From positions 124,001 through 188,000 of the forward strand of contig NZ_JACSCY010000005.1 in NCBI RefSeq assembly GCF_014333615.1: DNA of 64,000 nucleotides, given 5' to 3'. Position numbers and translations under genes: made by a program. Position 1 is the first letter of the stretch, and every line of letters begins with the position of its first letter. Origin of the DNA: Hymenobacter citatus. GTDB taxonomy: Bacteria; Bacteroidota; Bacteroidia; Cytophagales; Hymenobacteraceae. The notes beneath the pieces were generated by a model, which was not told the DNA's origin, did no database searches, and saw only the letters and a list, made by a program, of their open reading frames with translations. Shown here one piece after another: positions 1-64,000 of this stretch.

Positions 1-333
1 TACCAGTGCGACCACACAGCCTGGGGCGCAGCCCTGGCTAAGCGGCTAGGCTCCGAGCACTTCAAGCTGCTCTACGACATCTACCACATGCAAATCAACG
101 AGGGCGACGTAATTCGGACTATCAACGAGTTTCACCCCTACATTGCCCACTACCACACGGCCGGCGTGCCCGGCCGCCACGAGCTAGACGAGCAGCAGGA
201 GCTGTACTACCCGGCCATTATGCGCGCCATCCTCAAGACTGGTTTCAAGGGCTACGTGGCGCAGGAGTTTATGCCGCAAAAAGCTGATAAGCTAGCCTCT
301 TTGCGCCAGGCCGTGCAGCTCTGCGACGTGTAA
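1..333 (+). CDS. Hydroxypyruvate isomerase-like TIM-barrel protein (3' part)
   Basis: The reading frame is open from the first base of the window to a TAA at 331-333, so only the last 110 residues are present. They match the C-terminal end of the hydroxypyruvate isomerase / xylose isomerase-like TIM-barrel family: a YDIYHMQINEGD segment, the HTAGVPGRHELD strand, and the GYVAQEFMP strand close to the end. In that family these carry metal and substrate ligands (His and Glu). The next gene encodes a 3-keto-disaccharide hydrolase-like protein, so a role in oxidative sugar catabolism is likely, but the exact substrate cannot be read from this fragment. The start lies outside the window. Confidence 0.85.
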   Translation, partial: YQCDHTAWGAALAKRLGSEHFKLLYDIYHMQINEGDVIRTINEFHPYIAHYHTAGVPGRHELDEQQELYYPAIMRAILKTGFKGYVAQEFMPQKADKLASLRQAVQLCDV

Positions 334-411
334 TTGCAAAACGTCTTTCGCCAAATAACTTGTGCGCGTGCATTAAACGTTTTGCGGCTGCTCTTGTCCA
401 AACGTTTTCAC
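334..411 (+). promoter_or_regulatory. Three AAACGTTT-like palindromes (possible LacI-family operators)
   Basis: The gap between the isomerase stop and the next gene holds three copies of a CG-centred palindrome: GCAAAACGT at 336-344, TAAACGTTTTGC at 374-385 and CAAACGTTTTCA at 399-410. Palindromes of the type AAACGTTT are typical LacI/GalR-family operators, and the flanking genes are sugar-catabolic. The first and second copies could also pair as a hairpin. No regulator gene is visible in the window, so this is inference from motif shape and repetition. Confidence 0.4.
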
Positions 412-490
412 CGCACATAATGCGCTTGCCCTACCCAACAATAGCGCAGCCTACATCACCCTTTTCACTTTACTTTCTACCCCTCTTGCC

Positions 491-1276
491 ATGAAATTTC
501 CCTTGCTTGCTACGGCCCTTCTTGGTCTTTCTATGTCGGCGTTTGCCCAGCAAAACGCCAAGCCCGAAGACACGGAAGTGTATGAGCCGGTGCCCAAAAA
601 GGTAACGCCTGGCACAACGACGACCATGGTAGCAGCCCCATCGGATGCGATTATGCTGTTTGACGGCAAAAACCTGCAAGAGTGGGTGAAGGTGGACGAC
701 CGCTCCAAAATGGCCGACTGGAAGGTGGCCGGCGGTATCCTGACCGTGGACAAGAGCAAGGGCAACATTGAAACCAAGCGCACCTTCACCAACTACCAGC
801 TGCACCTGGAGTGGCGCGTGCCAGCCAACATCAGCGGCACGGGCCAGGCCCGCGGCAACAGCGGCTTATTCCTGGCCTCTATCGGCAAGGGCGACGCCGG
901 TTACGAACTGCAAATCCTGGACTCGTACGACAACAAAACGTACGTGAACGGCATGGCGGGTAGCATCTACAAGCAAAAAATTCCGCTGGCCAACCCCGCC
1001 CGCAAAGCCGGCGAGTGGCAAACCTACGACGTGGCCTGGACCGCCCCTACCTTTAAATCGGACGGCACTTTGCAAACGCCCGCCCGCGTGACGGTGCTGT
1101 TCAACGGCGTGGTGGTGCAGGACAACGTGGAGCTGGACGGCCCCACCCAGTACATTGGCAAGCCCAGCTACGAGGGCAAAGCGCATGGCGCCTCGCCCAT
1201 CAAGCTCCAGTCGCACGGCGATAAGAGCGAGCCGCTGAGCTTCCGCAACATCTGGATACGCGACTTGGGCAAATAG
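491..1276 (+). CDS. Secreted 3-keto-disaccharide hydrolase (DUF1080) family protein
   Basis: A 261-residue protein with a signal peptide (hydrophobic stretch ending at AFAQ, about residue 20) and one DUF1080 / 3-keto-disaccharide hydrolase domain from about residue 50 to the end. Family hallmarks visible are LFDGKNLQEW, GNSGLFL, YELQILDSYDNKTY, PARVTVLFNGVVVQ and the closing FRNIWIRDLG. The domain has a concanavalin-like beta sandwich and acts on keto-sugars or glycosides outside the cytoplasm. It is probably cotranscribed with, or coregulated with, the isomerase-like gene 157 bases upstream. The ATG at 491 directly precedes the signal peptide. Confidence 0.85.
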   Translation: MKFPLLATALLGLSMSAFAQQNAKPEDTEVYEPVPKKVTPGTTTTMVAAPSDAIMLFDGKNLQEWVKVDDRSKMADWKVAGGILTVDKSKGNIETKRTFTNYQLHLEWRVPANISGTGQARGNSGLFLASIGKGDAGYELQILDSYDNKTYVNGMAGSIYKQKIPLANPARKAGEWQTYDVAWTAPTFKSDGTLQTPARVTVLFNGVVVQDNVELDGPTQYIGKPSYEGKAHGASPIKLQSHGDKSEPLSFRNIWIRDLGK

Positions 1277-1280
1277 TCCG

Positions 1281-1685
1281 CTACAGCGGCTCGTAGCACG
1301 GGTAGCGCCGTTGCCGGTAGATTTTGCCGTCTTTGAATTCGAAGATAAGGCATAGTTCTGAGGCAACGCGCTGCCCGCGCACAACTGGGCCCGCATCGTG
1401 GAGGAGGGTAGCCTCCCACCTGCCCTCTACTACTATTGTATCCATGGCGCCCACATGGGTGTGGCGCACGCTGAAATCAGGATCGACCAGCAGCTCCCGG
1501 CCTACGCGCAGATTTGTTATAATTTCCTCAAACGAGCGGCGCACGGGCTCTTTATGGAGGTCGTTAGGGTACTCCAACTGCTCTACTTCGGGATGCAGCA
1601 CCTCCGCGTAGGCAGCGGCATCTACGTTGAACGCTTGTACTAAATCGAAATAATGCTGCAAAACGGCAAGCGGCTCGGTGGGCAT
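1281..1685 (-). CDS. NTF2/SnoaL-like protein
   Basis: A 134-residue protein of the nuclear-transport-factor-2-like (SnoaL) fold: an N-terminal helix pair, then the HPEVEQLEYPN strand, and a C-terminal strand set around GRWEATL and LIFEFKDGKIYRQRRYPCYEP. A paralogue lies at 9231-9632, with matching HPEVE, VRR, EGRELL and CYE motifs. The frame is open further upstream to 1817, but that part overlaps the divergent gene and looks non-coding, so the ATG at 1685 was chosen. It stops 4 bases from the convergent DUF1080 gene. Function (small-molecule binding or isomerase-like) is not determined by sequence alone. Confidence 0.75.
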   Translation of the reverse strand: MPTEPLAVLQHYFDLVQAFNVDAAAYAEVLHPEVEQLEYPNDLHKEPVRRSFEEIITNLRVGRELLVDPDFSVRHTHVGAMDTIVVEGRWEATLLHDAGPVVRGQRVASELCLIFEFKDGKIYRQRRYPCYEPL

Positions 1686-1747
1686 ACGGTAGCTAGGTAA
1701 GAGTGAAATTGTGCGCCAAGATAACGGAAGCCGCCCAACGATACCCC

Positions 1748-2320
1748 ATGCCCGATTGCACCGACCTTGCCGCTCTTCTGGCTGGTGATGCGCGCCAGCA
1801 ACAGGCCTACCATACACTGCAAGCGCTGGGCATCATACCCACGCTACGGGCCTTCGACCCGGTACTGGCCGGCACGCTCCCACTGGGCATTGCTACGCCA
1901 GCTAGCGACCTGGATATCATTTGCGCAGTTTACCCCGAGCAGCAGCAAGCGTTTCGGGAATTGCTGCGTCTGCACTATGCAGACCTACCCGGCTTCGTGC
2001 TGCGCGAAACCGTGGGCCAGCAGTTGCCGGCCGTGGTTTGCGGCTTCCAGTACCAGGCGTTTGCGGTGGAGGTATTTGGGCAGGCGTGCCCCTCGCGGCA
2101 ACAGTACGCGGTGCGACACCTTCTGGTAGAGCACCGGGTGCTGGAAGCCGGCGGGAAGTCGTGGCGGGAGGCCGTGCAGCAGCTCAAGCAGCAGGGGATG
2201 AAGACTGAGCCCGCCTTTGCCCACCTGCTCGGCCTACCCGGTAACCCCTACGAAGCCCTCCTGACGCTGGAATTGTATACCGTAGCCGAATTGCGCGCCC
2301 GGCTGCCGCCCCTGCCCTAG
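1748..2320 (+). CDS. DUF4269 family protein
   Basis: A 190-residue protein resembling the DUF4269 family. The segment LAGTLPLGI followed by ASDLDIIC looks like the core of a nucleotidyltransferase fold (G-S/T...D-x-D), followed by an EVFGQ strand and a helical C-terminus ending in a TVAELRARL helix. The Asp pair in SDLD would be the metal site if the enzyme is active. A GTG at 1703 would add 15 residues; the ATG at 1748 fits the domain boundary better. It is divergent from the NTF2-like gene and convergent with the next gene, 4 bases away. No substrate can be named. Confidence 0.7.
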   Translation: MPDCTDLAALLAGDARQQQAYHTLQALGIIPTLRAFDPVLAGTLPLGIATPASDLDIICAVYPEQQQAFRELLRLHYADLPGFVLRETVGQQLPAVVCGFQYQAFAVEVFGQACPSRQQYAVRHLLVEHRVLEAGGKSWREAVQQLKQQGMKTEPAFAHLLGLPGNPYEALLTLELYTVAELRARLPPLP

Positions 2321-2324
2321 CCTG

Positions 2325-2750
2325 CTACTGCACCTGCCGCAGCAGCCAGCTCACGGCCACTTCCTCCTCATCAAAAGAGTGATAGACCAGGGGTAGGCCT
2401 TGTATTTTGGTGGTGATGAAAGCCGTAGCCAGCCGCGTCATCACGTCTGGCGATACCAGCACGGCGCCGTGACGGTAGCCGCCCTCGCGCACGGCGTGCG
2501 GCAGCCACTCGTTGGCTACCCACTCTTGCTCCTGGGGCGTAAAGCGGCGCATGCCAACCTGATTAATCAGAATTCGACTCCAGCCGTAGTGTTGCAGGGC
2601 CTCGGTCATGTGCGTGAAGAGCCCACGCGCGTCTTCGGGGCCGCGCGGCTGGCTGCTCCACATCGCTCGCAGAAAGCCCAGCGGATCGGCGAACAAACGC
2701 CCGGCGGCATTCTCGAAATACAGAACAGGAGGACCAGCCATACGCATCAC
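2325..2750 (-). CDS. Conserved hypothetical protein, possibly STAS/SpoIIAA-like
   Basis: A 141-residue soluble protein with no signal peptide or membrane segment. The C-terminal half (ILINQVGMRRFTPQEQEWV, then a VVSPDV-like strand, then VYHSFDEEEVAVSWL) has the alternating strand/helix layout of STAS- or SpoIIAA-like proteins, including a last helix after SFDEEE. That assignment is by pattern only. It starts with ATG codons at 2750 or 2747, with MRMAG also possible. The 162 bases to the next gene hold no further coding signal. Function unknown. Confidence 0.55.
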   Translation of the reverse strand: MMRMAGPPVLYFENAAGRLFADPLGFLRAMWSSQPRGPEDARGLFTHMTEALQHYGWSRILINQVGMRRFTPQEQEWVANEWLPHAVREGGYRHGAVLVSPDVMTRLATAFITTKIQGLPLVYHSFDEEEVAVSWLLRQVQ

Positions 2751-2912
2751 CGGCGAAGGTCTGACACCATTGCGGGATTACCAAATGCGCGGTGCCATCT
2801 GCTGCTCCCTTCGGCTGAGTTTGTCTACAACTCTGCGGCCGTCGCCGCGTACTGCCAGGGTAGGCTCGTCAGTGCACCGGCCTCACACACCACTCACTCT
2901 TCCCCGACTCAT

Positions 2913-3140
2913 ATGAAAACCCTCCTCCTACTTCTGGCCGGTGCTACGTTGTCGCTGGCTTCCTGCTCGCAAGACAAAACAGCCATGGAACGCGCCGAAG
3001 ACATGCCCGCCGGCACTACTATTAAAGGTGACGACGGCAGCAAAATCAAAAAACAAGAAGACGGCGACATTAAAATCAAAGATGCCGACGGCAACAAAAT
3101 AAAAAAAGATGCCGACGACGGCGAAGTGAAAGTGAAGTAG
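2913..3140 (+). CDS. Small secreted lipoprotein with charged KIKK-type repeats
   Basis: A 75-residue protein. The first 18 residues form a lipoprotein signal (LLLLLAGATLSLASC; the lipidated Cys would be residue 18). The rest is low-complexity and highly charged, with repeated units around DG(S/D/N)KIK(K) separated by acidic residues, ending VKVK. The open frame extends far upstream (to 2400), but that part runs antisense through the gene at 2325-2750. The signal peptide fixes the start at 2913. Followed by a strong terminator. Function unknown; such repeats could bind ions or polyanions, which is speculation. Confidence 0.65.
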   Translation: MKTLLLLLAGATLSLASCSQDKTAMERAEDMPAGTTIKGDDGSKIKKQEDGDIKIKDADGNKIKKDADDGEVKVK

Positions 3141-3166
3141 CACGTGCTACCTTTCTTCGTACCAAC

Positions 3167-3200
3167 AAAAAAGCGCGAGGCAACAGCCCCGCGCTTTTTT
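3167..3200. terminator. Bidirectional intrinsic terminator
   Basis: AAAAAAGCGCG and CGCGCTTTTTT form an 11-bp stem around a 12-base loop. The A-run and T-run make it a good terminator in both directions. It sits between the convergent small lipoprotein gene and the plug-domain gene. Confidence 0.85.
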
Positions 3201-3218
3201 GCTTCCTACCGGTAGCAT

Positions 3219-3788
3219 CTATCTAGTGGTGATAACCACCGCGCCGTTCTTGCCTTTCGCGCCGTAGCGCTTGGTGGCTTTCTCCGCGTCTAGCACATAG
3301 ATGGACGATAGTTGGCCGTGCGCTATTTTCGACTGCTCCAGCGCGGCTTCCTTGTCATTCACCAGCAGCAGCCGGCCGCCCAGGTCGCTGGCCGACAGGC
3401 CCGTACCGCTCATTACCGCGTCGTTTATTTTCTTCACCTCCGGGCTTGGCGGCGTATAGGTGATGTTATGCTTCTTGTTGAACGCCTTCACCGCCTCCGA
3501 ATCCTTATTTTTCTTGGTAGTCACGATGATGGCGCCACTTGCTGCTGCGGGATCGAGCGTAGCTAGCACGGCTTTATCTTTCACGACATTCATCACCTCT
3601 ATGTCTGTTGGGCTTGTGCTGCTCAGCTCCTCTCCTGGGGTGAGCACGCCATCCACATAGAGGGCCAGTGGGCCTTGTTTTACTGCGCTCAGTTTAGGAG
3701 CCTGGGCTTGCGCCGAGTGGCTGCTCAGGCCGGCTACAGTCAGAAACAGTGTTACAATTCCTGCGGTAATGGTTTTGGTGGTTTTCAT
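3219..3788 (-). CDS. Secreted protein with two TonB-plug-like modules
   Basis: A 189-residue protein with a signal peptide (ending near AQAQA, residue 30). The mature part holds two copies of a module that resembles the plug motif of SusC/TonB receptors: a strand of the LYVDGV type, an I-x-x-M/V strand, then a closing GAIIVTTKK or GAVVITTR. The same modules make up the C-terminal part of the M56 protein encoded just upstream. The gene is last in a set transcribed from 5607 down to 3219 with gaps of 2 and 35 bases. It may be a free-standing partner or decoy of the M56 sensor; its role is inferred from context only. Confidence 0.65.
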   Translation of the reverse strand: MKTTKTITAGIVTLFLTVAGLSSHSAQAQAPKLSAVKQGPLALYVDGVLTPGEELSSTSPTDIEVMNVVKDKAVLATLDPAAASGAIIVTTKKNKDSEAVKAFNKKHNITYTPPSPEVKKINDAVMSGTGLSASDLGGRLLLVNDKEAALEQSKIAHGQLSSIYVLDAEKATKRYGAKGKNGAVVITTR

Positions 3789-3823
3789 GATGAGGACTGC
3801 TTGTGCAGCTAGTTTTTTGATTA

Positions 3824-5230
3824 CTAATTCTTTTTGGTAGTGACGATTATTACGCCGTTGCGGCCTTTTGCGCCGTATGAAGCCACTGCTTCTTCTCCTT
3901 TCAATACCTCCATCCGGTCAATAGTTCTAGGATCTATTTCAACCAATTCCTCATTAGTTACCTGCGTTCCGTTGACTACATATAATGGATCTGGTAACAG
4001 CTTTCCGTCCTTTGTGCGAAACCCTATTCCTCTCTTGCTGCCCTTTGCGCTAGTGTCTTGGGTGGACTTAGGATTAGCTAAGTTATATTTCTTTTGAAAG
4101 GCCTTTATAGCTTCAGAATCTTGGTTAGCTTTCGTCGTAACGACGATAACGCCGCCTTCCTTGCCCATACCAAATTGCTGTTGTGCCGATTCATTTTTAA
4201 ATATTTCTATCCTAGAAATATCCTTTGGTTCAAGGTTGGCAATCAACGATTTATCACCTTCTTTACCATCCAGAAAATAGATAGCATTATCAGGTAAATT
4301 CAGCCCTCTGTTCTCCTTCGCCTCCTGCGAAATGATAACTACATCAGTATTACGGGCAGCAGTGCTTGGCTCTACCTGCGGCTTCGAGCAAGCTAAGGTA
4401 AATAGTGCCAACCCCGGCACCAACAACGCATACAACCCCAGGTAGGCAGTAGCAGAACGCTTCTTGTTCATCATGGCAATGCGGTTTTTAAGGGTGAGGA
4501 AAGTGAAATGATTGGCCAGGGCCGCGCTGGGCGCCAGCGTACTGAGCTTTAGCAGGCTGTATTGGTAGGCTTTGGCGTCGAGCAGGCCGGCGCGCAGCAC
4601 GGCGCGGTCGGTGATGAACTCCAGGTTTTCCTGCACCGCCCGGCGCAGCAGCCACACTCCTGGATTGAACCAGTAAAAGACCTGCGCGAGCTGGGCTACC
4701 AGTACATCCAGAGTATGCCACTGACGCACGTGCACCTGCTCGTGGCGCAAGATGGCCGGCAGCTCGGCGGGGGCGTGCTGGGCGGGGTTGAGATAGATAG
4801 TGCGCCCGAACGAAAACGGATTCATGGCCGCCCCTACCCTGCGGTACCGCTGCCCGTGCCACTGCGCCGGTTGCGAAACGCGCCGGATGCGGTGCAGCGC
4901 CATGAGCTGCATAAGCAGGCGCAGCAGCAGCAGCCCTACCCCTACCCAGTAGCACCATTCCAATGCCGTCCAGTAGGTGAAAGTAGGCGTGGCGGTAGTG
5001 GGTAGGTAGGTCCAGGTGTCGCCTAGTGCCAGCGAGGTAACGGCCACCGGCCGGGCCAGCCACGCGCTGACGTCTACCGCTGGGTAGGCTGCCGAAAACC
5101 CCACCGCAAACAGCAGATACCAGCGGTTGAGTGTGTAGAACGTGAGGCGGCGCAGCACCAGCCAGTAGCCCAGGTAGAACAGCAGCAGCGCCCCGTTCAC
5201 TTTCAGCAGATACAAAAGTAGTGCGGGCAT
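3824..5230 (-). CDS. M56 (BlaR1-type) membrane metallopeptidase with plug-like modules
   Basis: A 468-residue protein. About four membrane helices lie in the N-terminal 300 residues. The zinc-protease motif HEQVH is at about residues 162-166, in the context AILRHEQVHVRQWH, and a distal EFITDRAVL helix carries the third ligand. After the last helix (about residue 280) there is no beta-lactam-binding domain. Instead there are two tandem TonB-plug-like modules ending GVIVVTTKA and GVIIVTTKK. M56 proteins paired with BlaI-type repressors are sensors that trigger repressor cleavage. The regulator gene lies 2 bases upstream. The plug-module half is visibly AT-richer than the N-terminal half, hinting at a composite origin. 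Confidence 0.85.
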   Translation of the reverse strand: MPALLLYLLKVNGALLLFYLGYWLVLRRLTFYTLNRWYLLFAVGFSAAYPAVDVSAWLARPVAVTSLALGDTWTYLPTTATPTFTYWTALEWCYWVGVGLLLLRLLMQLMALHRIRRVSQPAQWHGQRYRRVGAAMNPFSFGRTIYLNPAQHAPAELPAILRHEQVHVRQWHTLDVLVAQLAQVFYWFNPGVWLLRRAVQENLEFITDRAVLRAGLLDAKAYQYSLLKLSTLAPSAALANHFTFLTLKNRIAMMNKKRSATAYLGLYALLVPGLALFTLACSKPQVEPSTAARNTDVVIISQEAKENRGLNLPDNAIYFLDGKEGDKSLIANLEPKDISRIEIFKNESAQQQFGMGKEGGVIVVTTKANQDSEAIKAFQKKYNLANPKSTQDTSAKGSKRGIGFRTKDGKLLPDPLYVVNGTQVTNEELVEIDPRTIDRMEVLKGEEAVASYGAKGRNGVIIVTTKKN

Positions 5231-5232
5231 GG

Positions 5233-5607
5233 CTAGTCGCGTTTACCGTTCTCAATCATGCGGATAATCTCCTGCAACTCGTCGGCGCTGATTTTCTGCT
5301 CTTTCGCAAAAAACGACACTACCTCTTTATAAGAGTTGCGGAAATAGTCGCTCACGAAGCTGCTCATGAAGCGGCGGCGATACTCTTCATCGCGCACCAG
5401 GGGGGCGTAGCGGTACGAGTTGCCCAGCTTTTCGGCGCGCACGTAGCCCTTGCGCTCCAGGTTGCGGATAGTAGAGGCCAGCGTGGTGTAGGGCGGCTGG
5501 GGCTCGGGCAGGCGCTCTAGCACTTCTTTCACAAAGCCACCATCCAGCTGCCACAACACCTGCATAGCTTCTTCTTCGGGTTGGGTAAGTCGTTCCATAT
5601 CAGTCAA
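5233..5607 (-). CDS. BlaI/MecI/CopY-type transcriptional repressor
   Basis: A 124-residue winged-helix protein. The N-terminal part begins LTQPEEEAMQVLWQLDGGFV, and the recognition region PYTTLASTIRNLERKGYVRAEK is the classic BlaI/MecI pattern. The C-terminal helices mediate dimerisation and would contain the cleavage site used by the sensor protease. It is cotranscribed with the M56 peptidase gene (2-base gap). The likely operator is in the 5608-5660 region, where TTCGTAATACTACGAATATTTCG contains the inverted repeat CGTAGTATTACG/TACTACGA, but the site is not proven. Confidence 0.9.
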   Translation of the reverse strand: MTDMERLTQPEEEAMQVLWQLDGGFVKEVLERLPEPQPPYTTLASTIRNLERKGYVRAEKLGNSYRYAPLVRDEEYRRRFMSSFVSDYFRNSYKEVVSFFAKEQKISADELQEIIRMIENGKRD

Positions 5608-5660
5608 TACGATTCTTTCGTAATACTACGAATATTTCGTAACAATGGATATACCACATC

Positions 5661-5698
5661 AAAAAAAAGATGCCGCTACCTCACGAGGTAACGGCATC
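5661..5698 (-). terminator. Intrinsic terminator of the outer-membrane protein gene
   Basis: GATGCCGCTACCTC (5669-5682) pairs with GAGGTAACGGCATC (5685-5698) with one mismatch. On the minus strand the hairpin is followed by eight T residues (5661-5668). It lies 58 bases past the stop of the gene at 5756-6643. Confidence 0.8.
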
Positions 5699-5755
5699 CT
5701 ATTTAAGATAAGTACTAATGATTATTTTACAATCATCTCTTCATCAACAATATAC

Positions 5756-6643
5756 CTATCTAAATTTATTGGTTTTCATCTGTCTTTTTAGAATGTAACT
5801 CACAGAAACACCTGTTGTGATGTACCAATCTTTTTGTGCGCTGTTGCCACGCAAGGCCCCCGGCACATCCATTTGCGCAGGCGTATCTTGATCAGTCCGG
5901 GTAATACTATGTCCAAAATAGCGAGCCGCAGGCGTTGATAGCCCAGCCGTGCTCACGTAGGTGGTGCTCACGTCATCTAAATAGTCGGTGAAGGTTTTGC
6001 GCCAACCTAGCTCTATACCCACATCAACGCTCTTGGCCACTTTCAGGCGCACCCCAGCGCCGAAGGGAATAGCTAGCTGCGCACGGTGGTAGTATCGGCC
6101 CTCTGTGCGTAGCGGCTGCAACTCCACTTGGGCACCCGGTTTGAGACCAGCTGGCACGGTGCCACCATCCACGGTGCCTTTCGGGTTGAAATGAAAGCCA
6201 GCTACGCCCCCAAACACGTAGGGCACTATGGGCATACGGTTCACCGCTTGGCTGTGATTGGGCACCAGATCGAAGATGCCCACCACCGACAGCTCCTGTA
6301 TACTGCTTGTAAAATTCAGATTGCGGTAGTAGCGGTACGCAGCTTCCTTACCAGCAGCCTGCTGATCGGAGCCGGCGATGCGCCCAAATGACAAAGCGCC
6401 ACGCACCGACACGTAGGGGGTTAGCCGGTGCGTAGCGTGAAAGCCAAAACCTGGTCGCACAGCCGCCATACGTACGCTGGCAAAGCTCACGCGAGGCGTC
6501 AGGTCGCCGAAGTAGTTGAAAGCGCTCAGGCTGGCTCCTACCGATAGGTACTGATTGGATTTAGTGAACGACTGTGCCTGCGCCACAGGTGCTACACCTA
6601 GACTGGCTGCCGTTAGCAAAAAAAGTACGTAATTTTTTCTCAT
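5756..6643 (-). CDS. Outer-membrane beta-barrel protein (DUF6089-like)
   Basis: A 295-residue protein with a signal peptide (cleavage after APVAQAQ, about residue 24). The mature part has alternating beta strands rich in aromatic residues and glycine, typical of small Bacteroidota barrels: FNYFGDLTP near the N-terminus, YVFGGVAGFHFNPKG in the middle, and LAIPFGAGVRLKV with a last strand YITTGVSVSYIL. The overall pattern is like DUF6089 proteins. It is monocistronic, with its own terminator and a long upstream region. No ligand or partner can be inferred. Confidence 0.7.
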   Translation of the reverse strand: MRKNYVLFLLTAASLGVAPVAQAQSFTKSNQYLSVGASLSAFNYFGDLTPRVSFASVRMAAVRPGFGFHATHRLTPYVSVRGALSFGRIAGSDQQAAGKEAAYRYYRNLNFTSSIQELSVVGIFDLVPNHSQAVNRMPIVPYVFGGVAGFHFNPKGTVDGGTVPAGLKPGAQVELQPLRTEGRYYHRAQLAIPFGAGVRLKVAKSVDVGIELGWRKTFTDYLDDVSTTYVSTAGLSTPAARYFGHSITRTDQDTPAQMDVPGALRGNSAQKDWYITTGVSVSYILKRQMKTNKFR

Positions 6644-6780
6644 AGCATGAAAGGATGTTAGTAGGCAGAGAAGCGAATAGAAGTATTCGGTGAAAAATTC
6701 TCTTGCAAAGAATTATTCGTCGCATACATTCTTCTTTGGTTTCTATCCAGCCTGCTCGAGGTAGGGAAGAAATCTTACCG

Positions 6781-6830
6781 TATAGGGTATCACAAATGGG
6801 GCCGTTATTGCCTACCCTATAATACCCTAT
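6781..6830. promoter_or_regulatory. Cluster of ATACCCTATA-type motifs in a 377-bp intergenic region
   Basis: The gap 6644-7020 upstream of the barrel gene is AT-richer than its surroundings. It holds TATAGGGTAT (6781-6790) and, on the opposite strand orientation, ACCCTATA (6813-6820) next to ATACCCTAT (6822-6830). A further palindrome, ATACTTAGTAT, lies near 6859-6870. Repetition of one motif in both orientations suggests protein-binding sites for the minus-strand promoter at 6643. No known regulator is assigned. Confidence 0.3.
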
Positions 6831-6923
6831 GGGTTACCTACTCATCCAAAAGAGCTACTATACTTAGTATACAAAACCTATACGTGGCAATAAAACCGTG
6901 CTTTATGGGTCGTTCTTACACTG

Positions 6924-6983
6924 GCAAGCCCACCGACAAGGAAGGAGTTACCCGGGGTATCGTCTCCTTTGTCGGTGGGCTTG
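6924..6983 (-). terminator. Stem-loop downstream of the M13 peptidase gene
   Basis: GCAAGCCCACCGACAA (6924-6939) pairs with TTGTCGGTGGGCTTGC (6968-6983) as a 16-bp stem, extended by AGGAG/CTCCT after a bulge. It lies 38 bases past the stop of the minus-strand peptidase gene. There is no T-run after it, so it may stabilise the 3' end rather than terminate efficiently. Confidence 0.55.
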
Positions 6984-7020
6984 CGCACACAGTTTCTTTG
7001 AATCAATTATAGTTGTTTTC

Positions 7021-9114
7021 TTACCAGATCTTGGCGCGGTCTTCAGTCGCCCGCACCATCTTCTGGCCGGGCTGGCAGCCGAAGGCGTCGTAGAACTGGG
7101 GCATATTCATGAGAGGCCCGATGGTGCGGTACTGGCCGGGAGAGTGCGGGTCGGTGAGGATTTGCTGGCGCAGGGCCTCGGGCCGGATGTTGGTGCGCCG
7201 TAGCTGCGCCCAGCTCAGGAAAAAGCGCTGCTCGGGTGTGAAGCCGTCGTAGCGCGGGCGAGGCCGGTTACCATATTTCTGCTGAAGCTGCTTTTGCAGG
7301 GCATCGTACACAATGGTGAGGCCGGCGAAGTCAGCCAGGTTCTCGCCCATGGTCAGCTTACCGTTCACGTACACCGAGTCGAGGGGTGAGAAGGCCGAGT
7401 ATTGGTTGCCTACCACGGCGGCGCGCTTGGTAAACTCCTCGCCGTCGGCCTTGGTCCACCAGTCGCGCAGGTTGCCCTCCGAGTCGTATTGGCGGCCCTG
7501 GTCGTCGAAGGCGTGGGTCATTTCGTGGCCCATCACGCCGCCGATGGCGCCGTAGTTCACCGCATCGTCGGCCTTAGGGTCGAAGAACGGCGGTTGGAGG
7601 TAGCCGGCCGGAAACACGATTTCGTTCATGGCCGGGCTGTAGTAGGCGTTGATGGTAGGCGGCGTCATGCCCCACTCGGTGCGGTCGATGGGCTGGCCGT
7701 ACTTCTCCACGTTGCGGGCGTAGTTCCACTGCCGGGCGGCCAGCACGTTTTGCAGGTAGGACTCGCGGGTGATGTTCAGGGCCGAGTAGTCCTTCCACTT
7801 ATCGGGGTAGCCGATTTTCACGCGCAGGGCGTTCAGCTTTTTCAGGGCTTCTTGCTTGGTGGCGCTGCTCATCCAGGTGTTGGACTGAATGTGCTCAGCC
7901 ATCGAGGCCTTGATGTTGGCGAGCATATCCAAGGCCTTCTGCTTGGCCTCCGGCGAAAAGGCTTTGTCTACGTACAGCTGCCCAAAGGCCTCGCCCAGGG
8001 TGCCATCGGTGGCGGCCAGCATGCGCTTCCAGCGCGTGGGCTGCTGCTTGGTGCCGCTCTGCACCTGCTGAAACCGGAAGGCGGCATCTGAGTACGCCTG
8101 CGGCAGGGCCGACGTGACAGACGAAACCAGTTGCCACGTGAGGTAATTCTTTTGCTCTATGAGCGGGGTGGTTTGCAGCACCGTGTTCAGCTCCTGAAAG
8201 AAAGCCGGCTGGCCCACAATCACCTCCTGCGCGGCGCCCAGGCCATTTTGTTTCAGCATGTCGCCAAGGCCCACGGCCGGGTAGGCGCGGTCGAACTCCG
8301 CCACCGACATCTTATTGTAGTTGGCGTAGGGGTCGCGTAGCTCCACACGGCTCTTGCTGGCGCGAGCCAGGCGGGTTTCCAGCGTCAGCACGTTGGCGGC
8401 CCGTTGCCGGGCCGTAGCAGGTGCTTCGCCCAGCAACTGAAACACCGTCGTCAAGTACTCCACGTAGGCAGCACGCACGGTGGTAGAACGGCTGTCGTCT
8501 TTGAGGTAGTAGTCGCGGTCGGGCATGCTCAGGCCGCCCTGGCTCAGGTTCACGGCATACACCGAGCTGTTCTTGCGGTCGGGGCTGACGCCGGCGCGGA
8601 AGTAGGCGCCCGTGCCCAGTGCCTGCTGGTGGGCTAGCTCCCGGCGCAGTGCGTCGCGGCTGATGATAGCGTCGATGCGGCGCAGCTCGGGCTGTAAGTA
8701 CCGCAACCCGGCGCGGTCCAGCCCCACCGAGTCCATACCGGAGGCATAGTAGTCGCCTACCTTTTGCAGATTGGAGCCCTTGGGGGCACGGGTGTTGGCG
8801 GCAGCCTCTTCCAGAATCTGCTTTAGCAGCGCCTGCGTCCGGTCGCCGAGCAGGTTGCGCGGCCCCCAGCTGGAGGCATAGGCCGGAATGGGATTATTGC
8901 GCAGCCAGTTGCCGCCGGAGTAGTGAAAGAAATCCTCGCAGGGCGACACGGTGGTATCCAGGTCGGCCACGTCGAGGCCCACACCAGGCAGTACGGGGCC
9001 AGCGGCTTTGGCCGCCGACGCGGTAGCGCCTACAGGGGCCGTATAGTGGCTGCTGGCGCAGCCAGCCAGTACAGCGGCCGCTGCCAGATAAGACAGTAAA
9101 GGTTTATTCATCAT
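7021..9114 (-). CDS. M13 family (neprilysin-like) metallopeptidase, lipoprotein
   Basis: A 697-residue zinc endopeptidase with a lipoprotein signal (lipobox VLAGC, Cys 19), so it is probably anchored in the periplasm or outer membrane. The N-terminal M13 domain begins at DTTVSPCEDFFHYSGGNWL. The zinc site HEMTH is at about residues 530-534 within VMGHEMTHAFDDQG. The third ligand Glu is in GENLADFAGL, and NAYYSPAMNEIVFPAG is the substrate-binding stretch. The C-terminal end, RATEDRAKIW, keeps the terminal Trp, but the Cys common in eukaryotic members is absent. Length and motif order are normal for the family. It probably degrades exported peptides. Monocistronic. Confidence 0.95.
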   Translation of the reverse strand: MMNKPLLSYLAAAAVLAGCASSHYTAPVGATASAAKAAGPVLPGVGLDVADLDTTVSPCEDFFHYSGGNWLRNNPIPAYASSWGPRNLLGDRTQALLKQILEEAAANTRAPKGSNLQKVGDYYASGMDSVGLDRAGLRYLQPELRRIDAIISRDALRRELAHQQALGTGAYFRAGVSPDRKNSSVYAVNLSQGGLSMPDRDYYLKDDSRSTTVRAAYVEYLTTVFQLLGEAPATARQRAANVLTLETRLARASKSRVELRDPYANYNKMSVAEFDRAYPAVGLGDMLKQNGLGAAQEVIVGQPAFFQELNTVLQTTPLIEQKNYLTWQLVSSVTSALPQAYSDAAFRFQQVQSGTKQQPTRWKRMLAATDGTLGEAFGQLYVDKAFSPEAKQKALDMLANIKASMAEHIQSNTWMSSATKQEALKKLNALRVKIGYPDKWKDYSALNITRESYLQNVLAARQWNYARNVEKYGQPIDRTEWGMTPPTINAYYSPAMNEIVFPAGYLQPPFFDPKADDAVNYGAIGGVMGHEMTHAFDDQGRQYDSEGNLRDWWTKADGEEFTKRAAVVGNQYSAFSPLDSVYVNGKLTMGENLADFAGLTIVYDALQKQLQQKYGNRPRPRYDGFTPEQRFFLSWAQLRRTNIRPEALRQQILTDPHSPGQYRTIGPLMNMPQFYDAFGCQPGQKMVRATEDRAKIW

Positions 9115-9230
9115 CAGAACAAGGTACGAAACTGTTCCAATGACTCTTTTGAGCAGCGCAGGCTACGCTACCCTCTGCACCTCGACAAGTAGCTTGCGTT
9201 AGCTAATTGCAGCCGTAATGAAGTAGCGGT

Positions 9231-9632
9231 TTAGAACATCTCGTAGCAGTAATAGTCGCGCAACCGGAAAATCAGGCCTTCTTTCAGCTCAAAGACCCGG
9301 CAAAGGTGGCCCGTCAATATTTGGCCCGGCACCACGCGTTCGTTGCGGATGCTCATCTCGCCGCGCCAGCGAATCTCCGCCACCACCGTATTGTCGTTGC
9401 TGGTTACGAAGTTCCAACCGGCCAGCTCCTGCCGGTTCAACAGCTCGCGGCCCTCGCGGATGCCATCGATAATGCCGCTGAAGTTGCGGCGCACGCTTTG
9501 CTTGTTGTGCAGATTCGGAAACTCAATCTCTTCTACCTCCGGATGCAACACCGGCACGTAGGCAGCGTGGTCGGTTACGCAGGACTCCGCTAGCTGTAAA
9601 AATTGTTTGACTGTGTCGAGGGAAGCAGACAT
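9231..9632 (-). CDS. NTF2/SnoaL-like protein (paralogue of 1281-1685)
   Basis: A 133-residue protein with the same layout as the protein at 1281-1685: HPEVEEIEFPN, then VRRNFSGII, EGRELL, an AEIRWRGE strand, and a final strand pair ending YYCYEMF. The fold is a small cone-shaped alpha+beta barrel used for ligand binding or catalysis. No catalytic dyad can be recognised. It is preceded by a 171-base gap shared with the divergent pirin gene. Confidence 0.75.
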   Translation of the reverse strand: MSASLDTVKQFLQLAESCVTDHAAYVPVLHPEVEEIEFPNLHNKQSVRRNFSGIIDGIREGRELLNRQELAGWNFVTSNDNTVVAEIRWRGEMSIRNERVVPGQILTGHLCRVFELKEGLIFRLRDYYCYEMF

Positions 9633-9803
9633 GGATGGAATGTTATAAACAAAACGGGTACAATATAAGCAAGGAAAAAAGGAAGTCCCTACCCTTTTGA
9701 GACAAGAGTTACCCTTGAAATTGAGGCGGATGTGTGGATAACGCGCGAGGCATCTTTACAAACATATTGCCACGGCTGTGGGTAGTACAGCAAATACTAT
9801 AGC

Positions 9804-10658
9804 ATGCGCACGATTAAAGCCCAGCACCGCGCCATTAGCGCCCCCATTGCCGACCTTACCACCTACAGGGCCCTGCCTACACCAGCCGTAGAGCACATCG
9901 ACCCGTTTCTGTTTCTGAACCACCACGGTCCGCAGGTGTACCGACCCCACAACGGGGGGTTGCCCTTTGGGCCGCACCCGCATCGGGGCTTCGAAACGGT
10001 GACGTTTATTTTGGCCGGCGATATCATGCACCAAGATAGCAGCGGCCACCAGAGTGTGATTGAGGCCGGGGGCGTGCAGTGGATGACGGCCGGCAGCGGT
10101 TTGATTCATAGTGAAATATCTTCGGACCACTTCAAACAAACGGGTGGCAACCTGGAAATATTACAGCTCTGGGTGAACTTGCCGGCCCGGCACAAAATGG
10201 TGCAACCGCACTATCAGGGCCTACAGAAAGCTGACATTCCGGAAGTGACGCTGGCCGATGGCCGGGCCCGCCTGCACGCCGTATCGGGCACCTGGGCCGG
10301 CCAGGCCGGGGCGGTGCAGCCGCTAGCCGATATTCAGCTGGCTACTATTGACCTGGAGGCCGGCGCCGTACTGGACTTCACTATTCCGGCTGCTCGTAGC
10401 ATCTTTTTCTACACCATCCGCGGCAAGCTACGCGTGAACGGGCAGGAAACGGAAGCCCGCACCCTCACGGAGTTTAACCACGACGGCGACGACCTGCACA
10501 TAGAGGCGCTGACCGACGCTGTGCTGCTGCTGGGCCACGCCCTACCCTTCGAGGAGCCTATTGTGGCCTATGGGCCGTTTGTAATGAACACGGAGCAGGA
10601 AATTCAGCAGGCCTACCAGGATTACCGCGCCGGGCGCTTTGGCACCTGGCAACACTAG
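9804..10658 (+). CDS. Pirin family protein
   Basis: A 284-residue bicupin of the pirin family. The N-terminal cupin carries the metal ligands in FGPHPHRGFETVTF (two His), then His and Glu in QSVIEAGGVQWMTAGSGLIHSE. The pirin C-terminal domain runs from about residue 170 and includes IFFYTIRGKL and a closing VMNTEQEIQQAYQDYRAGRFG, which is very typical. Pirins bind Fe(II) and some have quercetin 2,3-dioxygenase activity; others act as redox-linked regulators. All metal ligands are present, so it is likely metal-bound. Confidence 0.93.
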   Translation: MRTIKAQHRAISAPIADLTTYRALPTPAVEHIDPFLFLNHHGPQVYRPHNGGLPFGPHPHRGFETVTFILAGDIMHQDSSGHQSVIEAGGVQWMTAGSGLIHSEISSDHFKQTGGNLEILQLWVNLPARHKMVQPHYQGLQKADIPEVTLADGRARLHAVSGTWAGQAGAVQPLADIQLATIDLEAGAVLDFTIPAARSIFFYTIRGKLRVNGQETEARTLTEFNHDGDDLHIEALTDAVLLLGHALPFEEPIVAYGPFVMNTEQEIQQAYQDYRAGRFGTWQH

Positions 10659-10770
10659 CATGCAGGGCATTGCGGATTACCCTATCCTGGTAGGGCCGTG
10701 AATCCCGCTGGGGTTGTTCTTAGTAAGTCGTTTGGTTGATTTCCTTTTCGTTTTTTCGCCTTCTTCCTCT

Positions 10771-11547
10771 GTGCGCCTACCCTCCTGTCTGCTCCTGCTT
10801 CTGCTGTGTTTTACTGTCACTCATAGCCGGGCGCAAACCCAACGCAACCGCATTGCAGACCACAACACGCTTGGCTGGCTGGTGTACAACGGCGACAACC
10901 AGATCAGCAAGAAATGGCAGCTGCACAGCGAGTTGCAGCTCCGGCGTGTGCATCTTATCTCGGATCCGCAGCAGCTGCTGGCCCGTTTGGGTGGCATCTA
11001 TCAGCTTTCTGAGCGGGTGAAGGTGTCGGGTGGCTACACGCTGCTCATCACCTACCCCTACGGCGACTACCCTACCGCCGCCAGCGGGCGGAGCGAACCG
11101 GAGCACCGGCTGTATGAAGATGTGTCGCTGAAGGATGCGGTGGGCCGGCTGGAGCTTACGCACCGCGTGCGGCTGGAGCAGCGCTGGCAGGCTCAATTTG
11201 TGGAAAAATCGATAGAAAGCTGGTGGTTTCAAAACCGAATCCGCTACCAGCTCAGCCTGCAACTACCGCTCCTCGGCCCTACCCTCGACAACCACGAGCC
11301 CTACCTCACGGCCTTCGACGAACTTTTTATAAGCTTCGGGCGCAACGTGCAGAACAACGTGTTCAACCAAAATCGTCTGGCGGGCGGGGTAGGCTACCGT
11401 TTCAGCGACAATTTTCGGCTGGACGTGCAGTATCTCTACCAAATCACGCAGCACGAGGAAGACGCCCCCGGCACCAACACGCCCGTGTTTGAGTACAACC
11501 ACGGCGTCCGCACGGTGCTGGCCTACGATCTGGATTTCACGAAGTAG
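10771..11547 (+). CDS. DUF2490 family outer-membrane protein
   Basis: The mature protein of about 235 residues has the DUF2490 pattern: a LGWLVYNGDNQISKKW strand, LHSELQLRR, LARLGGIYQLSERVKVSGGY, LTHRVRLEQRW, NRIRYQL, and a final barrel strand VLAYDLDF. The frame is open upstream. Starting at GTG 10771 gives a clean signal peptide (LPSCLLLLLLCF... ending RAQ). TTG 10714 would add 19 residues with an odd hydrophobic N-terminus. It probably forms a 10-12 strand barrel in the outer membrane. It converges with the radical SAM gene 9 bases away. Function unknown. Confidence 0.75.
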   Translation: MRLPSCLLLLLLCFTVTHSRAQTQRNRIADHNTLGWLVYNGDNQISKKWQLHSELQLRRVHLISDPQQLLARLGGIYQLSERVKVSGGYTLLITYPYGDYPTAASGRSEPEHRLYEDVSLKDAVGRLELTHRVRLEQRWQAQFVEKSIESWWFQNRIRYQLSLQLPLLGPTLDNHEPYLTAFDELFISFGRNVQNNVFNQNRLAGGVGYRFSDNFRLDVQYLYQITQHEEDAPGTNTPVFEYNHGVRTVLAYDLDFTK

Positions 11548-11556
11548 GCGCCTACC

Positions 11557-12579
11557 CTACCCCCATACTTTGGTGCCCTCGGTGCAGTTGCGGCACATTT
11601 CTATCTGGTCGCGGCCTTTGAGCAGGGAGGCCCGGAACCGGCGGTACTTCTCGCCCTGCCAGAGCTGGCGGAAGGTCTGCGTTTTCAGGTCGCCGAGGCG
11701 GTATTCAGCGTCTTTGTCGAAGCAGCAAGGTACCACTAGGCCGTCCCAGGTAATTACGCAGGAGTGCCACATCTTCCAGCAGTGGTTCAGCAGGCGGTTT
11801 TTCAGGCTGAAGGTGCCGTTGCCGTTGTTCTGGTAGCGCGAGTAGTAATCGATGGTTGGGATGAGGGGCGAGCCGTTGTGGTAGTCGTAGATCTGGGCGG
11901 TTTTAAACCACACGTCGTCTACGCCCATTTCGCGGGCCATGCGCCGGGCATCCTCGATCTGGTGCTCATTGGGGCGCACCACCAAAAACTGAAACACGAT
12001 GCGCGGCGTGCTCGATTTCAGCTCCTCGCGCCACCGCACCACGTTGCGGGTGCCCTCCAATACCTTGTCCAGCTTACCACCTACCCGGTACTGCTGGTAC
12101 ACCTCCTGGGTGGTACCATCGAGGGAAATGATAAGCCGGTCGAGGCCCGACTCCACGGTGCGGCGGGCGTTTTTGTCGTTGAGGTAGTGGGCGTTGGTGC
12201 TGGTGGCCGTGTAGATGCCTTTGGCGGCGGCATACTGCACCAGATCCAGAAACTCGGGGTGCAAATATGGCTCCCCCTGAAAGTAGAAAATCAGGTACCA
12301 CAGGCGGCTAGCCACCTCGTCAATGGTACGCCGAAACAGCTCGGCCGGCAACATACCGGTAGGACGCGTGAAGGAGCGCAGGCCGCTGGGACACTCGGGG
12401 CAGCGCAGGTTACAGCTGGTAGTGGGCTCAAACGACAGGGCCATGGGTAGCCCCCAGTGCCGGGCTTTGCCTGTGAGTTTACTGAGTACGTAGCCTCCTA
12501 CCACCTGCCCCGTGTTCAGCACGCGGCGGGGTGTGGTTTTGGAAAGCAGTGTCAGCGCATCGCGCACCAGTGAAGTCAT
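11557..12579 (-). CDS. Radical SAM / SPASM domain protein
   Basis: A 340-residue iron-sulfur protein. The radical-SAM motif CNLRCPEC (CxxxCxxC, with the middle Cys in the third position after Leu-Arg) follows FEPTTS. The glycine-rich SAM-binding part is FYFQGEPYLHPEF. The C-terminal SPASM region has Cys in NHCWKMWHSCVITWDGLVVPCCFDK and a last pair in MCRNCTEG for auxiliary clusters. The frame is open to 12678, but the ATG at 12579 starts the conserved part. SPASM proteins often modify peptides or, in this MoaA-like branch, other metabolites. No precursor peptide or partner is visible next to it, so the substrate is unknown. Confidence 0.85.
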   Translation of the reverse strand: MTSLVRDALTLLSKTTPRRVLNTGQVVGGYVLSKLTGKARHWGLPMALSFEPTTSCNLRCPECPSGLRSFTRPTGMLPAELFRRTIDEVASRLWYLIFYFQGEPYLHPEFLDLVQYAAAKGIYTATSTNAHYLNDKNARRTVESGLDRLIISLDGTTQEVYQQYRVGGKLDKVLEGTRNVVRWREELKSSTPRIVFQFLVVRPNEHQIEDARRMAREMGVDDVWFKTAQIYDYHNGSPLIPTIDYYSRYQNNGNGTFSLKNRLLNHCWKMWHSCVITWDGLVVPCCFDKDAEYRLGDLKTQTFRQLWQGEKYRRFRASLLKGRDQIEMCRNCTEGTKVWG

Positions 12580-12644
12580 ACGAAAAGTAAAGGTCGGGAA
12601 AGCCGCTGAAAGCAGCCCGCACCGCCGCCAGATGGTAGGCGCAG

Positions 12645-12688
12645 AAACTAACAGTGCCTTCTCAACCCGAGAAGGCACTGTTAGTTTT
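12645..12688 (-). terminator. Long perfect hairpin terminator
   Basis: AAACTAACAGTGCCTTCTC (12645-12663) and its exact complement (12669-12687) form a 19-bp stem with a 5-base loop. It lies 37 bases past the stop of the minus-strand thioredoxin-like gene and before the start of the next gene. Short T-runs occur on both sides, so it could work in both directions. Confidence 0.75.
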
Positions 12689-12724
12689 AATGACGTGAGC
12701 TAGTGCAGCCTGTGTTTTGCGGGG

Positions 12725-14191
12725 CTACTTCCCCCCCGAGCCTGTTGGCATAATACCGGAATAGGTGCTGGCCTTCCCAAACGACTCTTTAATTTCATCG
12801 ACGGCGGCGCGGCTGCTCAGGCGTTTGGGCTTGGTATTGAGGAAGGTGCCATCCTCGGCCAGCAGAATATACGTGGGCACGTCCTGCACGCCGTAGGCGC
12901 GGGCGATGGCGGCCTTCATGCCACCATTGGCGCGCACGTGCACACCTGGCAGTTTGCGGCTGATAACCAATTGCTTCCAGGCACCTTCGTTTTCGTCCAG
13001 CGCCACATTCAGGAACACAATATCCTTACCCTCAAACTTTTTAGCCAGCTCCACGGCGTAGGGTAAGTCACGCAGGCTGAGGCCACTGGTGGTGCGCCAG
13101 AAGTTGACGTACACCAGCTTGCCAGCAAAGTCGCGCAGCGAAACGGAATCACCCTGGGCGGTGCGCAGGTGGAAATCGGGGGCCGGCGAGCCGATGGCGA
13201 AGGTTTTGTGCAAGTTGAAGTCCTGTACCAAGATGGGGTAGTACTGATTGTCTTTGTCAATCTTCCGGAAATCTTCCAGCATGGCCGCCGACTGCTTCAC
13301 GTGCCCAAACCGGAACGACTCCTGCAACACCCGCCCCAAGATGATGGGCTTTACGGGACCACTCAGCTTCTGCTTGGCCAAGTCGTAGCACACCAGGTAG
13401 AAATCGGGGTCGGTGCGCTGGTGCTTGTCGGCGGTAGCCAGATAGTGCACGTAGTTGAGCAAAAACTCTTGGTACAGCTCATTTTGCGTAGCCGAGGGGT
13501 TTTCAATCAGCGCCTTATCATTCAGGAAATCATAGTACGTAGGCGACATTTTCAGGCGGCCCTCGGTGCTTACTACCTGCTCGCGTAAATCGGGGAAGGT
13601 GAGTCGGTCGTTGGCGTAGCTGTAGGTGATGGTGGCCTTGGCGTAGTCGCGGAAGGCTTTCGACATGTCTACCCCCTCGGTGCCACGCTCCATAAACTTT
13701 TCTTCCTGCTTGCGGCGGTAGTCCAGAAACGACAGAAAAGGCGCTTCGTAAAGCATGATGTTATCGGGCAGCACCTGAAAACCATCGTTTTCCACAAACG
13801 ATGCATCCACTTCCGACAGATAGCTGTTCGCCTCGGCACCTTTACCCTTGTATTTGACGGAAGACGCTAGGTCATTGCCTTTGAAACGCACGTCAAGCGC
13901 GTAGCCGGGCTCCAGAAACAGGTCTGTCACGTCATCGTTATACACTAGGTCGGCGCGGATAGGACCGTTCACTTTCAGCGCCAGCCGGAACTCCCCTTTG
14001 TCGCTGACGGGCGCATAAGTGATTTGCTCCTTAGCGTCGAGCGGGTTTTCGCGTAGCGACACGGCTACTGAGTCAGCCGTACGCCCGCTGATTTTACCTG
14101 TGATAACAACGGTACCTTGGGCCTGAGTGGAGAAGGAGGCCAAGCACCCTACAAGTAGGGGTAGGAAGGAAGAAACGCGGAAGGAGAGCAT
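12725..14191 (-). CDS. TlpA-like thioredoxin-fold protein lacking the CxxC, with DUF4369-like domain
   Basis: A 488-residue exported protein with a signal peptide ending near STQAQG (residue 25). An N-terminal beta-rich DUF4369-like domain (VVITGKISGRTADSVAVSL) is followed by a helical middle region. A C-terminal AhpC/TlpA-type thioredoxin fold runs from about residue 335 (IGSPAPDFHLRTAQGD...). The redox site normally reading W-C-x-x-C is replaced by FWRTTSG, with no cysteine. The cis-Pro strand VQDVPTYIL is intact. It is therefore likely a binding or structural relative rather than a disulfide reductase. It is a single gene with its own terminator. Confidence 0.8.
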   Translation of the reverse strand: MLSFRVSSFLPLLVGCLASFSTQAQGTVVITGKISGRTADSVAVSLRENPLDAKEQITYAPVSDKGEFRLALKVNGPIRADLVYNDDVTDLFLEPGYALDVRFKGNDLASSVKYKGKGAEANSYLSEVDASFVENDGFQVLPDNIMLYEAPFLSFLDYRRKQEEKFMERGTEGVDMSKAFRDYAKATITYSYANDRLTFPDLREQVVSTEGRLKMSPTYYDFLNDKALIENPSATQNELYQEFLLNYVHYLATADKHQRTDPDFYLVCYDLAKQKLSGPVKPIILGRVLQESFRFGHVKQSAAMLEDFRKIDKDNQYYPILVQDFNLHKTFAIGSPAPDFHLRTAQGDSVSLRDFAGKLVYVNFWRTTSGLSLRDLPYAVELAKKFEGKDIVFLNVALDENEGAWKQLVISRKLPGVHVRANGGMKAAIARAYGVQDVPTYILLAEDGTFLNTKPKRLSSRAAVDEIKESFGKASTYSGIMPTGSGGK

Positions 14192-14416
14192 CGGGCGGAG
14201 AAGTCTGGCGGAAGACTAAAAAATCAACATCATGATTTTGTCCTACCACGTCATAGAATAGACCATATAAACAATGGCATTCGCGGTAAAAGACAATTAG
14301 TTAATCGAAGATACTAGACTTCCATGTAGGATATTCAATCCGAATGAAGTCTTTTTTCGTAACCCCGGCACCATCGATACGTTTCGTTGGCGACGCAGTT
14401 GCTGCTTGTCAACAAT

Positions 14417-14450
14417 AGTAATGCCACGGCTGCTACGCCGTGGCATTACT
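14417..14450 (-). terminator. Hairpin downstream of radA
   Basis: AGTAATGCCACGGC pairs perfectly with GCCGTGGCATTACT around a 6-base loop (14 bp), 24 bases past the radA stop. The T-run on the minus strand is weak (ATTGTT). The rest of the gap 14192-14473 shows no further signal. Confidence 0.65.
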
Positions 14451-14473
14451 TTATAGGTTACGCGCAATTTTGT

Positions 14474-15868
14474 TTACCCAAACAGACCGCTCAGTACCTC
14501 ATCGAGGCGGCCGGCGGGCTGCACCCGAATGCCGTAGCGGGCCAGATCCAGGCCGCGGGCGTTGAACTGGGAAATGTACATTTCGGCAAATCCCAGCTTT
14601 TCGGCCTCACCCAGGCGCTGATCCAATCGGCTCACGGCCCTGATTTCACCGCTTAGTCCTACCTCGGCAGCCAGGCACACCTCCCCCCGAATAGGTATAT
14701 CATTGAGGGAGCTGACTACAGCGGCGCACACGGCCAGGTCCAGGGCGGGGTCGTCGAGGCGCAGGCCGCCGGCAATGTTCAGGAACACGTCGTGCTGACC
14801 CAGGCGCAGGCCGGAGCGCTTTTCCAGCACCGCCAGCAGCATTTGCAGGCGCTTGCTGTCGAAACCAGTAGCCGAGCGCTGGGGCGTGCCGTAGGTGGCG
14901 GGCGTCACGAGGGCTTGCACCTCCACCAGCAGGGGGCGGTTGCCCTCCAGGGTAGCCCCAATGGCCATGCCGCTCAGCTCGTCGCCATGGCGCTGGGAAA
15001 GCAGGATTTCCGACGGGTTGCTCACCTGCCGCAGCCCCGCGCCCTGCATCTCGTAGATGCCCAGCTCGGAGGTAGAGCCAAAGCGGTTTTTGGTAGTGCG
15101 CAGTATGCGGTAGCTCAGGTGTCGGTCGCCCTCAAACTGGAGCACCGTATCCACCATGTGCTCCAGAATTTTGGGGCCAGCAATGCTGCCGTCTTTGGTG
15201 ATGTGGCCGATGAGCAGCACCGGCACGCCGGTTTCCTTGGCGTACTTCAGCAGCTCGGCGGTGCACTCGCGCACCTGGCTCACCGAGCCCGCCCCCGACT
15301 CTACCAGCCCCGAGTGCAGGGTCTGGATGGAGTCAATGATAAGGATGTTGGGCTGAAGCTGGTCAATCTGCTTGAAGATGTTCTGGGTGTTGGTCTCCGT
15401 GAGGATGTAGCAGCCGGGATGCTGGTCGCCCAGGCGCTCGGCGCGCATCTTGATCTGCTGCTCGCTTTCCTCACCCGACACGTAGAGCACCTTCAGCCGC
15501 CGCAGCGACATAGCAATCTGCAACATCAGCGTGCTTTTGCCGATACCCGGCTCGCCACCGATGAGCACCAGTGAGCCGGGCACAATACCGCCGCCCAGCA
15601 CCCGGTTCAGCTCGCCGTCCTGGGTGGCAATGCGGGCTTCTTCTTCGTAGTGAATTTCGCTCACGGGCCGGGGCTTGGCCACTTTGCTGAGGGTAGGCGC
15701 CGCGGTAGGCGGCTTCCAGGAGCCGGCCACTTTGGTATCTTCCTTCTGCACCACTTCCTCCACGTAGGTGTTCCACTCGCCGCAACTGGGGCAGCGCCCA
15801 ATCCATTTCACGGACTGCGCCCCGCAATTCTGGCAGAAATAAAGGGTTTTGATCTTGGCCATTGACAA
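14474..15868 (-). CDS. radA: DNA repair protein RadA
   Basis: A 464-residue protein of usual RadA length. The N-terminal zinc finger has Cys 12, 15, 26 and 29 (YFCQNCG and RCPSCGEW). The RecA-like core has Walker A GGEPGIGKST at about 104-113, Walker B LLIGHITKDG context, and the RadA-specific KNRFG motif. The C-terminal Lon-protease-like domain (LFLNIAGGLRLDDPALDLAV) lacks a catalytic role and serves in assembly. RadA is a DnaB-type helicase that promotes branch migration in recombination. The ATG at 15862 is an alternative start. Confidence 0.97.
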   Translation of the reverse strand: MSMAKIKTLYFCQNCGAQSVKWIGRCPSCGEWNTYVEEVVQKEDTKVAGSWKPPTAAPTLSKVAKPRPVSEIHYEEEARIATQDGELNRVLGGGIVPGSLVLIGGEPGIGKSTLMLQIAMSLRRLKVLYVSGEESEQQIKMRAERLGDQHPGCYILTETNTQNIFKQIDQLQPNILIIDSIQTLHSGLVESGAGSVSQVRECTAELLKYAKETGVPVLLIGHITKDGSIAGPKILEHMVDTVLQFEGDRHLSYRILRTTKNRFGSTSELGIYEMQGAGLRQVSNPSEILLSQRHGDELSGMAIGATLEGNRPLLVEVQALVTPATYGTPQRSATGFDSKRLQMLLAVLEKRSGLRLGQHDVFLNIAGGLRLDDPALDLAVCAAVVSSLNDIPIRGEVCLAAEVGLSGEIRAVSRLDQRLGEAEKLGFAEMYISQFNARGLDLARYGIRVQPAGRLDEVLSGLFG

Positions 15869-16019
15869 CTGAATGTGAACTACTATAACTGGTAGGACCC
15901 GCTAAAAAGTTTGGCAAAGAACGGCTTTTTAGCAAACCAAAACCCTACCCCACCGGCGCGGGTTGTAGCTGGTGGAATGCCTCCCAAACCGGGTGGCGCT
16001 TGGGCTTATCTACTGCCGT

Positions 16020-17426
16020 ATGTCTGTTATTTCGCCTACCACCACCGACCTCACAGTCGTTACGGCCTTCGCCGACCTGCCCACCGACGTGCTCGACTGG
16101 CTGCACGCCCACGGCGAAATTCGGGAATACCCGAACGGTACTGAAACCATGACGCCCGGCGCGCCCATCGACTATATGCTGGCCGTGCTACGTGGTGGCA
16201 TTCAGTATTTTTCGGTGCAGAACGGGCAGCGCGAGCCTAAGTTTCGGGTTACGGCGGGGCAGATAACCGGGCTCCTACCCTACTCACGCCTGCAAGCTGG
16301 CAAAGGCTACGGCATAACCCTGGGCGACACTACCATTTACCGCCTGCACCGCGACGAGTTTGCCGCGCTGGAAAGCGTGAGCCCCGAATTGGTGCAGCGC
16401 CTGGTGGGCATGATGAGCGACCGGGTGCGCGAGGAAGCCCGCTCGCAGGAGCGCGACGACAAGCTGCGCGCCCTGGGCAAGCTGTCGGCGGGGCTCGCGC
16501 ACGAGCTGAATAATCCGGCCGCCGCCATTGCCCGCGCTGCCGCCAACCTGAGCGAGCAAACCGCCGCCGCGCCTACCCTGCTGCGCGCCCTGGGCGAGCA
16601 TTGCCTCGACCCAGCCGCCCTCATTCAGCTCACGGCTCTGGCTACGGCCACCCCCATCGGCAACGCCGCGCCCATGTCGGCGCTGGCCTGCGCCGACCGG
16701 GAAGACGAGCTGGTGGACTGGCTGGAGGAGCAGGGCGTGCCCGATGGCTACGCGCTAGCTGCCAGCCTGTTGGAAGCCGAGCTGGCCGTACCTGAGCTGA
16801 CTGCTATGGCCGAACAGCTACCCGTGGCAGCGCGCCCGGCAGCCTTTGCCTGGCTGGCAGGGCACCTCACCACCCAGCGCCTGCTGCGCGACATTCAGGA
16901 GGCGGGTAGCCGCATCACGCAGCTGGTAACGGACGTAAAAACCTACTCCCACATGGACCGCGGCACCGACTACGCCCCCCTCGACGTGACGGCCGGCCTG
17001 CGCAGTACGCTCAACATTCTCAGCTACCCCCTGCGCCACAAAAACATAACGGTAGTGCGCGAGTTTGCGCCCGAGCTGCCCAAGGTGCGCGGGCAGGCCA
17101 GCAGCCTCAACCAAGTCTGGACCAACCTCCTCGATAACGCCATCGATGCCCTACCCGACAAAGGCGGCGAAATTACGCTGCGCACGCGCCTGGAAAATGG
17201 GTTTGTGCAGGTGTGCGTCATCGACAATGGCCCCGGCATTCCGGCCGACGTGCTGCCGCGCATCTTCGAGCCGTTTTTCTCTACCAAGCAGGCCGGTGCG
17301 GGTTCTGGTTTAGGTCTCGATATTGCCCAGCGTATTATTGCCAACCACGGCGGCAAGCTGGAGGTCACGTCCAAGCCCGGCCACACCGAGTTCTGCTCCT
17401 GGCTGCCGGCGTATGACGAACGCTAG
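16020..17426 (+). CDS. Histidine kinase with N-terminal cyclic-nucleotide-binding-like domain
   Basis: A 468-residue soluble kinase without membrane segments. Residues about 10-125 look like a cNMP-binding (CRP-type) domain: FADLPTDVLDWLHAHGEIREY, an APIDYMLAVLRGGI strand, ITGLLPYSRL in the phosphate-binding position, and a final helix. The H-box LGKLSAGLAHELNNPAAAI (His about 161) follows. A long helical insert separates it from the ATPase part with N-box NLLDNAIDAL, DNGPGIP and SGLGLDIAQ. The gene is followed 110 bases later by the receiver-reductase fusion, its probable partner. The ATG at 15972 would add 16 unlikely residues. Confidence 0.88.
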   Translation: MSVISPTTTDLTVVTAFADLPTDVLDWLHAHGEIREYPNGTETMTPGAPIDYMLAVLRGGIQYFSVQNGQREPKFRVTAGQITGLLPYSRLQAGKGYGITLGDTTIYRLHRDEFAALESVSPELVQRLVGMMSDRVREEARSQERDDKLRALGKLSAGLAHELNNPAAAIARAAANLSEQTAAAPTLLRALGEHCLDPAALIQLTALATATPIGNAAPMSALACADREDELVDWLEEQGVPDGYALAASLLEAELAVPELTAMAEQLPVAARPAAFAWLAGHLTTQRLLRDIQEAGSRITQLVTDVKTYSHMDRGTDYAPLDVTAGLRSTLNILSYPLRHKNITVVREFAPELPKVRGQASSLNQVWTNLLDNAIDALPDKGGEITLRTRLENGFVQVCVIDNGPGIPADVLPRIFEPFFSTKQAGAGSGLGLDIAQRIIANHGGKLEVTSKPGHTEFCSWLPAYDER

Positions 17427-17441
17427 AACGTCATTTCGAAC
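17427..17441. repeat. Half-copy of the AACGTCATTTCGAAC palindrome arm
   Basis: AACGTCATTTCGAAC directly follows the kinase stop codon and matches the outer arm of the palindrome at 32539-32643. No second arm was seen nearby, so it looks like a remnant or a solo half-site. Confidence 0.45.
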
Positions 17442-17536
17442 ATTCTATTAATCGCCCCTACCTTTAGTTTGCCCTACACCAACGGGCGCGTGCAACGCGC
17501 CCCTACCTCCCTAACCGCCCCTACCCCACAACCCTA

Positions 17537-19201
17537 ATGGCTACCGATAAAAAACCAATCATCCTGGCCGTGGACGACGACCCGCAGGTACTGGGCGCCG
17601 TGGACCGCGACCTGCGCCGGGAGTTCCGGCGCGACTACCGCATTCTGCGCGCCTCCTCGGGCGACGAGGCCCTGGAAATCATCCGGGAGCTGCACCAGCG
17701 CCAGGAGCCGTTGGCCCTCATCCTGGCCGACCAGCGCATGCCGGGCCTGGAAGGAGTAGAGCTGCTGGAACAAGCGCGGGCGCTGTTTCCTGCTACCAAG
17801 CGCGTGCTGCTCACAGCCTACGCCGATACCACCGCCGCCATTCGGGCCATCAACAACGCCCACCTCGACTACTACCTGCTTAAGCCCTGGGACCCACCCG
17901 AGGAGCTGCTCTACCCCAGCCTGCGCGACTTGCTGGCGGCCTGGCAGGCCACCTACCGCCCCCGCTTTGAGGGGCTGCGACTGATTGGGTTTCAATGGTC
18001 GCCGCTTTCGCACGAGCTGAAGGACTTTCTGGCCGGCTACATGGTGCCCTACCAATGGCTCGACTACGAGAATAACGCCGACGCGGAAGCTTTGCTGGCC
18101 GGCACTGAGTACACCGCGGCCGATTTACCGGTAGTTATTTTTGAAGACGGCTCGGCCCTGGCCCGGCCCGAACGGGCAGCCATTGCCACTAAGATCGGGT
18201 TGGCTTCCAAGGCCGAACAAGAGCTGTACGATGTGGTAGTGGTAGGCGCCGGCCCGGCCGGGCTGGCTGCCGCCGTATACGGGGCATCGGAAGGGCTGAA
18301 AACGCTGGTGATTGAGCGCCAGACGCCCGGCGGACAGGCCGGTACCAGCTCCCGCATCGAAAACTATCTGGGTTTCCCCACGGGCCTGAGCGGCGCTGAA
18401 CTCACGCACCGCGCCTGGATGCAGGCCACCCGCCTGGGCGCCGAGCTGCTGGCCCCGCAGGAGGTACAGGAAATGTGCGTGCAGGATGGCTATTATAAGG
18501 TACTGACCCTCACCGACGGCAGCGAAATCCGAACGCGCGCCGTGGTGCTGACCACCGGCGTGAGCTACCGCCAGCTGCAAGTGCCCGGCATGGACCGCCT
18601 CAACGGGGCCGGCATCTACTACGGCGCCGCCCGCACCGAGGCCCGCTCCTGCGAGCAGCGCGACGTGTACATTGTGGGCGGCGGCAACTCGGCGGGACAG
18701 GCCGCTATGTACCTGGCTACCTACGCCCGCCACGTGTATATCCTGATTCGGGGCGAGTCGCTGGCTGCCAGCATGTCGGCTTACCTGATTGAGCAGATCG
18801 GCAACACGCCCAATATCACCATTATGTCTTTTACGCAGGTGCAGGAGGTGCGCGGCGACGGACATCTGGAAGAAGTTGTCATCAACACCAACGGCCAGGT
18901 AGAGACACGCGAGGCGCAGGCCTTGTTCATCTTCATCGGTACCAAGCCCAGCACCGAGTGGGTGCAGGACAGCGTGATTTGCGACCCCAAGGGCTTCTTG
19001 CTCACCGGCCGCGACCTAGTGGCCGATCCGCGCTACCCCCAGGCCTGGAAGCACAATCGGGAGCCCTACCTCCTCGAAACCTGCGTGCCCGGCGTGTTTG
19101 CGGCCGGCGATGCCCGCACCGGTGCCATGGCCCGCGTAGCCTCGGCCGTGGGCGAGGGTTCTATGGCCATCAAGTTTGTGCACCAATATCTGGATGAGTA
19201 G
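17537..19201 (+). CDS. Receiver domain - glutaredoxin-like domain - thioredoxin-reductase-like FAD protein
   Basis: A 554-residue fusion. Residues 8-135 are a response-regulator receiver with acidic DDD at 13-15, phosphoacceptor Asp 65 (ADQRMPG), Thr 93 and Lys 116 (LLKPW). Residues about 146-222 look like a glutaredoxin/thioredoxin fold in which the redox cysteines are replaced (GFQWSPLSHELKDFL), but the cis-Pro strand LPVVIFEDGS remains. Residues 230-554 are a thioredoxin-reductase-like module with FAD motif VVVVGAGPAGLAAA, NADP motif VYIVGGGNSAGQAA and closing FAAGDARTGA. The reductase CxxC is absent: the position reads IYYGAARTEARSC. The upstream cNMP-type kinase is the likely phosphodonor. 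Confidence 0.92.
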   Translation: MATDKKPIILAVDDDPQVLGAVDRDLRREFRRDYRILRASSGDEALEIIRELHQRQEPLALILADQRMPGLEGVELLEQARALFPATKRVLLTAYADTTAAIRAINNAHLDYYLLKPWDPPEELLYPSLRDLLAAWQATYRPRFEGLRLIGFQWSPLSHELKDFLAGYMVPYQWLDYENNADAEALLAGTEYTAADLPVVIFEDGSALARPERAAIATKIGLASKAEQELYDVVVVGAGPAGLAAAVYGASEGLKTLVIERQTPGGQAGTSSRIENYLGFPTGLSGAELTHRAWMQATRLGAELLAPQEVQEMCVQDGYYKVLTLTDGSEIRTRAVVLTTGVSYRQLQVPGMDRLNGAGIYYGAARTEARSCEQRDVYIVGGGNSAGQAAMYLATYARHVYILIRGESLAASMSAYLIEQIGNTPNITIMSFTQVQEVRGDGHLEEVVINTNGQVETREAQALFIFIGTKPSTEWVQDSVICDPKGFLLTGRDLVADPRYPQAWKHNREPYLLETCVPGVFAAGDARTGAMARVASAVGEGSMAIKFVHQYLDE

Positions 19202-19238
19202 ACGGTAATGGCTGGCCTGGCAGACGCGTAGAGTAGCC

Positions 19239-19274
19239 GGGGTAGGCCGTTGCGTGGTTGCTACCGCCTACCCC
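19239..19274 (+). terminator. Hairpin downstream of the reductase fusion gene
   Basis: GGGGTAGGC pairs with GCCTACCCC (9 bp, 18-base loop) 37 bases past the stop. There is no clear T-run, so the terminator call is weak. Confidence 0.4.
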
Positions 19275-19387
19275 AGATCCGGCGCGTGTTAAGTCCGTAT
19301 TTCCGTCAGGGTGATTTTACGAAAAAAGGCGGGCTATAAAGTAGTTATCGGCACAGATCCTCGGGGTGTCACTTGCTTCGCACAAGC

Positions 19388-19681
19388 ATGTCTGCCATGA
19401 TGGTTATCCGCCATGAACTGCTGCCCACCACCGCCGAAACGGCCCTGGCCACTCACGGGGCACAGGCCTGCTAGCAGCGCCTGGTCCTGTGCCAGTTACC
19501 CACCACGATTGAGCGCATTCTGCAACAGGTATTGGCTGGCCCCGAAAACCCGTTGCATATGGTGCCTACCCTCGACGATGCCCTGCTCCTGGCATCGTCC
19601 CTGGCTACGGTTCTGCTTGCGGTAGCGGCCACCGCTGTAGTCAAAAAAATCTTCGTACACTTGACTTACGGGCCTTTTTAA
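19388..19681 (+). pseudogene. Small ORF broken by an in-frame TAG
   Basis: From ATG 19388 the frame reads MSAMMVIRHELLPTTAETAL, meets a TAG at 19472-19474, then continues open for 68 more codons to TAA 19681 in the same frame. The downstream part reads LVLCQLPTTIERIL, then MVPTLDDALLLASS, then a hydrophobic stretch (LATVLLAVAATAVV) and a basic C-terminus. Codon choice on both sides looks coding. A CAG-to-TAG transition would explain the break (the next codon is CAG). The intact protein would be about 97 residues with one membrane helix. It precedes the large kinase gene by 14 bases. A sequencing error cannot be excluded. Confidence 0.45.
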
Positions 19682-19695
19682 CCCGTTTGCGCTGT

Positions 19696-22600
19696 ATGGA
19701 TCTTCCGCATTCCGCCCCGTCCGACTCTTCGCCGCTGGCTGCTCTGGCCACAGCCACGGCACTGCTCGATGCGCTGCCCTGGGGCGTATTGATGCTCGAC
19801 GCGGCGGGTGTAATCCGGCACATCAACCAGCAGGCCGCCTACTGGTGCGGCACCCCGCCCGAGGAATTGCTGAACCAGCCCTTGGCCGAGGCCCCATTGC
19901 CGCCCATACTGAGCACGGCGATACAACACGTGCTGGCATCTGATGCAGCTGTGCCCCACGAAGTGCGGCTGCCGCCAACTGCGTTGTGGCTTAGCCTCAA
20001 AGCAGTTCCCGCTCCGGCCGGGCAGCAGTGGGTGTTCTGGGAAGACATAACGCCCCGCAAACAGGCCGAAGTAGCGCAGCAGCGTAGCAGCCGGTTGCTG
20101 CTGGATATGGAGGCCGTGGCCCACACCGGCTCCTACGATGCCGACCTGGCCACCGGCGACTTTTATTTCTCCGATGGCATGTACCGACTGTTTGGGGAAC
20201 CGCCGCAGTCGTTTGTACCCTCGCTGGAATCTATTGATGCCCGTTCACACCCCGACGATGTAATCACAGTGCAGCAAGTGCTTGACAAGGCCATGCGCAC
20301 CCGGCAGCCCTACACCTACCGCCGCCGCATTCGGCGCGCCGACGGCGCGTGGCGCACCCTCGAGGCGCACGGTGAAGTGCGAGCCAACGCAGCCGGCCAC
20401 GCCGTGCAGCTGCGCGGCTTGGTGCAGGACATCACCGAGCGGGTGCAAGCGGAGCAGGCGCTACACGACAGCCGCGAGTTGCTGCGCGCCACCATCGACA
20501 GCTCCCTGGACATGGTGCAGGTGTTTGAGGCCGTGCGCGACGAGCAAGGGGCGGTGATAGACTTTGCCTGGGTGCTCAACAATGCCACAGCCGAGCAGCA
20601 ATACGGCAACGTCATCGGCCAGCGCCTGCTTCAACTAAACCCCGGCGTGGTGGAGGAAGGCATCTTCGATACCTTCCGGCAGGTACTCGAAACGGGCGTG
20701 CCCAACCAGAGCGAGCGGCACTACGTGCACGAGCAGTTCAACGGCTGGTTTCACCAGTCTACTGTGAAGCAGTTCAACGGCGTGACTACCACCACCCACA
20801 ACATCACCGAGCGCAAACGCGCCGAGCAGGAGCTGCGCGAGACAAAAGAGCTGTTGCAAGCCACGCTGGACAGCTCCCACTACGTGGTACAGGTCTTCCA
20901 AGCAGTACGCGACGCCAGTGGGAAAATTGTCGATTTTACCTGGGTTCTCACCAACCAAGTGTGGCTGAAACAGTACGGCGGGCTCATGACCGGCAAAAGC
21001 CTGCTGCACGAAAACCCGGGAGTAGTGGAAACAGGGTTGTTCGAGTTATTTGTGCAGGTGACCGAAACCGGCGTGCCCGTCGACCACGAGCAGTACTACG
21101 CGCATGAGCAGTTTGGGGCGTGGTTTCACCAAACCCTGGTGCGAATGGGCGACGGCTTCGTGATGAACACCCTCGATATCACCGAGCGCAAGCAAGCCGA
21201 GCAACAGCTGCAGGAAAGCAAGGACCTCATCCAAACGGTGTTCGACGTTTCCCTGAATCCCATTGCCTATCACCAGGCCGTGCGCGACGCTGCGGGTCAG
21301 ATTATCGACTTCGATTTTCGATTGCAAAACCGGGAGGCGCGCCGATACACCACCGAAAGTGAGGAAGGCAAGCGCTACCCAGAAGCCTACCCAGAAGCCT
21401 ACCCAGGCATACTGGATACCACCGTGTTTGGACTGTACAGCGAGGTAGTTGAAACCGGGCGCCCGCTGAATACGGAAGTACAGCTCACGCTTAAGGGTAT
21501 CACCTACTGGTTTCACCTACTGGCCGCCAAGCTCGGCGACGGCCTCGTGGCTTCGGTTGTGGATGTGACCGAGCGCAAGCAAACGCAAGAAGAACTATTG
21601 CGTCTGAAGGACGAACTGGCGCAACAGGCTTTAGACCGCTACCGCACCTTGTTCGAAACCATCGACGAGGGTTTTTGCGTGATGGAGCTGGAGCTGGACG
21701 ACCAAGGACAGGTAGCGGACATCATCTACCGCGAAGCCAACGCAGCGTTTGCGCAGCACGCGGGCTTTGGTAATGTGGTGGGCAAACGGGCCAGCGAGGT
21801 CTTTCCGCGCATCGAGCCGCACTGGGTGAGCAGCCTAACCCACGTGCAGCAAACCGGTACTCCAGAGCGGCTAGAGGGCTACAACGCCGATACCAACCGC
21901 TGGTTTACGCTCCAGTATTCGCGCGTGGGCGGCGCGGGTAGTCCGTTTGTGGCTGCTGTGTTCAACGACATCACCGAGCGCAAGCAGCGCGAGCAGCGGC
22001 AGGAGTTCCTGCTGACCTTCTCCGACGCGCTGCGCGCCGAGCCCAACGTAGATGCCGTGGCCAACCGTGCGCTTGCCCTGCTCATCGAGCAACTACGGCT
22101 CGACCGTAGCTACATTGCCACCTATCGCTTAGACGAAAACTACGCCGACGTCGATTATCAACTCGGCAACGACAGTGTAGCACCGCTACCCGATTATTTC
22201 GTGCTGTCCGACTACCCCGAGGCCTTTAAGACCACACTCAGAAAGACCGTTGTTATAAACGACGATTTTGAACGACAAGGCCTGTCGGAAGCCGAGAAGC
22301 GTAACAGTGAAAAGTTGGGCCTGCGGGCAATAGTGGCGGCCACGTTGCGTGAAGAAAACAAACCACTCTGGTCACTGGTCGCCATCAGCTCGCGCCCGCG
22401 CCGCTGGACACTGGGCGAAATTGACCTGGTTGAAGAAGTGGCCGAGCGTACCTTGGCGGCGCTGGAGCACGCCCGTGCCGAAGAAGCCCTGACCGCTAGC
22501 GAGCAGCGACTGCGGGCGCTAATTACAAACCTGCCAGGGGCCGCCGCCTTTGTGGTGGGTCACGACCTGCGCTACCAGTTGGCCGGCGGCGAAGCCCTCG

Positions 22601-24747
22601 ACGCGTCTGGCCTTAATCCAGCCGACCTCGTAGGCCACACCGTAGCCGAGGCCATGCCGCCCGAGCTAGTACCCCAGTACGAAGCCCACTACCGGCAGGC
22701 ACTAGCTGGGCAAGGCTTTGCGCTGGAGCATACGGCCCACGGCCGCACGTTCATTTCGCGTGGGGTGTCGCTGCTGGATGCCGCCGGACAGCCCGAGGCG
22801 GCACTGGTCGTGAGCTACGACATCACGGCCCGCAAGCAAGCCGAGGAGGCCCTACTGGTGTCGGAAACGAAGTACCGCACCCTCTTTGAGACGATGGACC
22901 AGGGCTTCGGCATCGGCCAGGTGCTGCCTGCCAACGAGGCCGCTGGCACGCCCCTGGATTGGCAGTGGCTGGAGGTGAACCCCCAGTTTGAGCGTCTGAC
23001 CGGCCTACCCCGCGCCGACGTACTCAGCCAAACGACGCGCCAGCTGATACCCGGCCTGGAAGAAATCTGGTACGAGCGTTACGCCCAAGCCGCCGCGGGC
23101 GAAACGGTCAATTTTGAGTCGTATTCGTCTGTGCTTGAGCGCTGGTTTGATGTGTATGCCTTTGCCCTGGGGCCGTCTAACCACCGCCGGGTAGCAGTGC
23201 TGTTCAGCAATACTTCGGAGCAGAAGCAAGTGGAAATGGCACTGCGCGAAGCCGAGGAACATTACCGTCAACAGCTGGAGCAGCAAGTAATTGAGCGCAC
23301 CCAACAGTTGCAGGAAAGCCGCGACCTGCTACAGTCGGTACTCGACACCAGCCCCATGATTATTGCTGTGCTTCAGGCCGTGCGTGGAATAGATAACACC
23401 GTCGAAGACTTCGTTTTTACATTGGCCAACAAGGCACAGGAGCGCATCTCCGGCCGTACGGATTTAGTGGGTCAGCATCAGAAGCTCTTGTATCCGGGCA
23501 TACGGAAAAATGGCGTATGGGAAGTCATGTTGCGTGCCTTGGCGAGCGGTCAGCCGCAACAGCTTGAGTATTACTACCCGTATGAGGGCTTTAACCACTG
23601 GTTCTTGAGCTTGTTTGACCAGCTAGGCGACAGTGTGGTAAGCATTACGCTTGATATTACTGCCAGCAAGCAGGCTGAGCAGGAGCGCCTGAAAAACCTG
23701 CACCTGCTAGAGCAAGCCGAGGCGGTAGCAGGGCTGGGCAGCTGGGACTACGACCTGTTGAGCGGCAAGTTTACGTGGTCGGATGGCATGTATCAGCTGT
23801 TTGGGATACCACTGGGGCAGCTCGTCAGCCCCGCCATCTATTTGCACTTGGTGATAGACGAAGACCGACCTCGCGCCGAGCAGCTCATACAACGCCTAAC
23901 TACGGGCAGCGGTAGCTTCGAGGAAACCCTACGCCTGCGCGTGGCAGAACAGGTGAAGACTATACGCACCAAGGCCGTCGTGCTCCGCAACGAGACCGGC
24001 CAGCCGGTGCGGGTACTGGGTGTCGATTTGGACATCAGCGAGTTGCAACGCCTCGAAGCCGACAACCTGCGCCTGCGGCTCACGCAGCAGCAAGCCTTGT
24101 TTGAGGCCGTACAGACGGCCCAGGAGGCCGAGCGCAAACGCTTGGCCGAGAGCCTGCACAATGGCATTGGTCAGGTTTTGTATGCTACCAAGCTGCGTCT
24201 CGACCGCCTACACGCCCTGCCGCCGGGCACCGCTCCCGCCCTGACCACTGCCCACCGCGAGGCCAGTCAGCTGCTGGTAGAAGCCATCCGTCAGACCCGC
24301 GCCCTCTCGCACGAGCTGGTGCCGCTGGCTCTGGCAGATTTCGGACTGGCGGCTGCCCTAAACGACATCTGCCAGAAGATGAGCACCCCACGCCTGCGCC
24401 TGCACTGCCATGTAGCGCTCGACGCCGATTCTGCTCCCCTACCCTCTGCGCTGCAAATGGCGCTTTACCGCATGGCCCAGGAGCTGGTGCAAAATATTGT
24501 GAAACACGCCCACCATGCTACCGAGGCCAGCCTGGAGCTGGAAACTATGCCCGGCTGGGTGCTGCTACGCGCTGAAGACAACGGTCCGGGCTTTACGGAG
24601 GCCTCAGTCAATAGCCCCGGCCTGGGTTTGCGCACCATCCGCGACCGGGTAGCGCTGCTCCGGGGCCAGCTACAAATGGGCTCTGCGCCTACCGCCGGCG
24701 CGTACGTGCGCATCCGCATTCCCTACCCTGATACGCCAACCGCATGA
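19696..24747 (+). CDS. Giant multi-PAS sensor histidine kinase (HisKA_3 type)
   Basis: A 1683-residue cytoplasmic kinase; no membrane segment is seen. About ten PAS-like units can be marked by their closing ITERK(Q/R) motifs, with a GAF domain at about residues 765-925 after the sixth (FSDALRAEPNVDAVANRALALL). The phosphotransfer region is HisKA_3: EAERKRLAESLHNGIGQ, with His at about 1483. The ATPase domain at the end has ELVQNIVKHA, AEDNGPGF and GLGLRTIRDRVALL. This is the NarX/DegS-like type that pairs with LuxR-type regulators. It overlaps exactly such a regulator by four bases (ATGA). One PAS has a YPEA duplication. The start at ATG 19696 was preferred to TTG 19687. Confidence 0.93.
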   Translation: MDLPHSAPSDSSPLAALATATALLDALPWGVLMLDAAGVIRHINQQAAYWCGTPPEELLNQPLAEAPLPPILSTAIQHVLASDAAVPHEVRLPPTALWLSLKAVPAPAGQQWVFWEDITPRKQAEVAQQRSSRLLLDMEAVAHTGSYDADLATGDFYFSDGMYRLFGEPPQSFVPSLESIDARSHPDDVITVQQVLDKAMRTRQPYTYRRRIRRADGAWRTLEAHGEVRANAAGHAVQLRGLVQDITERVQAEQALHDSRELLRATIDSSLDMVQVFEAVRDEQGAVIDFAWVLNNATAEQQYGNVIGQRLLQLNPGVVEEGIFDTFRQVLETGVPNQSERHYVHEQFNGWFHQSTVKQFNGVTTTTHNITERKRAEQELRETKELLQATLDSSHYVVQVFQAVRDASGKIVDFTWVLTNQVWLKQYGGLMTGKSLLHENPGVVETGLFELFVQVTETGVPVDHEQYYAHEQFGAWFHQTLVRMGDGFVMNTLDITERKQAEQQLQESKDLIQTVFDVSLNPIAYHQAVRDAAGQIIDFDFRLQNREARRYTTESEEGKRYPEAYPEAYPGILDTTVFGLYSEVVETGRPLNTEVQLTLKGITYWFHLLAAKLGDGLVASVVDVTERKQTQEELLRLKDELAQQALDRYRTLFETIDEGFCVMELELDDQGQVADIIYREANAAFAQHAGFGNVVGKRASEVFPRIEPHWVSSLTHVQQTGTPERLEGYNADTNRWFTLQYSRVGGAGSPFVAAVFNDITERKQREQRQEFLLTFSDALRAEPNVDAVANRALALLIEQLRLDRSYIATYRLDENYADVDYQLGNDSVAPLPDYFVLSDYPEAFKTTLRKTVVINDDFERQGLSEAEKRNSEKLGLRAIVAATLREENKPLWSLVAISSRPRRWTLGEIDLVEEVAERTLAALEHARAEEALTASEQRLRALITNLPGAAAFVVGHDLRYQLAGGEALDASGLNPADLVGHTVAEAMPPELVPQYEAHYRQALAGQGFALEHTAHGRTFISRGVSLLDAAGQPEAALVVSYDITARKQAEEALLVSETKYRTLFETMDQGFGIGQVLPANEAAGTPLDWQWLEVNPQFERLTGLPRADVLSQTTRQLIPGLEEIWYERYAQAAAGETVNFESYSSVLERWFDVYAFALGPSNHRRVAVLFSNTSEQKQVEMALREAEEHYRQQLEQQVIERTQQLQESRDLLQSVLDTSPMIIAVLQAVRGIDNTVEDFVFTLANKAQERISGRTDLVGQHQKLLYPGIRKNGVWEVMLRALASGQPQQLEYYYPYEGFNHWFLSLFDQLGDSVVSITLDITASKQAEQERLKNLHLLEQAEAVAGLGSWDYDLLSGKFTWSDGMYQLFGIPLGQLVSPAIYLHLVIDEDRPRAEQLIQRLTTGSGSFEETLRLRVAEQVKTIRTKAVVLRNETGQPVRVLGVDLDISELQRLEADNLRLRLTQQQALFEAVQTAQEAERKRLAESLHNGIGQVLYATKLRLDRLHALPPGTAPALTTAHREASQLLVEAIRQTRALSHELVPLALADFGLAAALNDICQKMSTPRLRLHCHVALDADSAPLPSALQMALYRMAQELVQNIVKHAHHATEASLELETMPGWVLLRAEDNGPGFTEASVNSPGLGLRTIRDRVALLRGQLQMGSAPTAGAYVRIRIPYPDTPTA

Positions 24748-25385
24748 TTCGTCTTTTCCTCGTGGATGACCACGCCGTACTGCGCCACGGCCTGCGTGCC
24801 CTCCTGCAGCAAGAGCCTGACCTGCAAGTAGTAGGCGAAGCCGAAAACGGCGAACAGCTGCTTGCCCAGCTACCGACTACCCCCTGCGATGTGGTGCTGT
24901 TGGACCTGCACATGCCGGGCCTCGATGGCCTGGCTACCACTCAAAGGCTACAGGCAGAGTTTCCAGAGGTGCGGGTGTTGATTCTCTCGATGGTAGACCA
25001 CCCCCGGTCTATTGGGCAAGTGCTAGGGGCCGGCGCCTCGGGCTATGTGCTCAAAAACACAGGCCACGATGAGCTGGTGGTGGGCGTGCAGGCTGTTGCC
25101 GCTGGCCGACGCTTCCTCTGCTCCGAGCTAGGGTTGGCCATGTTGGAGAAGGTGCTGGTGAGCGTTCTGGAGCTACCTCCTCAGCCCACGAGTGGCCTCT
25201 CGGCGCGCGAGCACGAGATTTTACAACTGGTAGCCGATGGCCTGACTACTGCCCAGATTGCCGACAAGCTCTTTACTAGTCCGCGCACGGTGGAAACACA
25301 CCGCCAAAACATCATGGAAAAAACCGGTGCCAAAAACACGGCGGCCCTAGTGAAAATTGCCGTTAGCAAGGGCTGGCTAACGTAA
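24744..25385 (+). CDS. NarL/LuxR-type response regulator
   Basis: A 213-residue two-domain regulator. The receiver has DDH near residue 8, phosphoacceptor Asp in VVLLDLHMPGLDG (about residue 54), and the Lys in GYVLKNTGHDELV. The C-terminal GerE/LuxR helix-turn-helix reads SAREHEILQLVADGLTTAQIADKL, with TVETHRQNIMEKTGAKN as recognition helix. It overlaps the upstream kinase gene by 4 bases, so the two are translationally coupled and surely form a two-component pair. Targets are not visible; the next genes start 125 bases downstream. Confidence 0.95.
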   Translation: MIRLFLVDDHAVLRHGLRALLQQEPDLQVVGEAENGEQLLAQLPTTPCDVVLLDLHMPGLDGLATTQRLQAEFPEVRVLILSMVDHPRSIGQVLGAGASGYVLKNTGHDELVVGVQAVAAGRRFLCSELGLAMLEKVLVSVLELPPQPTSGLSAREHEILQLVADGLTTAQIADKLFTSPRTVETHRQNIMEKTGAKNTAALVKIAVSKGWLT

Positions 25386-25510
25386 GTCGACTCCGTTAGT
25401 CCGTTACTTGCCAGGCTTGGCCGGGCCTCCCCTCCCCTTCGCGTCAAAACAGAACCCTACCCTTCCTGGTATAGAAAAACCGCTGTTATCACGGGCTACT
25501 GGCTTTGCGT

Positions 25511-26347
25511 ATGACTAATGTTTTCTTTTCCTGGCTGAGTACCCGGCTATTGCTCGGCGCCTTTCTGACGACTGTGGCCGCTAGCTGCGACCTGCTCGAA
25601 TTCAGCCCCAACGACACGCATGCGCCGGCTTCGGAGCGCGACCTGACGCAGAAAAACCTGGCAGCCCTGGCCCGCCAGCCCGTGCCCACCCGTGGTGATA
25701 CGCTCCGGTTTGTATTCACCTCCGACTCGCAGCGCTACTACGATGATGTCCCGCCCCTGGTAGCCAGCATCAACCAGCAGCGCGGCCTGGCGATGGTGCT
25801 GGTAGGCGGCGATATTTCCGACTTCGGCCTGGCCAGGGAGATGCGCTGGGTGAACGACGAATTCAGGAAGTTGAAAGTCCCCTACCTCACCGTGGTCGGC
25901 AACCACGACTTGGCCCAGAACGGGCGCGAGGCGTACCAGAAAATCTTTGGCCCGCTGAACTACACCTTCACCTACGCTGGCACGCGCTTTATCCTGGTGA
26001 ACACCAACGGCCGCGAGTACGAGTTCAACGGCCACGTGCCCGACGTGCCTTGGCTCCAGCAACAGCTGGCCGACACGGCAGACGTGCGCCGTCAGGTAGT
26101 TATGGCCCACGTACCGCCCGACGACGGTGACTTCGACGCGGCCGTGACGCCCGCTTATACCCGTGCGCTGGAGCAGGCACCGCGCCTGGTGGTGCACCTC
26201 ACCGGCCACAACGACAAGTTCTACGTGCGCCAGCCGGTACCGGGGCGCGTGACGTACATCAGCGGCTACAGCATAGAGCAGCGCAACTATCTGCTGCTCA
26301 CGCTTTGGGGCCGGCATCAATACAAGCTTGAGACGATATCGTATTAG
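25511..26347 (+). CDS. Metallophosphoesterase lipoprotein, copy 1 (degenerate GHxH)
   Basis: A 278-residue protein with a lipoprotein signal (lipobox VAASC). The calcineurin-like metallophosphoesterase core has FTSDSQRY (block I, with Gln where D-x-H usually has His), VGGDISDFG (block II), VVGNHD (block III) and AHVPP (block IV). The last block, GHxH in the family, reads GHNDKF, so one metal-binding His is missing. The paralogue at 26996-27841 keeps GHVH. Activity of this copy may be reduced or altered. One base separates it from the next gene, an outer-membrane protein. TTG 25505 upstream is a less likely start. Confidence 0.85.
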   Translation: MTNVFFSWLSTRLLLGAFLTTVAASCDLLEFSPNDTHAPASERDLTQKNLAALARQPVPTRGDTLRFVFTSDSQRYYDDVPPLVASINQQRGLAMVLVGGDISDFGLAREMRWVNDEFRKLKVPYLTVVGNHDLAQNGREAYQKIFGPLNYTFTYAGTRFILVNTNGREYEFNGHVPDVPWLQQQLADTADVRRQVVMAHVPPDDGDFDAAVTPAYTRALEQAPRLVVHLTGHNDKFYVRQPVPGRVTYISGYSIEQRNYLLLTLWGRHQYKLETISY

Positions 26348-26348
26348 T

Positions 26349-26963
26349 ATGCAGCGCTTTGCTACTCTTTTCGCGGGACTGTTGTTAAACAGTTGGTCGG
26401 CCACGGCACAATCTACGGACACTCCTACCCCGCGCCCCTGGTACGTACCCGATCATGCTACACTGCAAACCGGCGGCGGCATTGGGATGCTAACGGCCGG
26501 CGCGGGCTATACCCCCGGCCGCCACCCACACCGCTTCGATGCCGATGTGCTGGTGGGCTACGTGCCGGCGCGCTACACTGGGCACAGGGCCTTTGCCATT
26601 TTCACGGCTAAGGCTACGTACTCGCCGTTTTCGGTGCGGCTGGCGGAGCGGTGGCGGTTGCTGCCGCTGTCGGTGGGCGGGTTGGTGAACTATACACCCG
26701 CCGCCCAAATCAACCGCAACAGCGCCGATAAGTACGGCTACCGTGGCTATTACTGGTGGACGCCTACTCTACGGGCCGGGGCTTTCCTGGGGAGCCGGAT
26801 AGCGCTGGCCCTCCCCCGCACTACTGGCGGCAAGCGCGAGGCATCTTTGTATTACGAGCTGGGCACCAACGACTTGTACTTGGTGAGCTACCTACCCAAT
26901 CGCCAGGGCCTCAGCTTGGGTCAGCTCCTGACGCTGGCCGTGGGGGTGAAGGTGGATTTGTGA
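26349..26963 (+). CDS. Outer-membrane protein, copy 1 of the phosphoesterase pair
   Basis: A 204-residue exported protein with a signal peptide ending SATAQ (about residue 20). The mature part has short beta strands separated by turns (GGGIGMLTAGAGY, FDADVLVGYVP, YSPFSVRL, LYYELGTNDLYLVSYL, LTLAVGVKVDL) and a C-terminal hydrophobic strand, as in a small barrel. It is clearly related to the protein at 27816-28439 (shared LxVGYVP/LLVGRVP, GYYWWxP, STNDLHLVS/GTNDLYLVS). It is transcribed together with the phosphoesterase just upstream. Function unknown. Confidence 0.7.
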   Translation: MQRFATLFAGLLLNSWSATAQSTDTPTPRPWYVPDHATLQTGGGIGMLTAGAGYTPGRHPHRFDADVLVGYVPARYTGHRAFAIFTAKATYSPFSVRLAERWRLLPLSVGGLVNYTPAAQINRNSADKYGYRGYYWWTPTLRAGAFLGSRIALALPRTTGGKREASLYYELGTNDLYLVSYLPNRQGLSLGQLLTLAVGVKVDL

Positions 26964-26995
26964 AAAAGACCAGCATAGTGTTGTAGCTTACTACC

Positions 26996-27841
26996 GTGAA
27001 AGCGCCACGTATTCTGAAGCTCTACCCCGTGCTCCTGTTGGCTAGTGCCACCCTGGCCGCGTGCGGACTGCTGGAATACAGCCCCAATCAAACGCACGTA
27101 CCCGCCGCCGAGCGCCACCTAACGGCCCAGAATGTAGCCCGCCTGGCGCAGCAACCCAAGACTTCCAACGACACCGTACGCTTCGTGTTCATCGGCGACT
27201 CGCAACGGTTTTATGACGAGGCGGAGGAACTGGTTGCCAGCGTGAACCAGCAGCCCAACATCGACTTTGTGGTGGTGGCCGGGGATATTTCTGATTTTGG
27301 TCTGGTGCGGGAGATGCGCTGGGTACACCACCGTCTGCAACGGCTACGCGTGCCCTACCTCACCGTCATCGGCAACCACGACCAGGTAGGCAATGGCCGC
27401 CTGATTTATCAGCAGGTGTTTGGCCCGCTGAACTATACGTTCACCTACGCCGGCACGCGCTTTATCTTTTTGGATACCAACAGCCGGGAATACGGCTTCA
27501 ACGGCCGCGTGCCCGATGTAGGGTGGCTCCGTCAGCAGCTGGCCGATACAGCGGGCACACGCCGGCAGGTGGTGGTGTGCCACGTACCCCCACTAGATGC
27601 CGACTTCGACTCTACCCTTACGTCCTCCTACGCCCGCTTGCTGCGCCAGAGCCCGCAACTAACCCTGCATCTGGCAGGCCATGTGCACCGCTACACGGCC
27701 GGGCAGCCCTTCCACGATGGGGTGCCTTACCTAACCACCTATAGCTTTGCGAAGCATCGCTACCTCGTGCTTTCTGTGTGGGGTCAGCGAAACTTTCACC
27801 TCGAAACCGTAGCGTATGGCGCCGCGCTTCCGCACTCGTAG
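26996..27841 (+). CDS. Metallophosphoesterase lipoprotein, copy 2
   Basis: A 281-residue paralogue of the protein at 25511-26347, starting with GTG. The lipobox is TLAAC (Cys about 23), followed by the shared segment GLLEYSPNQTHVPAAERHLT. Blocks are FIGDSQRF, VAGDISDFG, VIGNHD, CHVPP and HLAGHVHRY; the last is intact here. Block I again has Gln in place of the usual His. It probably hydrolyses a phosphoester or nucleotide at the cell envelope. Its last 26 bases overlap the start of the next gene, which suggests translational coupling. Confidence 0.88.
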   Translation: MKAPRILKLYPVLLLASATLAACGLLEYSPNQTHVPAAERHLTAQNVARLAQQPKTSNDTVRFVFIGDSQRFYDEAEELVASVNQQPNIDFVVVAGDISDFGLVREMRWVHHRLQRLRVPYLTVIGNHDQVGNGRLIYQQVFGPLNYTFTYAGTRFIFLDTNSREYGFNGRVPDVGWLRQQLADTAGTRRQVVVCHVPPLDADFDSTLTSSYARLLRQSPQLTLHLAGHVHRYTAGQPFHDGVPYLTTYSFAKHRYLVLSVWGQRNFHLETVAYGAALPHS

Positions 27842-28439
27842 CAGCTGGCTCGCTGGTTTACTGCTGCCGGCAGTGGCAGTGGCTCAGCCCTCACTACCCG
27901 ACCGCCACCTCAACCAACCCGGCCCGTTTTTTCTGACGGTGCAGTTTGCCGGAGGTATTGGAGTGGTAGCCGTGGGCGGTGGCTACTGGCTAGCCAACCG
28001 CCGGGTAGAGCCGGAGCTGCTGGTAGGCCGGGTGCCCCGCAGCCTCGGTGGCCGGGGTATGACCATGTTCACCCTGCGCACCACCTATACGCCTTTTGCG
28101 CCGCAGCTGGGGCGCGGCAACTGGCACATGAGCCCGCTTTCGGTGGGGGCACAAGCCACCTACACCACCGGCAAACAGTTTTTCCTGACCAACCGCTCTG
28201 CCGGTCGCTACCCTAAGGGCTACTATTGGTGGTCGCCTAAGGTGCGCTTAGGTGCCTTTGCCGGCCTGCGCCTCACCTACCAACCCGACTACGACCCGCG
28301 CGGGTGGCGTCCTGGCCGTACTACGCTCTACGCCAACCTCAGCACCAACGATTTGCACCTGGTTAGTCACCTCACCAACAGAAGCCTGCGTCTGCCGGAG
28401 ATTCTCACGCTGGGCCTTGGGGCCAAAGCCGGATGGTAA
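27816..28439 (+). CDS. Outer-membrane protein, copy 2 of the phosphoesterase pair
   Basis: A 207-residue exported protein with a signal peptide (WLAGLLLPAVAVAQ, cut near residue 24). Its mature part parallels the protein at 26349-26963: GGIGVVAVGGGYWLANR, LLVGRVPRSLGGRG, TYTPFAPQL, GYYWWSPKVRLGAF, STNDLHLVSHL and a last strand LTLGLGAKAGW with aromatic C-terminus, as outer-membrane barrels have. It overlaps the phosphoesterase gene by 26 bases. No function is known. Confidence 0.72.
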   Translation: MAPRFRTRSSWLAGLLLPAVAVAQPSLPDRHLNQPGPFFLTVQFAGGIGVVAVGGGYWLANRRVEPELLVGRVPRSLGGRGMTMFTLRTTYTPFAPQLGRGNWHMSPLSVGAQATYTTGKQFFLTNRSAGRYPKGYYWWSPKVRLGAFAGLRLTYQPDYDPRGWRPGRTTLYANLSTNDLHLVSHLTNRSLRLPEILTLGLGAKAGW

Positions 28440-28457
28440 GCAAATCCGTACGCTGCT

Positions 28458-28767
28458 CTAGAAAGCAGCGCCGCGGGCCGTTGGGTCTACCCGCACAGAA
28501 TCGACGCCAAAGTAGCGGGCCATGTCGCGGTTATAAGGCGAATTGTAGACGGGTAGAATATCGTACCCCCGAATCAATACGTAGCGCGGCACAACATGCC
28601 GGATAGGGGGAAACTGCACGTTCGTATGCGGGCGTTGCCGGGCTATGCGACGGAGTGCAGTATACCGCTGCTCGCTTTGCTGGCTCCAGGCGGGCGGGTG
28701 CTGTTGGTAGAGCGAGCAGTAGCGACAGACCTATCGTGCACGCACGCGTACGAATTGATAAAGGCAT
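28458..28767 (-). pseudogene. Frameshifted gene for a small secreted protein
   Basis: On the minus strand an ATG at 28767 opens a signal-peptide-like sequence (TIGLSLLLALPTAPA), but that frame soon becomes implausible. In the frame one base away a coding-like stretch of about 90 residues runs to TAG 28458. It begins CSLYQQHPPAWSQQ, contains FPPIRHVVPRYVLIRGYD and ends VRVDPTARGAAF; it has no start codon of its own and is preceded by a stop. A single inserted base (or two deleted) near 28705-28725 would join them into one secreted protein of about 100 residues. The gap 28440-28824 holds nothing else. Confidence 0.45.
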
Positions 28768-28824
28768 AAAATAGTAGGCTTCACCCCTTATCCATAGCTA
28801 GGAGCTATAGCCCGTTGCATTAAG

Positions 28825-30222
28825 CTATTTGCCATTAGTAGCTGACTTTTGTCTACCCACCAAATATTCCTGGCTGGCCTCGCTGAGCAGGCGCAGGATA
28901 TCGGCCCGCTGCCGGAGCAGACTTTCGCCTTCGGCTGGCTGCTGCCGAAACAGCTGCGATGCCCGCAGGCGGTATCGCCGGGCCTCTAGGTTGTTCCAGT
29001 AGCTCAGGGCATAGAAGCCGGTGATAGGTAGGCTCAGGAAGTACAGTGCCGTCCAGCGCCAGTCGTTAGTGTAGTGATGCACCAGGGCCGTTTGGGCCGC
29101 GTAGCTGGCGCTAAAGGTGATAATGCCCACCGACAGTAGTAGTGGCGCCACAAACTCCACATCCTTCGTGGCGCGCTTGGCCACCACCGAGGGTAGAATG
29201 TAGGGCACGTAGTTATTCACCACACCATACAGATACACCGGCAGGCCCAACACCAGTTTGGCCGTTGTGCGCACGGTCCGGCTTAGGCGCGACGACCGGG
29301 GCTCCTGGGGTTCCAGGGCTTCGTCGGTGAGGCGCAGGCGGCGCAGGTGGGCAAGGTAGGCGGTCAGCTTTTCGCGCACTTCGTTCAGCCTGTTCGGGTC
29401 GTGCTGCTCGAAATAGGCCACGGCTTGCAACAGCGTACGGCTCAACTGGAAATTGTCGTAGAGCGTGTCGGGGTCGTCGTCGGGGTTGAGGTGGTCGCCA
29501 AAGGTGCGCTCGATGTTCAGCACCAGCTCATCTTCCGACGCGTCGCGGGTGATGACCAAGTGCTTTTCCAGGCGCTGGCGAATTTCCTCGGTCAGCGCGT
29601 CGGCGGCGGCTTCGGGGTCCTGGCGGTAGGCGTCGGCATAGTCGGCCACTCGAATCAGGCGGGCCGGGTTCACCAGCACATCGGAGCGAAAGTGGGTAGG
29701 GTCGAAGTAGTTGATGCCGATGGGTAGGATGTGCAGACCCAGCGTGAAGTCGCGCCGCGCCTCGGCGCCCAGTGCAATGCGGGCCGCCCCGGTTTTGAGC
29801 GGACGCAGGCGCCGCTCGCTCACGCTGGTGCCCTCCGGAAAAATCATCAGCGTGCCGCCCCTATCGAAGTGGTCGTAGCTGCGGCTGAAAGCGGCTTCGT
29901 TGCGGGCCGTTATTTCCTCGGGCGTCAGCTTTTCGGCTCCGCTCTCCGTATCCTGCCGCCGGTACACTGGTATGCAGTTGCCCGACTCCATCACGGCCCG
30001 CAGAATGGGATTCTTGAAAAACGTGCTTTTCGCCAGGAAGAACACCGGCTCGCGGCGGTTGGCGGCTACCACCAGCGGGTCCATCAGGGTATTGGGGTGG
30101 TTGCTGGCAATCAGCAGCGGACCGTTGGTTTGCAGGCGGTTACGGCGTCGGATTTCAAGCTTCCGAAAAAACACGCGCAGCGCCACCTGCACCACGGGCT
30201 TCATGAAGGTGTAAAAGAGCAT
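28825..30222 (-). CDS. Lysophospholipid/glycerol-phosphate acyltransferase family protein
   Basis: A 465-residue membrane-associated PlsC-superfamily enzyme. The catalytic block is SNHPNTLMDPL at residues 40-50; His and Asp are five residues apart, one more than the classical H-x4-D. Block III is FPEGTSVSERRL, and block II-like residues lie around CIPVYRRQD. Residues about 200-330 are helical. The C-terminal third has membrane segments (LVLGLPVYLYGVVNNYV, LLLSVGIITFSASYA, WTALYFLSLPITGFYALSYW). It transfers an acyl group to a glycerolipid or related acceptor. It is separated by a palindromic repeat from the aromatic amino-acid operon. Confidence 0.88.
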   Translation of the reverse strand: MLFYTFMKPVVQVALRVFFRKLEIRRRNRLQTNGPLLIASNHPNTLMDPLVVAANRREPVFFLAKSTFFKNPILRAVMESGNCIPVYRRQDTESGAEKLTPEEITARNEAAFSRSYDHFDRGGTLMIFPEGTSVSERRLRPLKTGAARIALGAEARRDFTLGLHILPIGINYFDPTHFRSDVLVNPARLIRVADYADAYRQDPEAAADALTEEIRQRLEKHLVITRDASEDELVLNIERTFGDHLNPDDDPDTLYDNFQLSRTLLQAVAYFEQHDPNRLNEVREKLTAYLAHLRRLRLTDEALEPQEPRSSRLSRTVRTTAKLVLGLPVYLYGVVNNYVPYILPSVVAKRATKDVEFVAPLLLSVGIITFSASYAAQTALVHHYTNDWRWTALYFLSLPITGFYALSYWNNLEARRYRLRASQLFRQQPAEGESLLRQRADILRLLSEASQEYLVGRQKSATNGK

Positions 30223-30291
30223 GCGCCTAAGTACGGGGGATTTTTGAGCATGGGCAAGTTTCTTTTATGCTGAGGTCATTCTGCTTTCTTC

Positions 30292-30393
30292 TGTCATCCT
30301 GAACGCAGTGAAGGACCTTATCACGTAAGAACGAGTCGTTAGTACGCTCGTCGTTCTCACGTGATAAGGTCCTTCACTGCGTTCAGGATGACA
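30292..30393. repeat. Palindromic intergenic repeat, family 1, copy A
   Basis: The left arm TGTCATCCTGAACGCAGTGA, continuing AGGACCTTATCACG, pairs perfectly with the right arm ending CAGGATGACA. Inner sequence GAACGA...TCGTTC extends the foldback. Sister copies are at 31533, 36047 and 42143. It lies between the acyltransferase start and the DAHP synthase stop. Confidence 0.9.
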
Positions 30394-30419
30394 GCCGAGC
30401 TTGGAACAGCCCGCCTACC

Positions 30420-31514
30420 CTACTCGACCTTCTTGCTCATCACCTTGTTCTGGCGGTTGATGGACTCCAGGTGAATGGCGTCGAGGTATTTCAGGATGAA
30501 GTCTTCGGTGAGGCCCAGCTTGGCGCCTTTCTGCACGCCGCGGTCCAGGATGTCGTTCCAGCGGGCGGTTTGCAGGATGGTGATGTTGTTGTCGCGCTTG
30601 TACTCGCCAATGCGCTCGGCAATCTGCATGCGCTGGCCCAGCAGCTGCAACACCTCGTCGTCGATGTGGTTGATTTGCTCGCGCAGCTTGGCCAAAGCGC
30701 TCAGGAACTCCTGCTTGTCGGTGGTTTCGCGGCGCCAGTGCAGGCCGTCGAGCAGCTCGGCCAGGCGCTCGGGCGTCACCTGCTGCTTAGCATCGCTCCA
30801 GGCGTTGTCCGGGTCAATGTGCGACTCGATAATCAGGCCGTCGTAGTCCAGGTCAAGGGACTTTTGAGCCACCTCGGCCAGCATGTGGCGGTTGCCGCAA
30901 ATGTGGCTCGGGTCGCAGATCATGTGCATCTCCGGCATCCGGCGCTTCATCTCAATGGCCAGGTGCCACATAGGCGCATTGCGGTACTGCGTGTTGCCGT
31001 ACGCCGCGAAACCTCTATGAATCAGACCAATCTGCTTCACACCGGCCTTGGCAATACGCTCCACGGCGCCCGTCCACAGTTCCAGGTCGGGGTTGATGGG
31101 ATTCTTGATGAACACGGGCACGTCCACACCGCGCAGGGCATCGGCCACTTCTTGCACCGAGAACGGGTTTACGGTGGTGCGAGCGCCAATCCACAGGGCA
31201 TCCACGTCGAACGTTAGGGCGTCTTCTACGTGGCGGGCCGTGGCCACCTCAATGGTGGTGGGTAGGCCGGTCAGCTCGCGGGCTTTCTTCAGCCAGGGCA
31301 GGCCCTTGGTGCCAATTCCCTCGAACAGGCCCGGCTTGGTGCGGGGCTTCCAGATACCGGCGCGCAGCATGTCTACCTTACCAGTGGCAGCCAGCTGGGT
31401 GCAGGTGGCAATCAGCTGTTCTTCGGTTTCGGCCGAGCACGGTCCGGAGATGATCAGTGGTTTCTTGGCGGCCACGGCCGCACCCAGTGTCTGGGTTTCG
31501 AGAGAAGTGTTCAT
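30420..31514 (-). CDS. Bifunctional DAHP synthase / chorismate mutase
   Basis: A 364-residue fusion. The N-terminal 3-deoxy-7-phosphoheptulonate synthase (about residues 15-265) shows SGPCSAET, MLRAGIWKPRTKPG, GLIHRGF and CDPSHICGN; it condenses PEP and erythrose-4-phosphate at the entry of the shikimate pathway. The C-terminal type II chorismate mutase (about 275-364) begins LREQINHIDDEVLQLLGQRM and continues GEYKRDNNITI; it makes prephenate. It is last in the Phe/Tyr operon, so the operon holds both the first step and the branch point. ATG 31514 was chosen because 31538 lies inside a palindromic repeat. Confidence 0.95.
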   Translation of the reverse strand: MNTSLETQTLGAAVAAKKPLIISGPCSAETEEQLIATCTQLAATGKVDMLRAGIWKPRTKPGLFEGIGTKGLPWLKKARELTGLPTTIEVATARHVEDALTFDVDALWIGARTTVNPFSVQEVADALRGVDVPVFIKNPINPDLELWTGAVERIAKAGVKQIGLIHRGFAAYGNTQYRNAPMWHLAIEMKRRMPEMHMICDPSHICGNRHMLAEVAQKSLDLDYDGLIIESHIDPDNAWSDAKQQVTPERLAELLDGLHWRRETTDKQEFLSALAKLREQINHIDDEVLQLLGQRMQIAERIGEYKRDNNITILQTARWNDILDRGVQKGAKLGLTEDFILKYLDAIHLESINRQNKVMSKKVE

Positions 31515-31532
31515 AGATAGTATGAGAGATTG

Positions 31533-31646
31533 TGTCATCCTGAGCTTGCGAAGGACCTTATTACGGCTGCAAGATTATGCGTTCGATAGATACTACCAGC
31601 CGTATTGTTCTGGCGTGATAAGGTCCTTCGCAAGCTCAGGATGACA
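31533..31646. repeat. Palindromic intergenic repeat, family 1, copy B
   Basis: TGTCATCCTGAGCTTGCGAA and its continuation pair with the right arm ending in CTCAGGATGACA, with one mismatch in the arms. The 48-base centre is unrelated to copies A and E. It sits between the DAHP synthase and prephenate dehydrogenase genes, inside the operon. Confidence 0.9.
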
Positions 31647-31654
31647 GGAAAGTG

Positions 31655-32497
31655 TTATTTCAGAATGCGTTTGATGTGGTTGGCTTGGTGAATGAGGTCG
31701 GTGAAGGCGGAGTAGTCTTCCCGCGCCAGCACGTCGCGCATGTGCTGGAGCTGGCGCAGGTGTTCATCGAGCACGTCGAGCACGTTTTCGCGGTTTTGAC
31801 GGAAGATGGGCACCCACATAGCCGAGGAGCTTTTGGCCAGACGCACGGTAGAGGAAAAACCGGTACTGGCGAGCTCAAAGATACGCTGCTCGTCGCGTTC
31901 TTTTTCTAACACCGTGAGCGCCAGCGCAAACGACGTGATATGCGAGATGTGCGACACGTAGGCCACGTGCATATCGTGGTCGGCGCCGCCCAGGTACACG
32001 CGCCGCATGCCTAGGGCGTCGGCCACCTGCTCTACCCGCGCCACGGCGTCGGCGGCACTATCTTCGGCGTCGCAGAGTACCAGGGTTTTGTCGCGGAACA
32101 GCTCCGGCACCGCCGCCTCCGGCCCCGAAAACTCGGTACCCGCCATGGGGTGCACCGCTACAAAGCGGCTGCGCTTGGGGTGCTCACGCACTACATCGAG
32201 CAGGGCCTTTTTGGTGGATCCCACGTCGATAACTACTTGATTTTCTACCAAATCGAGCACCGCGGGCAGCACAGTCAGCAACGCGTCCATGGGTACGGCC
32301 AGGATAATCAGGTCGGCGCGGCGCACGGCGGCTTGCAGGTCGGTAGTGCCCTCGTCGATGAGGTGGCGGGCGGCGGCCTCGCGCAGGTGGGCAGGGTTGT
32401 GGTCTACCCCAATGACGTGCGTGGCTACGCCGTGCTGCTTCATGCTCAGCACCAGCGAACCGCCAATCAGCCCTACTCCTACTACCGTGACTATCAT
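31655..32497 (-). CDS. tyrA: Prephenate dehydrogenase
   Basis: A 280-residue NAD(P)-dependent enzyme of tyrosine synthesis. The Rossmann motif VVGVGLIGGSLVLSM is at the N-terminus. Further marks are DVGSTKKALLD, the family core HPMAGTEFSGPEAA (with catalytic His), and a helical C-terminal dimerisation domain around HDMHVAYVSHISHITSFALAL. It converts prephenate to 4-hydroxyphenylpyruvate. It is third in the operon, flanked by two different palindromic repeats. No ACT domain is present, so feedback control is likely elsewhere. Confidence 0.95.
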   Translation of the reverse strand: MIVTVVGVGLIGGSLVLSMKQHGVATHVIGVDHNPAHLREAAARHLIDEGTTDLQAAVRRADLIILAVPMDALLTVLPAVLDLVENQVVIDVGSTKKALLDVVREHPKRSRFVAVHPMAGTEFSGPEAAVPELFRDKTLVLCDAEDSAADAVARVEQVADALGMRRVYLGGADHDMHVAYVSHISHITSFALALTVLEKERDEQRIFELASTGFSSTVRLAKSSSAMWVPIFRQNRENVLDVLDEHLRQLQHMRDVLAREDYSAFTDLIHQANHIKRILK

Positions 32498-32538
32498 GTT
32501 GGTTTTTGGTTGTTTGTGTTTGGTTTTTGACTCTACAA

Positions 32539-32643
32539 AACGTCATTTCGACCAGCGGGAGAAATCTCGCTCGTGAGTAATTTCCTGACGATTGAGATTT
32601 ACCAGGAGCACGCGAGATTTCTCACTCCGTTCGAAATGACGTT
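32539..32643. repeat. Palindromic intergenic repeat, family 2
   Basis: Outer arms AACGTCATTTCGA and TCGAAATGACGTT, then GAGAAATCTCGC and GCGAGATTTCTC, make a long foldback of about 105 bases. The sequence differs from family 1. A half-arm occurs at 17427-17441. Its last base overlaps the stop codon of the aminotransferase gene. Confidence 0.85.
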
Positions 32644-33818
32644 CAAAGAGCTTCCTCTACCCGCCGAATGGCCTCGTCCAGCACTTCTACCTTCTGGCAC
32701 AGGCTGATGCGGATATAGCCGTTGCCGTTGCTACCGAAGATGCCGCCGGGCGTGATGAATACGTTGGCGTCGTAGAGTACCCGGTCGCTCACGGCAAAGC
32801 CGTCGGCATACCCCTCTGGCACGGCGGCCCACACAAATAGGCCTACTTGGTCGCAGCTGTAGGTGCAGCCTAGCAGGTCGAGCAGGGCAAACACCCGCTC
32901 GCGCCGGGCGCGGTAGTGGGCGTTCAGCTCGGCAAACCACTCTTCACCCAGCCCCAGCGCCACTACGGCCGCCTGCTGCACCGGCCGGAACATGCCCGAG
33001 TCCATGTTGCTCTTGAAGCGCAGCACGTCTTGGAGCAGATCGGCGCGGCCGGCCAGCATGCCTACCCGCCAGCCCGCCATGTTGTGCGATTTGCTCAGGG
33101 AGTTCAGCTCCAGCACGCACCCGCGGGCGCCGGGCACGGATAGTAGGCTGGTGGGGTTGTCGTTGAGAATGAAGCTATACGGGTTGTCGTGCACCAATAA
33201 GATGTTGTGGGCCAGCGCGAAATCAACCAGTGCTTGCAGCTCGGTTTCGGTGGCGTGGGTACCGGTGGGCATGTGGGGGTAGTTCACCCACATCAGCTTC
33301 ACGCGGCTCAGGTCGGTGGCGGCCAGGGCCGCCAGGTTGGGTAGCCAGCCGGTTTCGGCGGTCAGGTCGTACTCGCGCAGGGTAGCGCCGGTTAATTCGG
33401 CGGCGGCGCGGTAGGTAGGGTAGCCGGGGTTGGGCAGCAGCACCTCGTCGCCGGCTTCCAGAAACGCCATGCTGATGTGCATAATGCCTTCCTTAGAACC
33501 TAGCAGGGGTAGCACTTCACTGTTGGGGTCCAGCGTTACGCCGTAGGCGCGGGCGTACCATGCGCTCATGGCCTCGCGCAGCGCCGGAAGGCCCTTATAG
33601 GACTGGTACCCGTGGGCATTGGGTAGGGCCGCATCATCGGCCAGGGCAGCTACTACGGCGGGCGGCGGCGGCATGTCGGGGCTGCCAATGCCCAGGTTGA
33701 TGATTTGCTTACCGGCTTTGTTGAGGGCATCAATCTCCTGCAACTTGCGGGAGAAGTAGTACTCCTGCGTGTGGGCCAGGCGCGAGGCGGTGGTAATCTG
33801 TATCTGCTGATCGTTCAT
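32643..33818 (-). CDS. Class I/II PLP aminotransferase (probable aromatic/prephenate step)
   Basis: A 391-residue fold-type I aminotransferase. The PLP Lys is in LNSLSKSHNMAGWRVGM. Other marks are NLGIGSPDMPPP at the N-terminus, LLPNPGYPTYRAA, MWVNYPHMPTG, VHDNPYSFIL and the Arg-bearing FITPGGIFGSNGNGYIRISL near the end. Overall it resembles the LL-diaminopimelate/aspartate aminotransferase group. Placed between prephenate dehydratase and prephenate dehydrogenase, it most likely transaminates phenylpyruvate and hydroxyphenylpyruvate (or prephenate) with glutamate or aspartate. Specificity is inferred from the operon. Confidence 0.88.
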   Translation of the reverse strand: MNDQQIQITTASRLAHTQEYYFSRKLQEIDALNKAGKQIINLGIGSPDMPPPPAVVAALADDAALPNAHGYQSYKGLPALREAMSAWYARAYGVTLDPNSEVLPLLGSKEGIMHISMAFLEAGDEVLLPNPGYPTYRAAAELTGATLREYDLTAETGWLPNLAALAATDLSRVKLMWVNYPHMPTGTHATETELQALVDFALAHNILLVHDNPYSFILNDNPTSLLSVPGARGCVLELNSLSKSHNMAGWRVGMLAGRADLLQDVLRFKSNMDSGMFRPVQQAAVVALGLGEEWFAELNAHYRARRERVFALLDLLGCTYSCDQVGLFVWAAVPEGYADGFAVSDRVLYDANVFITPGGIFGSNGNGYIRISLCQKVEVLDEAIRRVEEAL

Positions 33819-33827
33819 GACAAAGGG

Positions 33828-34706
33828 TTATTGAAGCACGTTTCCCTGGCTCACTACGTGGGCTGGCACAGCCTCCAGCACATCGCGGCGGTAGGCGCCC
33901 AGCACCTCCAGGTGCTCCGTTACGGGGCGTAGCTCGCGCAACAGATCAGCTATTTGTCCGGCATACGCCAACTCCACATCCGCATGAAAACCGTACTGCC
34001 AAGTGCGCCCCGGCCGGGGGCACGATTGCAGCTTCGATAGGTTCAGGCCCATGCCGGCAATGCGGCTCAGCACGGCAGCCAGGCTACCCTGGGTGTGGTT
34101 GGTGTGGAAATACAGCGACACTTTATCGGCGTCGGGGTGCACCACATCGGGGGCAGGCGCGCCGCGCTCCAGCACCAGGAAGCGGGTGTAGTTGGCCGGT
34201 TCATCGTGGATGTCAGCCGCCACGATTTCCAGATCAAACAGCTCGGCGGCCAGCGCGCCTGCTACGGCGGCAATGCCCGGCCGCTGGTGCTCCCGGATGC
34301 GCTGGGCGCTCAGGGCCGTATCCTCGGTTTCTACCAGGCGCCAGTGGCCGTGGCTACCCAGGTAGTCGGCGCACTGAAGCAGAGCCATGGGGTGCGAGTG
34401 CACCTCATGCAGGTCGTCGAGGCGCTGGCCGGGTAGGGCCATCAGGTGCTGCCGGATGTGCAGGTACACTTCTCCAATCACGTGCACCTCGTGGCGTTGT
34501 AGCAAGGAGTAGTTAGGTAAAATACTGCCTGCCAACGAGTTTTCAATAGCCATCAGCCCGAAGGTAGTGGTGCCGCCGGCCACGTGGCGCACCACCTGCC
34601 CGAAGGTAGCGCAGGGAGCAATGGCGTGGTCGAGGCCAAAATACCGCCGGGCCGCTACCTGGTGGAAACTTCCTTCAAATCCCTGAATGGCAATAGTCGG
34701 ATGCAT
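33828..34706 (-). CDS. pheA: Prephenate dehydratase
   Basis: A 292-residue enzyme making phenylpyruvate. The N-terminal periplasmic-binding-like catalytic domain starts IQGFEGSFHQVAARRYFG, continues GLMAIENSLAGSI, and carries the diagnostic NYTRFLVL before the ACT domain. The C-terminal ACT domain (KVSLYFHTNHTQGSLAAVL, NLSKLQSCPRPG) would bind phenylalanine for feedback inhibition; the usual ESRP reads QSCPRPG. It is first in the operon. The start lies 20 bases after the second attenuator hairpin, so its expression depends on the leader region 34727-34991. Confidence 0.95.
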   Translation of the reverse strand: MHPTIAIQGFEGSFHQVAARRYFGLDHAIAPCATFGQVVRHVAGGTTTFGLMAIENSLAGSILPNYSLLQRHEVHVIGEVYLHIRQHLMALPGQRLDDLHEVHSHPMALLQCADYLGSHGHWRLVETEDTALSAQRIREHQRPGIAAVAGALAAELFDLEIVAADIHDEPANYTRFLVLERGAPAPDVVHPDADKVSLYFHTNHTQGSLAAVLSRIAGMGLNLSKLQSCPRPGRTWQYGFHADVELAYAGQIADLLRELRPVTEHLEVLGAYRRDVLEAVPAHVVSQGNVLQ

Positions 34707-34726
34707 ACGACGTGGAGAAATGGTGT

Positions 34727-34755
34727 AAAAAAAGGGCCTCCTTGGTAGGGCCCTT
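34727..34755 (-). terminator. Attenuator 2 (terminator hairpin before prephenate dehydratase)
   Basis: On the minus strand AAGGGCC and GGCCCTT (34755-34749 and 34738-34732) form a 7-bp stem, immediately followed by a run of seven T (34733-34727). It lies 12 bases after the stop of leader peptide 2 and 20 bases before the structural gene. The 5' arm GGGCCC could instead pair with the GGGCCC at 34789-34784 inside the leader ORF (codons 21-23), which would prevent termination. Confidence 0.8.
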
Positions 34756-34766
34756 CGTTGTGCTGC

Positions 34767-34850
34767 TTAGCAAGTGCAAACGCGGGCCCGCTTCTTCGGG
34801 TAGAAGAAGTAAAAAAAGAAATAGGTGAAAGCGGGAACGTTGACGAGCAT
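34767..34850 (-). CDS. Leader peptide 2, Phe/Tyr-rich (27 aa)
   Basis: ATG at 34850, TAA at 34767. The peptide begins MLVNVPAF. Residues 8-17 contain nine aromatic residues out of ten (six Phe, three Tyr, one Thr). It ends with a basic PKKRARVCTC tail. A peptide of this composition in front of a Phe/Tyr operon, followed at once by a terminator, is the hallmark of ribosome-mediated attenuation. When charged tRNA-Phe or tRNA-Tyr is scarce, the ribosome stalls and leaves the GGGCCC antiterminator segment free. When they are plentiful, the ribosome reaches the stop, covers it, and the terminator forms. This is inferred; the peptide itself is probably without function. Confidence 0.85.
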   Translation of the reverse strand: MLVNVPAFTYFFFYFFYPKKRARVCTC

Positions 34851-34855
34851 GGGTT

Positions 34856-34887
34856 AAAAAAAAAGCCTTCCGGGGTGGGAGGCTTTT
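34856..34887 (-). terminator. Attenuator 1 (terminator hairpin after leader 1)
   Basis: On the minus strand AAAAGCCTCCC (34887-34877) pairs with GGAAGGCTTTT (34871-34861) with one mismatch. The T-run of nine bases (34864-34856) starts within the 3' arm. It lies between the two leader ORFs, 41 bases after the stop of leader 1 and 5 bases before the ATG of leader 2. GAGGCCGCTTT at 34924-34914, just past the leader 1 stop, can pair with the 5' arm (GAGGC with GCCTC, then TTT with AAA after a bulge) as an antiterminator. Confidence 0.8.
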
Positions 34888-34928
34888 GTGTGATTCAGGA
34901 GTAGGGTTCCTACAAAGCGGCCTCGCTG

Positions 34929-34991
34929 CTACGATTGCTCGTAGTAGGTAAAGTAAAAGCTAAAAAAAGCCGGGGCCGAAGTAAGAAGCAT
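34929..34991 (-). CDS. Leader peptide 1, Phe/Tyr-rich (20 aa)
   Basis: ATG at 34991, TAG at 34929. The peptide begins MLLTSAPA and then has seven aromatic residues in nine positions (Phe at 9, 10, 12, 14; Tyr at 13, 16, 17), ending EQS. It shares the ML...PAF opening with leader 2, which points to tandem duplication. The frame is open upstream to 35147, but that extension runs toward the divergent promoter and has no coding character. Attenuator 1 follows. The two leader-terminator units in series would give two successive checks on aromatic amino-acid supply before the operon is transcribed. Confidence 0.8.
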   Translation of the reverse strand: MLLTSAPAFFSFYFTYYEQS

Positions 34992-35093
34992 GTACGAGGT
35001 GCGTTGGCCTATTTGAGGAAAGGCAACGGCCAAAGCTGCGCAATCATTTTTTAAAAACCAAACATCCGTTGGGCGGGCCGCTACGTTGGTGTG

Positions 35094-35125
35094 TTTGCAC
35101 CCACTGCCAAAACCGTCGTATTTTG
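35094..35125 (+). promoter_or_regulatory. Candidate Bacteroidota-type promoter
   Basis: TTTG at 35094-35097 and TATTTTG at 35119-35125 are separated by 21 bases. This approximates the -33 TTTG / -7 TAnnTTTG promoter of this phylum and lies about 45 bases before the start of the TPR gene. The -7 element is one base short of consensus. The matching promoter for the divergent leader was not identified. Confidence 0.35.
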
Positions 35126-35170
35126 CAGGCAAACCGCTTGTTTGCATTTTTTTATTCCGCAGGAAAAATC

Positions 35171-36037
35171 ATGATTTTTTTGGGCTCTTCACGCATCACT
35201 GCTGCCTTTCTATTAGCTGGCGGCTTCTTCCTGGCGGCAACGGCGCAGGGCCAAACCAACATTGCCATCCTGCAAAAAGCCGATGCCCTGGTGGGCGAGC
35301 GGAAGTATGCTTCGGCCTTCCAAGTGCTGCAAAAGTACGACCCCCGCAACGAGCGCCCGGCTGTGGTGCTGCAAAAAGAAGATATTGCGCTGCGCTACAA
35401 CGTAGGGCACTCGCAGTATCGGCGGTTTGCGTTCAAAGACGTGCAGCTGACCGACAACCTGGAGAACTTCCGCAGCCCGGACAGCACCTATACCATGACG
35501 ACGTTTCCGCTGGGTAGGGCCCTGCGTGCGTTGAAAATCCGTTACCCCAACGATTACAAGCTGGACCGCGGCCTGGGCGACTATTACTTTGCCGTGCAGC
35601 AATGCAACTGCGCCGAGGCCAGCAAGGAAGAAGACGACCTGTTTCCGCTGATTATTCAATACTACGACGTAGCCCACGAGCACGGCTACGGCGACTACAG
35701 CTCTTACTACGCGCAGGGCTATTCCTACCAGCGCCTGGGCATGTTTCAGGAAAGCGTGGCGCCGTTTCTGCGCTCCATTGAGCTGCGCAAAAACTACCCC
35801 GAAGCCCGCCTCAACCTGGCCTTTGTGTATCTGGAGCTGAAGCAGTTTGAGAAAGCCAAAGAGCAGGCCCAGCTGGCCGTAGAGCTATTCCCCGACGAGC
35901 AGCACAAGTCCGACGCCAACTTCCTGCTGAAAACTATTGAGGAGCGTCTTCAGGGAAAAGAAGCCGCCACGCCTGCTAAGCCCGCCGCCACCCCGCAAAA
36001 AGCGACGAAGAAGGCCGTAAGGAAGCGAGTTATCTAG
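35171..36037 (+). CDS. Secreted TPR-repeat protein
   Basis: A 288-residue protein with a signal peptide (FLLAGGFFLAATAQGQ, cut near residue 27). The mature part starts with helices NIAILQKADALVGERKYASAF. Clear tetratricopeptide units occur in the C-terminal half: YYAQGYSYQRLGMFQESVAPFLRSIEL and ARLNLAFVYLELKQFEKAKEQAQLAVEL. A low-complexity Ala/Pro/Lys tail closes it. It may act as a periplasmic scaffold. ATG 35171 was chosen over an upstream frame extension because of the signal peptide. Divergent from the aromatic operon; no functional link is evident. Confidence 0.8.
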   Translation: MIFLGSSRITAAFLLAGGFFLAATAQGQTNIAILQKADALVGERKYASAFQVLQKYDPRNERPAVVLQKEDIALRYNVGHSQYRRFAFKDVQLTDNLENFRSPDSTYTMTTFPLGRALRALKIRYPNDYKLDRGLGDYYFAVQQCNCAEASKEEDDLFPLIIQYYDVAHEHGYGDYSSYYAQGYSYQRLGMFQESVAPFLRSIELRKNYPEARLNLAFVYLELKQFEKAKEQAQLAVELFPDEQHKSDANFLLKTIEERLQGKEAATPAKPAATPQKATKKAVRKRVI

Positions 36038-36046
36038 CTTTTCTTC

Positions 36047-36148
36047 TGTCATCCTGAACGCAGTGAAGGACCTTATCACACATGAACAACAGTCGTCACA
36101 GCGACCCGTTCATGTGTGATAAGGTCCTTCACTGCGTTCAGGATGACA
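36047..36148. repeat. Palindromic intergenic repeat, family 1, copy D
   Basis: TGTCATCCTGAACGCAGTGA plus AGGACCTTATCACACATGAAC pairs perfectly with the right arm, leaving a short centre (AACAGTCGTCACAGCGACCC). Arms are identical to copy A for 31 bases. It begins 10 bases after the TPR gene stop. Confidence 0.9.
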
Positions 36149-36257
36149 AGATCAGCATTGCACTTTGGCACGGTTTTTTTGAATAGTACCGCAACAGCCC
36201 GCCGCTAGTGTACACCACGCGGCCCGGCTTTTGGTTCTACTCCCGTTCCCTACTATC

Positions 36258-37022
36258 ATGCAAACGAAGCGTCTTTTCGGCCGCCTGGCCGCGGCTTGCC
36301 TTTTCCTAACGGTTTCTATTTCAACAACTCAGGCGCAAGTGCGCCGGCCTACTACCTATTCTACCCTGGGTAGGCGGCCAGTCTATACAGCTCCCAAAGC
36401 AGCTTCTACTACCAACGGCGTCCAACTCGGCATTCGGGCCGGGGTGAACGTAGCCGACTGGCACGGCGACGCGGTGCAAAGCGTGATGTCGCTAGCCGAC
36501 TACACCAACGGCGCCGTGACTCGTGAAACCCGCACTGGTTTTCATGCCGGCCTCTACGCTACCCTACCCCTAGGCGAGCGGTTTGCCATCGAGCCTGGCG
36601 TGCTGTATTCTGAGAAGGGTACCCAGTTACGCGGCACGGCTTCTGTACCCGGTTTTGAAGTGCTGAGTGCCAACGTAACGGCTACTGCCCGCACGGCTTA
36701 TGTGGATGTACCCGTACTAGCCAAAGCCTACCTCACGCGCGGCCTCTACCTCTACGCTGGTCCGCAGGCGTCGTTTTTAGTGAGCAGCAAGGTGCGCGTA
36801 GCCGCTGGGGCACTAGGCTTCACGGCCTTCCGACAGGATTTCGACACCAAAAACCAATTCCGCTCAGTTGACTTTGCCGCCGTGGGTGGCCTGGGCTACC
36901 AGTTCGACAGCGGTTTTGGTTTGAGCGCCGGCTACGACTACGGCCTGTCTTCCTTGGATAAAAACAACAGCTTCCAGGCCCAGAACCGGGTCATCAAAGC
37001 CTCACTGAATTACTCTTTTTAG
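36258..37022 (+). CDS. Porin-family outer-membrane beta-barrel protein
   Basis: A 254-residue protein with a signal peptide ending TTQAQ (about residue 26). After a Pro/Thr/Arg-rich linker, the barrel begins LGIRAGVNVADWHGDAV. Then come GFHAGLYATLPLGERFAIEPGVLYSEKG, AYVDVPVLAKAYL, LYLYAGPQASFLV and a last strand RVIKASLNYSF with terminal Phe. This is the PorT/outer-membrane-beta-barrel pattern common in the phylum. It probably has eight strands. It stands alone between a palindromic repeat and a hairpin. Confidence 0.78.
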   Translation: MQTKRLFGRLAAACLFLTVSISTTQAQVRRPTTYSTLGRRPVYTAPKAASTTNGVQLGIRAGVNVADWHGDAVQSVMSLADYTNGAVTRETRTGFHAGLYATLPLGERFAIEPGVLYSEKGTQLRGTASVPGFEVLSANVTATARTAYVDVPVLAKAYLTRGLYLYAGPQASFLVSSKVRVAAGALGFTAFRQDFDTKNQFRSVDFAAVGGLGYQFDSGFGLSAGYDYGLSSLDKNNSFQAQNRVIKASLNYSF

Positions 37023-37070
37023 AGCAGCTTAGCGGTCCGTTCGTGGCGCCGCAGGTCGCTATCAGGTAGG

Positions 37071-37109
37071 AGCCCGTTGGTTTTCTCGCACGCAGAAAGC
37101 CAACGGGCT
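37071..37109 (+). terminator. Hairpin downstream of the barrel gene
   Basis: AGCCCGTTGGTTTTCT pairs with AGAAAGCCAACGGGCT (16 bp, one G-T pair, 7-base loop), 49 bases past the stop. The following T-run is short. Confidence 0.6.
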
Positions 37110-37210
37110 TCTGCGTACCGGGGCTAGTACTTTCTGCATGCTTCCAATACCTTTTGCAGTAAGTATTTCGTATAAAGCTATTTACTTCACGCTTTATTCC
37201 ACCCCACCCC

Positions 37211-37762
37211 ATGAAATATATTCCCGTTGCATTGCTGCTGCTACTAGGTAGTACAGCTATGGCTCAGCAACCCGATACATATACGAGTACCCCTTCCCTG
37301 CGCCTCAACCCGGCCACCCAACAGGCCCTATACCAGGGCGCAGTGCCAGTAGCGGCTACCTCGCAGGAAAACCTTTATTCCAGGGCCCAAGACTGGCTGA
37401 CGCAAGCCAAGCAGAACTATACCCTGAGCACGCGCACCAACAGCGCAGAAGCTGGCTTCATTAAAACCCACGTCCAACTCCGCGAGGGGCAGGAAATGTA
37501 TTCCTTTTTGCTTTCGCTGCAAGCGCAGGAAAACGGCTACCGCTACCAGCTGGAAGATGTAGTATACAGCCAGCCGCACTTTGCCCGCGCTGGCAAGCAT
37601 AGCGCCGGCCCGCTTCATATTTCGGCCGAGGAGCTGCTTCTGAGCAAGTCTACCGCTCATCAGCGCAAGCAGCTCGCCAAAATGGATGCCCGCCTGCAGG
37701 CCTTTTTGCAAGAATTAAACTCGACCATGCAGCGCAAGCCTGAAGGCCTGGCTGTACGCTAA
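37211..37762 (+). CDS. Secreted DUF4468-like protein
   Basis: A 183-residue protein with a signal peptide (IPVALLLLLGSTAMAQ, cut near residue 19). The mature part has a LYSRAQDWLTQAKQNYTLSTR helix, an HVQLREGQEMYSFLLSLQ strand, a YRYQLEDVVY strand and a C-terminal helix (MDARLQAFLQELNSTM). This matches the DUF4468 layout of an alpha+beta fold. A second protein of this type is at 53570-54124. Function unknown. It ends 77 bases before a bidirectional terminator. Confidence 0.65.
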   Translation: MKYIPVALLLLLGSTAMAQQPDTYTSTPSLRLNPATQQALYQGAVPVAATSQENLYSRAQDWLTQAKQNYTLSTRTNSAEAGFIKTHVQLREGQEMYSFLLSLQAQENGYRYQLEDVVYSQPHFARAGKHSAGPLHISAEELLLSKSTAHQRKQLAKMDARLQAFLQELNSTMQRKPEGLAVR

Positions 37763-37838
37763 ATGCGCGCTTGGAAGCGTTCCAACAGTGCTGAAAATCG
37801 GGCATTGCGTACGTTTTTAGCGACTATGTAGCCAATGC

Positions 37839-37890
37839 AGCATCAGCGCCTGCTTTCCCATAGCAATGCGGGGAAGCAGGCGCTGATGCT
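37839..37890. terminator. Bidirectional hairpin between convergent genes
   Basis: AGCATCAGCGCCTGCTTTCCC and GGGGAAGCAGGCGCTGATGCT form a 21-base stem with one mismatch. It separates the DUF4468-like gene and the ammonium transporter, which converge. T-runs are short on both sides. Confidence 0.65.
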
Positions 37891-37924
37891 TTGGGGCCTA
37901 CCCTGCGCAGACGGCAGCTACCTG

Positions 37925-39295
37925 CTACGATACCAACTCTTTGCGGTACAGCTTTTCGTACTCTTCGTCTACGTGGTAAGTGGATTCTTCGTGCTGGCTT
38001 AGGTCGAGGCCCAGCTCTTCTTCTTCCTGCTTCACCCGCAGCCCTACCAGTGCATCCGTCACCTTCAGCAACACCCACGACAGCACCGCCACGTAGGCAA
38101 TAACGATAATCAAGCCCAGCACGTGGTAGCCAAACACGGTAGCGGTACCATTCACCAGCCCTACGTTGGCGGCAAACACGCCCGTGAGCAGCATCCCCAC
38201 AATGCCGCCCAAGCCGTGGCACGGGAATACATCCAGGGTATCGTCGATGGTGGTGCGGCTGTTTTTCCAGTGCACGGCGGCAAAACTCACCAGCGAAGCC
38301 ACAATGCCAATGAGAATGCTCTGTCCGTAATCAACGTAACCGGCGGCGGGCGTGATGCCTACCAGGCCTACTACTGCGCCGATGCAGGCGCCCATGGCCG
38401 TGGGCTTGCCACCGCGCGCTACCTCTACCAGCAGCCACGCTACCAAGGCCGAGGCCGAAGCCAGGTTGGTATTCACAAACGACAGCGAAGCCAACTCATT
38501 GGAACCCAGTGCCGAACCAGCATTGAAGCCAAACCACCCAAACCACAGCAAGCCGGTACCTAAGAGCACATAAGGCACGTTAGGCGTCACGAAGGCGGTT
38601 TGGCGATGCGCCCGGCGTGGCCCCAGTACCATGGCGGCCACCAGCGCCGCTACCCCCGCCGAAATGTGTACTACCGTGCCGCCCGCAAAATCGAGCACGC
38701 CCCACTTGCGCAGGAAGCCCTCGGGGTGCCAGGTCCAATGGGCCAGCGGGCAGTAGATAAATAAGCAAAACAGCACCATAAATACCAGGTAGCTCTTGAA
38801 GCGCACGCGCTCGGCAAACGAACCCGTGATGAGTGCCGGCGTGATGATGGCAAACTTCAGCTGAAAGGCGAAGAACAGAATGAACGGGATGGTAGGCGAT
38901 AGGGTAGGGTTAGGCGCCGTGCCCACATCGCGCAGCAGCAGGAAGGTCATGGGGTTGCCGATGAGGCCGTTCCAGGAGTCACCGTAGGCCAGCGAGAAGC
39001 CCACGAAATACCACACGATGGAGATGACGCCCAGCGCTACAAAGCTTTGCAGCATAGTAGAAATCAGGTTCTTAGGCCGCACCATACCGCCGTAGAAAAA
39101 CGACAAGCCCGGCGTCATCAGCAGTACGAAGGCCGAAGCGGTCAGCATCCAGGCAATGTCGCCGGTATTGAGGGCACTGTTGGCCTCAGCCGACGGATGC
39201 GGTACGCGCACGAAGGCTGCTATCAGCCCCAGTGCGACCAGCAGCAGCAGCCCCAACGGGCTCCGACCAGATTTAGAGGGTAGGGAAGTTTCCAT
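37925..39295 (-). CDS. amt: Ammonium transporter
   Basis: A 456-residue Amt/MEP/Rh channel with an N-terminal signal-like helix followed by 11 membrane segments. Visible marks are DIAWMLTASAFVLLMTPGLSFFYGGMVRPKN in two parts, PLAHWTWHPEG with the first pore His, DFAGGTVVHISAG, and CHGLGGIVGML with the second pore His. The cytoplasmic C-terminal tail is about 40 residues (LRVKQEEEELGLDLSQHEES). It imports ammonium for glutamine synthesis. No GlnB/GlnK gene is adjacent; instead a porin gene lies 77 bases upstream on the same strand, probably in the same operon. Confidence 0.96.
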   Translation of the reverse strand: METSLPSKSGRSPLGLLLLVALGLIAAFVRVPHPSAEANSALNTGDIAWMLTASAFVLLMTPGLSFFYGGMVRPKNLISTMLQSFVALGVISIVWYFVGFSLAYGDSWNGLIGNPMTFLLLRDVGTAPNPTLSPTIPFILFFAFQLKFAIITPALITGSFAERVRFKSYLVFMVLFCLFIYCPLAHWTWHPEGFLRKWGVLDFAGGTVVHISAGVAALVAAMVLGPRRAHRQTAFVTPNVPYVLLGTGLLWFGWFGFNAGSALGSNELASLSFVNTNLASASALVAWLLVEVARGGKPTAMGACIGAVVGLVGITPAAGYVDYGQSILIGIVASLVSFAAVHWKNSRTTIDDTLDVFPCHGLGGIVGMLLTGVFAANVGLVNGTATVFGYHVLGLIIVIAYVAVLSWVLLKVTDALVGLRVKQEEEELGLDLSQHEESTYHVDEEYEKLYRKELVS

Positions 39296-39372
39296 GCAAA
39301 GGGTGTTAGGTAGTTGGAGGGTATGTGTAAGACCAAGAATGTAGTTGCTTCTTTTTTAGACCAACAGCCGCG

Positions 39373-40428
39373 TTAGAAGGCGTATACGGCCGCTATCAGG
39401 CCGCTCACAGTAGCGTTTTTGGCGTTGCCGGCCTTGTTCATGAAGAGGCTGTTATTGTCATCGTTGCTGCTCCTATCCAGGCGAATTTCCGGGATGATGG
39501 TCAGGTTGTCGATTCTGATGTTGGAGGATAGCGTGGTTTCAAACAGATTCTTGCTCAGGCCCAGCAGGCGGTTTTTGTCGCCGGTGTACTCGGCCCGGAG
39601 CGTGAAGCCCAGCCAGGGCTGGGGGTCGAGGTTAGCATACAGGGCCGAGCCCCACCACGTGTGATACTCGTCGCTACCGCCTTCGCCCACGCTTTTGCGC
39701 TGTTGCATGGTGCCGTTGTAAGAAAACGACAACTTGCTGTTGATCAAATAGCTAAGCACGATATCCTCCTGATGCAACCGCAGCGCGTCCAGTGCTTTGC
39801 CTCCCTGGTAGTTGATGTACACCTTCAGCTTGTCGTCGTGGGAGCTGGTGGCCAGCTGCCCAATCACCATTTTGGGCATGGCACTAGCACTTTTGAAGTC
39901 GGTGGGGTTGGCTATGCCTACCATCAGCGTGGTTTTGTCACCCATGCTTACTTCCGCCTTCACGCCCGTATGGAAGAAGGGCCCATACGAGAACATGTAG
40001 CTCATGCTGTAATTGCGGTTCAGGTAGGGGTCTACCGACTCGTACCCGATGTGCGTGGCCCAGCTGCCCGCCGTAAACTTGAGCTTCTCGGTGGGCGCGT
40101 ACGTCACATATAACTGTTTGATAGCGAACCGAGTGTTGTCGTCGTTGTAGGAAAACTCCTCTGCCCGACGTCCAAAGCCCACATCAGCCACCAGCCCTAC
40201 CTTGCCTATTGTGTGCGCCGCCTTCAGCGAAATCATACCTAATTCAAAGGAATTATGGCTGTTGGTGAAGCTTGTGCGGTTGTTGTAAGGGCTTTCCTGA
40301 GGGTTGCTGAAGTTGTAGCGGTAGTAACCATCGGCAGAGCCGGAAAATACAAAGGGCTTTTTCTGCACGGAGTCGCCGGGCTCGGTGGCAAGGGCTGCCG
40401 CCAGAAAGGCAGTAGTCAACATCAACAT
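39373..40428 (-). CDS. Outer-membrane porin (OmpL-like), companion of the ammonium transporter
   Basis: A 351-residue protein with a short signal peptide (MLMLTTAFLAAALA). Strands characteristic of the putative beta-barrel porin-2 family are FSGSADGYYRYNFSNP, NSFELGMISLKAAHTIGKVGLVADVGFGRRAEE, FAIKQLYVTYAPTEKLKFTAGSWATHIGYE and a closing strand GLIAAVYAF with terminal Phe. In this family the barrel starts with an Asn-rich turn. Being upstream of the ammonium transporter in the same direction suggests that it lets ammonium or other nitrogen sources through the outer membrane; that link is inferred. Confidence 0.82.
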   Translation of the reverse strand: MLMLTTAFLAAALATEPGDSVQKKPFVFSGSADGYYRYNFSNPQESPYNNRTSFTNSHNSFELGMISLKAAHTIGKVGLVADVGFGRRAEEFSYNDDNTRFAIKQLYVTYAPTEKLKFTAGSWATHIGYESVDPYLNRNYSMSYMFSYGPFFHTGVKAEVSMGDKTTLMVGIANPTDFKSASAMPKMVIGQLATSSHDDKLKVYINYQGGKALDALRLHQEDIVLSYLINSKLSFSYNGTMQQRKSVGEGGSDEYHTWWGSALYANLDPQPWLGFTLRAEYTGDKNRLLGLSKNLFETTLSSNIRIDNLTIIPEIRLDRSSNDDNNSLFMNKAGNAKNATVSGLIAAVYAF

Positions 40429-40720
40429 AATCAGGAGGGGATAGAAGTGAAAGCAGTAAGCGTACGCGTATGGACAAAAGCGCGGGAAGCCCTAGGCTTT
40501 TTGGGCAAGCGGAGGTAGGCTACTGCTTTTGCAAAGCAGCGCTAAACAGGTACTATACTTCTGAAGGATGCTCCTGGCTATTGGGCGGCAACACCAGGTA
40601 CTCTAAGTAGCAGGGACAGATAGAGCAGACTTGCTGAGCAGTGCATTACACAACCGAGCTCAACAGTGGGGCATGTTGTAATTATAAGGGCAATATAGAA
40701 TAGCCTTTTGAATTATTAGC

Positions 40721-40861
40721 AATACCCTACTAATTTTTAGGGTGTTATTTTTAAAAAATTACTCTTTTTATGAAATAACCCCTCACCAATTGGGGTCAAT
40801 TTTTATAAATACTCTTTTTACATACCACCTACCCTTCTCACCAATTTTTAGTCATCGTTTG
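40721..40861 (-). promoter_or_regulatory. AT-rich upstream region with repeated ACTCTTTTTA element
   Basis: The 587-bp gap 40429-41015 holds a sharply AT-rich stretch upstream of the porin-ammonium transporter genes. ACTCTTTTTA occurs at 40761-40770 and 40811-40820, exactly 50 bases apart. CTCACCAATT occurs at 40792-40801 and 40847-40856, about five helical turns apart. AATACCCTA...TAGGGTGTTATT (40721-40749) can form a hairpin. The spacing suggests a regulated promoter, perhaps nitrogen-responsive; no known regulator motif was recognised. 40429-40720 shows nothing clear. Confidence 0.35.
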
Positions 40862-40886
40862 TCCACTCAATAAGCTATCTACACAT

Positions 40887-40946
40887 AAAAGGCCCCTATT
40901 GAGAGCCCTCTTCGCTAATGAAGGAGAGACTTCCAATAGGGGCCTT
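40887..40946 (-). terminator. Terminator of the purine cluster (after purM)
   Basis: On the minus strand AAGGCCCCTATTG (40946-40934) pairs with CAATAGGGGCCTT (40901-40889), with an inner CTCTTC/GAAGGAG stem. TTTTA follows. It lies 70 bases past the purM stop. Confidence 0.75.
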
Positions 40947-41015
40947 ACAAATACTACCCAGGACTGACGGCGCAGCCTAAAACGCTACGGCATCAGCTTA
41001 TTGGCCGTGTAACGG

Positions 41016-42122
41016 CTAAACGTACGTTAGCTCACCGGCGCCTACTTTCAGTCGAATACCGGCTTCGGCGGTGATGCGACCGGCTACTTGCGCCTGGTAG
41101 CCATCGGTGCGGAGGCTTTCGGCCACGGCTTCGGCCTGGGCTTCGTCGGTTACGAGGAGCATGCCGTTGCCCATGTTCCAGTAGAGGTAGGCGTCGGCGG
41201 GGGTGATGCCGGCCAGCTCCGTGAGCTTTTGCATGGCGGGCAGCGGCTCAAACAGGTTCGTGAGTTCAGCCCCAACCCCGTTTTTGAGCACGCGCTTGAA
41301 GTTGTCGGCAATGCCGCCGCCGGTGATGTGCGCCGCGGCGTAGAGCGGTAGGCCCTTGTCGAGCACCTTGGCCACGCCGGGCGAGTAGATGAGCGAGGGC
41401 GCCAGCAGCACCTCGCCCCAGGTGTGGCCCGCGGTGCCGTGCGGGGTAGCGTCGGTGCCATCGTAGGGGGCCGAGTGCCAGTTGTCGCCGAACAGGTTTT
41501 GCAGGGTGCGGCGGGCCAGCGAGAAGCCGTTGGACCGGAAGCTGGGCGACTGAATAGCCACCACGGCCTGCCCGGCCTGTACGCCCGCGCCGCTGAGGGG
41601 GCGCTCCAGGCTAGGATGCAGGCTACCAATGGCCGTAGAACACCAGTTGAAGTTCATGCGCGCGCCGGCCCAGCCGCCAATACGGTTGCCCAGCTCGGCA
41701 ATTTCGCCGCCCGTGATGGCCACACCGGCAAAGTTGCAGGCGTCGTGCAGGCCGCGCATCATCTCGTCAATCACGTCGTAATCGAGCGTATTCACGTCAA
41801 TGATGTTGCTGAGGTTGGTAGGCACGAAGCCACCCACGATGAGGTCGTCGGCGGTCATGGCCACTAGGTCGTAGCCCAGCGTGTCGAACTTTCCTACCCG
41901 CTCGGCCACCTCAATCTTGGTCCCGATGCCATCGGAAGAAATACCCAGCCGCGCATTACCAAAGCGGATTTCGTTGGCAAAGCCGCCGTCCAGGTCCTGG
42001 GCCGCCTCGCCGGGCTTGCCGGCGCGGTTGGCAAAGGTTTTCTTGGACCACGAGTAGGCGTTGCGGGAGCATTCGTTGCCGAGGTCGATGTCGTAGCCGG
42101 CAGGTTTTTGGGAAGATGACAT
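41016..42122 (-). CDS. purM: Phosphoribosylformylglycinamidine cyclo-ligase (AIR synthetase)
   Basis: A 368-residue enzyme of step 5 of purine synthesis; ATP-dependent ring closure of FGAM to AIR. The family pattern is clear: LGISSDGIGTKIEVAE, DLVAMTADDLIVGGFVPTNLSNIID, GVAITGGEIAEL, SFRSNGFSLARR, HITGGGIADNFKRVL and YWNMGNGMLLV. The start at MSSSQKP gives an ordinary N-terminus for Bacteroidota members. It is last in the pur cluster and followed by a terminator. A palindromic repeat lies between it and purF. Confidence 0.96.
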   Translation of the reverse strand: MSSSQKPAGYDIDLGNECSRNAYSWSKKTFANRAGKPGEAAQDLDGGFANEIRFGNARLGISSDGIGTKIEVAERVGKFDTLGYDLVAMTADDLIVGGFVPTNLSNIIDVNTLDYDVIDEMMRGLHDACNFAGVAITGGEIAELGNRIGGWAGARMNFNWCSTAIGSLHPSLERPLSGAGVQAGQAVVAIQSPSFRSNGFSLARRTLQNLFGDNWHSAPYDGTDATPHGTAGHTWGEVLLAPSLIYSPGVAKVLDKGLPLYAAAHITGGGIADNFKRVLKNGVGAELTNLFEPLPAMQKLTELAGITPADAYLYWNMGNGMLLVTDEAQAEAVAESLRTDGYQAQVAGRITAEAGIRLKVGAGELTYV

Positions 42123-42142
42123 GGGGTAGGCTATTTATTTTT

Positions 42143-42244
42143 TGTCATCCTGAGCGGAGCGAAGGACCTTCTCACGCGAGAACGAGTCGTTGGTACGTCA
42201 GTCGTTCTCGCGTGAGAAGGTCCTTCGCTCCGCTCAGGATGACA
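42143..42244. repeat. Palindromic intergenic repeat, family 1, copy E
   Basis: TGTCATCCTGAGCGGAGCGA plus AGGACCTTCTCACGCGAGAACGA pairs with its complement on the right, leaving a 16-base centre. The inner GAACGAGTCGTT is shared with copy A. It sits between purM and purF, 20 bases before the purM start. Confidence 0.9.
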
Positions 42245-42260
42245 TTTAGTTATTTCTCAA

Positions 42261-43766
42261 TTAATGCTCTGTGGGCGCTGGCGCTTTGGCGCTAACCGAG
42301 GTAGTAGCCAGTGCCTTATCCTTTTTGCTGCGGTGGCTTTGGCGCTCCTCCTGGATGTGACGTAGGTAACGCGTCACGTCGCCGGTGGGGTAGTTGCCGG
42401 TGAAGCAGGCGAAGCAGCTACCACCGTGGCCTTTTTCCACGGAGAACAGCTCTTTCAAATCTTCCACCGACTGGTAAATCACGCGGTCGGCTTCGATGTA
42501 GTCGCAGATTTCCTGTTCGGTGTGGTTGGCCGCAATCAGCTCCGTGCTCATGGCCATATCGATACCGTAGATGCAGGGTGATATAATGGGCGGCGCCGAC
42601 GAGATGAAGTACACCTCCTTGGCGCCCGCCTCGCGTAGAATGCGCACGATGCGCCGCGAGGTGGTGCCGCGCACGATGCTGTCGTCCACCACGGCTACCT
42701 TCTTGCCTTCCACAAAGGCCCGAATCGGGTTCAGCTTCTTCTTCACCACATCTTCCCTACCCGCCTGGCTGCTCACAATAAAGGAACGGCCCATGTGGTT
42801 GTTTTTCACCAGCCCGCGGCGGTAGGGCACCCCAATGGCCTCGGCCAATCCCGACGCCGCAAAGTAGCCCGAGGAAGGTACATCAATTACCATATCGGGC
42901 TGCAATCCGGCTTCTTTCACGCGGCGCGCCAGCAGCTTGCCCAGGCGCACCCGCTCCCGTGCCACCAAGCGACCGTGAATCACGGAGTCTTCGCGGGCGA
43001 AATAGATGTGCTCGAATACGCAGAAGTTTTTGGGCTGCTGGTAGGGGTTCTTGTAGTGAACCTTGAAATCCTGGTCGATGAAGATGGCCTGACCCGGCCC
43101 TACGTTCTTGATGAACTCAAAGCCTAAATAGTCAAAACAGGTTGATTCAGAAGCAAATGCGTATACCGGGCCGTTGGGCGTGTCGCGGCGGCCAAACACC
43201 AGGGGCCGAATGCCGCGCGGGTCGTTGAAGGCCAGCAGCCCGTACCCGGCAATGACGGTGATGGTGGCGTAGGCGCCCTCCACCAGCTCCTGCGTCGTTT
43301 CCACGGCATCAAAGATGTCAACCACGGAGAGGTGGTCGAGGTCCTTGGTGCGCAACTCCGAGGCGAAGGTGTACATAATCAGCTCCAGGTCGTTGCTGGT
43401 TTTGGGCAGCACATGGTACTTCTCGTGCAGGCGCTTGGCCACGTCGCGGAAGTTGATAACGTTGCCGTTGTGCACCATCGACAGCCCAAAGGGGTAGCTG
43501 GTGGTGAAGGGCTGCGCCAGCTCCGAGTCGTTGGAGCCCTGCGTGGTGTAGCGCGCGTGCCCGATGCCGATGTTGCCCGTCAGCTTTTTCAGGAACTTCG
43601 GCCGAAACACGTCGGCAATCAACCCGTTGCCTTTGTGCAGGTGAAAGTTGCCGTCGAAGGTGGCAATGCCGGCGGCGTCCTGCCCGCGGTGCTGCAACGC
43701 GGTGAGGCCGAACACGATATCGTGCGCAACGTCATCGGGACCGTAAAAACCTACTATTCCGCACAT
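42261..43766 (-). CDS. purF: Amidophosphoribosyltransferase
   Basis: A 501-residue enzyme that commits PRPP to purine synthesis. It begins MCGIVGFYG, with Cys 2 as the glutaminase nucleophile and no propeptide. The N-terminal Ntn domain includes GHARYTTQGSNDSELAQP and MVHNGNVINF. The C-terminal phosphoribosyltransferase domain has VVDDSIVRGTTSRRIV (PRPP loop) and VPSSGYFAASGLAEA. Cys residues near the end, GGSCFACFTGNYPTGD, match the clostridial/B. subtilis-type Fe-S cluster motif, though the N-terminal Cys ligand should be checked. It lies 10 bases downstream of purN. Confidence 0.96.
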   Translation of the reverse strand: MCGIVGFYGPDDVAHDIVFGLTALQHRGQDAAGIATFDGNFHLHKGNGLIADVFRPKFLKKLTGNIGIGHARYTTQGSNDSELAQPFTTSYPFGLSMVHNGNVINFRDVAKRLHEKYHVLPKTSNDLELIMYTFASELRTKDLDHLSVVDIFDAVETTQELVEGAYATITVIAGYGLLAFNDPRGIRPLVFGRRDTPNGPVYAFASESTCFDYLGFEFIKNVGPGQAIFIDQDFKVHYKNPYQQPKNFCVFEHIYFAREDSVIHGRLVARERVRLGKLLARRVKEAGLQPDMVIDVPSSGYFAASGLAEAIGVPYRRGLVKNNHMGRSFIVSSQAGREDVVKKKLNPIRAFVEGKKVAVVDDSIVRGTTSRRIVRILREAGAKEVYFISSAPPIISPCIYGIDMAMSTELIAANHTEQEICDYIEADRVIYQSVEDLKELFSVEKGHGGSCFACFTGNYPTGDVTRYLRHIQEERQSHRSKKDKALATTSVSAKAPAPTEH

Positions 43767-43776
43767 AATTCAAATG

Positions 43777-44403
43777 TCAATGTTGAGTTGCCGACCGCTC
43801 GGCAATGGAGGGGGTAGGCAACTCCTGGCGAATGAGTTGCGCTAAAGTATTCGCGTATAAGTGGTGCTCCACGGCCAGGCCGCGGCGCTCCACTTCAGCC
43901 AGCGTATCGGCGCCGCGCAGGTCCACGGGAGCCTGCGCCAAAATCGGGCCCGTGTCGAGACCCTCATCAACCAAATGCACCGTGATTTTAGTTTCGGCCA
44001 GGTGGTTTTCGAAGGCCCACTCGTAGGCATGAAGTCCTTGATGCTGATGCGTATCGGCGGGGTGAATGTTGACGATGCGCCCCGCAAACGCCCGCACGAA
44101 TACTGGCGACAGGATACGCATGTAGCCGGCCAGCACCACGTAGTCGGGCTGGTAGGTTTGCAGCACGTCTACCACGGCCGCGTCGTACTCGGCGCGCTTC
44201 CTACCCTCAGGGGCTAGGCTGGCGGTAGGGCAGCCCAGTGCGGCGGCCGTAGTCAGGCCGGGCGCATCGGGTTTGTTGCTGAAGACCACGGCCACCTCGG
44301 TCACGCCTTGCAATACGCCACGCTGCACCGCCTCCACCAGGGCCACCATGTTGGAGCCCCTACCTGAAAGCAAAATCGCCAGCCGTGGCAGGTTGGTTAT
44401 CAT
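43777..44403 (-). CDS. purN: Phosphoribosylglycinamide formyltransferase
   Basis: A 208-residue folate-dependent enzyme for step 3 of purine synthesis. It starts MITNLPRLAILLSGRGSNM (phosphate loop). Then come VVLAGYMRILSPVFV, the catalytic NIHPADTHQHQG (Asn-His; the usual P-S-L-L-P after it is changed to P-A-D-T-H) and VHLVDEGLDTGPILAQ (catalytic Asp). The frame is open upstream to 44730, but the ATG at 44403 gives a normal length and overlaps the purD stop as TAATG, so the two genes are translationally coupled. Confidence 0.93.
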   Translation of the reverse strand: MITNLPRLAILLSGRGSNMVALVEAVQRGVLQGVTEVAVVFSNKPDAPGLTTAAALGCPTASLAPEGRKRAEYDAAVVDVLQTYQPDYVVLAGYMRILSPVFVRAFAGRIVNIHPADTHQHQGLHAYEWAFENHLAETKITVHLVDEGLDTGPILAQAPVDLRGADTLAEVERRGLAVEHHLYANTLAQLIRQELPTPSIAERSATQH

Positions 44404-45692
44404 TAGTATACGCGGGTAAGAATGGGGCTGGGCCGCTGCCCGATGTCGGTGCGGTAGTACGCATCCTGGAAGCTGATTTTCTCGATTTCGGCGTAGGCTT
44501 GCTGCACAGCATCGTTTAGTTCGTTGCCGTGCGCTACTACCACCAGCACCCGGCCGCCACCCGTTACCAACTGGCCCGCTTCGGCACCGGCCTGCACGCC
44601 ACCCAAGAACACCAGCGTTTCGGGTGCCAGTTGGTCGAGGCCCGTGATGGGGAAACCAGTAGGGAACTTGGGCGCGGGGTAGCCGCCCGAAGCCAGCACT
44701 ACGCCAGCGTAGTGGCCGGGGCGCTGCCACACGTCGTGGCGCGACAGGTCGCCGTCGAGGGCGGCCGTGATGAGGTCGAGCAGGCTGCTTTGCATGGCGG
44801 GCAGCAGCACTTCGGCCTCCGGGTCGCCCAGGCGGGTGTTGTATTCCAGTAGCTTCGGCCCGTTGGGCGTGAGCATAATGCCGAAGTAGATGAAGCCTTT
44901 GAAGTCGAACTGCGACGCCTGCAAGCCCCGCATGGTAGGCTCAATGATGTCGCGGCGCACCTCGGCCATTATGGTGTCGTCGGCGAAGGGTACGGGGCAG
45001 TAGGCACCCATGCCGCCGGTGTTGGGGCCCTGGTCGCCGGCGCGCAATTGCTTGTGGTCCTGCGAGGTAGCGAGCAGCCGAATGCGGTTGCCATCGGTGG
45101 CGCCCATCACACTGATTTCCGGGCCAACCAGCTTTTCTTCCAGCAAGAAGCTAAACCAATCGGAGTGCAAATCCACCAGCTCGTCAATGGCGGCCTTCAC
45201 TTCTTCCTGCGACGAGCACACGTACACGCCCTTGCCGGCAGCCAAGCCGTCGTACTTCACCACTACCCTACCCTCCAGCTCGGCGGCCTTGGCTAAGGCT
45301 TCGGTCACTTGGTCGGAGCGGAACGTCCAGGCCTGGCCAGTAGCCACGCCGTGGCGCTGCATAAAGTTCTTCGACCACACCTTCGACGACTCCAGCGCCG
45401 CCGCCTGCCGGGTAGGGCCGAATACGCGGATGTCGGTTTCGGCAAAGAAATCCGTCACGCCTGCCGCCAAAGTTGCCTCAGAGCCGGGCACAATGAGTTT
45501 TACGTTGTGCTCCTGGCAAAACTGCTGCACGGCCGGAAAATCCAGCGCATCAATGGCAGGCACTGAGCCGGGAATGCCAGGATTGCCCGGCAACACATGT
45601 GCGGTGGCACCGTCTTGGCGGAGTTTCCAAGCCAGGGCGTGCTCACGGGCGCCGGAACCGAGGATGACTATATGAGGATTGCTGGTGCTCAA
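44403..45692 (-). CDS. purD: Phosphoribosylamine-glycine ligase (GAR synthetase)
   Basis: A 429-residue ATP-grasp ligase for step 2 of purine synthesis. Motifs are VILGSGAREHALAWKL at the N-terminus, VVKYDGLAAGKGVYVC in the ATP-grasp domain, GPEISVMGATDG, GDQGPNTGGMGAYCPVPF, and EYNTRLGDPEAEVLLP (Mg binding). The C-terminal domain ends YYRTDIGQRPSPILTRVY. The stop overlaps the purN start by one base. Length and motifs are those of a normal, active enzyme. Confidence 0.96.
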   Translation of the reverse strand: MSTSNPHIVILGSGAREHALAWKLRQDGATAHVLPGNPGIPGSVPAIDALDFPAVQQFCQEHNVKLIVPGSEATLAAGVTDFFAETDIRVFGPTRQAAALESSKVWSKNFMQRHGVATGQAWTFRSDQVTEALAKAAELEGRVVVKYDGLAAGKGVYVCSSQEEVKAAIDELVDLHSDWFSFLLEEKLVGPEISVMGATDGNRIRLLATSQDHKQLRAGDQGPNTGGMGAYCPVPFADDTIMAEVRRDIIEPTMRGLQASQFDFKGFIYFGIMLTPNGPKLLEYNTRLGDPEAEVLLPAMQSSLLDLITAALDGDLSRHDVWQRPGHYAGVVLASGGYPAPKFPTGFPITGLDQLAPETLVFLGGVQAGAEAGQLVTGGGRVLVVVAHGNELNDAVQQAYAEIEKISFQDAYYRTDIGQRPSPILTRVY

Positions 45693-45728
45693 AGTATTGT
45701 GCTGTTATTGAATTGAAGGAGACAGACG

Positions 45729-46205
45729 TTAATCGTAAAATGAGAATGCCTCGGCATCGCCGCCTACTTCTACTATTTCCCAGTTTCGAAACTGCATCCC
45801 GAAATCGTGTTCTTTTTCCCAGTCGCAAGAGAAGCCTAAGCCGAAACGGCCTTTTTCTACCTCTTCTGGCAGGTAGATGGTTCGTAGCTGATAAAAAGAC
45901 CGTAACTCTACAGAGTTTGCAGCTACAGGCATCTCTAGTTGCTCCCCATATATACGCCGGTATTCTTTATATATCCACTGGTAGTGCTTGAAAGCAGTGT
46001 CAGCAACAGTGTTTGCCAGATTTGGCAACTGCTGTAACAGGGTGTCCACACTAGTTTCTTCCTGTGGCAGAAGCTCCTCTCTGTCGTCAAACTCGCTGAA
46101 ATGAATAAGCACGGGCGCACTGGTTTGTAAAAAGTTCGGCAGCTGCACATCAGCTACTAATCCTTCCATTTCAGTGAGGCGCAGCGTGCTTTTCCAGCTA
46201 CTCAT
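45729..46205 (-). CDS. DUF6985-like protein inserted in the purine cluster
   Basis: A 158-residue soluble protein. The C-terminal half, RFGLGFSCDWEKEHDFGMQF followed by WEIVEVGGDAEAF, resembles the DUF6985 group, small proteins often found among immunity-type genes in Bacteroidota. The N-terminal half has an LPNFLQTSAPVLIHFSEFDDREELL stretch in two parts and helices around LLQQLPNLANTV. Codon use is AT-richer than in the flanking pur genes, so it may have been acquired. ATG 46205 was preferred to 46214. It has no obvious link with purine synthesis. Confidence 0.65.
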   Translation of the reverse strand: MSSWKSTLRLTEMEGLVADVQLPNFLQTSAPVLIHFSEFDDREELLPQEETSVDTLLQQLPNLANTVADTAFKHYQWIYKEYRRIYGEQLEMPVAANSVELRSFYQLRTIYLPEEVEKGRFGLGFSCDWEKEHDFGMQFRNWEIVEVGGDAEAFSFYD

Positions 46206-46246
46206 CTTGACCACAACACACTTATTTATAAAGATTTAGAAACACC

Positions 46247-47179
46247 TTAAGCGTCTTTCATTACACCAGCACGCACCAGGTTGCCTACCAAGCGAGCATG
46301 TACGTCGCCCCCGGCGGTTTGCTCAGTGGCGGTGGGTAGGGGCTGGCCGGTGATGCGCTCGTAAATGTCGAGGTAGCGGCGGGTGGCTTCCTGCGACACC
46401 TCAGGCGTGAGGGCGCGGGGGTATGCGCCGTCTACCTTATTGGCAATCAGCCACTGGCGTACGTACTCCTTGTCCATCTGCTCCGCCGATTCCGGGTTTT
46501 TGCCGTAGTCTTCGGCCGACCAGAAGCGCGACGAGTCGGGCGTGTGGATTTCGTCAATCAGAATCAGCTCGCCATTCAGCAAACCGAATTCATACTTGGT
46601 GTCTACCAGGATGATACCCTTCTCCTTCAACAGATCGGAGCCTACCTTGAACAGGGCCAGGGCTTTCTCCTTCATCTGGTCGTACAGCTCCTGGCTCACC
46701 CAACCCTCGCTCACCAAGTTCTCGGGCGTGATTTCTCGGTCCGACTCTTCCTTGGTGGTTGGTGTCACGATGGGCTCGGGGAACTGCTGGTGCTTGCTCA
46801 GGCCATCGGGCACGGTTACGCCGGAGAAGGTGCGCTGCCCGGCCTGGTAGCCGCGCCACATGGAGCCGGTGAGGTAAGCCCGCACCACCATTTCCACCCG
46901 AATCGGCTCGGCCTCTTTCACCAGCATGGCGTTGGCGTCTACCAACTCAATCACGTGGTTGGGAATGATATCCTTGGTCTTATCGAACCAGAAATTGGCC
47001 AGGCCGTTCAACACCGCGCCTTTGTGGGCCACAGGCGTTTCCAGCACCGAGTCGAACGCCGACAGACGGTCCGTCACGATGATGAGCCGGTCGCCGTTGG
47101 GCGCACGTAGCGAGTCGCGGACTTTGCCGCGGTGCAGCAGTTCGAGCTGAGGAGTTTCGAAGTGATTGAGGGTGTTCAT
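46247..47179 (-). CDS. purC: SAICAR synthetase
   Basis: A 310-residue phosphoribosylaminoimidazole-succinocarboxamide synthase of the longer, eukaryote/Bacteroidota-like type. Motifs are LLHRGKVRDSLRAPNGDRLIIVTDRLSAFDSVL at the start (in two parts), VEMVVRAYLTGSMWRGYQAG, ILVDTKYEFGL, and LILIDEIHTPDSSRFW (catalytic Asp and Glu). It joins CAIR and aspartate. ATG 47179 gives the expected start; the frame upstream of it overlaps the end of purQ. It lies 46 bases after purQ. Confidence 0.95.
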   Translation of the reverse strand: MNTLNHFETPQLELLHRGKVRDSLRAPNGDRLIIVTDRLSAFDSVLETPVAHKGAVLNGLANFWFDKTKDIIPNHVIELVDANAMLVKEAEPIRVEMVVRAYLTGSMWRGYQAGQRTFSGVTVPDGLSKHQQFPEPIVTPTTKEESDREITPENLVSEGWVSQELYDQMKEKALALFKVGSDLLKEKGIILVDTKYEFGLLNGELILIDEIHTPDSSRFWSAEDYGKNPESAEQMDKEYVRQWLIANKVDGAYPRALTPEVSQEATRRYLDIYERITGQPLPTATEQTAGGDVHARLVGNLVRAGVMKDA

Positions 47180-47225
47180 ATCGGGTAGAAAGCCGACGCG
47201 AATCGCTGGCGGGTTGCAGTAGTGA

Positions 47226-48275
47226 TTAGGAGGCAGAAGCGGCTTCAACGTGCAGCTGGGTCGCATGTTGCTGCACGTGCTCCACAATGTTGCGGAAGAT
47301 GCGCAGCCCGTCGCCCTCTTCCGAAAGGGTAGGGTCCTGCCGCTTACGCCGCGTCCATTCCGGGTGGTTGTAGAGCGAGAGGTAGGCCTCGGGGTGCGGC
47401 ATCAGGCCAAATACCTGGCCGGTGGTGTCGGTCAGGCCGGCGCAGTTCAGGTCGGCCCCATTGGGGTTATGGGGGTAGGCTGATACCTCGCAGCCGCTGG
47501 CGTCGCAGTACGTTAGCACGTTGAGGCCGCGCTGTACGATGTGCTCCCGCGTTGCCTCATCTGAGATAATGAGGCGACCCTCGCCGTGGCGCACGGGTAC
47601 CTCCAGCGTATCCATTCCTTTCAGGAAAGGCGTGTTGGCGGCAGGGTTCACCTTCAAGCGTACCCAACGGTCCTCATAACGGCCGGAGGCGTTGTGCGTT
47701 AGGGTCACTTCGGGCGTTACGTTGCCGGCAAGGTCAGGTAACAGGCCCAGCTTCACCAGCACCTGAAAGCCGTTGCAGATGCCCAGCACAAACTTGCCCT
47801 CGGCAATAAACTGCCGGATGTCGTCGAGCAGGGTGCGGCCCTCGGCGTTTTTGCGGTAGCGCAGCTTGTTGGCCAGCACCACGCCCGAGCCCAGGTCGTC
47901 GCCGAACGAGAAGCCGCCGGGGAAGTTCAGAATGTCGAAATCGTGAATACTGACCTCGCCGTGCAGCACCTGGTTGAGGTGCACGATGGTAGGCTCGGCA
48001 CCCGCTAGGCGGTAGGCCGCCGCGAATTCCTCTTCGCAGTTGATGCCGAAACCCGTTAGAATAAGGGCTTGAACCAATTGGTTTTGGGTTTTCGGTTTCT
48101 GGTTTTCAGCTTGTTCTTGCTGGCTTTTCAAAGGCTCGGTGGTTTCGTGGCCGGTGTCTACGCTCTTGAAGCCGGGCACAAGAAAGTTGCCGTCCGCCGT
48201 TTGGGGCGGCGGGGTGTCGTCGCGCTGCTGGTGGGGCGGCGTGTTTAGGTCGGGCATGAGGGGCTTGTCTTCCAT
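47226..48275 (-). CDS. purQ: FGAM synthase glutaminase subunit with N-terminal extension
   Basis: A 349-residue protein. The class I amidotransferase domain begins only at about residue 69 (QALILTGFGINCEEEFAAAY), reaches the catalytic Cys in LGICNGFQVLVKLG, and has His/Glu in LMPHPEAYL. PurQ subunits are normally about 225-260 residues; the first 68 here are Pro/Gln/Asp-rich and look like a disordered linker. PurL upstream has the size and build of the large enzyme without its glutaminase domain, so this looks like a fission product that kept the linker. No Met or Val start occurs right before the domain. It lies 4 bases after purL. Confidence 0.9.
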   Translation of the reverse strand: MEDKPLMPDLNTPPHQQRDDTPPPQTADGNFLVPGFKSVDTGHETTEPLKSQQEQAENQKPKTQNQLVQALILTGFGINCEEEFAAAYRLAGAEPTIVHLNQVLHGEVSIHDFDILNFPGGFSFGDDLGSGVVLANKLRYRKNAEGRTLLDDIRQFIAEGKFVLGICNGFQVLVKLGLLPDLAGNVTPEVTLTHNASGRYEDRWVRLKVNPAANTPFLKGMDTLEVPVRHGEGRLIISDEATREHIVQRGLNVLTYCDASGCEVSAYPHNPNGADLNCAGLTDTTGQVFGLMPHPEAYLSLYNHPEWTRRKRQDPTLSEEGDGLRIFRNIVEHVQQHATQLHVEAASAS

Positions 48276-48279
48276 GTGC

Positions 48280-51200
48280 TTATCCTAATCCGCTGGTTGA
48301 GCCCTCGTTGGCGTTGCGCACGGCGTCCAGGTCCAGCCCGATTACCTTGTTCACGGGGCCGTTCGACCACACGTCGCGCAGCTCGGCTACGTCGGCGTCA
48401 ACTACCACCTGGCCGGCGTGGCGCACCGTGAGACGGCCATTGCCGGTTACGGTACCAAGGCGGGTAGCACGGCCTTTCAGCAACGCTTCAAAGGCTACCA
48501 CATCCTCGGGCGCTACCGTGGCCACAAAGCGCGAGTGCGACTCTGAGAACAGCTGCGCCGTCAGGCTTAGCTCACCGGTTAGTTCCACATCGGCCCCAAA
48601 GCCGTAACCGAACGTAGCCTCGGCCAGCGCTACGGCCAGGCCGCCGTCGCTCAGGTCGTGGCAGGACTGAATGAGGTGCTGGTCGTTGGCTTCGCCTACC
48701 AGCGTGTAGAGCTCCTTGGCTTTGTCGAAGCGCACCTGGGGCACGTTGGCGCCCAGTTCACCGTGCAGCGCGTAGAACTCGGAGCCGCCCAGCTCGTCGT
48801 AGGTTTCGCCGATGAGATACACTACATCGTCTTGCTGCTTGAAATCCGACGTCATGGCGCGGCGCACGTCGTCCATCTTGGCGGTCATGGAGTACAGCAC
48901 CGTGGGCGGCACCGAAATCTTCACGCCGTCGGCCTTAAAGTCGTTTTTCATCGAGTCCTTGCCGCTCGTGAGCGGGATGCAGTAGGCCGCCGTGGCGTCG
49001 CGCAGGGCTTCGCACATCTGCACCAACTTGGCCAGCTTGTGCTTGCCGTCGGGGTTGGTGGCGGGGTCGTACACCGAGTCGGGCACGCAGAAGTTGTCGT
49101 TCACCGACCAGAACGTGCCGTCGCCGGGCGTGAGGTTGGGCAGCTTGCCGCCCACGGCAATAATCTGGCGCACAGCCTCGTCAAACGAGCCAGCCGACAT
49201 CTGGTAGGCGTCCAGGTCGCCATAGCGGGGTAGGATGCCGTTGCTCACGGCCACGCCTTCCCAGCTCTCAAAGTTGAAACGCACTACGGCGGCATCCTGC
49301 GGAGCTTGGCCGGTGGCGCCCATCAGGGGCTTCACCACCGTGCGGCCTTTTACCTCGTGGTCGTACTGCCGAATTACGGACTCGCGCGAGCAGATGTTGA
49401 GCGAGCCCAGCAGGCGACGCAGCGTGTCGGTGTAGTCGGTTTCGGCGGGTAGGGTAGGCTCCTGGGCGGCGACGGGCGCCAGCTCGGCTTCCAGCACCTT
49501 GCGCGGCACGCCGTCGTGCAGGAAGTGCATGTCGAGCTTCGCCACGGCCTCGCCAGCAAAGCGCACGTCGAGGTAGCCGTCGGCGGTGAAGTAGCCGATG
49601 TCGGTCAGCTCCACTTCCATTTCCCTACCCAGCGCCAACAGCTCATCGAGCCTAGCCGGCTCTACGGCCAGCGAAAACCGCTCCTGCGACTCCGAAACAA
49701 AGATTTCCCAGGGCCGCAAGCCCGAATATTTCAGCGGCACTTTTTCCAATTCCACCACCGCGCCGCCGCTAATGGTTGCTAGTTCGCCGACGCTGGACGA
49801 GAGGCCGCCCGCGCCGTTGTCGGTGCTGCACTTGATGAGGCCGCGCCGGGTGGCGATAATTAGAAAGTCCATCGCCAGCTTCTGGGTGATGGGCGAGCCG
49901 ATTTGCACGGCCGTGGCGGGCGAGGTTTCGTCCAGCTCGATGCTGGAGAAGGTAGCACCGTGGATGCCGTCCTTGCCTACCCTACCCCCGGCCATGATGA
50001 TGCGGTCCTGCGGGTCGATTTTCTTTTCCCACGAGTCCTGGCCGGCCAGCTGCATGGGCATCACGGCACCGGTGCCGCAGTACACCAGCGGCTTGCCGGC
50101 GTAGCGGTCATCAAACACAATGCTGCCGTTCACGGTAGGCACGCCCGACTTATTGCCGCCGTCCTCAATGCCCTTGCGCACGCCCTCAAAAATGCGGCGC
50201 GGGTGCAGCTGGTTGGTCAGCAGCTCGCCGCTGAACTCGGGATTTCCGAAACACAACACGTTGGTATTGAACAGCAACCGGGCGCCGCCAATGCCGGTAG
50301 CCAGCGGGTCGCGGTTGTTGCCCAGGATGCCTGTAATGGCTCCGCCGTAGGGGTCGATGGCCGACGGCGAGTTGTGCGTCTCCACCTTCCACACAAACAA
50401 CGACTCGGGGTTGATGCGCACGGCACCGGCGTTATCGGAGAATACCTTAATCAGCCAGTCGTTGCCGTTTTGGCGCAGTTGGCGGTCTACCTCAGCGGTG
50501 GCGTTGCGGATGTAGGTTTTAAACAGCGAGTCGATCTGCTTGGTCTCGCCGGTGGCCGCATCCTTGTAGTTGATAACGGCTGAAAACTCCTTGTGCTTGC
50601 AGTGCTCCGACCACGTTTGGGCAATGATTTCCAGCTCGCAGTCGGTGGGGTCGGCGGGGAGGCCGGCGTCTTCGCGCTCGGCCGCAATGGTGGCGTAATG
50701 GTCGCGCACGGCCCGCATTTCCTCCAGGTTCAGGGCGTAGAGATTGTCCTTCGACAGCTTCACCAGCTCCTCGTCCGTGAGGCCTACCAGCGGCACCAGC
50801 TCCGTAATGGCGTCGGCCCCACCGCCGGGGCGCGGGGTGTAGTCGCGCAGCTCGGAGAGGGGGCCGGTTTCAAAGCGGTTGATCATCTTGTTGCCCAGCA
50901 GTTCCTCGGCCAGGCGGCGCAGGTCCTGCGCGGGCAGCTCGTGCTCCAGGAAGTAGAGCCGTTTGCTGAAGATGTGCTGGGTATGGGTGTCGAGGGGCTG
51001 GTTGAGGAAGTCGCCCAGTGCATTTTGCGCCGAGATGCCTTCGTCGTCGGTTACGCCGGGCAGCTTGGCTACCAGAATATAACTCTTGTAAATAGAGTCG
51101 ATGGGGCGGAACTCGTCCAGGGCCACGTCGTGCAGCACCGGGTCTTGCAGGCAGCGCGTGGCAAAGCTGTGCAGCTGCTCGTCGGTGAGGGGGTAGCGCA

Positions 51201-51339
51201 CGGTGTAGAGGGCAGTGCTTTGCACGCGCCCGGTGCGCAGGCCCAGATGGCGCTGGGCTGCTTCGGCTACCCGCTGACCTTCGCCGTCGTGACGGGTAGG
51301 CTTGAGCCGCAGCTGAATGGTTCGTTGGATAGATTCCAA
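48280..51339 (-). CDS. purL: FGAM synthase, large-type without glutaminase domain
   Basis: A 1019-residue enzyme for step 4 of purine synthesis. Residues about 5-155 contain two PurS-like ferredoxin folds (TIQLRLKPTRHDGEGQRVAE and SYILVAKLPGVTDDEGISAQ), as in the N-terminal domain of large PurL. The linker and the two AIR-synthetase-like halves follow, with TWSEHCKHKEFSAVI, VETHNSPSAIDPYGGA, VGELATISGGAVVELEKVP, VAVSNGILPRYGD and SCHDLSDGGLAVALAEATFG. The protein ends before any amidotransferase domain, which is encoded separately as purQ. There is no separate purS in the cluster, consistent with this arrangement. Confidence 0.95.
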   Translation of the reverse strand: MESIQRTIQLRLKPTRHDGEGQRVAEAAQRHLGLRTGRVQSTALYTVRYPLTDEQLHSFATRCLQDPVLHDVALDEFRPIDSIYKSYILVAKLPGVTDDEGISAQNALGDFLNQPLDTHTQHIFSKRLYFLEHELPAQDLRRLAEELLGNKMINRFETGPLSELRDYTPRPGGGADAITELVPLVGLTDEELVKLSKDNLYALNLEEMRAVRDHYATIAAEREDAGLPADPTDCELEIIAQTWSEHCKHKEFSAVINYKDAATGETKQIDSLFKTYIRNATAEVDRQLRQNGNDWLIKVFSDNAGAVRINPESLFVWKVETHNSPSAIDPYGGAITGILGNNRDPLATGIGGARLLFNTNVLCFGNPEFSGELLTNQLHPRRIFEGVRKGIEDGGNKSGVPTVNGSIVFDDRYAGKPLVYCGTGAVMPMQLAGQDSWEKKIDPQDRIIMAGGRVGKDGIHGATFSSIELDETSPATAVQIGSPITQKLAMDFLIIATRRGLIKCSTDNGAGGLSSSVGELATISGGAVVELEKVPLKYSGLRPWEIFVSESQERFSLAVEPARLDELLALGREMEVELTDIGYFTADGYLDVRFAGEAVAKLDMHFLHDGVPRKVLEAELAPVAAQEPTLPAETDYTDTLRRLLGSLNICSRESVIRQYDHEVKGRTVVKPLMGATGQAPQDAAVVRFNFESWEGVAVSNGILPRYGDLDAYQMSAGSFDEAVRQIIAVGGKLPNLTPGDGTFWSVNDNFCVPDSVYDPATNPDGKHKLAKLVQMCEALRDATAAYCIPLTSGKDSMKNDFKADGVKISVPPTVLYSMTAKMDDVRRAMTSDFKQQDDVVYLIGETYDELGGSEFYALHGELGANVPQVRFDKAKELYTLVGEANDQHLIQSCHDLSDGGLAVALAEATFGYGFGADVELTGELSLTAQLFSESHSRFVATVAPEDVVAFEALLKGRATRLGTVTGNGRLTVRHAGQVVVDADVAELRDVWSNGPVNKVIGLDLDAVRNANEGSTSGLG

Positions 51340-51458
51340 AAGGAAGGAAATAAGGTTTGCTATTTTCCGCTGCCGCTGGCTCCCCTACCCTTTTATAGAG
51401 TAGGATGCACCCAACTGCCACCGGAAATGCCTTGCCCTACGTCCAGCGTAGGGTAGGT

Positions 51459-52064
51459 TTAAGAAAACGCTTTGTCCGGCCGACTGCCGGGCTTCACTAC
51501 CGGAATACCTGCCCGACACAGCGGGCAATCATCGGGTGCGTAGGTGGCTGCCGTAACCGGCAGCAATGCAAAGTTCGGAAAAGAAAGCTCAGCTTTCCCA
51601 CTCGTGCGGTCAATTAAACTGACTACGGCCAAAATTTCTGCTCCCATACTCGTGAGCAGGCGGGCTACCTCGTTGGTGCTCTTGCCGGTAGTCACTACGT
51701 CTTCGGCAATAATAATCCGCTCGCCGGGCTCTATGGTGAAGCCGCGGCGCAGGGTCATTTGCCCATCAGCATCGCGCTCCGTGAAAATGCCGGGCACGCC
51801 CAGCTGCCGGGCCAGCTCGTAGCCAATCACCACGCCGCCCATGGCCGGGCCTACCACGGTATCGGGCTGCAACCCAGCGGCCCGGATCTGGGCCGCCAGC
51901 TCGGCAGCGGCGGGGCCGGCCAAATCGGGGCGGCGCAGGAAGCGGGCGCATTGCACGTAGGTATCAGAATGCAAGCCGGAAGACAAGCGGAAGTGTCCCC
52001 GCAATAGTGCGTCTTCTTGCACTAGTTGCTGTTCCAGGGTTTCGGAGGGTAGGGAAGTGGTCAA
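51459..52064 (-). CDS. pyrE: Orotate phosphoribosyltransferase
   Basis: A 201-residue enzyme making orotidine monophosphate. Motifs are LRGHFRLSSGLHSDTYVQCARFL, VVGPAMGGVVIGYELAR, and the PRPP loop RIIIAEDVVTTGKSTNEVARLL. The C-terminal part carries Cys in DDCPLCRAGIP, which resembles a small zinc site and is found in some longer OPRTases. It lies downstream of pyrF, separated by a palindromic repeat. CCCTACG/CGTAGGG at 51435-51453 past the stop could form a weak hairpin without a T-run. Confidence 0.94.
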   Translation of the reverse strand: MTTSLPSETLEQQLVQEDALLRGHFRLSSGLHSDTYVQCARFLRRPDLAGPAAAELAAQIRAAGLQPDTVVGPAMGGVVIGYELARQLGVPGIFTERDADGQMTLRRGFTIEPGERIIIAEDVVTTGKSTNEVARLLTSMGAEILAVVSLIDRTSGKAELSFPNFALLPVTAATYAPDDCPLCRAGIPVVKPGSRPDKAFS

Positions 52065-52097
52065 GGGAGATACTTATATAAGGTGTTTCCTCCTATC

Positions 52098-52197
52098 GTC
52101 CAGGGTTGAAACCCTGGGCTACGGAGCGAATTTGGTTGTAGCCCTACAACATACAGACGCCGCAACACTACTTAGCCCGGGGTTTTAATCCTGGGAC
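52098..52197. repeat. Palindromic intergenic repeat, family 3
   Basis: GTCCAGGGTTGAAACCCTGGGCTA (52098-52121; itself containing CCAGGGTTGAAACCCTGG) pairs with TAGCCCGGGGTTTTAATCCTGGGAC (52173-52197). The right arm runs into the end of pyrF: the stop codon and last four codons of pyrF lie within it. It is unlike families 1 and 2. Confidence 0.75.
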
Positions 52198-52964
52198 ACG
52201 GCAGGTTCTGCGGCCCTTCTATGCTCGTTAATCTGCTCCTTCAATTCCCGGGCAGCCGCGCCGGCATCGGCCGCCTGCCAGATGGCCCGCGACGAGTTGA
52301 TAAGCACGCCCAGGCCGTCGGGGCGCAGGCCGGCGCGGAGGGTAGCGGCTAGGTCGCCGCCCTGGGCACCCACGCCGGGCACCAGAAACCACTGGGTAGG
52401 GCACAGCTCGCGCACGCGGGCCATGGCTTCGGGTTGAGTAGCGCCCACTACTAGCCCTACCCCACCGTGCTCCTCATCCAGCTGGCAGCTGATGCGGGCG
52501 GCCTGGTCGCTGAGGACGCCACCGCTCGTGAGGGCCAGATCTTGCAGAGAATGGGTAGGCTTGTTGCTGGTTTTGGCCAGCACAAAGGCCATTTTACCCT
52601 CGCGCAGAAACGGCACAATGGCGTCGTCGCCCATGTAGGGGTTCACCGTTACGGCATCGGCACCTACCACGTCGTAGGCAAAGCGGGCGTAGTGGTCGGC
52701 GGTGTTGGAGATGTCGCCGAACTTGCCGTCCAGAATCACCGGAATGTCTTGCGGGATACGCTGAATGGTGTCGCGCAACAGGGCCACACCGTTTTCCCGG
52801 CTCAGAAAGAACGCCAGATTGGGTTTGAAAGCCGCCGCGTAGTCGGCAGTTTGGTCAATCACCTCATGCAACCGGTGCCCTACCTGGGTATCATCACCGA
52901 TGGGGTCGAGCCCGACACAGAGCAGTGAATCGGCGCGCTGCACGCGGGAAAGCAGCTTGTTCAT
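52185..52964 (-). CDS. pyrF: Orotidine-5'-phosphate decarboxylase
   Basis: A 259-residue type 2 OMP decarboxylase. Marks are SLLCVGLDPI, AAFKPNLAFFLSRENGV, the catalytic VILDGKFGDISNTADHYA (Lys and Asp), VTVNPYMGDDAIVPFL and WFLVPGVGAQGGDL. The enzyme gives UMP. It is the first gene of the one-strand nucleotide cluster. The C-terminal residues AVSQD are encoded by a palindromic repeat arm, so the original stop may have been replaced by repeat insertion. Confidence 0.95.
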   Translation of the reverse strand: MNKLLSRVQRADSLLCVGLDPIGDDTQVGHRLHEVIDQTADYAAAFKPNLAFFLSRENGVALLRDTIQRIPQDIPVILDGKFGDISNTADHYARFAYDVVGADAVTVNPYMGDDAIVPFLREGKMAFVLAKTSNKPTHSLQDLALTSGGVLSDQAARISCQLDEEHGGVGLVVGATQPEAMARVRELCPTQWFLVPGVGAQGGDLAATLRAGLRPDGLGVLINSSRAIWQAADAGAAARELKEQINEHRRAAEPAVSQD

Positions 52965-53569
52965 GGTCTTTTTAGTTGTTAGCAGCTACGTGATGTCAGC
53001 TACAAAGCTAACAGCTAATAGCTTGTCAGAAGCAAAAACACACAGATTGCCCCAAGCACATTCTGTAGCGGCCTCTCACATACCGTTGTTACCGTTGATC
53101 TGAAACGATTCTTTCAGCTTTATACCCCAACACAGCAGACCTTTCAGCTAAGACGGATTCAGTAGCTTATCATACAGCTGGTTAGCATGCAGCATGCGCC
53201 CAGTTGGCCCGGCTGACTCGCCAGTTTCAAAAACGGTGGTTGCGGGTAGCCACAGGCATAGCGACCAGAATGTAATAAGAGAGAATAGTACTGTTTTGCG
53301 CAGTGCCGATTAGGATAGACTGGCGATGAAGTAAAAATTGACAGGGTACTAAGAAAGCACTTCCCGCTCCCTATTCAATCTGCATGGACATAGCGAACTG
53401 CTTGGAATGCCGGAGTGGGAAAAAGCATGAGCTATCAAAAGACAAAAGGAGCAACCCCGTGCACCCGGCACTCTTCTTGATATATTCATAACATAGCCTG
53501 TTGTGCGCATGGGTTATCAGTGGTGTATGTTTGCGCTCCTGTTGCGAATCCTCCGTTTCACTTCTTTCC
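52965..53569. other. 605-bp intergenic region without recognised features
   Basis: Upstream of pyrF and of the DUF4468-like gene (divergent). No coding stretch, repeat or clear hairpin was seen. A short minus-strand open frame at 53371-53580 has no coding character. The region should hold the promoters of both flanking genes, but none could be picked out with confidence. Confidence 0.4.
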
Positions 53570-54124
53570 ATGAAAAACATGTTTCTTGGTTTCCTGCTAG
53601 GCAGTTTGCTGCTTCTCTCATTATCCTCCTTTGCGCAGTCTGCCAGCCCCGTTGCGTACGGAGAGCAAGTGCAAGCGACCGGTGCCGGGCGGCGGGCCTT
53701 GTATCAACACGCGCTGGCCTGGAGCGAAAAAGAGTTTGCGTATACTCCTAAAATGGATGTGAAGGCCGATGCCGCCGTGGGCACTCTCCGGCTACGCGGC
53801 ACTGGTAAAGTGAAAACGCTTGATAACAACAAGCCTGTCGAAACCTCAGTCCACTTCGAGTTTGTGTTTCGCGCCACAGATAATGGCTATGACTACAACG
53901 TGGGCGCTTTTGAGGTAGTCCCCAACGCCAAACAGCCCGCTATTACCCTACCCCTCGACGACTACGTGGCGCAGTTGGCCGCCGACCGCAACAACAGCCG
54001 CACCAACAACGACCGGCGCGTGCGGGCGCAGGCGTCGTCCCTAGCTAGCGAAGTCGCGCTGTCTTTCCGTTCCTACATGAATAGCCATGAGGGCGAAAGC
54101 GACGATACGGTAGGTTTGAAATAA
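53570..54124 (+). CDS. Secreted DUF4468-like protein (second copy)
   Basis: A 184-residue protein with a signal peptide (LGFLLGSLLLLSLSSFAQ, cut near residue 21). The mature part shows the DUF4468 pattern: ALYQHALAWSEKEFAYTPKM helix, a VGTLRLRGTGKV strand, VHFEFVFRATDNGYDYNVGAFEVV strands and a C-terminal helix (ASSLASEVALSFRSYM). It resembles the protein at 37211-37762 in layout, though they are distant. The ATG at 53570 sits at the signal peptide; the frame is open further upstream. A perfect terminator follows. Confidence 0.68.
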   Translation: MKNMFLGFLLGSLLLLSLSSFAQSASPVAYGEQVQATGAGRRALYQHALAWSEKEFAYTPKMDVKADAAVGTLRLRGTGKVKTLDNNKPVETSVHFEFVFRATDNGYDYNVGAFEVVPNAKQPAITLPLDDYVAQLAADRNNSRTNNDRRVRAQASSLASEVALSFRSYMNSHEGESDDTVGLK

Positions 54125-54143
54125 ACTGAGTCCACTTCTTTTC

Positions 54144-54195
54144 TTATAAACACAACGCCACTCCTTATAAATAAGGAGTGGCGTTGTGTTTATAA
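54144..54195. terminator. 25-bp perfect bidirectional terminator
   Basis: TTATAAACACAACGCCACTC plus CTTAT pairs with its exact complement across a 2-base centre. It separates two convergent genes (53570-54124 and 54207-56732). The stem is unusually long; A/T-rich ends give it partial U-tracts in both directions. Confidence 0.8.
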
Positions 54196-54206
54196 AGTCT
54201 ACCTCT

Positions 54207-56732
54207 TTAGCGTCCTGCAATAATCAGGCGCTGGCTGGTGAGGCGCTGGCCGGAAGCGTTCAGCAGCACCACATGATAAAGTCCCTGGCCTAGGTTCTGC
54301 GTTGGGAGCAGGGTAGTACGGTCCGTTACGACTACTGCATTCACTTGCCGGCCTTGTGCATCATATACCACTAGTTGCTGCCTTCCGGTGGTTTCGCGCG
54401 CAGACCCTATCAGCACGCGCACCATCTCGGCTGCGCCGGCGGGGTTAGGAGCCAATTGGAGCGATACAGCCAGTGTTTGCCCTTCAAAGGTTGCGGCTAC
54501 TACCGGCGAAAACGACTCGTTGCCATTGGTGTCTACCTGCCGCAAGCGGTAGTATACCGTGCCAGTACTTTGTTCGGCGGCTGTAGCATCCAGGTAGCGG
54601 TACTGCTGGGCGGTGGTGGTGGTACCCGAGCCAGCTACCTGACCGATAGCCTGGAAGACGGCCTCGGAGCCTTGCTGCACGGCTCGTTCCACTACAAACC
54701 GGCTGTTGTCTTTCTCCGAAGCTGTTTTCCAGTGCAGCTCAGCCCCCTGGCTTGTGGCGCGTACCGTAAAGGCGGCCAACTCAACGGGAAGTGGGTTGGT
54801 AGGATTCACGAGGTTCTCGGGAAAGAAGCCCCGCAGCTCCTCGGCAAAAGCATAGTAGATACGCGTATCCTGCACACTGCCCACCGTGTTGGTAGTAGTC
54901 AACTCCACCCAATCGAAATCCTGCGTAGCTATGAAGGATAAGGCTTGCCGGCCCGTACTGCCGCCCAGGATGGTAGCCTGCGCCAGATTGGCTCCTGATA
55001 CGCTCTCCACTGCTACCAACGATGGTACTGCACTAGTGTTACTCCCCTTGTTAGCAGTGCTATTGTCTTCGCGGTAGGTGGTGATGGTGAAGTTCGACAA
55101 AACGCCCGCGCTCAACAGGTTGCTTATCAGGCCACCGTTGCCAGTGTAGTCGAACACAAACCCAGCACGGTTACCTGCCTTGCCTGCCTTGCCGGTTGCT
55201 ACCTTATTGGCGCCGTTGAGCTTCACGGCCAGTGCCAGCCCCTGATTTACACTCAGGTTTACCAGTGAGCCTTTGATCTGGGCATAAGTAGTGGTCAGGT
55301 TGCGTTTGGCGGCAAAGCTGGGGTCCTGAAACCCCATGCAGCTACTACCAAGCACTGATGCGCAGGCACTTACGGTTAAGGCGCCATCGGTGTTGGGAGT
55401 GAGAGTAGCCGCCCGGAATTTATCGGCCGGGTCTTCGAAGTCAGAAAACACTGGCTCTGGGTCGCTAAAGGCCGCTTCCTCGATACCAAAACCATAGTAC
55501 ACGTTCAGATTATCCAAGATATTTAGGGCCCCATTTAGGCGAATTTCTACCTGGTTGAACGGCTTGGTTGTTTTGAAGCTCAGAAAATAGCGGTTGTCGG
55601 GCAGTACGTTCAACCGTAGCGCGTTGACTCCAGAGGCGCTTTCCTGTAAGGCACCGTTCAGGTAGGTGCTCAGGCGTACGTTTTGGAACAGGTTCAGGTC
55701 AAGCAGACCGCCATTGCCGACTACGAAGCCTGCGCGGTAGTCAGTGGGGCCCACTGCACTGCGCAGCTTCACGCGCAGGGTAGATGGGCAATTCAGCACG
55801 CTTGCACTCAGCAGGTTTCGGAACGTGGCAAAGTCAGTAAGGTCGGTGTTGGCGGCGTTCTGCGGATTGTCGATGTTCGAATTCACATTCACGCACACCA
55901 GACCGTCGGCTCCACGAGATTGGGTGCTGTACTCCTGCCCTTCTACGGGGCTGGCGTTGTTCGACAGCGCGCCTTTGTACTGAATAGTTGAGTTCTGGTC
56001 GTCGAAGCCGAAGGCGTAGTAGAAGCGTATGCCGTAGCTCAGATTCACTAGCCCGCCCGCTACCAGCTCTATCTTGTTGAAATCACCGCTGGCAATGAAG
56101 CCGGCCCGGGTAGAGCGGTTGTTGAACAAGGGCAGGTTGTTGCGCAAAGAGCTGGTCAGGCTCGACTCAACCCCTACCAGTTGTGCAATGGGAATACGCT
56201 GCACGGGCGTTTCGTTCAGGTAGGTTTGCACATATACGGAATTTAGCAGCGACACATTCAGCAGCGAATTGTCGCCGCTTATCACCACACCTGCCCGGTT
56301 GCCTCGTTTAATTGTCTCGGCCATATCCACGCGCACCGAGGTAGGCGCTGATTCTACCGCACTGTTTAGCCCTACCACAGATAATGCGCTCGTATTGAGC
56401 AGGGTAGCAACATCTGATTGCAAAATACTTGTCTTCAATAATGCATAGCTGTTGAAGGAAGCAGTGCCTTCATCGGCCGCGTTTCCGCCATTTAGCACGT
56501 CTCCTGAGACGAGAGAAGTTGTGCGAATGCCAAGGCCAAGTCCCAGCACATTAACCTGAGCTGTAACAGTGGCGTTGCCTTTCGTTACCTTTGCCGTGCC
56601 CGCTTTGGTGTAGATAACTCGCGTGACGGAACTCTGGGCAACTGTTGCTGTGCATCCTAGCCACAGCATCAGCAAAAACACAACCTGAGAGCGGAAAAAG
56701 GTTGGTAAGTAGACGAAGCGTTTCATAATCAA
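54207..56732 (-). CDS. Large secreted protein with three internal repeats and a T9SS sorting domain
   Basis: An 841-residue exported protein with a signal peptide ending TATVAQS (about residue 33). Three repeats of about 170-210 residues end near residues 245, 417 and 630. Each has a ...NRAGFV...G.GGLL...L...TYLN-type core and ends YYAFGFDD, YYGFGIEE or YYAFAEE. Then follow a fibronectin-like segment (ELHWKTASEKDNSRFVVER) and a type A T9SS C-terminal domain from about residue 760 (LQLAPNPAGAAEMV, LVVYDAQGRQV, GLYHVVLLNASGQRL). It is a likely cell-surface or secreted adhesin; the repeat is not recognised. Both ATG 56732 and 56726 are possible starts. Confidence 0.82.
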   Translation of the reverse strand: MIMKRFVYLPTFFRSQVVFLLMLWLGCTATVAQSSVTRVIYTKAGTAKVTKGNATVTAQVNVLGLGLGIRTTSLVSGDVLNGGNAADEGTASFNSYALLKTSILQSDVATLLNTSALSVVGLNSAVESAPTSVRVDMAETIKRGNRAGVVISGDNSLLNVSLLNSVYVQTYLNETPVQRIPIAQLVGVESSLTSSLRNNLPLFNNRSTRAGFIASGDFNKIELVAGGLVNLSYGIRFYYAFGFDDQNSTIQYKGALSNNASPVEGQEYSTQSRGADGLVCVNVNSNIDNPQNAANTDLTDFATFRNLLSASVLNCPSTLRVKLRSAVGPTDYRAGFVVGNGGLLDLNLFQNVRLSTYLNGALQESASGVNALRLNVLPDNRYFLSFKTTKPFNQVEIRLNGALNILDNLNVYYGFGIEEAAFSDPEPVFSDFEDPADKFRAATLTPNTDGALTVSACASVLGSSCMGFQDPSFAAKRNLTTTYAQIKGSLVNLSVNQGLALAVKLNGANKVATGKAGKAGNRAGFVFDYTGNGGLISNLLSAGVLSNFTITTYREDNSTANKGSNTSAVPSLVAVESVSGANLAQATILGGSTGRQALSFIATQDFDWVELTTTNTVGSVQDTRIYYAFAEELRGFFPENLVNPTNPLPVELAAFTVRATSQGAELHWKTASEKDNSRFVVERAVQQGSEAVFQAIGQVAGSGTTTTAQQYRYLDATAAEQSTGTVYYRLRQVDTNGNESFSPVVAATFEGQTLAVSLQLAPNPAGAAEMVRVLIGSARETTGRQQLVVYDAQGRQVNAVVVTDRTTLLPTQNLGQGLYHVVLLNASGQRLTSQRLIIAGR

Positions 56733-57058
56733 GATTAGAAAAGTCCATAAACACGTTCATAAAATCATAGTACAATTTCGCTGCCTTTAAATTATATTAT
56801 TGCATAAATCATTGATTTAAAGCATAATACAATTATATAGATTTTATTCCATTGTCCCGAATAGAGAAACAAAATCCTATTATGAGAAAATTTGACTAGG
56901 TAGGTTTCCCTACTTATACTCGCACTGTTCGTCCTACTTTTCCTCTTTGCGCTACTGAAAACCCAGCCGGATGGACTACACTCCGCACAGAAGCCGTACA
57001 TTACGTATAGTTTCTATGTGATACATTGTTTACCACGGCTACTCCGCTACATTTCCCA
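56733..57058. promoter_or_regulatory. 326-bp AT-rich divergent promoter region
   Basis: The gap between the T9SS cargo gene and the sigma-54 activator gene is much more AT-rich than the genes, with long A/T runs at 56780-56890. It must contain both promoters. TTTGACTAGGTAGG lies at 56888-56901, but no complete promoter pair was fixed. No hairpin or small ORF was seen. Confidence 0.3.
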
Positions 57059-58426
57059 ATGATTGCATCTTCTACTCTTCGCATATTCGTTGTCGAAGAC
57101 AACGCTTGGTATGGCGAACTACTTGAATATAAGCTCTCTCAGAATCCAGAATATATTGTCCGGCGCTTTACTACCGCCCAGTCCTGTCTGGATAACCTCA
57201 ACGAGAAGCCTGACCTTATTACGCTAGATTATACCCTGCCTGATGGTACCGGCGACGTAGTGCTGCGTCAGATAAAGGAGCGACTACCGGAAGTAGCTGT
57301 CATTATCATTTCGGGACAAGAGGACGTGCGCACAGCTGTTGGCTTATTGCGCCAGGGGGCATATGATTATCTTGTAAAAGATGAGGAAACGGCTGATCGG
57401 CTATGGAATACCATTGGCAACGTAAATCAGCAACTGGCCCTGCGCCGGGAAAACGAACGACTGCGGGAGCAGATTGGACAGAAATATGATCCGCAGCGTG
57501 CTATTTTGGGAAAGAGCCCCCAAATGCAACAATTATTTTCTTTGGTTGAAAAAGCGGCCCGTACAAATATTACTGTATCTCTAAGCGGAGAGACTGGTAC
57601 CGGGAAGGAGCTAGTTGCCAAGGCTATCCATTTTCGCTCCGAGCGTCGCAATGGTGCCTTCGTAGCCGTAAACGTGGCTGCTATTCCACGAGAGCTTATT
57701 GAAAGTGAGCTATTTGGTCACGAAAAAGGATCCTTCACCGGAGCCGTTAGCCGGCGCATTGGGCGGTTTGAGGAAGCCCATCGGGGTACGCTCTTTCTGG
57801 ATGAAATTGCCGAGCTGGACCTGAACTTACAGGCCAAGCTCCTGCGCGTACTTCAAGAGCGGGAAGTAATGCGGGTAGGCGGTAGCGCCCCGATTCCTTT
57901 CGATGCCCGCTTGATGGTAGCCACGCACCGCGACTTAACGGAAGAAGTGAAGCAGGGCCGCTTCCGGGAAGACCTTTACTACCGTTTGCTGGGCCTCCCT
58001 ATTCTACTCCCTCCTCTGCGTGACCGGGGCCAGGACGTGTTGCTGCTGGCTCAGTCGTTCTTACAAACCTTCTGCTCCCAAAACAACATGGCCGATTGTC
58101 GCCTGTCGCCGGACGCCCAGCAGAAGCTGCTGCGCTACCCCTTTCCCGGCAACGTGCGCGAGCTGAAAGCGGTGGTAGAGCTAGCTGCTGTATTGGCCGA
58201 TGGCGACACTATTCACCCACAGGATCTGTCGCTGCGGCACGCCAGCACCACGCAGGAAGCCAGCACGCCAGATGGCGACGAGTCGCTACGGACGCAGACA
58301 GCGGCCATTGTGCAGCGCTACCTCGACAACCACAACGGAAACATTTTGCAGGTAGCAGCGAAACTGCAAATTGGTAAGTCCACTATCTATCGGATGATAC
58401 AAAACAACGAAATCCGGGTTAACTGA
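57059..58426 (+). CDS. Sigma-54-dependent response regulator (NtrC family)
   Basis: A 455-residue regulator. The receiver domain has Asp 13-14-type acidic residues (VVEDN), phosphoacceptor Asp 57 ([11 protein letters not shown]) and Lys in YDYLVKDEE. The AAA+ domain has Walker [13 protein letters not shown], the sigma-54 contact loop as GSFTGA (usually GAFTGA), Walker [12 protein letters not shown] and arginine region [12 protein letters not shown]. The C-terminal Fis-type HTH is [25 protein letters not shown]. It activates sigma-54 promoters. It is paired with the hybrid kinase 43 bases downstream. The ATG at 57059 was chosen over an upstream TTG. Confidence 0.95.
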
Positions 58427-58469
58427 TACCTGGTTTCGCTGCTCTACTTGCCCCTATATACCCTATCCT

Positions 58470-61400
58470 ATGAGTTCTATCGCGTATCGCCACCTGCAGC
58501 GGCGCCTGCGGCAGATGACGCGGGCTCAATTGGCTACTACCGCCGAGTTGCGGGAGCTACGTGCACAGTTGGCCCAGCAAGGGCTAGCGGCGGCCAGCCA
58601 GATGAGCACTCTGCTGCAAACGATGAGTACGGCTATCCTGGCCGAAAACCAGGGTAGGCAGGTAGCACTAGTAAATCAGCGTTTCTGCGATATGGTAGGG
58701 CTTGGGCAGCCACCCGAAACCTACTTAGGCTACACTCACGACCAAATGCGTCGGGTATTGGCTCGTTGTTTTCAGCAGCCCGCTCTGGTATCAGCAACCA
58801 TCGAGCGAGCCATTGCTGAGCAAAGTCGCATTAGTGGGCAGTTGCTGCGGCTGCGCAACGGCCGGATCCTGCAGCAGGAATACCTGCCGGTATTGCAAGA
58901 TGGCAAAACGGTGCTGCACCTGTGGAGCCTGGAAGACGTGACGGAGCGCGAGCAGGCCCAGGAAAAAATCCGGCAGTACTCACTGCTCTCCGAGCATAGT
59001 CCCAATCCCTTTATCCGGTTCGACCGCGTGGGTAGGGCACAATACGCCAATCCGGTAGCAGAGCCGCTGTTACAAATACTGGAAAAGCCAGTGGAAGCGG
59101 AAACCCGCGATTTTGTCCGCAGCGAAATAGAGCAGGCCCTGCAACAAAATCAGATCCGGACCACGGAACGGCGCTTGGGCGGCCATTTCTATCATTGGCA
59201 GATAGTTCCTTTTCCGGAGGAGCAGTCGGCCATTATCTATCTGACGGACATCACCGACCGGCGGCGGGCCGAAGCAGAATTGCTACACAGCCAGCTGTTT
59301 GTATCGCGCATCAACGATACGGTGCCCAGTATGGTGTTTCTCTTTGACCTCACGCAAGGCATCCTCACGTATTCCAACCGACAAACAGAGCTGTTGCTGG
59401 GTTACACAGAGACAGAGCTGAAGGCGATGGGACCAGCCATCGTTCATCAACTGATGGCTCCTGAAACAATAGAGGAAATTGTCCGCCGCTGGCCCGAAGG
59501 TGGTCAGTTTCCGACACAGCTGCCATTAGTGTTTGAATACCCTATACGTCGCCGCGACGGCGAATGGCGCTGGTTGCGGCTACAATTGGCAGCGTTTACC
59601 CGGCAGCCCAACGGCGAGCCAATTCAGCTTATTGGCAGCGCGCAAGACATTACGGTTGCCCGGCAGATACAGGAAGAGCTGCGCCATAGCCGCTTGCTCA
59701 CAGAACGCATTACCAGCCTAGCACCCAACCTGATTTATACGTTTGACGTGCAGCAGCAATCGTTCGTCTACGTCAATCATTACTCCGTCACGGCGCTGGG
59801 CTATACGCCGGATGAGCTAATAGCCTTTGGTACTGCTACACCGCAGCGGCTGATTGTACCCAACGAGCTTGCCAAACTCCGGCAACACAACGTGCAGATT
59901 CAGAAGGCGGAAGATGGCGAAGTACACACTATTGAACTTGCTTTCCTACATCGGGATGGCTCTACCCGGTGGTTCCGGTGTAGTCATACGCCTTTTGAGC
60001 GTGATGAAGACGGTCGTTCACGCCTGATGCTGGGCACGGCCGAGGACATTACGCAGTGGAAAATTGCGGACGAGCAGCGGCGCCTTGCTAACTACCGGCT
60101 GGCCGAGCAGAACCGCTTGTTCCGGCAGGTGATTGATACCATCACGCCACTCATCTACCTGAAAAACGAAGCCGGCAACTACACGCTGGCCAACCAGGCC
60201 ACGGCACAGCTCTACGGCTCCAGCACCACCGAGATTGTACGCACGCCCTACCAGCTTCTCCGCGCCGACCCGGCCGACCTGCAACGGGACCACGCGTATG
60301 ACCAAACGGTACTGCGCACAGAGCAAACCGTTGACTACGAGGACACTTTCACAAATCCCGACGGCTCTATCCGGTGGTTGCACGTTGTGAAACAGCCTTT
60401 CATGCTGGCCGATGGCATGTTGCAGGTGTTAGGGGTAAGCACCGACATTACCGATATCAAGCGTGCGCAGCAGGAATTGCGCGAAGCCAAAGAAGCCGCC
60501 GAGGCTACGGCGCGCACCAAGCAGGAGTTTTTGGCCAACATGAGCCACGAGATTCGCACGCCTATGAACGGAATTCTGGGCATTGCCAACCTGCTGGCCA
60601 AAACCCCACTCGACGAGCAGCAAAACCAATACCTGGGCCACATCCGACATTCGGCCGAGGCATTGCTGGTGGTTATCAATGATATTCTGGCTATGGCCCA
60701 ACTCGATGCCGGCAAATTGCAGCTCGAGTCGGTTTCGTTTGACCTGCGCGACGTGCTGTATGCCAGCCAGCAAATGGTGCAGCCCCGTGCCGCCGAAAAA
60801 GGCGTGTCGCTGGAGCTGGAGCTGCCCCCCGAAACCACGCCTACCTTCGTTACGGGCGACCCTTACCGCCTGCGACAGGTACTGCTCAATCTGCTCAGCA
60901 ACGCTGTCAAATTTACAGAGCACGGGCGAGTGCTGCTAGCCTGCCGCCGCCTGAGCGCCGCCCACGAAAGGCCACGCTTCCAGTTTTCGGTGCTCGATAC
61001 GGGTATTGGCATTCCGGCCGAGCAGCTGGAGCATATGTTTGAGCCTTTCACGCAGGCGTCGTCGTCGACGGCCCGCGAGTACGGCGGCTCGGGCCTGGGC
61101 CTAAGTATTTCGCGCGGGCTGGTGGAGCTATTGGGCGGCCAGCTCTCGGCCGAAAGCACGGTGGGCGAAGGCAGCTCCTTTCTGTTTACCTTACCCTTCC
61201 AGCCAGCCGAAGAGGCCCCGCCTACCACCGCCGCAGAACCTGCGCCCCGCTACCATACATTGGGCAAACGTCGTGTGCTACTGGCCGAAGACAATGCTGT
61301 CAATCAATTTCTGGTGGAGACACTGCTGAGCACCTGGGGTATGCACGTAGATACAGCCTCTTCTGGCTCGGAGGCACTCACGCTGTTCTGGCAGAACACC

Positions 61401-62024
61401 TACGACGTGGTGCTGATGGACATTCAGATGCCCGGCATGGACGGTGTGGAAGCTACCCGGCAACTGCGGCGCCACCCCGATGCGCAACGGGCGGCTACCC
61501 CCGTTGTGGCCCTCACGGCCCACGCCCTGCGCGACGAGGCCGAACGCTACCGTTCGGCCGGCCTCGATGCCTACCTCTCGAAGCCCTTCCGCGAGGAGGA
61601 TCTGTTCCGTACCGTTTCGGCAGTGCTGCAAAAACAGCCCGTGCCAGTGGTGGAAGAAGTAGAGCCAGTTCCCGACAGCGCTCCGCTCTACGACCTTAGC
61701 GGCATTCGCCGGCTGGCCCACGGCAACGAGGGCTTTGTGAAGCGCTTGGTGCATTTGTTTATCCGCACTACCCCACCGTGCGTGCGCGAGATGGAGGAAC
61801 ACTTGGAAGCGGGCAATTGGAAGTTGCTGGGCTCTACGGCGCATCACCTCAAAAGCTCGCTAGATGGTATGCACATCCGGCCGCTTCATACCGTCATTCG
61901 CCAATTGGAAGCTTGCCAGCAAACCCCTCCTGAAGTGCCTGCCGCTACGCAGCAGGTGCAGCAGGTGCGCCAGATAACGGACTTGGTTATTGCGCAGTTA
62001 GAGCAGGAGTTTGGAGCTGAATAA
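58470..62024 (+). CDS. Hybrid sensor histidine kinase (five PAS, REC, HPt)
   Basis: A 1184-residue soluble kinase. After an N-terminal coiled coil there are about five PAS units (starting near residues 45, 170, 270, 410, 540; e.g. PNLIYTFDVQQQSFVYVNHY). HisKA has His about 692 (FLANMSHEIRTPMNG). HATPase spans about 797-912 (LLNLLSNAVKFTEHG, DTGIGIP, GSGLGLSISRGLVELLGG). A receiver at about 933-1052 has Asp in VLMDIQMPGMDG, and an HPt domain near the end has His in STAHHLKSSLDGM. The full His-Asp-His relay can pass phosphate to the NtrC-type regulator encoded just upstream. Stimulus unknown. Confidence 0.93.
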   Translation: MSSIAYRHLQRRLRQMTRAQLATTAELRELRAQLAQQGLAAASQMSTLLQTMSTAILAENQGRQVALVNQRFCDMVGLGQPPETYLGYTHDQMRRVLARCFQQPALVSATIERAIAEQSRISGQLLRLRNGRILQQEYLPVLQDGKTVLHLWSLEDVTEREQAQEKIRQYSLLSEHSPNPFIRFDRVGRAQYANPVAEPLLQILEKPVEAETRDFVRSEIEQALQQNQIRTTERRLGGHFYHWQIVPFPEEQSAIIYLTDITDRRRAEAELLHSQLFVSRINDTVPSMVFLFDLTQGILTYSNRQTELLLGYTETELKAMGPAIVHQLMAPETIEEIVRRWPEGGQFPTQLPLVFEYPIRRRDGEWRWLRLQLAAFTRQPNGEPIQLIGSAQDITVARQIQEELRHSRLLTERITSLAPNLIYTFDVQQQSFVYVNHYSVTALGYTPDELIAFGTATPQRLIVPNELAKLRQHNVQIQKAEDGEVHTIELAFLHRDGSTRWFRCSHTPFERDEDGRSRLMLGTAEDITQWKIADEQRRLANYRLAEQNRLFRQVIDTITPLIYLKNEAGNYTLANQATAQLYGSSTTEIVRTPYQLLRADPADLQRDHAYDQTVLRTEQTVDYEDTFTNPDGSIRWLHVVKQPFMLADGMLQVLGVSTDITDIKRAQQELREAKEAAEATARTKQEFLANMSHEIRTPMNGILGIANLLAKTPLDEQQNQYLGHIRHSAEALLVVINDILAMAQLDAGKLQLESVSFDLRDVLYASQQMVQPRAAEKGVSLELELPPETTPTFVTGDPYRLRQVLLNLLSNAVKFTEHGRVLLACRRLSAAHERPRFQFSVLDTGIGIPAEQLEHMFEPFTQASSSTAREYGGSGLGLSISRGLVELLGGQLSAESTVGEGSSFLFTLPFQPAEEAPPTTAAEPAPRYHTLGKRRVLLAEDNAVNQFLVETLLSTWGMHVDTASSGSEALTLFWQNTYDVVLMDIQMPGMDGVEATRQLRRHPDAQRAATPVVALTAHALRDEAERYRSAGLDAYLSKPFREEDLFRTVSAVLQKQPVPVVEEVEPVPDSAPLYDLSGIRRLAHGNEGFVKRLVHLFIRTTPPCVREMEEHLEAGNWKLLGSTAHHLKSSLDGMHIRPLHTVIRQLEACQQTPPEVPAATQQVQQVRQITDLVIAQLEQEFGAE

Positions 62025-62174
62025 TGACTACAAAAGGTTTATTTTTTAAAATCACATAATTATACTACAACTCAAACGTGTTTTTTAGGGTTGAAGTACT
62101 AGAAAGCTGTTTATCTTACAGCACTACCCATTTGCTGGTAGCAAATGGTTTTCTTTCCTTTTAATCCTCTTTTT

Positions 62175-62288
62175 ATGTCTTGGTTAATTCTTCTGGGTCT
62201 AATTGTCGCAACTGCCGTACTCGCCCTTAGCACTGTAAATAATTTGAAAGAAATGATGCGGCCGGAAACTGTACCTGCCCGTCAATAA
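62175..62288 (+). CDS. 37-residue single-membrane-span peptide
   Basis: ATG 62175 to TAA 62288. It begins MSWLILLGLIVATAVLALST, a single hydrophobic helix, then NNLKEMM and a short polar tail ending PARQ. A strong terminator follows 18 bases after the stop and an AT-rich region precedes it, so it is an independent transcription unit. It could be a small membrane protein or the peptide of a toxin-like system. No antisense RNA partner was recognised. It is short, so chance cannot be excluded. Confidence 0.55.
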   Translation: MSWLILLGLIVATAVLALSTVNNLKEMMRPETVPARQ

Positions 62289-62306
62289 TTTTCGGATTTT
62301 GAAAAA

Positions 62307-62346
62307 CAACGGGGGCTTCCTATTCAGGAAGCCCCCGTTGTTTTTT
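62307..62346 (+). terminator. Strong intrinsic terminator
   Basis: CAACGGGGGCTTCC pairs perfectly with GGAAGCCCCCGTTG (14 bp, 6-base loop), followed by TTTTTT. It lies directly after the small membrane peptide gene and upstream of the convergent T9SS-tagged gene. Confidence 0.9.
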
Positions 62347-62426
62347 GTCAGGGTAGCTGGATGCTATTGATTGCTGATTCCTACGAAAAATCAATTTATA
62401 GCAGCAATTCAACTGTCAATTGTTCC

Positions 62427-62816
62427 TCAGCGAATCACCAACTTGCGCATCTCGCTCACGTTTTCGCCTTCCAGCTTAATGTAATACAGGCCGCTGGATA
62501 TTTTGCTTAAGTCCAAGGTTTTGGTGGTACGGTCGCTCAGTTCTGTAAGCAGTTCGCGGTACACCACCGAGCCAATGACGTTTAGCACCCGTAGTTCCAC
62601 CCGTCGGTTTTCAAATCCGTTGATAGTGAGGTGCACAATACCCGTGCTGGGGTTGGGATACACCAGCACCGATTTCTCATCCGACAAGGCGGTCTTAGGA
62701 AACCCCGTGCGGGTGCTTACTACCTGGGCCGCCGCGCAAGTGGGTAATGCGCTACCAATAAGGCCAGCGCTGCCCGTTATCAGTATAAAGAGTAAATAAT
62801 GTAACCGTTTCATCAT
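62427..62816 (-). CDS. Small T9SS type A sorting-domain protein
   Basis: A 129-residue protein with a signal peptide (LLFILITGSAGLIGSALPTCAAAQ, cut near residue 30, in two parts). Most of the rest is a type A T9SS C-terminal sorting domain: VLVYPNPSTGIVHLTINGF, VELRVLNVIGSVVY, LDLSKISSGLYYIKLEGE and MRKLVIR. Only about 20 residues lie between signal and sorting domain, so there is little room for a cargo; it may be a remnant of a larger protein or a carrier by itself. Both ATG 62816 and 62813 are possible. Confidence 0.8.
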   Translation of the reverse strand: MMKRLHYLLFILITGSAGLIGSALPTCAAAQVVSTRTGFPKTALSDEKSVLVYPNPSTGIVHLTINGFENRRVELRVLNVIGSVVYRELLTELSDRTTKTLDLSKISSGLYYIKLEGENVSEMRKLVIR

Positions 62817-62991
62817 AGACGGGAAATAGAGTGGACGTATTATCAGCCAGTCTGTGGTTCTAAACGGCTGGTATTTTATTAGGTTTACAAAGGTAGAGAG
62901 ACAATTTTGGCAATTTTAACAAAATATAATTTATCTATGAAAATAACCTTAGCTACCGATTACTTTTCAACACGTTAGCCCATAAAAACAT

Positions 62992-64000
62992 TTGGACGTT
63001 CTCATTATCGGTGGTGGTTTAGCTGGTCTGGCGGCAGCCCTCGACCTACGGCAGCGCGGCTACAGTGTGACGCTGGTAGAGCGCAAGCGCTACCCATTTC
63101 ATAAGGTGTGCGGCGAGTACGTTTCCCAAGAAGTGGTGCCCTACCTGCACCGGTTGGGTGCACCACCCGCCCCCCTGGGGCCTGCCGCCATTAGCCGTTT
63201 GCAGGTGAGTGCGCCAAACGGCGCACTGCTTTCGGCCCCACTCGCATTAGGTGGATTTGGGGTGAGTCGCTATCGGCTTGATCAGTACCTAGCCGAGTTG
63301 GCGCAGGCGCGCGGCGTGGTGGTGGAGCAGGGCGCAACCGTGACTACTGTAGCCTACGATGCTGCCGCCAACCAGCACCACCTGACCCTGGCCGATGGCC
63401 GGGCCCTGACAGCCCGCTTGGTGTTGGGCACTTATGGCAAGCGCGCTAACCTGGACCGCCAGCTGCAGCGGCCGTTTTTTCAGCAACGCTCGCCCTACCT
63501 CGGCGTGAAGTACCACCTGCGCCTGCCCGGCCACCCCCGCGACCTGATTTCCCTGCACAACTTCGCCGATGGCTACGCGGGCTTTTCGGCTATTGAGGAA
63601 GATAAGCTGTGCTTCTGCTACCTCACTACCCGCCGCAATCTGAAAGCCCACGGCACCATTGCCGAGCTGGAAGCGCAGGTACTCATGCGTAATCCGCATC
63701 TGCGCGCCATTCTCACCGGCGCCGAGCAGCTTTACCCTCAGCCCGAGGTCATCAATGAAATTTCCTTTGCACCCAAGTCCTGCGTGGAAGACCACGTGCT
63801 GCTGTGCGGCGACGCCGCCGGCCTAATTACACCACTGTGCGGCAACGGTATGGCCATGGCGCTGCACGGCGCTTGCCTTGCGGCCGGGCACGCCCACCAC
63901 TTTTTGCAGGGCCAGATAAGTAGGGCAGCGCTGGAAATGGCGTATACCTACAGCTGGCAACAGCAATTTGGCGCCCGCCTGCGGGTAGGGCGCCTGGTAC
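62992..64000 (+). CDS. FAD-dependent oxidoreductase, geranylgeranyl-reductase-like (5' part)
   Basis: Open from a TTG at 62992 to the end of the window (336 codons). The only possible start before the dinucleotide-binding motif VLIIGGGLAGLAAALDLRQR is this TTG, because a TAA lies three codons upstream. Further marks are ERKRYPFHKVCGEYVSQE (typical of geranylgeranyl reductase/halogenase-like flavoproteins) and VLLCGDAAGLITPLCGNGMAMAL. Such genes in Bacteroidota often accompany polyketide or quinone-lipid genes; the neighbour beyond the window is unknown. It oxidises or reduces an apolar ring or polyprenyl substrate; no substrate is assigned. Confidence 0.85.
   Translation, partial: MDVLIIGGGLAGLAAALDLRQRGYSVTLVERKRYPFHKVCGEYVSQEVVPYLHRLGAPPAPLGPAAISRLQVSAPNGALLSAPLALGGFGVSRYRLDQYLAELAQARGVVVEQGATVTTVAYDAAANQHHLTLADGRALTARLVLGTYGKRANLDRQLQRPFFQQRSPYLGVKYHLRLPGHPRDLISLHNFADGYAGFSAIEEDKLCFCYLTTRRNLKAHGTIAELEAQVLMRNPHLRAILTGAEQLYPQPEVINEISFAPKSCVEDHVLLCGDAAGLITPLCGNGMAMALHGACLAAGHAHHFLQGQISRAALEMAYTYSWQQQFGARLRVGRLV

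Follow-up and report, generated by a model that had tools for sequence, protein, structure and literature searches.

Two putative leader-peptide attenuators in series before the phenylalanine/tyrosine operon of Hymenobacter

The textbook picture of leader-peptide attenuation shows a single leader with a single terminator, and the pheL-pheA type consists of a Phe-rich leader ORF, an antiterminator and a terminator. The locus described here resembles the Phe_leader family (RF01859, pheL-pheA) in having these three parts before pheA. It differs by two complete attenuators in series, by Tyr being about as frequent as Phe, and by belonging to another phylum.

Judged from the available text of the sources, the mgtCBR leader of Salmonella comes closest among the described cases, with two short ORFs (mgtM and mgtP) in one leader mRNA that control transcription of the operon (PMC3641672); at the present locus we infer a single transcript as well. 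The mgtCBR ORFs sense ATP and proline, while both ORFs of the present locus carry Phe and Tyr by codon content; the mgtCBR stem-loops are unlike intrinsic terminators, whereas the present hairpins are of the intrinsic-terminator kind. The authors called mgtCBR a singular example with different signals (PMC3641672). Tandem T-boxes and riboswitches share the repetition of sensing units before one operon, but their aptamers bind tRNA or a metabolite directly, whereas the sensor here would be the translating ribosome (PMC7583486, PMC12452182). The rimP-leader of several Gammaproteobacteria has two tandem terminators, the upstream one with a potential antiterminator, but it precedes a different gene and the available text mentions no leader peptide (PMC2965389). 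Two leader peptides (ermBL and ermBL2) also precede ermB, where the attenuation is translational and governed by erythromycin (PMC8274638). Within the same phylum, leader-peptide attenuation before amino-acid operons has been described for Flavobacterium psychrophilum, with no tandem arrangement mentioned in the available text; Flavobacterium is stated there to be largely devoid of Shine-Dalgarno sequences (PMC9723704). No description of two same-signal leader peptides in series was found in the open-licence literature, among the matches listed, by title or start of abstract.

The aromatic operon and its leader region

The window (the whole stretch of DNA analysed, 64 kb of Hymenobacter citatus) carries the following features, in order of transcription.

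35031-35062, minus strand: promoter-like motif TTTG-N20-CAGCTTTG, a pattern match that we take to be of the Bacteroidota -33/-7 type
34991-34929, minus strand: leader ORF 1, 20 codons, MLLTSAPAFFSFYFTYYEQS and stop, 4 Phe and 3 Tyr, by direct reading
34929-34944, minus strand: hairpin spanning the final aromatic codons of leader 1 and its stop, CTACGA-GCAA-TCGTAG
34914-34924, minus strand: putative antiterminator 1, 5' strand, GAGGC..CTTT directly past stop 1, its partner being the 5' arm of terminator 1
34856-34887, minus strand: terminator 1, hairpin 34887-34862 and T9 at 34864-34856
34850-34767, minus strand: leader ORF 2, 27 codons, MLVNVPAFTYFFFYFFYPKKRARVCTC and stop, 6 Phe and 3 Tyr, by direct reading
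34791-34809, minus strand: hairpin in leader 2 between its final Phe codons and its two Lys codons, CTTCTTC-TACCC-GAAGAAG
34776-34789, minus strand: putative antiterminator 2, 5' strand, GGGCCC (34789-34784), then the GCGTTTGC stretch
34748-34759, minus strand: putative antiterminator 2, 3' strand, AACG..GGGCCC, overlapping the 5' arm of terminator 2
34727-34756, minus strand: terminator 2, hairpin 34756-34731 and T7 at 34733-34727
33828-34706, minus strand: pheA, prephenate dehydratase (PF00800, E 2e-54)
32643-33818, minus strand: class I/II aminotransferase (PF00155)
31655-32497, minus strand: tyrA, prephenate dehydrogenase (NF006307, over the cut-off)
30420-31538, minus strand: DAHP synthase fused to chorismate mutase (PF00793, PF01817)

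The ORFs, hairpins, T9 and T7 runs, pheA distance and positions of GAGGC and GGGCCC claimed by the initial annotation all agreed with direct reading. Leader 1 has seven Phe or Tyr within positions 9-17 and leader 2 has nine within positions 8-17, codon 17 being the last aromatic codon in both. GAGGC occupies 34924-34920, and antiterminator 2 of the window combines the GGGCCC pairing with a CGTT pair (-17.8 kcal/mol). From the T7 of terminator 2, 20 further bases lead to the pheA start at 34706. Both leaders combine an aromatic ORF before a cognate operon, a terminator called by folding and an antiterminator predicted to exclude it. A simple terminator scan, which accepts only stems without interruption and loops of 3-8, listed neither hairpin; both were called by folding. 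On the plus strand, another terminator-like hairpin with a T-run (35124-35146), listed by the simple scan, stands before a divergent TPR gene (likely ATG about 35171) and points into it.

The two strands of the 64 kb window together hold 562 frames of 10-45 codons that begin with ATG, each nested start being taken as a frame of its own. At least six aromatic residues in ten codons were found in leaders 1 and 2 only, a chance estimate that applies to this window alone. Outside such ORFs, six to seven in ten codons were displayed at four other places in the six frames (+48073, +10740, +26730 and -40470). No Rfam family matched the window at gathering scores; T-boxes are among the Rfam families, and a T-box or riboswitch was rejected on this basis. 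Over terminator 1, RF01859 scored 24.3 bits, below its gathering score of 55.

PheA of the window is 87% identical to that of Hymenobacter profundi, and matched NCBIfam PRK11898 with an E of 5.6e-56, below the cut-off of that model. Both intra-operon gaps flanking tyrA, between the aminotransferase gene and tyrA (32498-32642) and between tyrA and aroG (31540-31639), contained imperfect palindromes. The arm CCTGAGCTTGCGAAGGACCT of one of them occurred in 93 + 97 copies in the genome with at most one mismatch, many of those listed facing each other in pairs at a distance of 68 bases (REP- or MITE-like).

Conservation and predicted RNA pairing in Hymenobacter

A PheA match was obtained in 107 of 120 Hymenobacter genomes and 106 upstream regions were used, one genome (G107) being left out as its PheA lay in two fragments at contig ends. 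Two aromatic leaders were found in 81 of these regions and one in 25. The comparison of pheA upstream regions proposed with the initial annotation did not give the refuting result named there, a lack of conserved aromatic codons or hairpins in close relatives. Folding placed a terminator-like hairpin with a T-run after 184 of 187 leaders, versus 2 of 113 shuffled windows, which ignore kinship. Terminator 1 of G030, G037 and G092 was missed by the scan because its T-run is broken. No PheA match was obtained in 13 of the 120 genomes, nor an ilvD match in 9 of 21; such genomes are possibly auxotrophs, or their genes divergent. One genome (G114, L191) retained attenuator 1 with a PheA match covering the first 33 residues only.

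Alignments were dereplicated at 94%, leaving 53 of 106 rows for leader 1 and 69 of 81 for leader 2. Where a single-base difference touched an aromatic codon of the core, both codons were aromatic in 3794 of 4341 cases (87.4%) in the 53 rows of leader 1 and in 6243 of 7295 (85.6%) in the 69 rows of leader 2; the genetic code alone gives an expectation of 8/32 (25%), the sequence pairs not being independent and kinship being ignored. Seven genomes (G004, G034, G053, G058, G065, G079 and G114) had a leader 1 that continued, in a different frame, beyond the usual stop; the three of them that were aligned (G004, G034 and G079) retained the leader-1 hairpin, with a changed pair in two.

Both leader hairpins were chosen by a scan of the very alignments used to test them. 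The leader-1 hairpin (CTACGC..GCGTAG across the stop) formed a helix of seven paired columns with 88.6% of cells paired (slid controls 25-44%) and four pairs changed on both sides, and in none of the five measures did more than 10 of 500 shuffles equal it. The leader-2 hairpin (CTTCTTC..GAAGAAG, Phe and Lys codons) was paired in 93.5% of cells (slid controls 51-72%) and exceeded all 500 shuffles in three measures; its numbers of double-change pairs and of pair types were no better than in shuffles, 179 and 273 of the 500 reaching them. From the alignments, RNAalifold recovered terminator 1 together with the leader-2 hairpin, and neither antiterminator nor terminator 2.

Antiterminator pairing was assessed by the duplex energy of the strand following the stall site with the terminator's 5' arm, the genome's own partner being compared to those of other genomes. 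For antiterminator 1 (52 of the 53 rows, G030 having been aligned with other limits and omitted) the mean was -16.36 kcal/mol with own partners versus -12.41 with swapped and -9.14 with shuffled ones. For antiterminator 2 (69 rows, strands non-overlapping) it was -20.82 versus -18.52 and -12.81. None of 2000 permutations, which ignore kinship, was as low for either antiterminator, and in the median row 5 of 51 foreign partners paired better than the own one for antiterminator 1 and 17 of 68 for antiterminator 2. The same pairing was made of different sequences by group (TCGAG/CTCGA, AACGAG/CTCGTT and GAGGC/GCCTC). Several genomes displayed a second antiterminator-2 helix, such as TTTGC/GCAAA, in addition to GGGGCC/GGCCCC.

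Other lineages, other operons and history of the operon

A single aromatic leader with a terminator preceded pheA in 12 of 13 loci of other Hymenobacteraceae, in 30 of 31 from further genera of family f56 (L276 omitted) and in 17 of 18 from elsewhere in the class (L255 and L263, which belong to family f83, omitted). Other families of the order had no leader in 16 of 22 loci; one of these 22 regions scored two leaders, probably L228 with both weak, and was not counted as a case. Genus g5, where four of eight genomes had no PheA match and one had PheA in fragments, displayed two leaders in 3 of 3 loci. In Chitinophaga (the best 30 of 40 PheA matches and L278, that is L278, L287 and L297-L325, not a random draw), two leaders were found in 31 of 31 loci and two terminators in 30, one locus having a third weak ORF. 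Terminator 1 of the Chitinophaga loci inspected had a broken T-run (TTTCTATTT and similar). When loci were grouped by Chitinophaga in the record name, 8 of 9 had two leaders, the ninth (L067, a metagenome bin) having one. In family f83 (best 30 of 38 PheA matches, L340 and L341 omitted as cut by contig ends), two leaders were found in 18 of 28 usable loci and two terminators in 12. This family (L326-L335, L337, L338, L351 and L353) was a third lineage with paired aromatic leaders. In several of its loci both leaders ended in FYGQP or similar and the terminators were alike, as after tandem duplication.

Among the other operons compared in Hymenobacter, all 20 trpE loci (L356-L375, the best TIGR00564 match, below the cut-off of that model) carried a conserved Trp leader (such as ..QAWWWPYGNSGRDSLCVR), and 19 of 20 hisG loci (L376-L395) a conserved His leader (such as ..HHHHHGHHSSF). 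Both apparently are single attenuators. An extra upstream ORF with two Trp in six codons was found in 3 of 20 trpE regions, including that of the window's genome, the three being mutually unlike; for ilvD, 3 of 12 regions had a leader-like ORF by the criterion. With one conserved leader each for trpE and hisG and few leader-like ORFs for ilvD, the pair appeared to be peculiar to the Phe/Tyr operon among the operons compared.

In a joint tree of PheA and the aminotransferase (98 rows, quick method), Hymenobacter and g5 formed one clade (support 100), adjoining Chitinophaga with a support of 87, which is not strong. Together they fell in an otherwise Chitinophagaceae group, apart from the other Hymenobacteraceae (100). 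L276 was omitted from the trees. Every second row of other Chitinophagaceae was used in them and, in the joint tree, every third row of other Hymenobacteraceae, of the order and of the class; rows with stops or too short were omitted from the joint tree, which kept 34 of 36 Hymenobacter and g5 rows and 9 of 10 from Chitinophaga. In the tree of PheA alone the branching order was not settled, and f83 (L255 and L263) fell elsewhere. Since the Hymenobacter operon groups with that of Chitinophaga rather than with those of other Hymenobacteraceae, horizontal transfer is probable; as the simplest reading, the operon and its double attenuator probably passed between the Chitinophaga and Hymenobacter lineages, in either direction.

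Attenuators of f83 were more alike within a genome (mean score 28.7, 13 genomes) than between genomes (19.0), which suggests that this pair arose by duplication. Hardly any excess was found in Hymenobacter (19.6 versus 18.0, 41 genomes) and none in Chitinophaga (23.6 versus 24.0, 30 genomes).

Proposed mechanism and alternative readings

The best-supported reading, and a likely one, is two ribosome-mediated attenuators in series on one transcript before the aromatic operon, both sensing Phe and Tyr, with multiplied read-through; its core, two leader-peptide attenuators in series, is that of the initial annotation. The comparison supports conservation of the ORFs with their aromatic codons, of the terminators and the antiterminator pairing, and of the promoter-like site; leader translation, stalling, the single transcript and the multiplication of read-through are what we infer from them. 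RNA polymerase would begin upstream of leader 1 and meet attenuator 1, then attenuator 2. When charged tRNA-Phe or tRNA-Tyr is low, a ribosome would stall in the aromatic run of the leader and free the strand just downstream, which lies past the stop codon in leader 1 and within the codons that follow the Lys pair in leader 2. Pairing of the freed strand with the terminator's 5' arm would let transcription continue, while a ribosome at the stop codon would cover the antiterminator strand, so that the terminator would form and transcription stop. Because polymerase would have to clear both attenuators, read-through would multiply, giving very little leak as long as both amino acids are abundant and a steeper and wider induction when either is scarce.

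The spacing was compared to a ribosome footprint of 12-15 nt from the P site (PMC3641672, as given in its available text). With codon 17 in the A site of leader 1, GAGGC (nt 68-72 from ATG1) is left free, and a ribosome at the stop codon covers it. In leader 2, the codon-17 ribosome ends about the edge of GGGCCC (nt 62-67), which is borderline, and the stop-codon ribosome covers the TTTGC part. In a toy model with assumed parameters, regulation was 7.6- and 7.2-fold for the attenuators taken singly and 55-fold for the series, and basal read-through was about 11-12% with one attenuator and 1.3% with both. Engineering two transcription attenuators in series is said, in the available text of its description, to improve dynamic range (PMC3753616).

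Among the alternatives, it is unlikely that the two leaders read different amino acids, for instance Phe and Tyr in one and Trp as well in the other, and so gate the operon by different inputs. Chitinophaga points in this direction: 30 of 31 first leaders have a Trp codon towards the close of their aromatic run, and 0 of 31 second leaders have any, so that its leader 1 may sense Trp too. The operon also includes the DAHP synthase, which supplies all three aromatic pathways. In the 81 Hymenobacter genomes with both leaders, by contrast, contents were similar (mean 3.68 Phe and 3.95 Tyr in leader 1, 4.94 Phe and 4.11 Tyr in leader 2) and Trp was found in 0 of 81 first leaders and 4 of 81 second leaders. 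The different Phe/Tyr bias supposed by the initial annotation was accordingly weak in Hymenobacter, the only clear difference between leaders being the Trp of Chitinophaga. Among the core columns, 6 of 8 in leader 1 and 3 of 9 in leader 2 had both Phe and Tyr at 10% or more. This exchange at core positions suggests that selection kept 'Phe or Tyr' rather than a fixed residue, in which case shortage of either should trigger each leader. A different amino acid for each leader was rejected for Hymenobacter, codon content and Phe/Tyr exchange lending it no support.

Somewhat more doubtful still is that attenuator 1 alone regulates, attenuator 2 being a leftover or a back-up of low effect. Most other sampled loci with any leader manage with one, and 24 of the 106 Hymenobacter regions have attenuator 1 only, with just 24-99 nt from terminator 1 to pheA, which leaves no room for a second attenuator. 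In the remaining one of the 25 single-leader regions (G044, L181), leader 2 has no stop codon and runs into the terminator region. Attenuator 2 thus appears dispensable in some lineages. Singles and doubles were mixed in two separate parts of the PheA tree, one with singles L015 and L017 beside L012, L018 and L197, the other with L196, L198, L200, L201, L202 and L204 beside L195 and L206, so that an ancestral pair would imply at least two losses of attenuator 2. The scan of named loci found one leader in L015 and none in L017; the contig of the latter is that of G053, where the genus scan found one. A leftover would not stay conserved, yet leader 2 with its terminator and antiterminator is, where present, conserved to roughly the same degree as leader 1 with its own.

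It is improbable that leader 2 belongs to a second transcription unit with its own promoter, leader 1 being a separate short RNA. The end of the terminator 1 stem lies 11-28 nt (median 24) before ATG2, so that a promoter within attenuator 1 is conceivable; in the window, five bases only separate the T-run from ATG2. Promoter-like motifs were searched in the 100 nt before each leader with a looser pattern (TTG, 16-24 nt, then [TC][AT]n(n)[TCA]TTG[CG]), fitted with the sequences already viewed after a first, stricter pattern had given 3 of 106 (shuffles 0.2). The looser pattern matched upstream of leader 1 in 94 of 106 genomes (2.3 in shuffles) and upstream of leader 2 in 0 of 81 windows (1.8 in shuffles), this being the one pattern type tried. 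The form with TATG or TTTG in front was found in 66 of 106 regions before leader 1 and 0 of 81 before leader 2, and the -7-like part began 25-34 nt upstream of ATG1 in 92 of 106. An own promoter for leader 2 was rejected, the 81 windows containing no motif. A transcription start downstream of 34850, which would have let the operon bypass leader 1, was likewise not indicated, and both leaders probably act on one transcript since the motif precedes leader 1 and not leader 2.

Chance short ORFs beside ordinary terminators are hardly conceivable: short ORFs and hairpins are generally common, but only 2 of the 562 window frames qualified, both leaders recurred in 81 of 106 genomes, and 52 control upstream regions (trpE, hisG and ilvD) gave 0 aromatic leaders by the same criteria; chance was rejected on these grounds.

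Two serial attenuators of Phe/Tyr charging thus remain the preferred reading, and such tandem switches look like a way of keeping genes tightly off until both agree. On balance we lean towards a wider interpretation, in which same-signal leader-peptide attenuators in series would be a recurrent and transferable design of the Bacteroidota: a pair of ribosome-based sensors of Phe/Tyr charging with multiplying read-throughs (near-zero leak and steep response), an operon transferred between Chitinophaga and Hymenobacter, and a separate origin in f83, perhaps by duplication. The conserved same-signal series, together with natural relatives carrying one or two attenuators, makes the benefit of a second attenuator (leak, dynamic range, steepness) directly askable. 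It also adds to the signs that ribosome-mediated attenuation is common in the Bacteroidota, a phylum largely without Shine-Dalgarno sequences.
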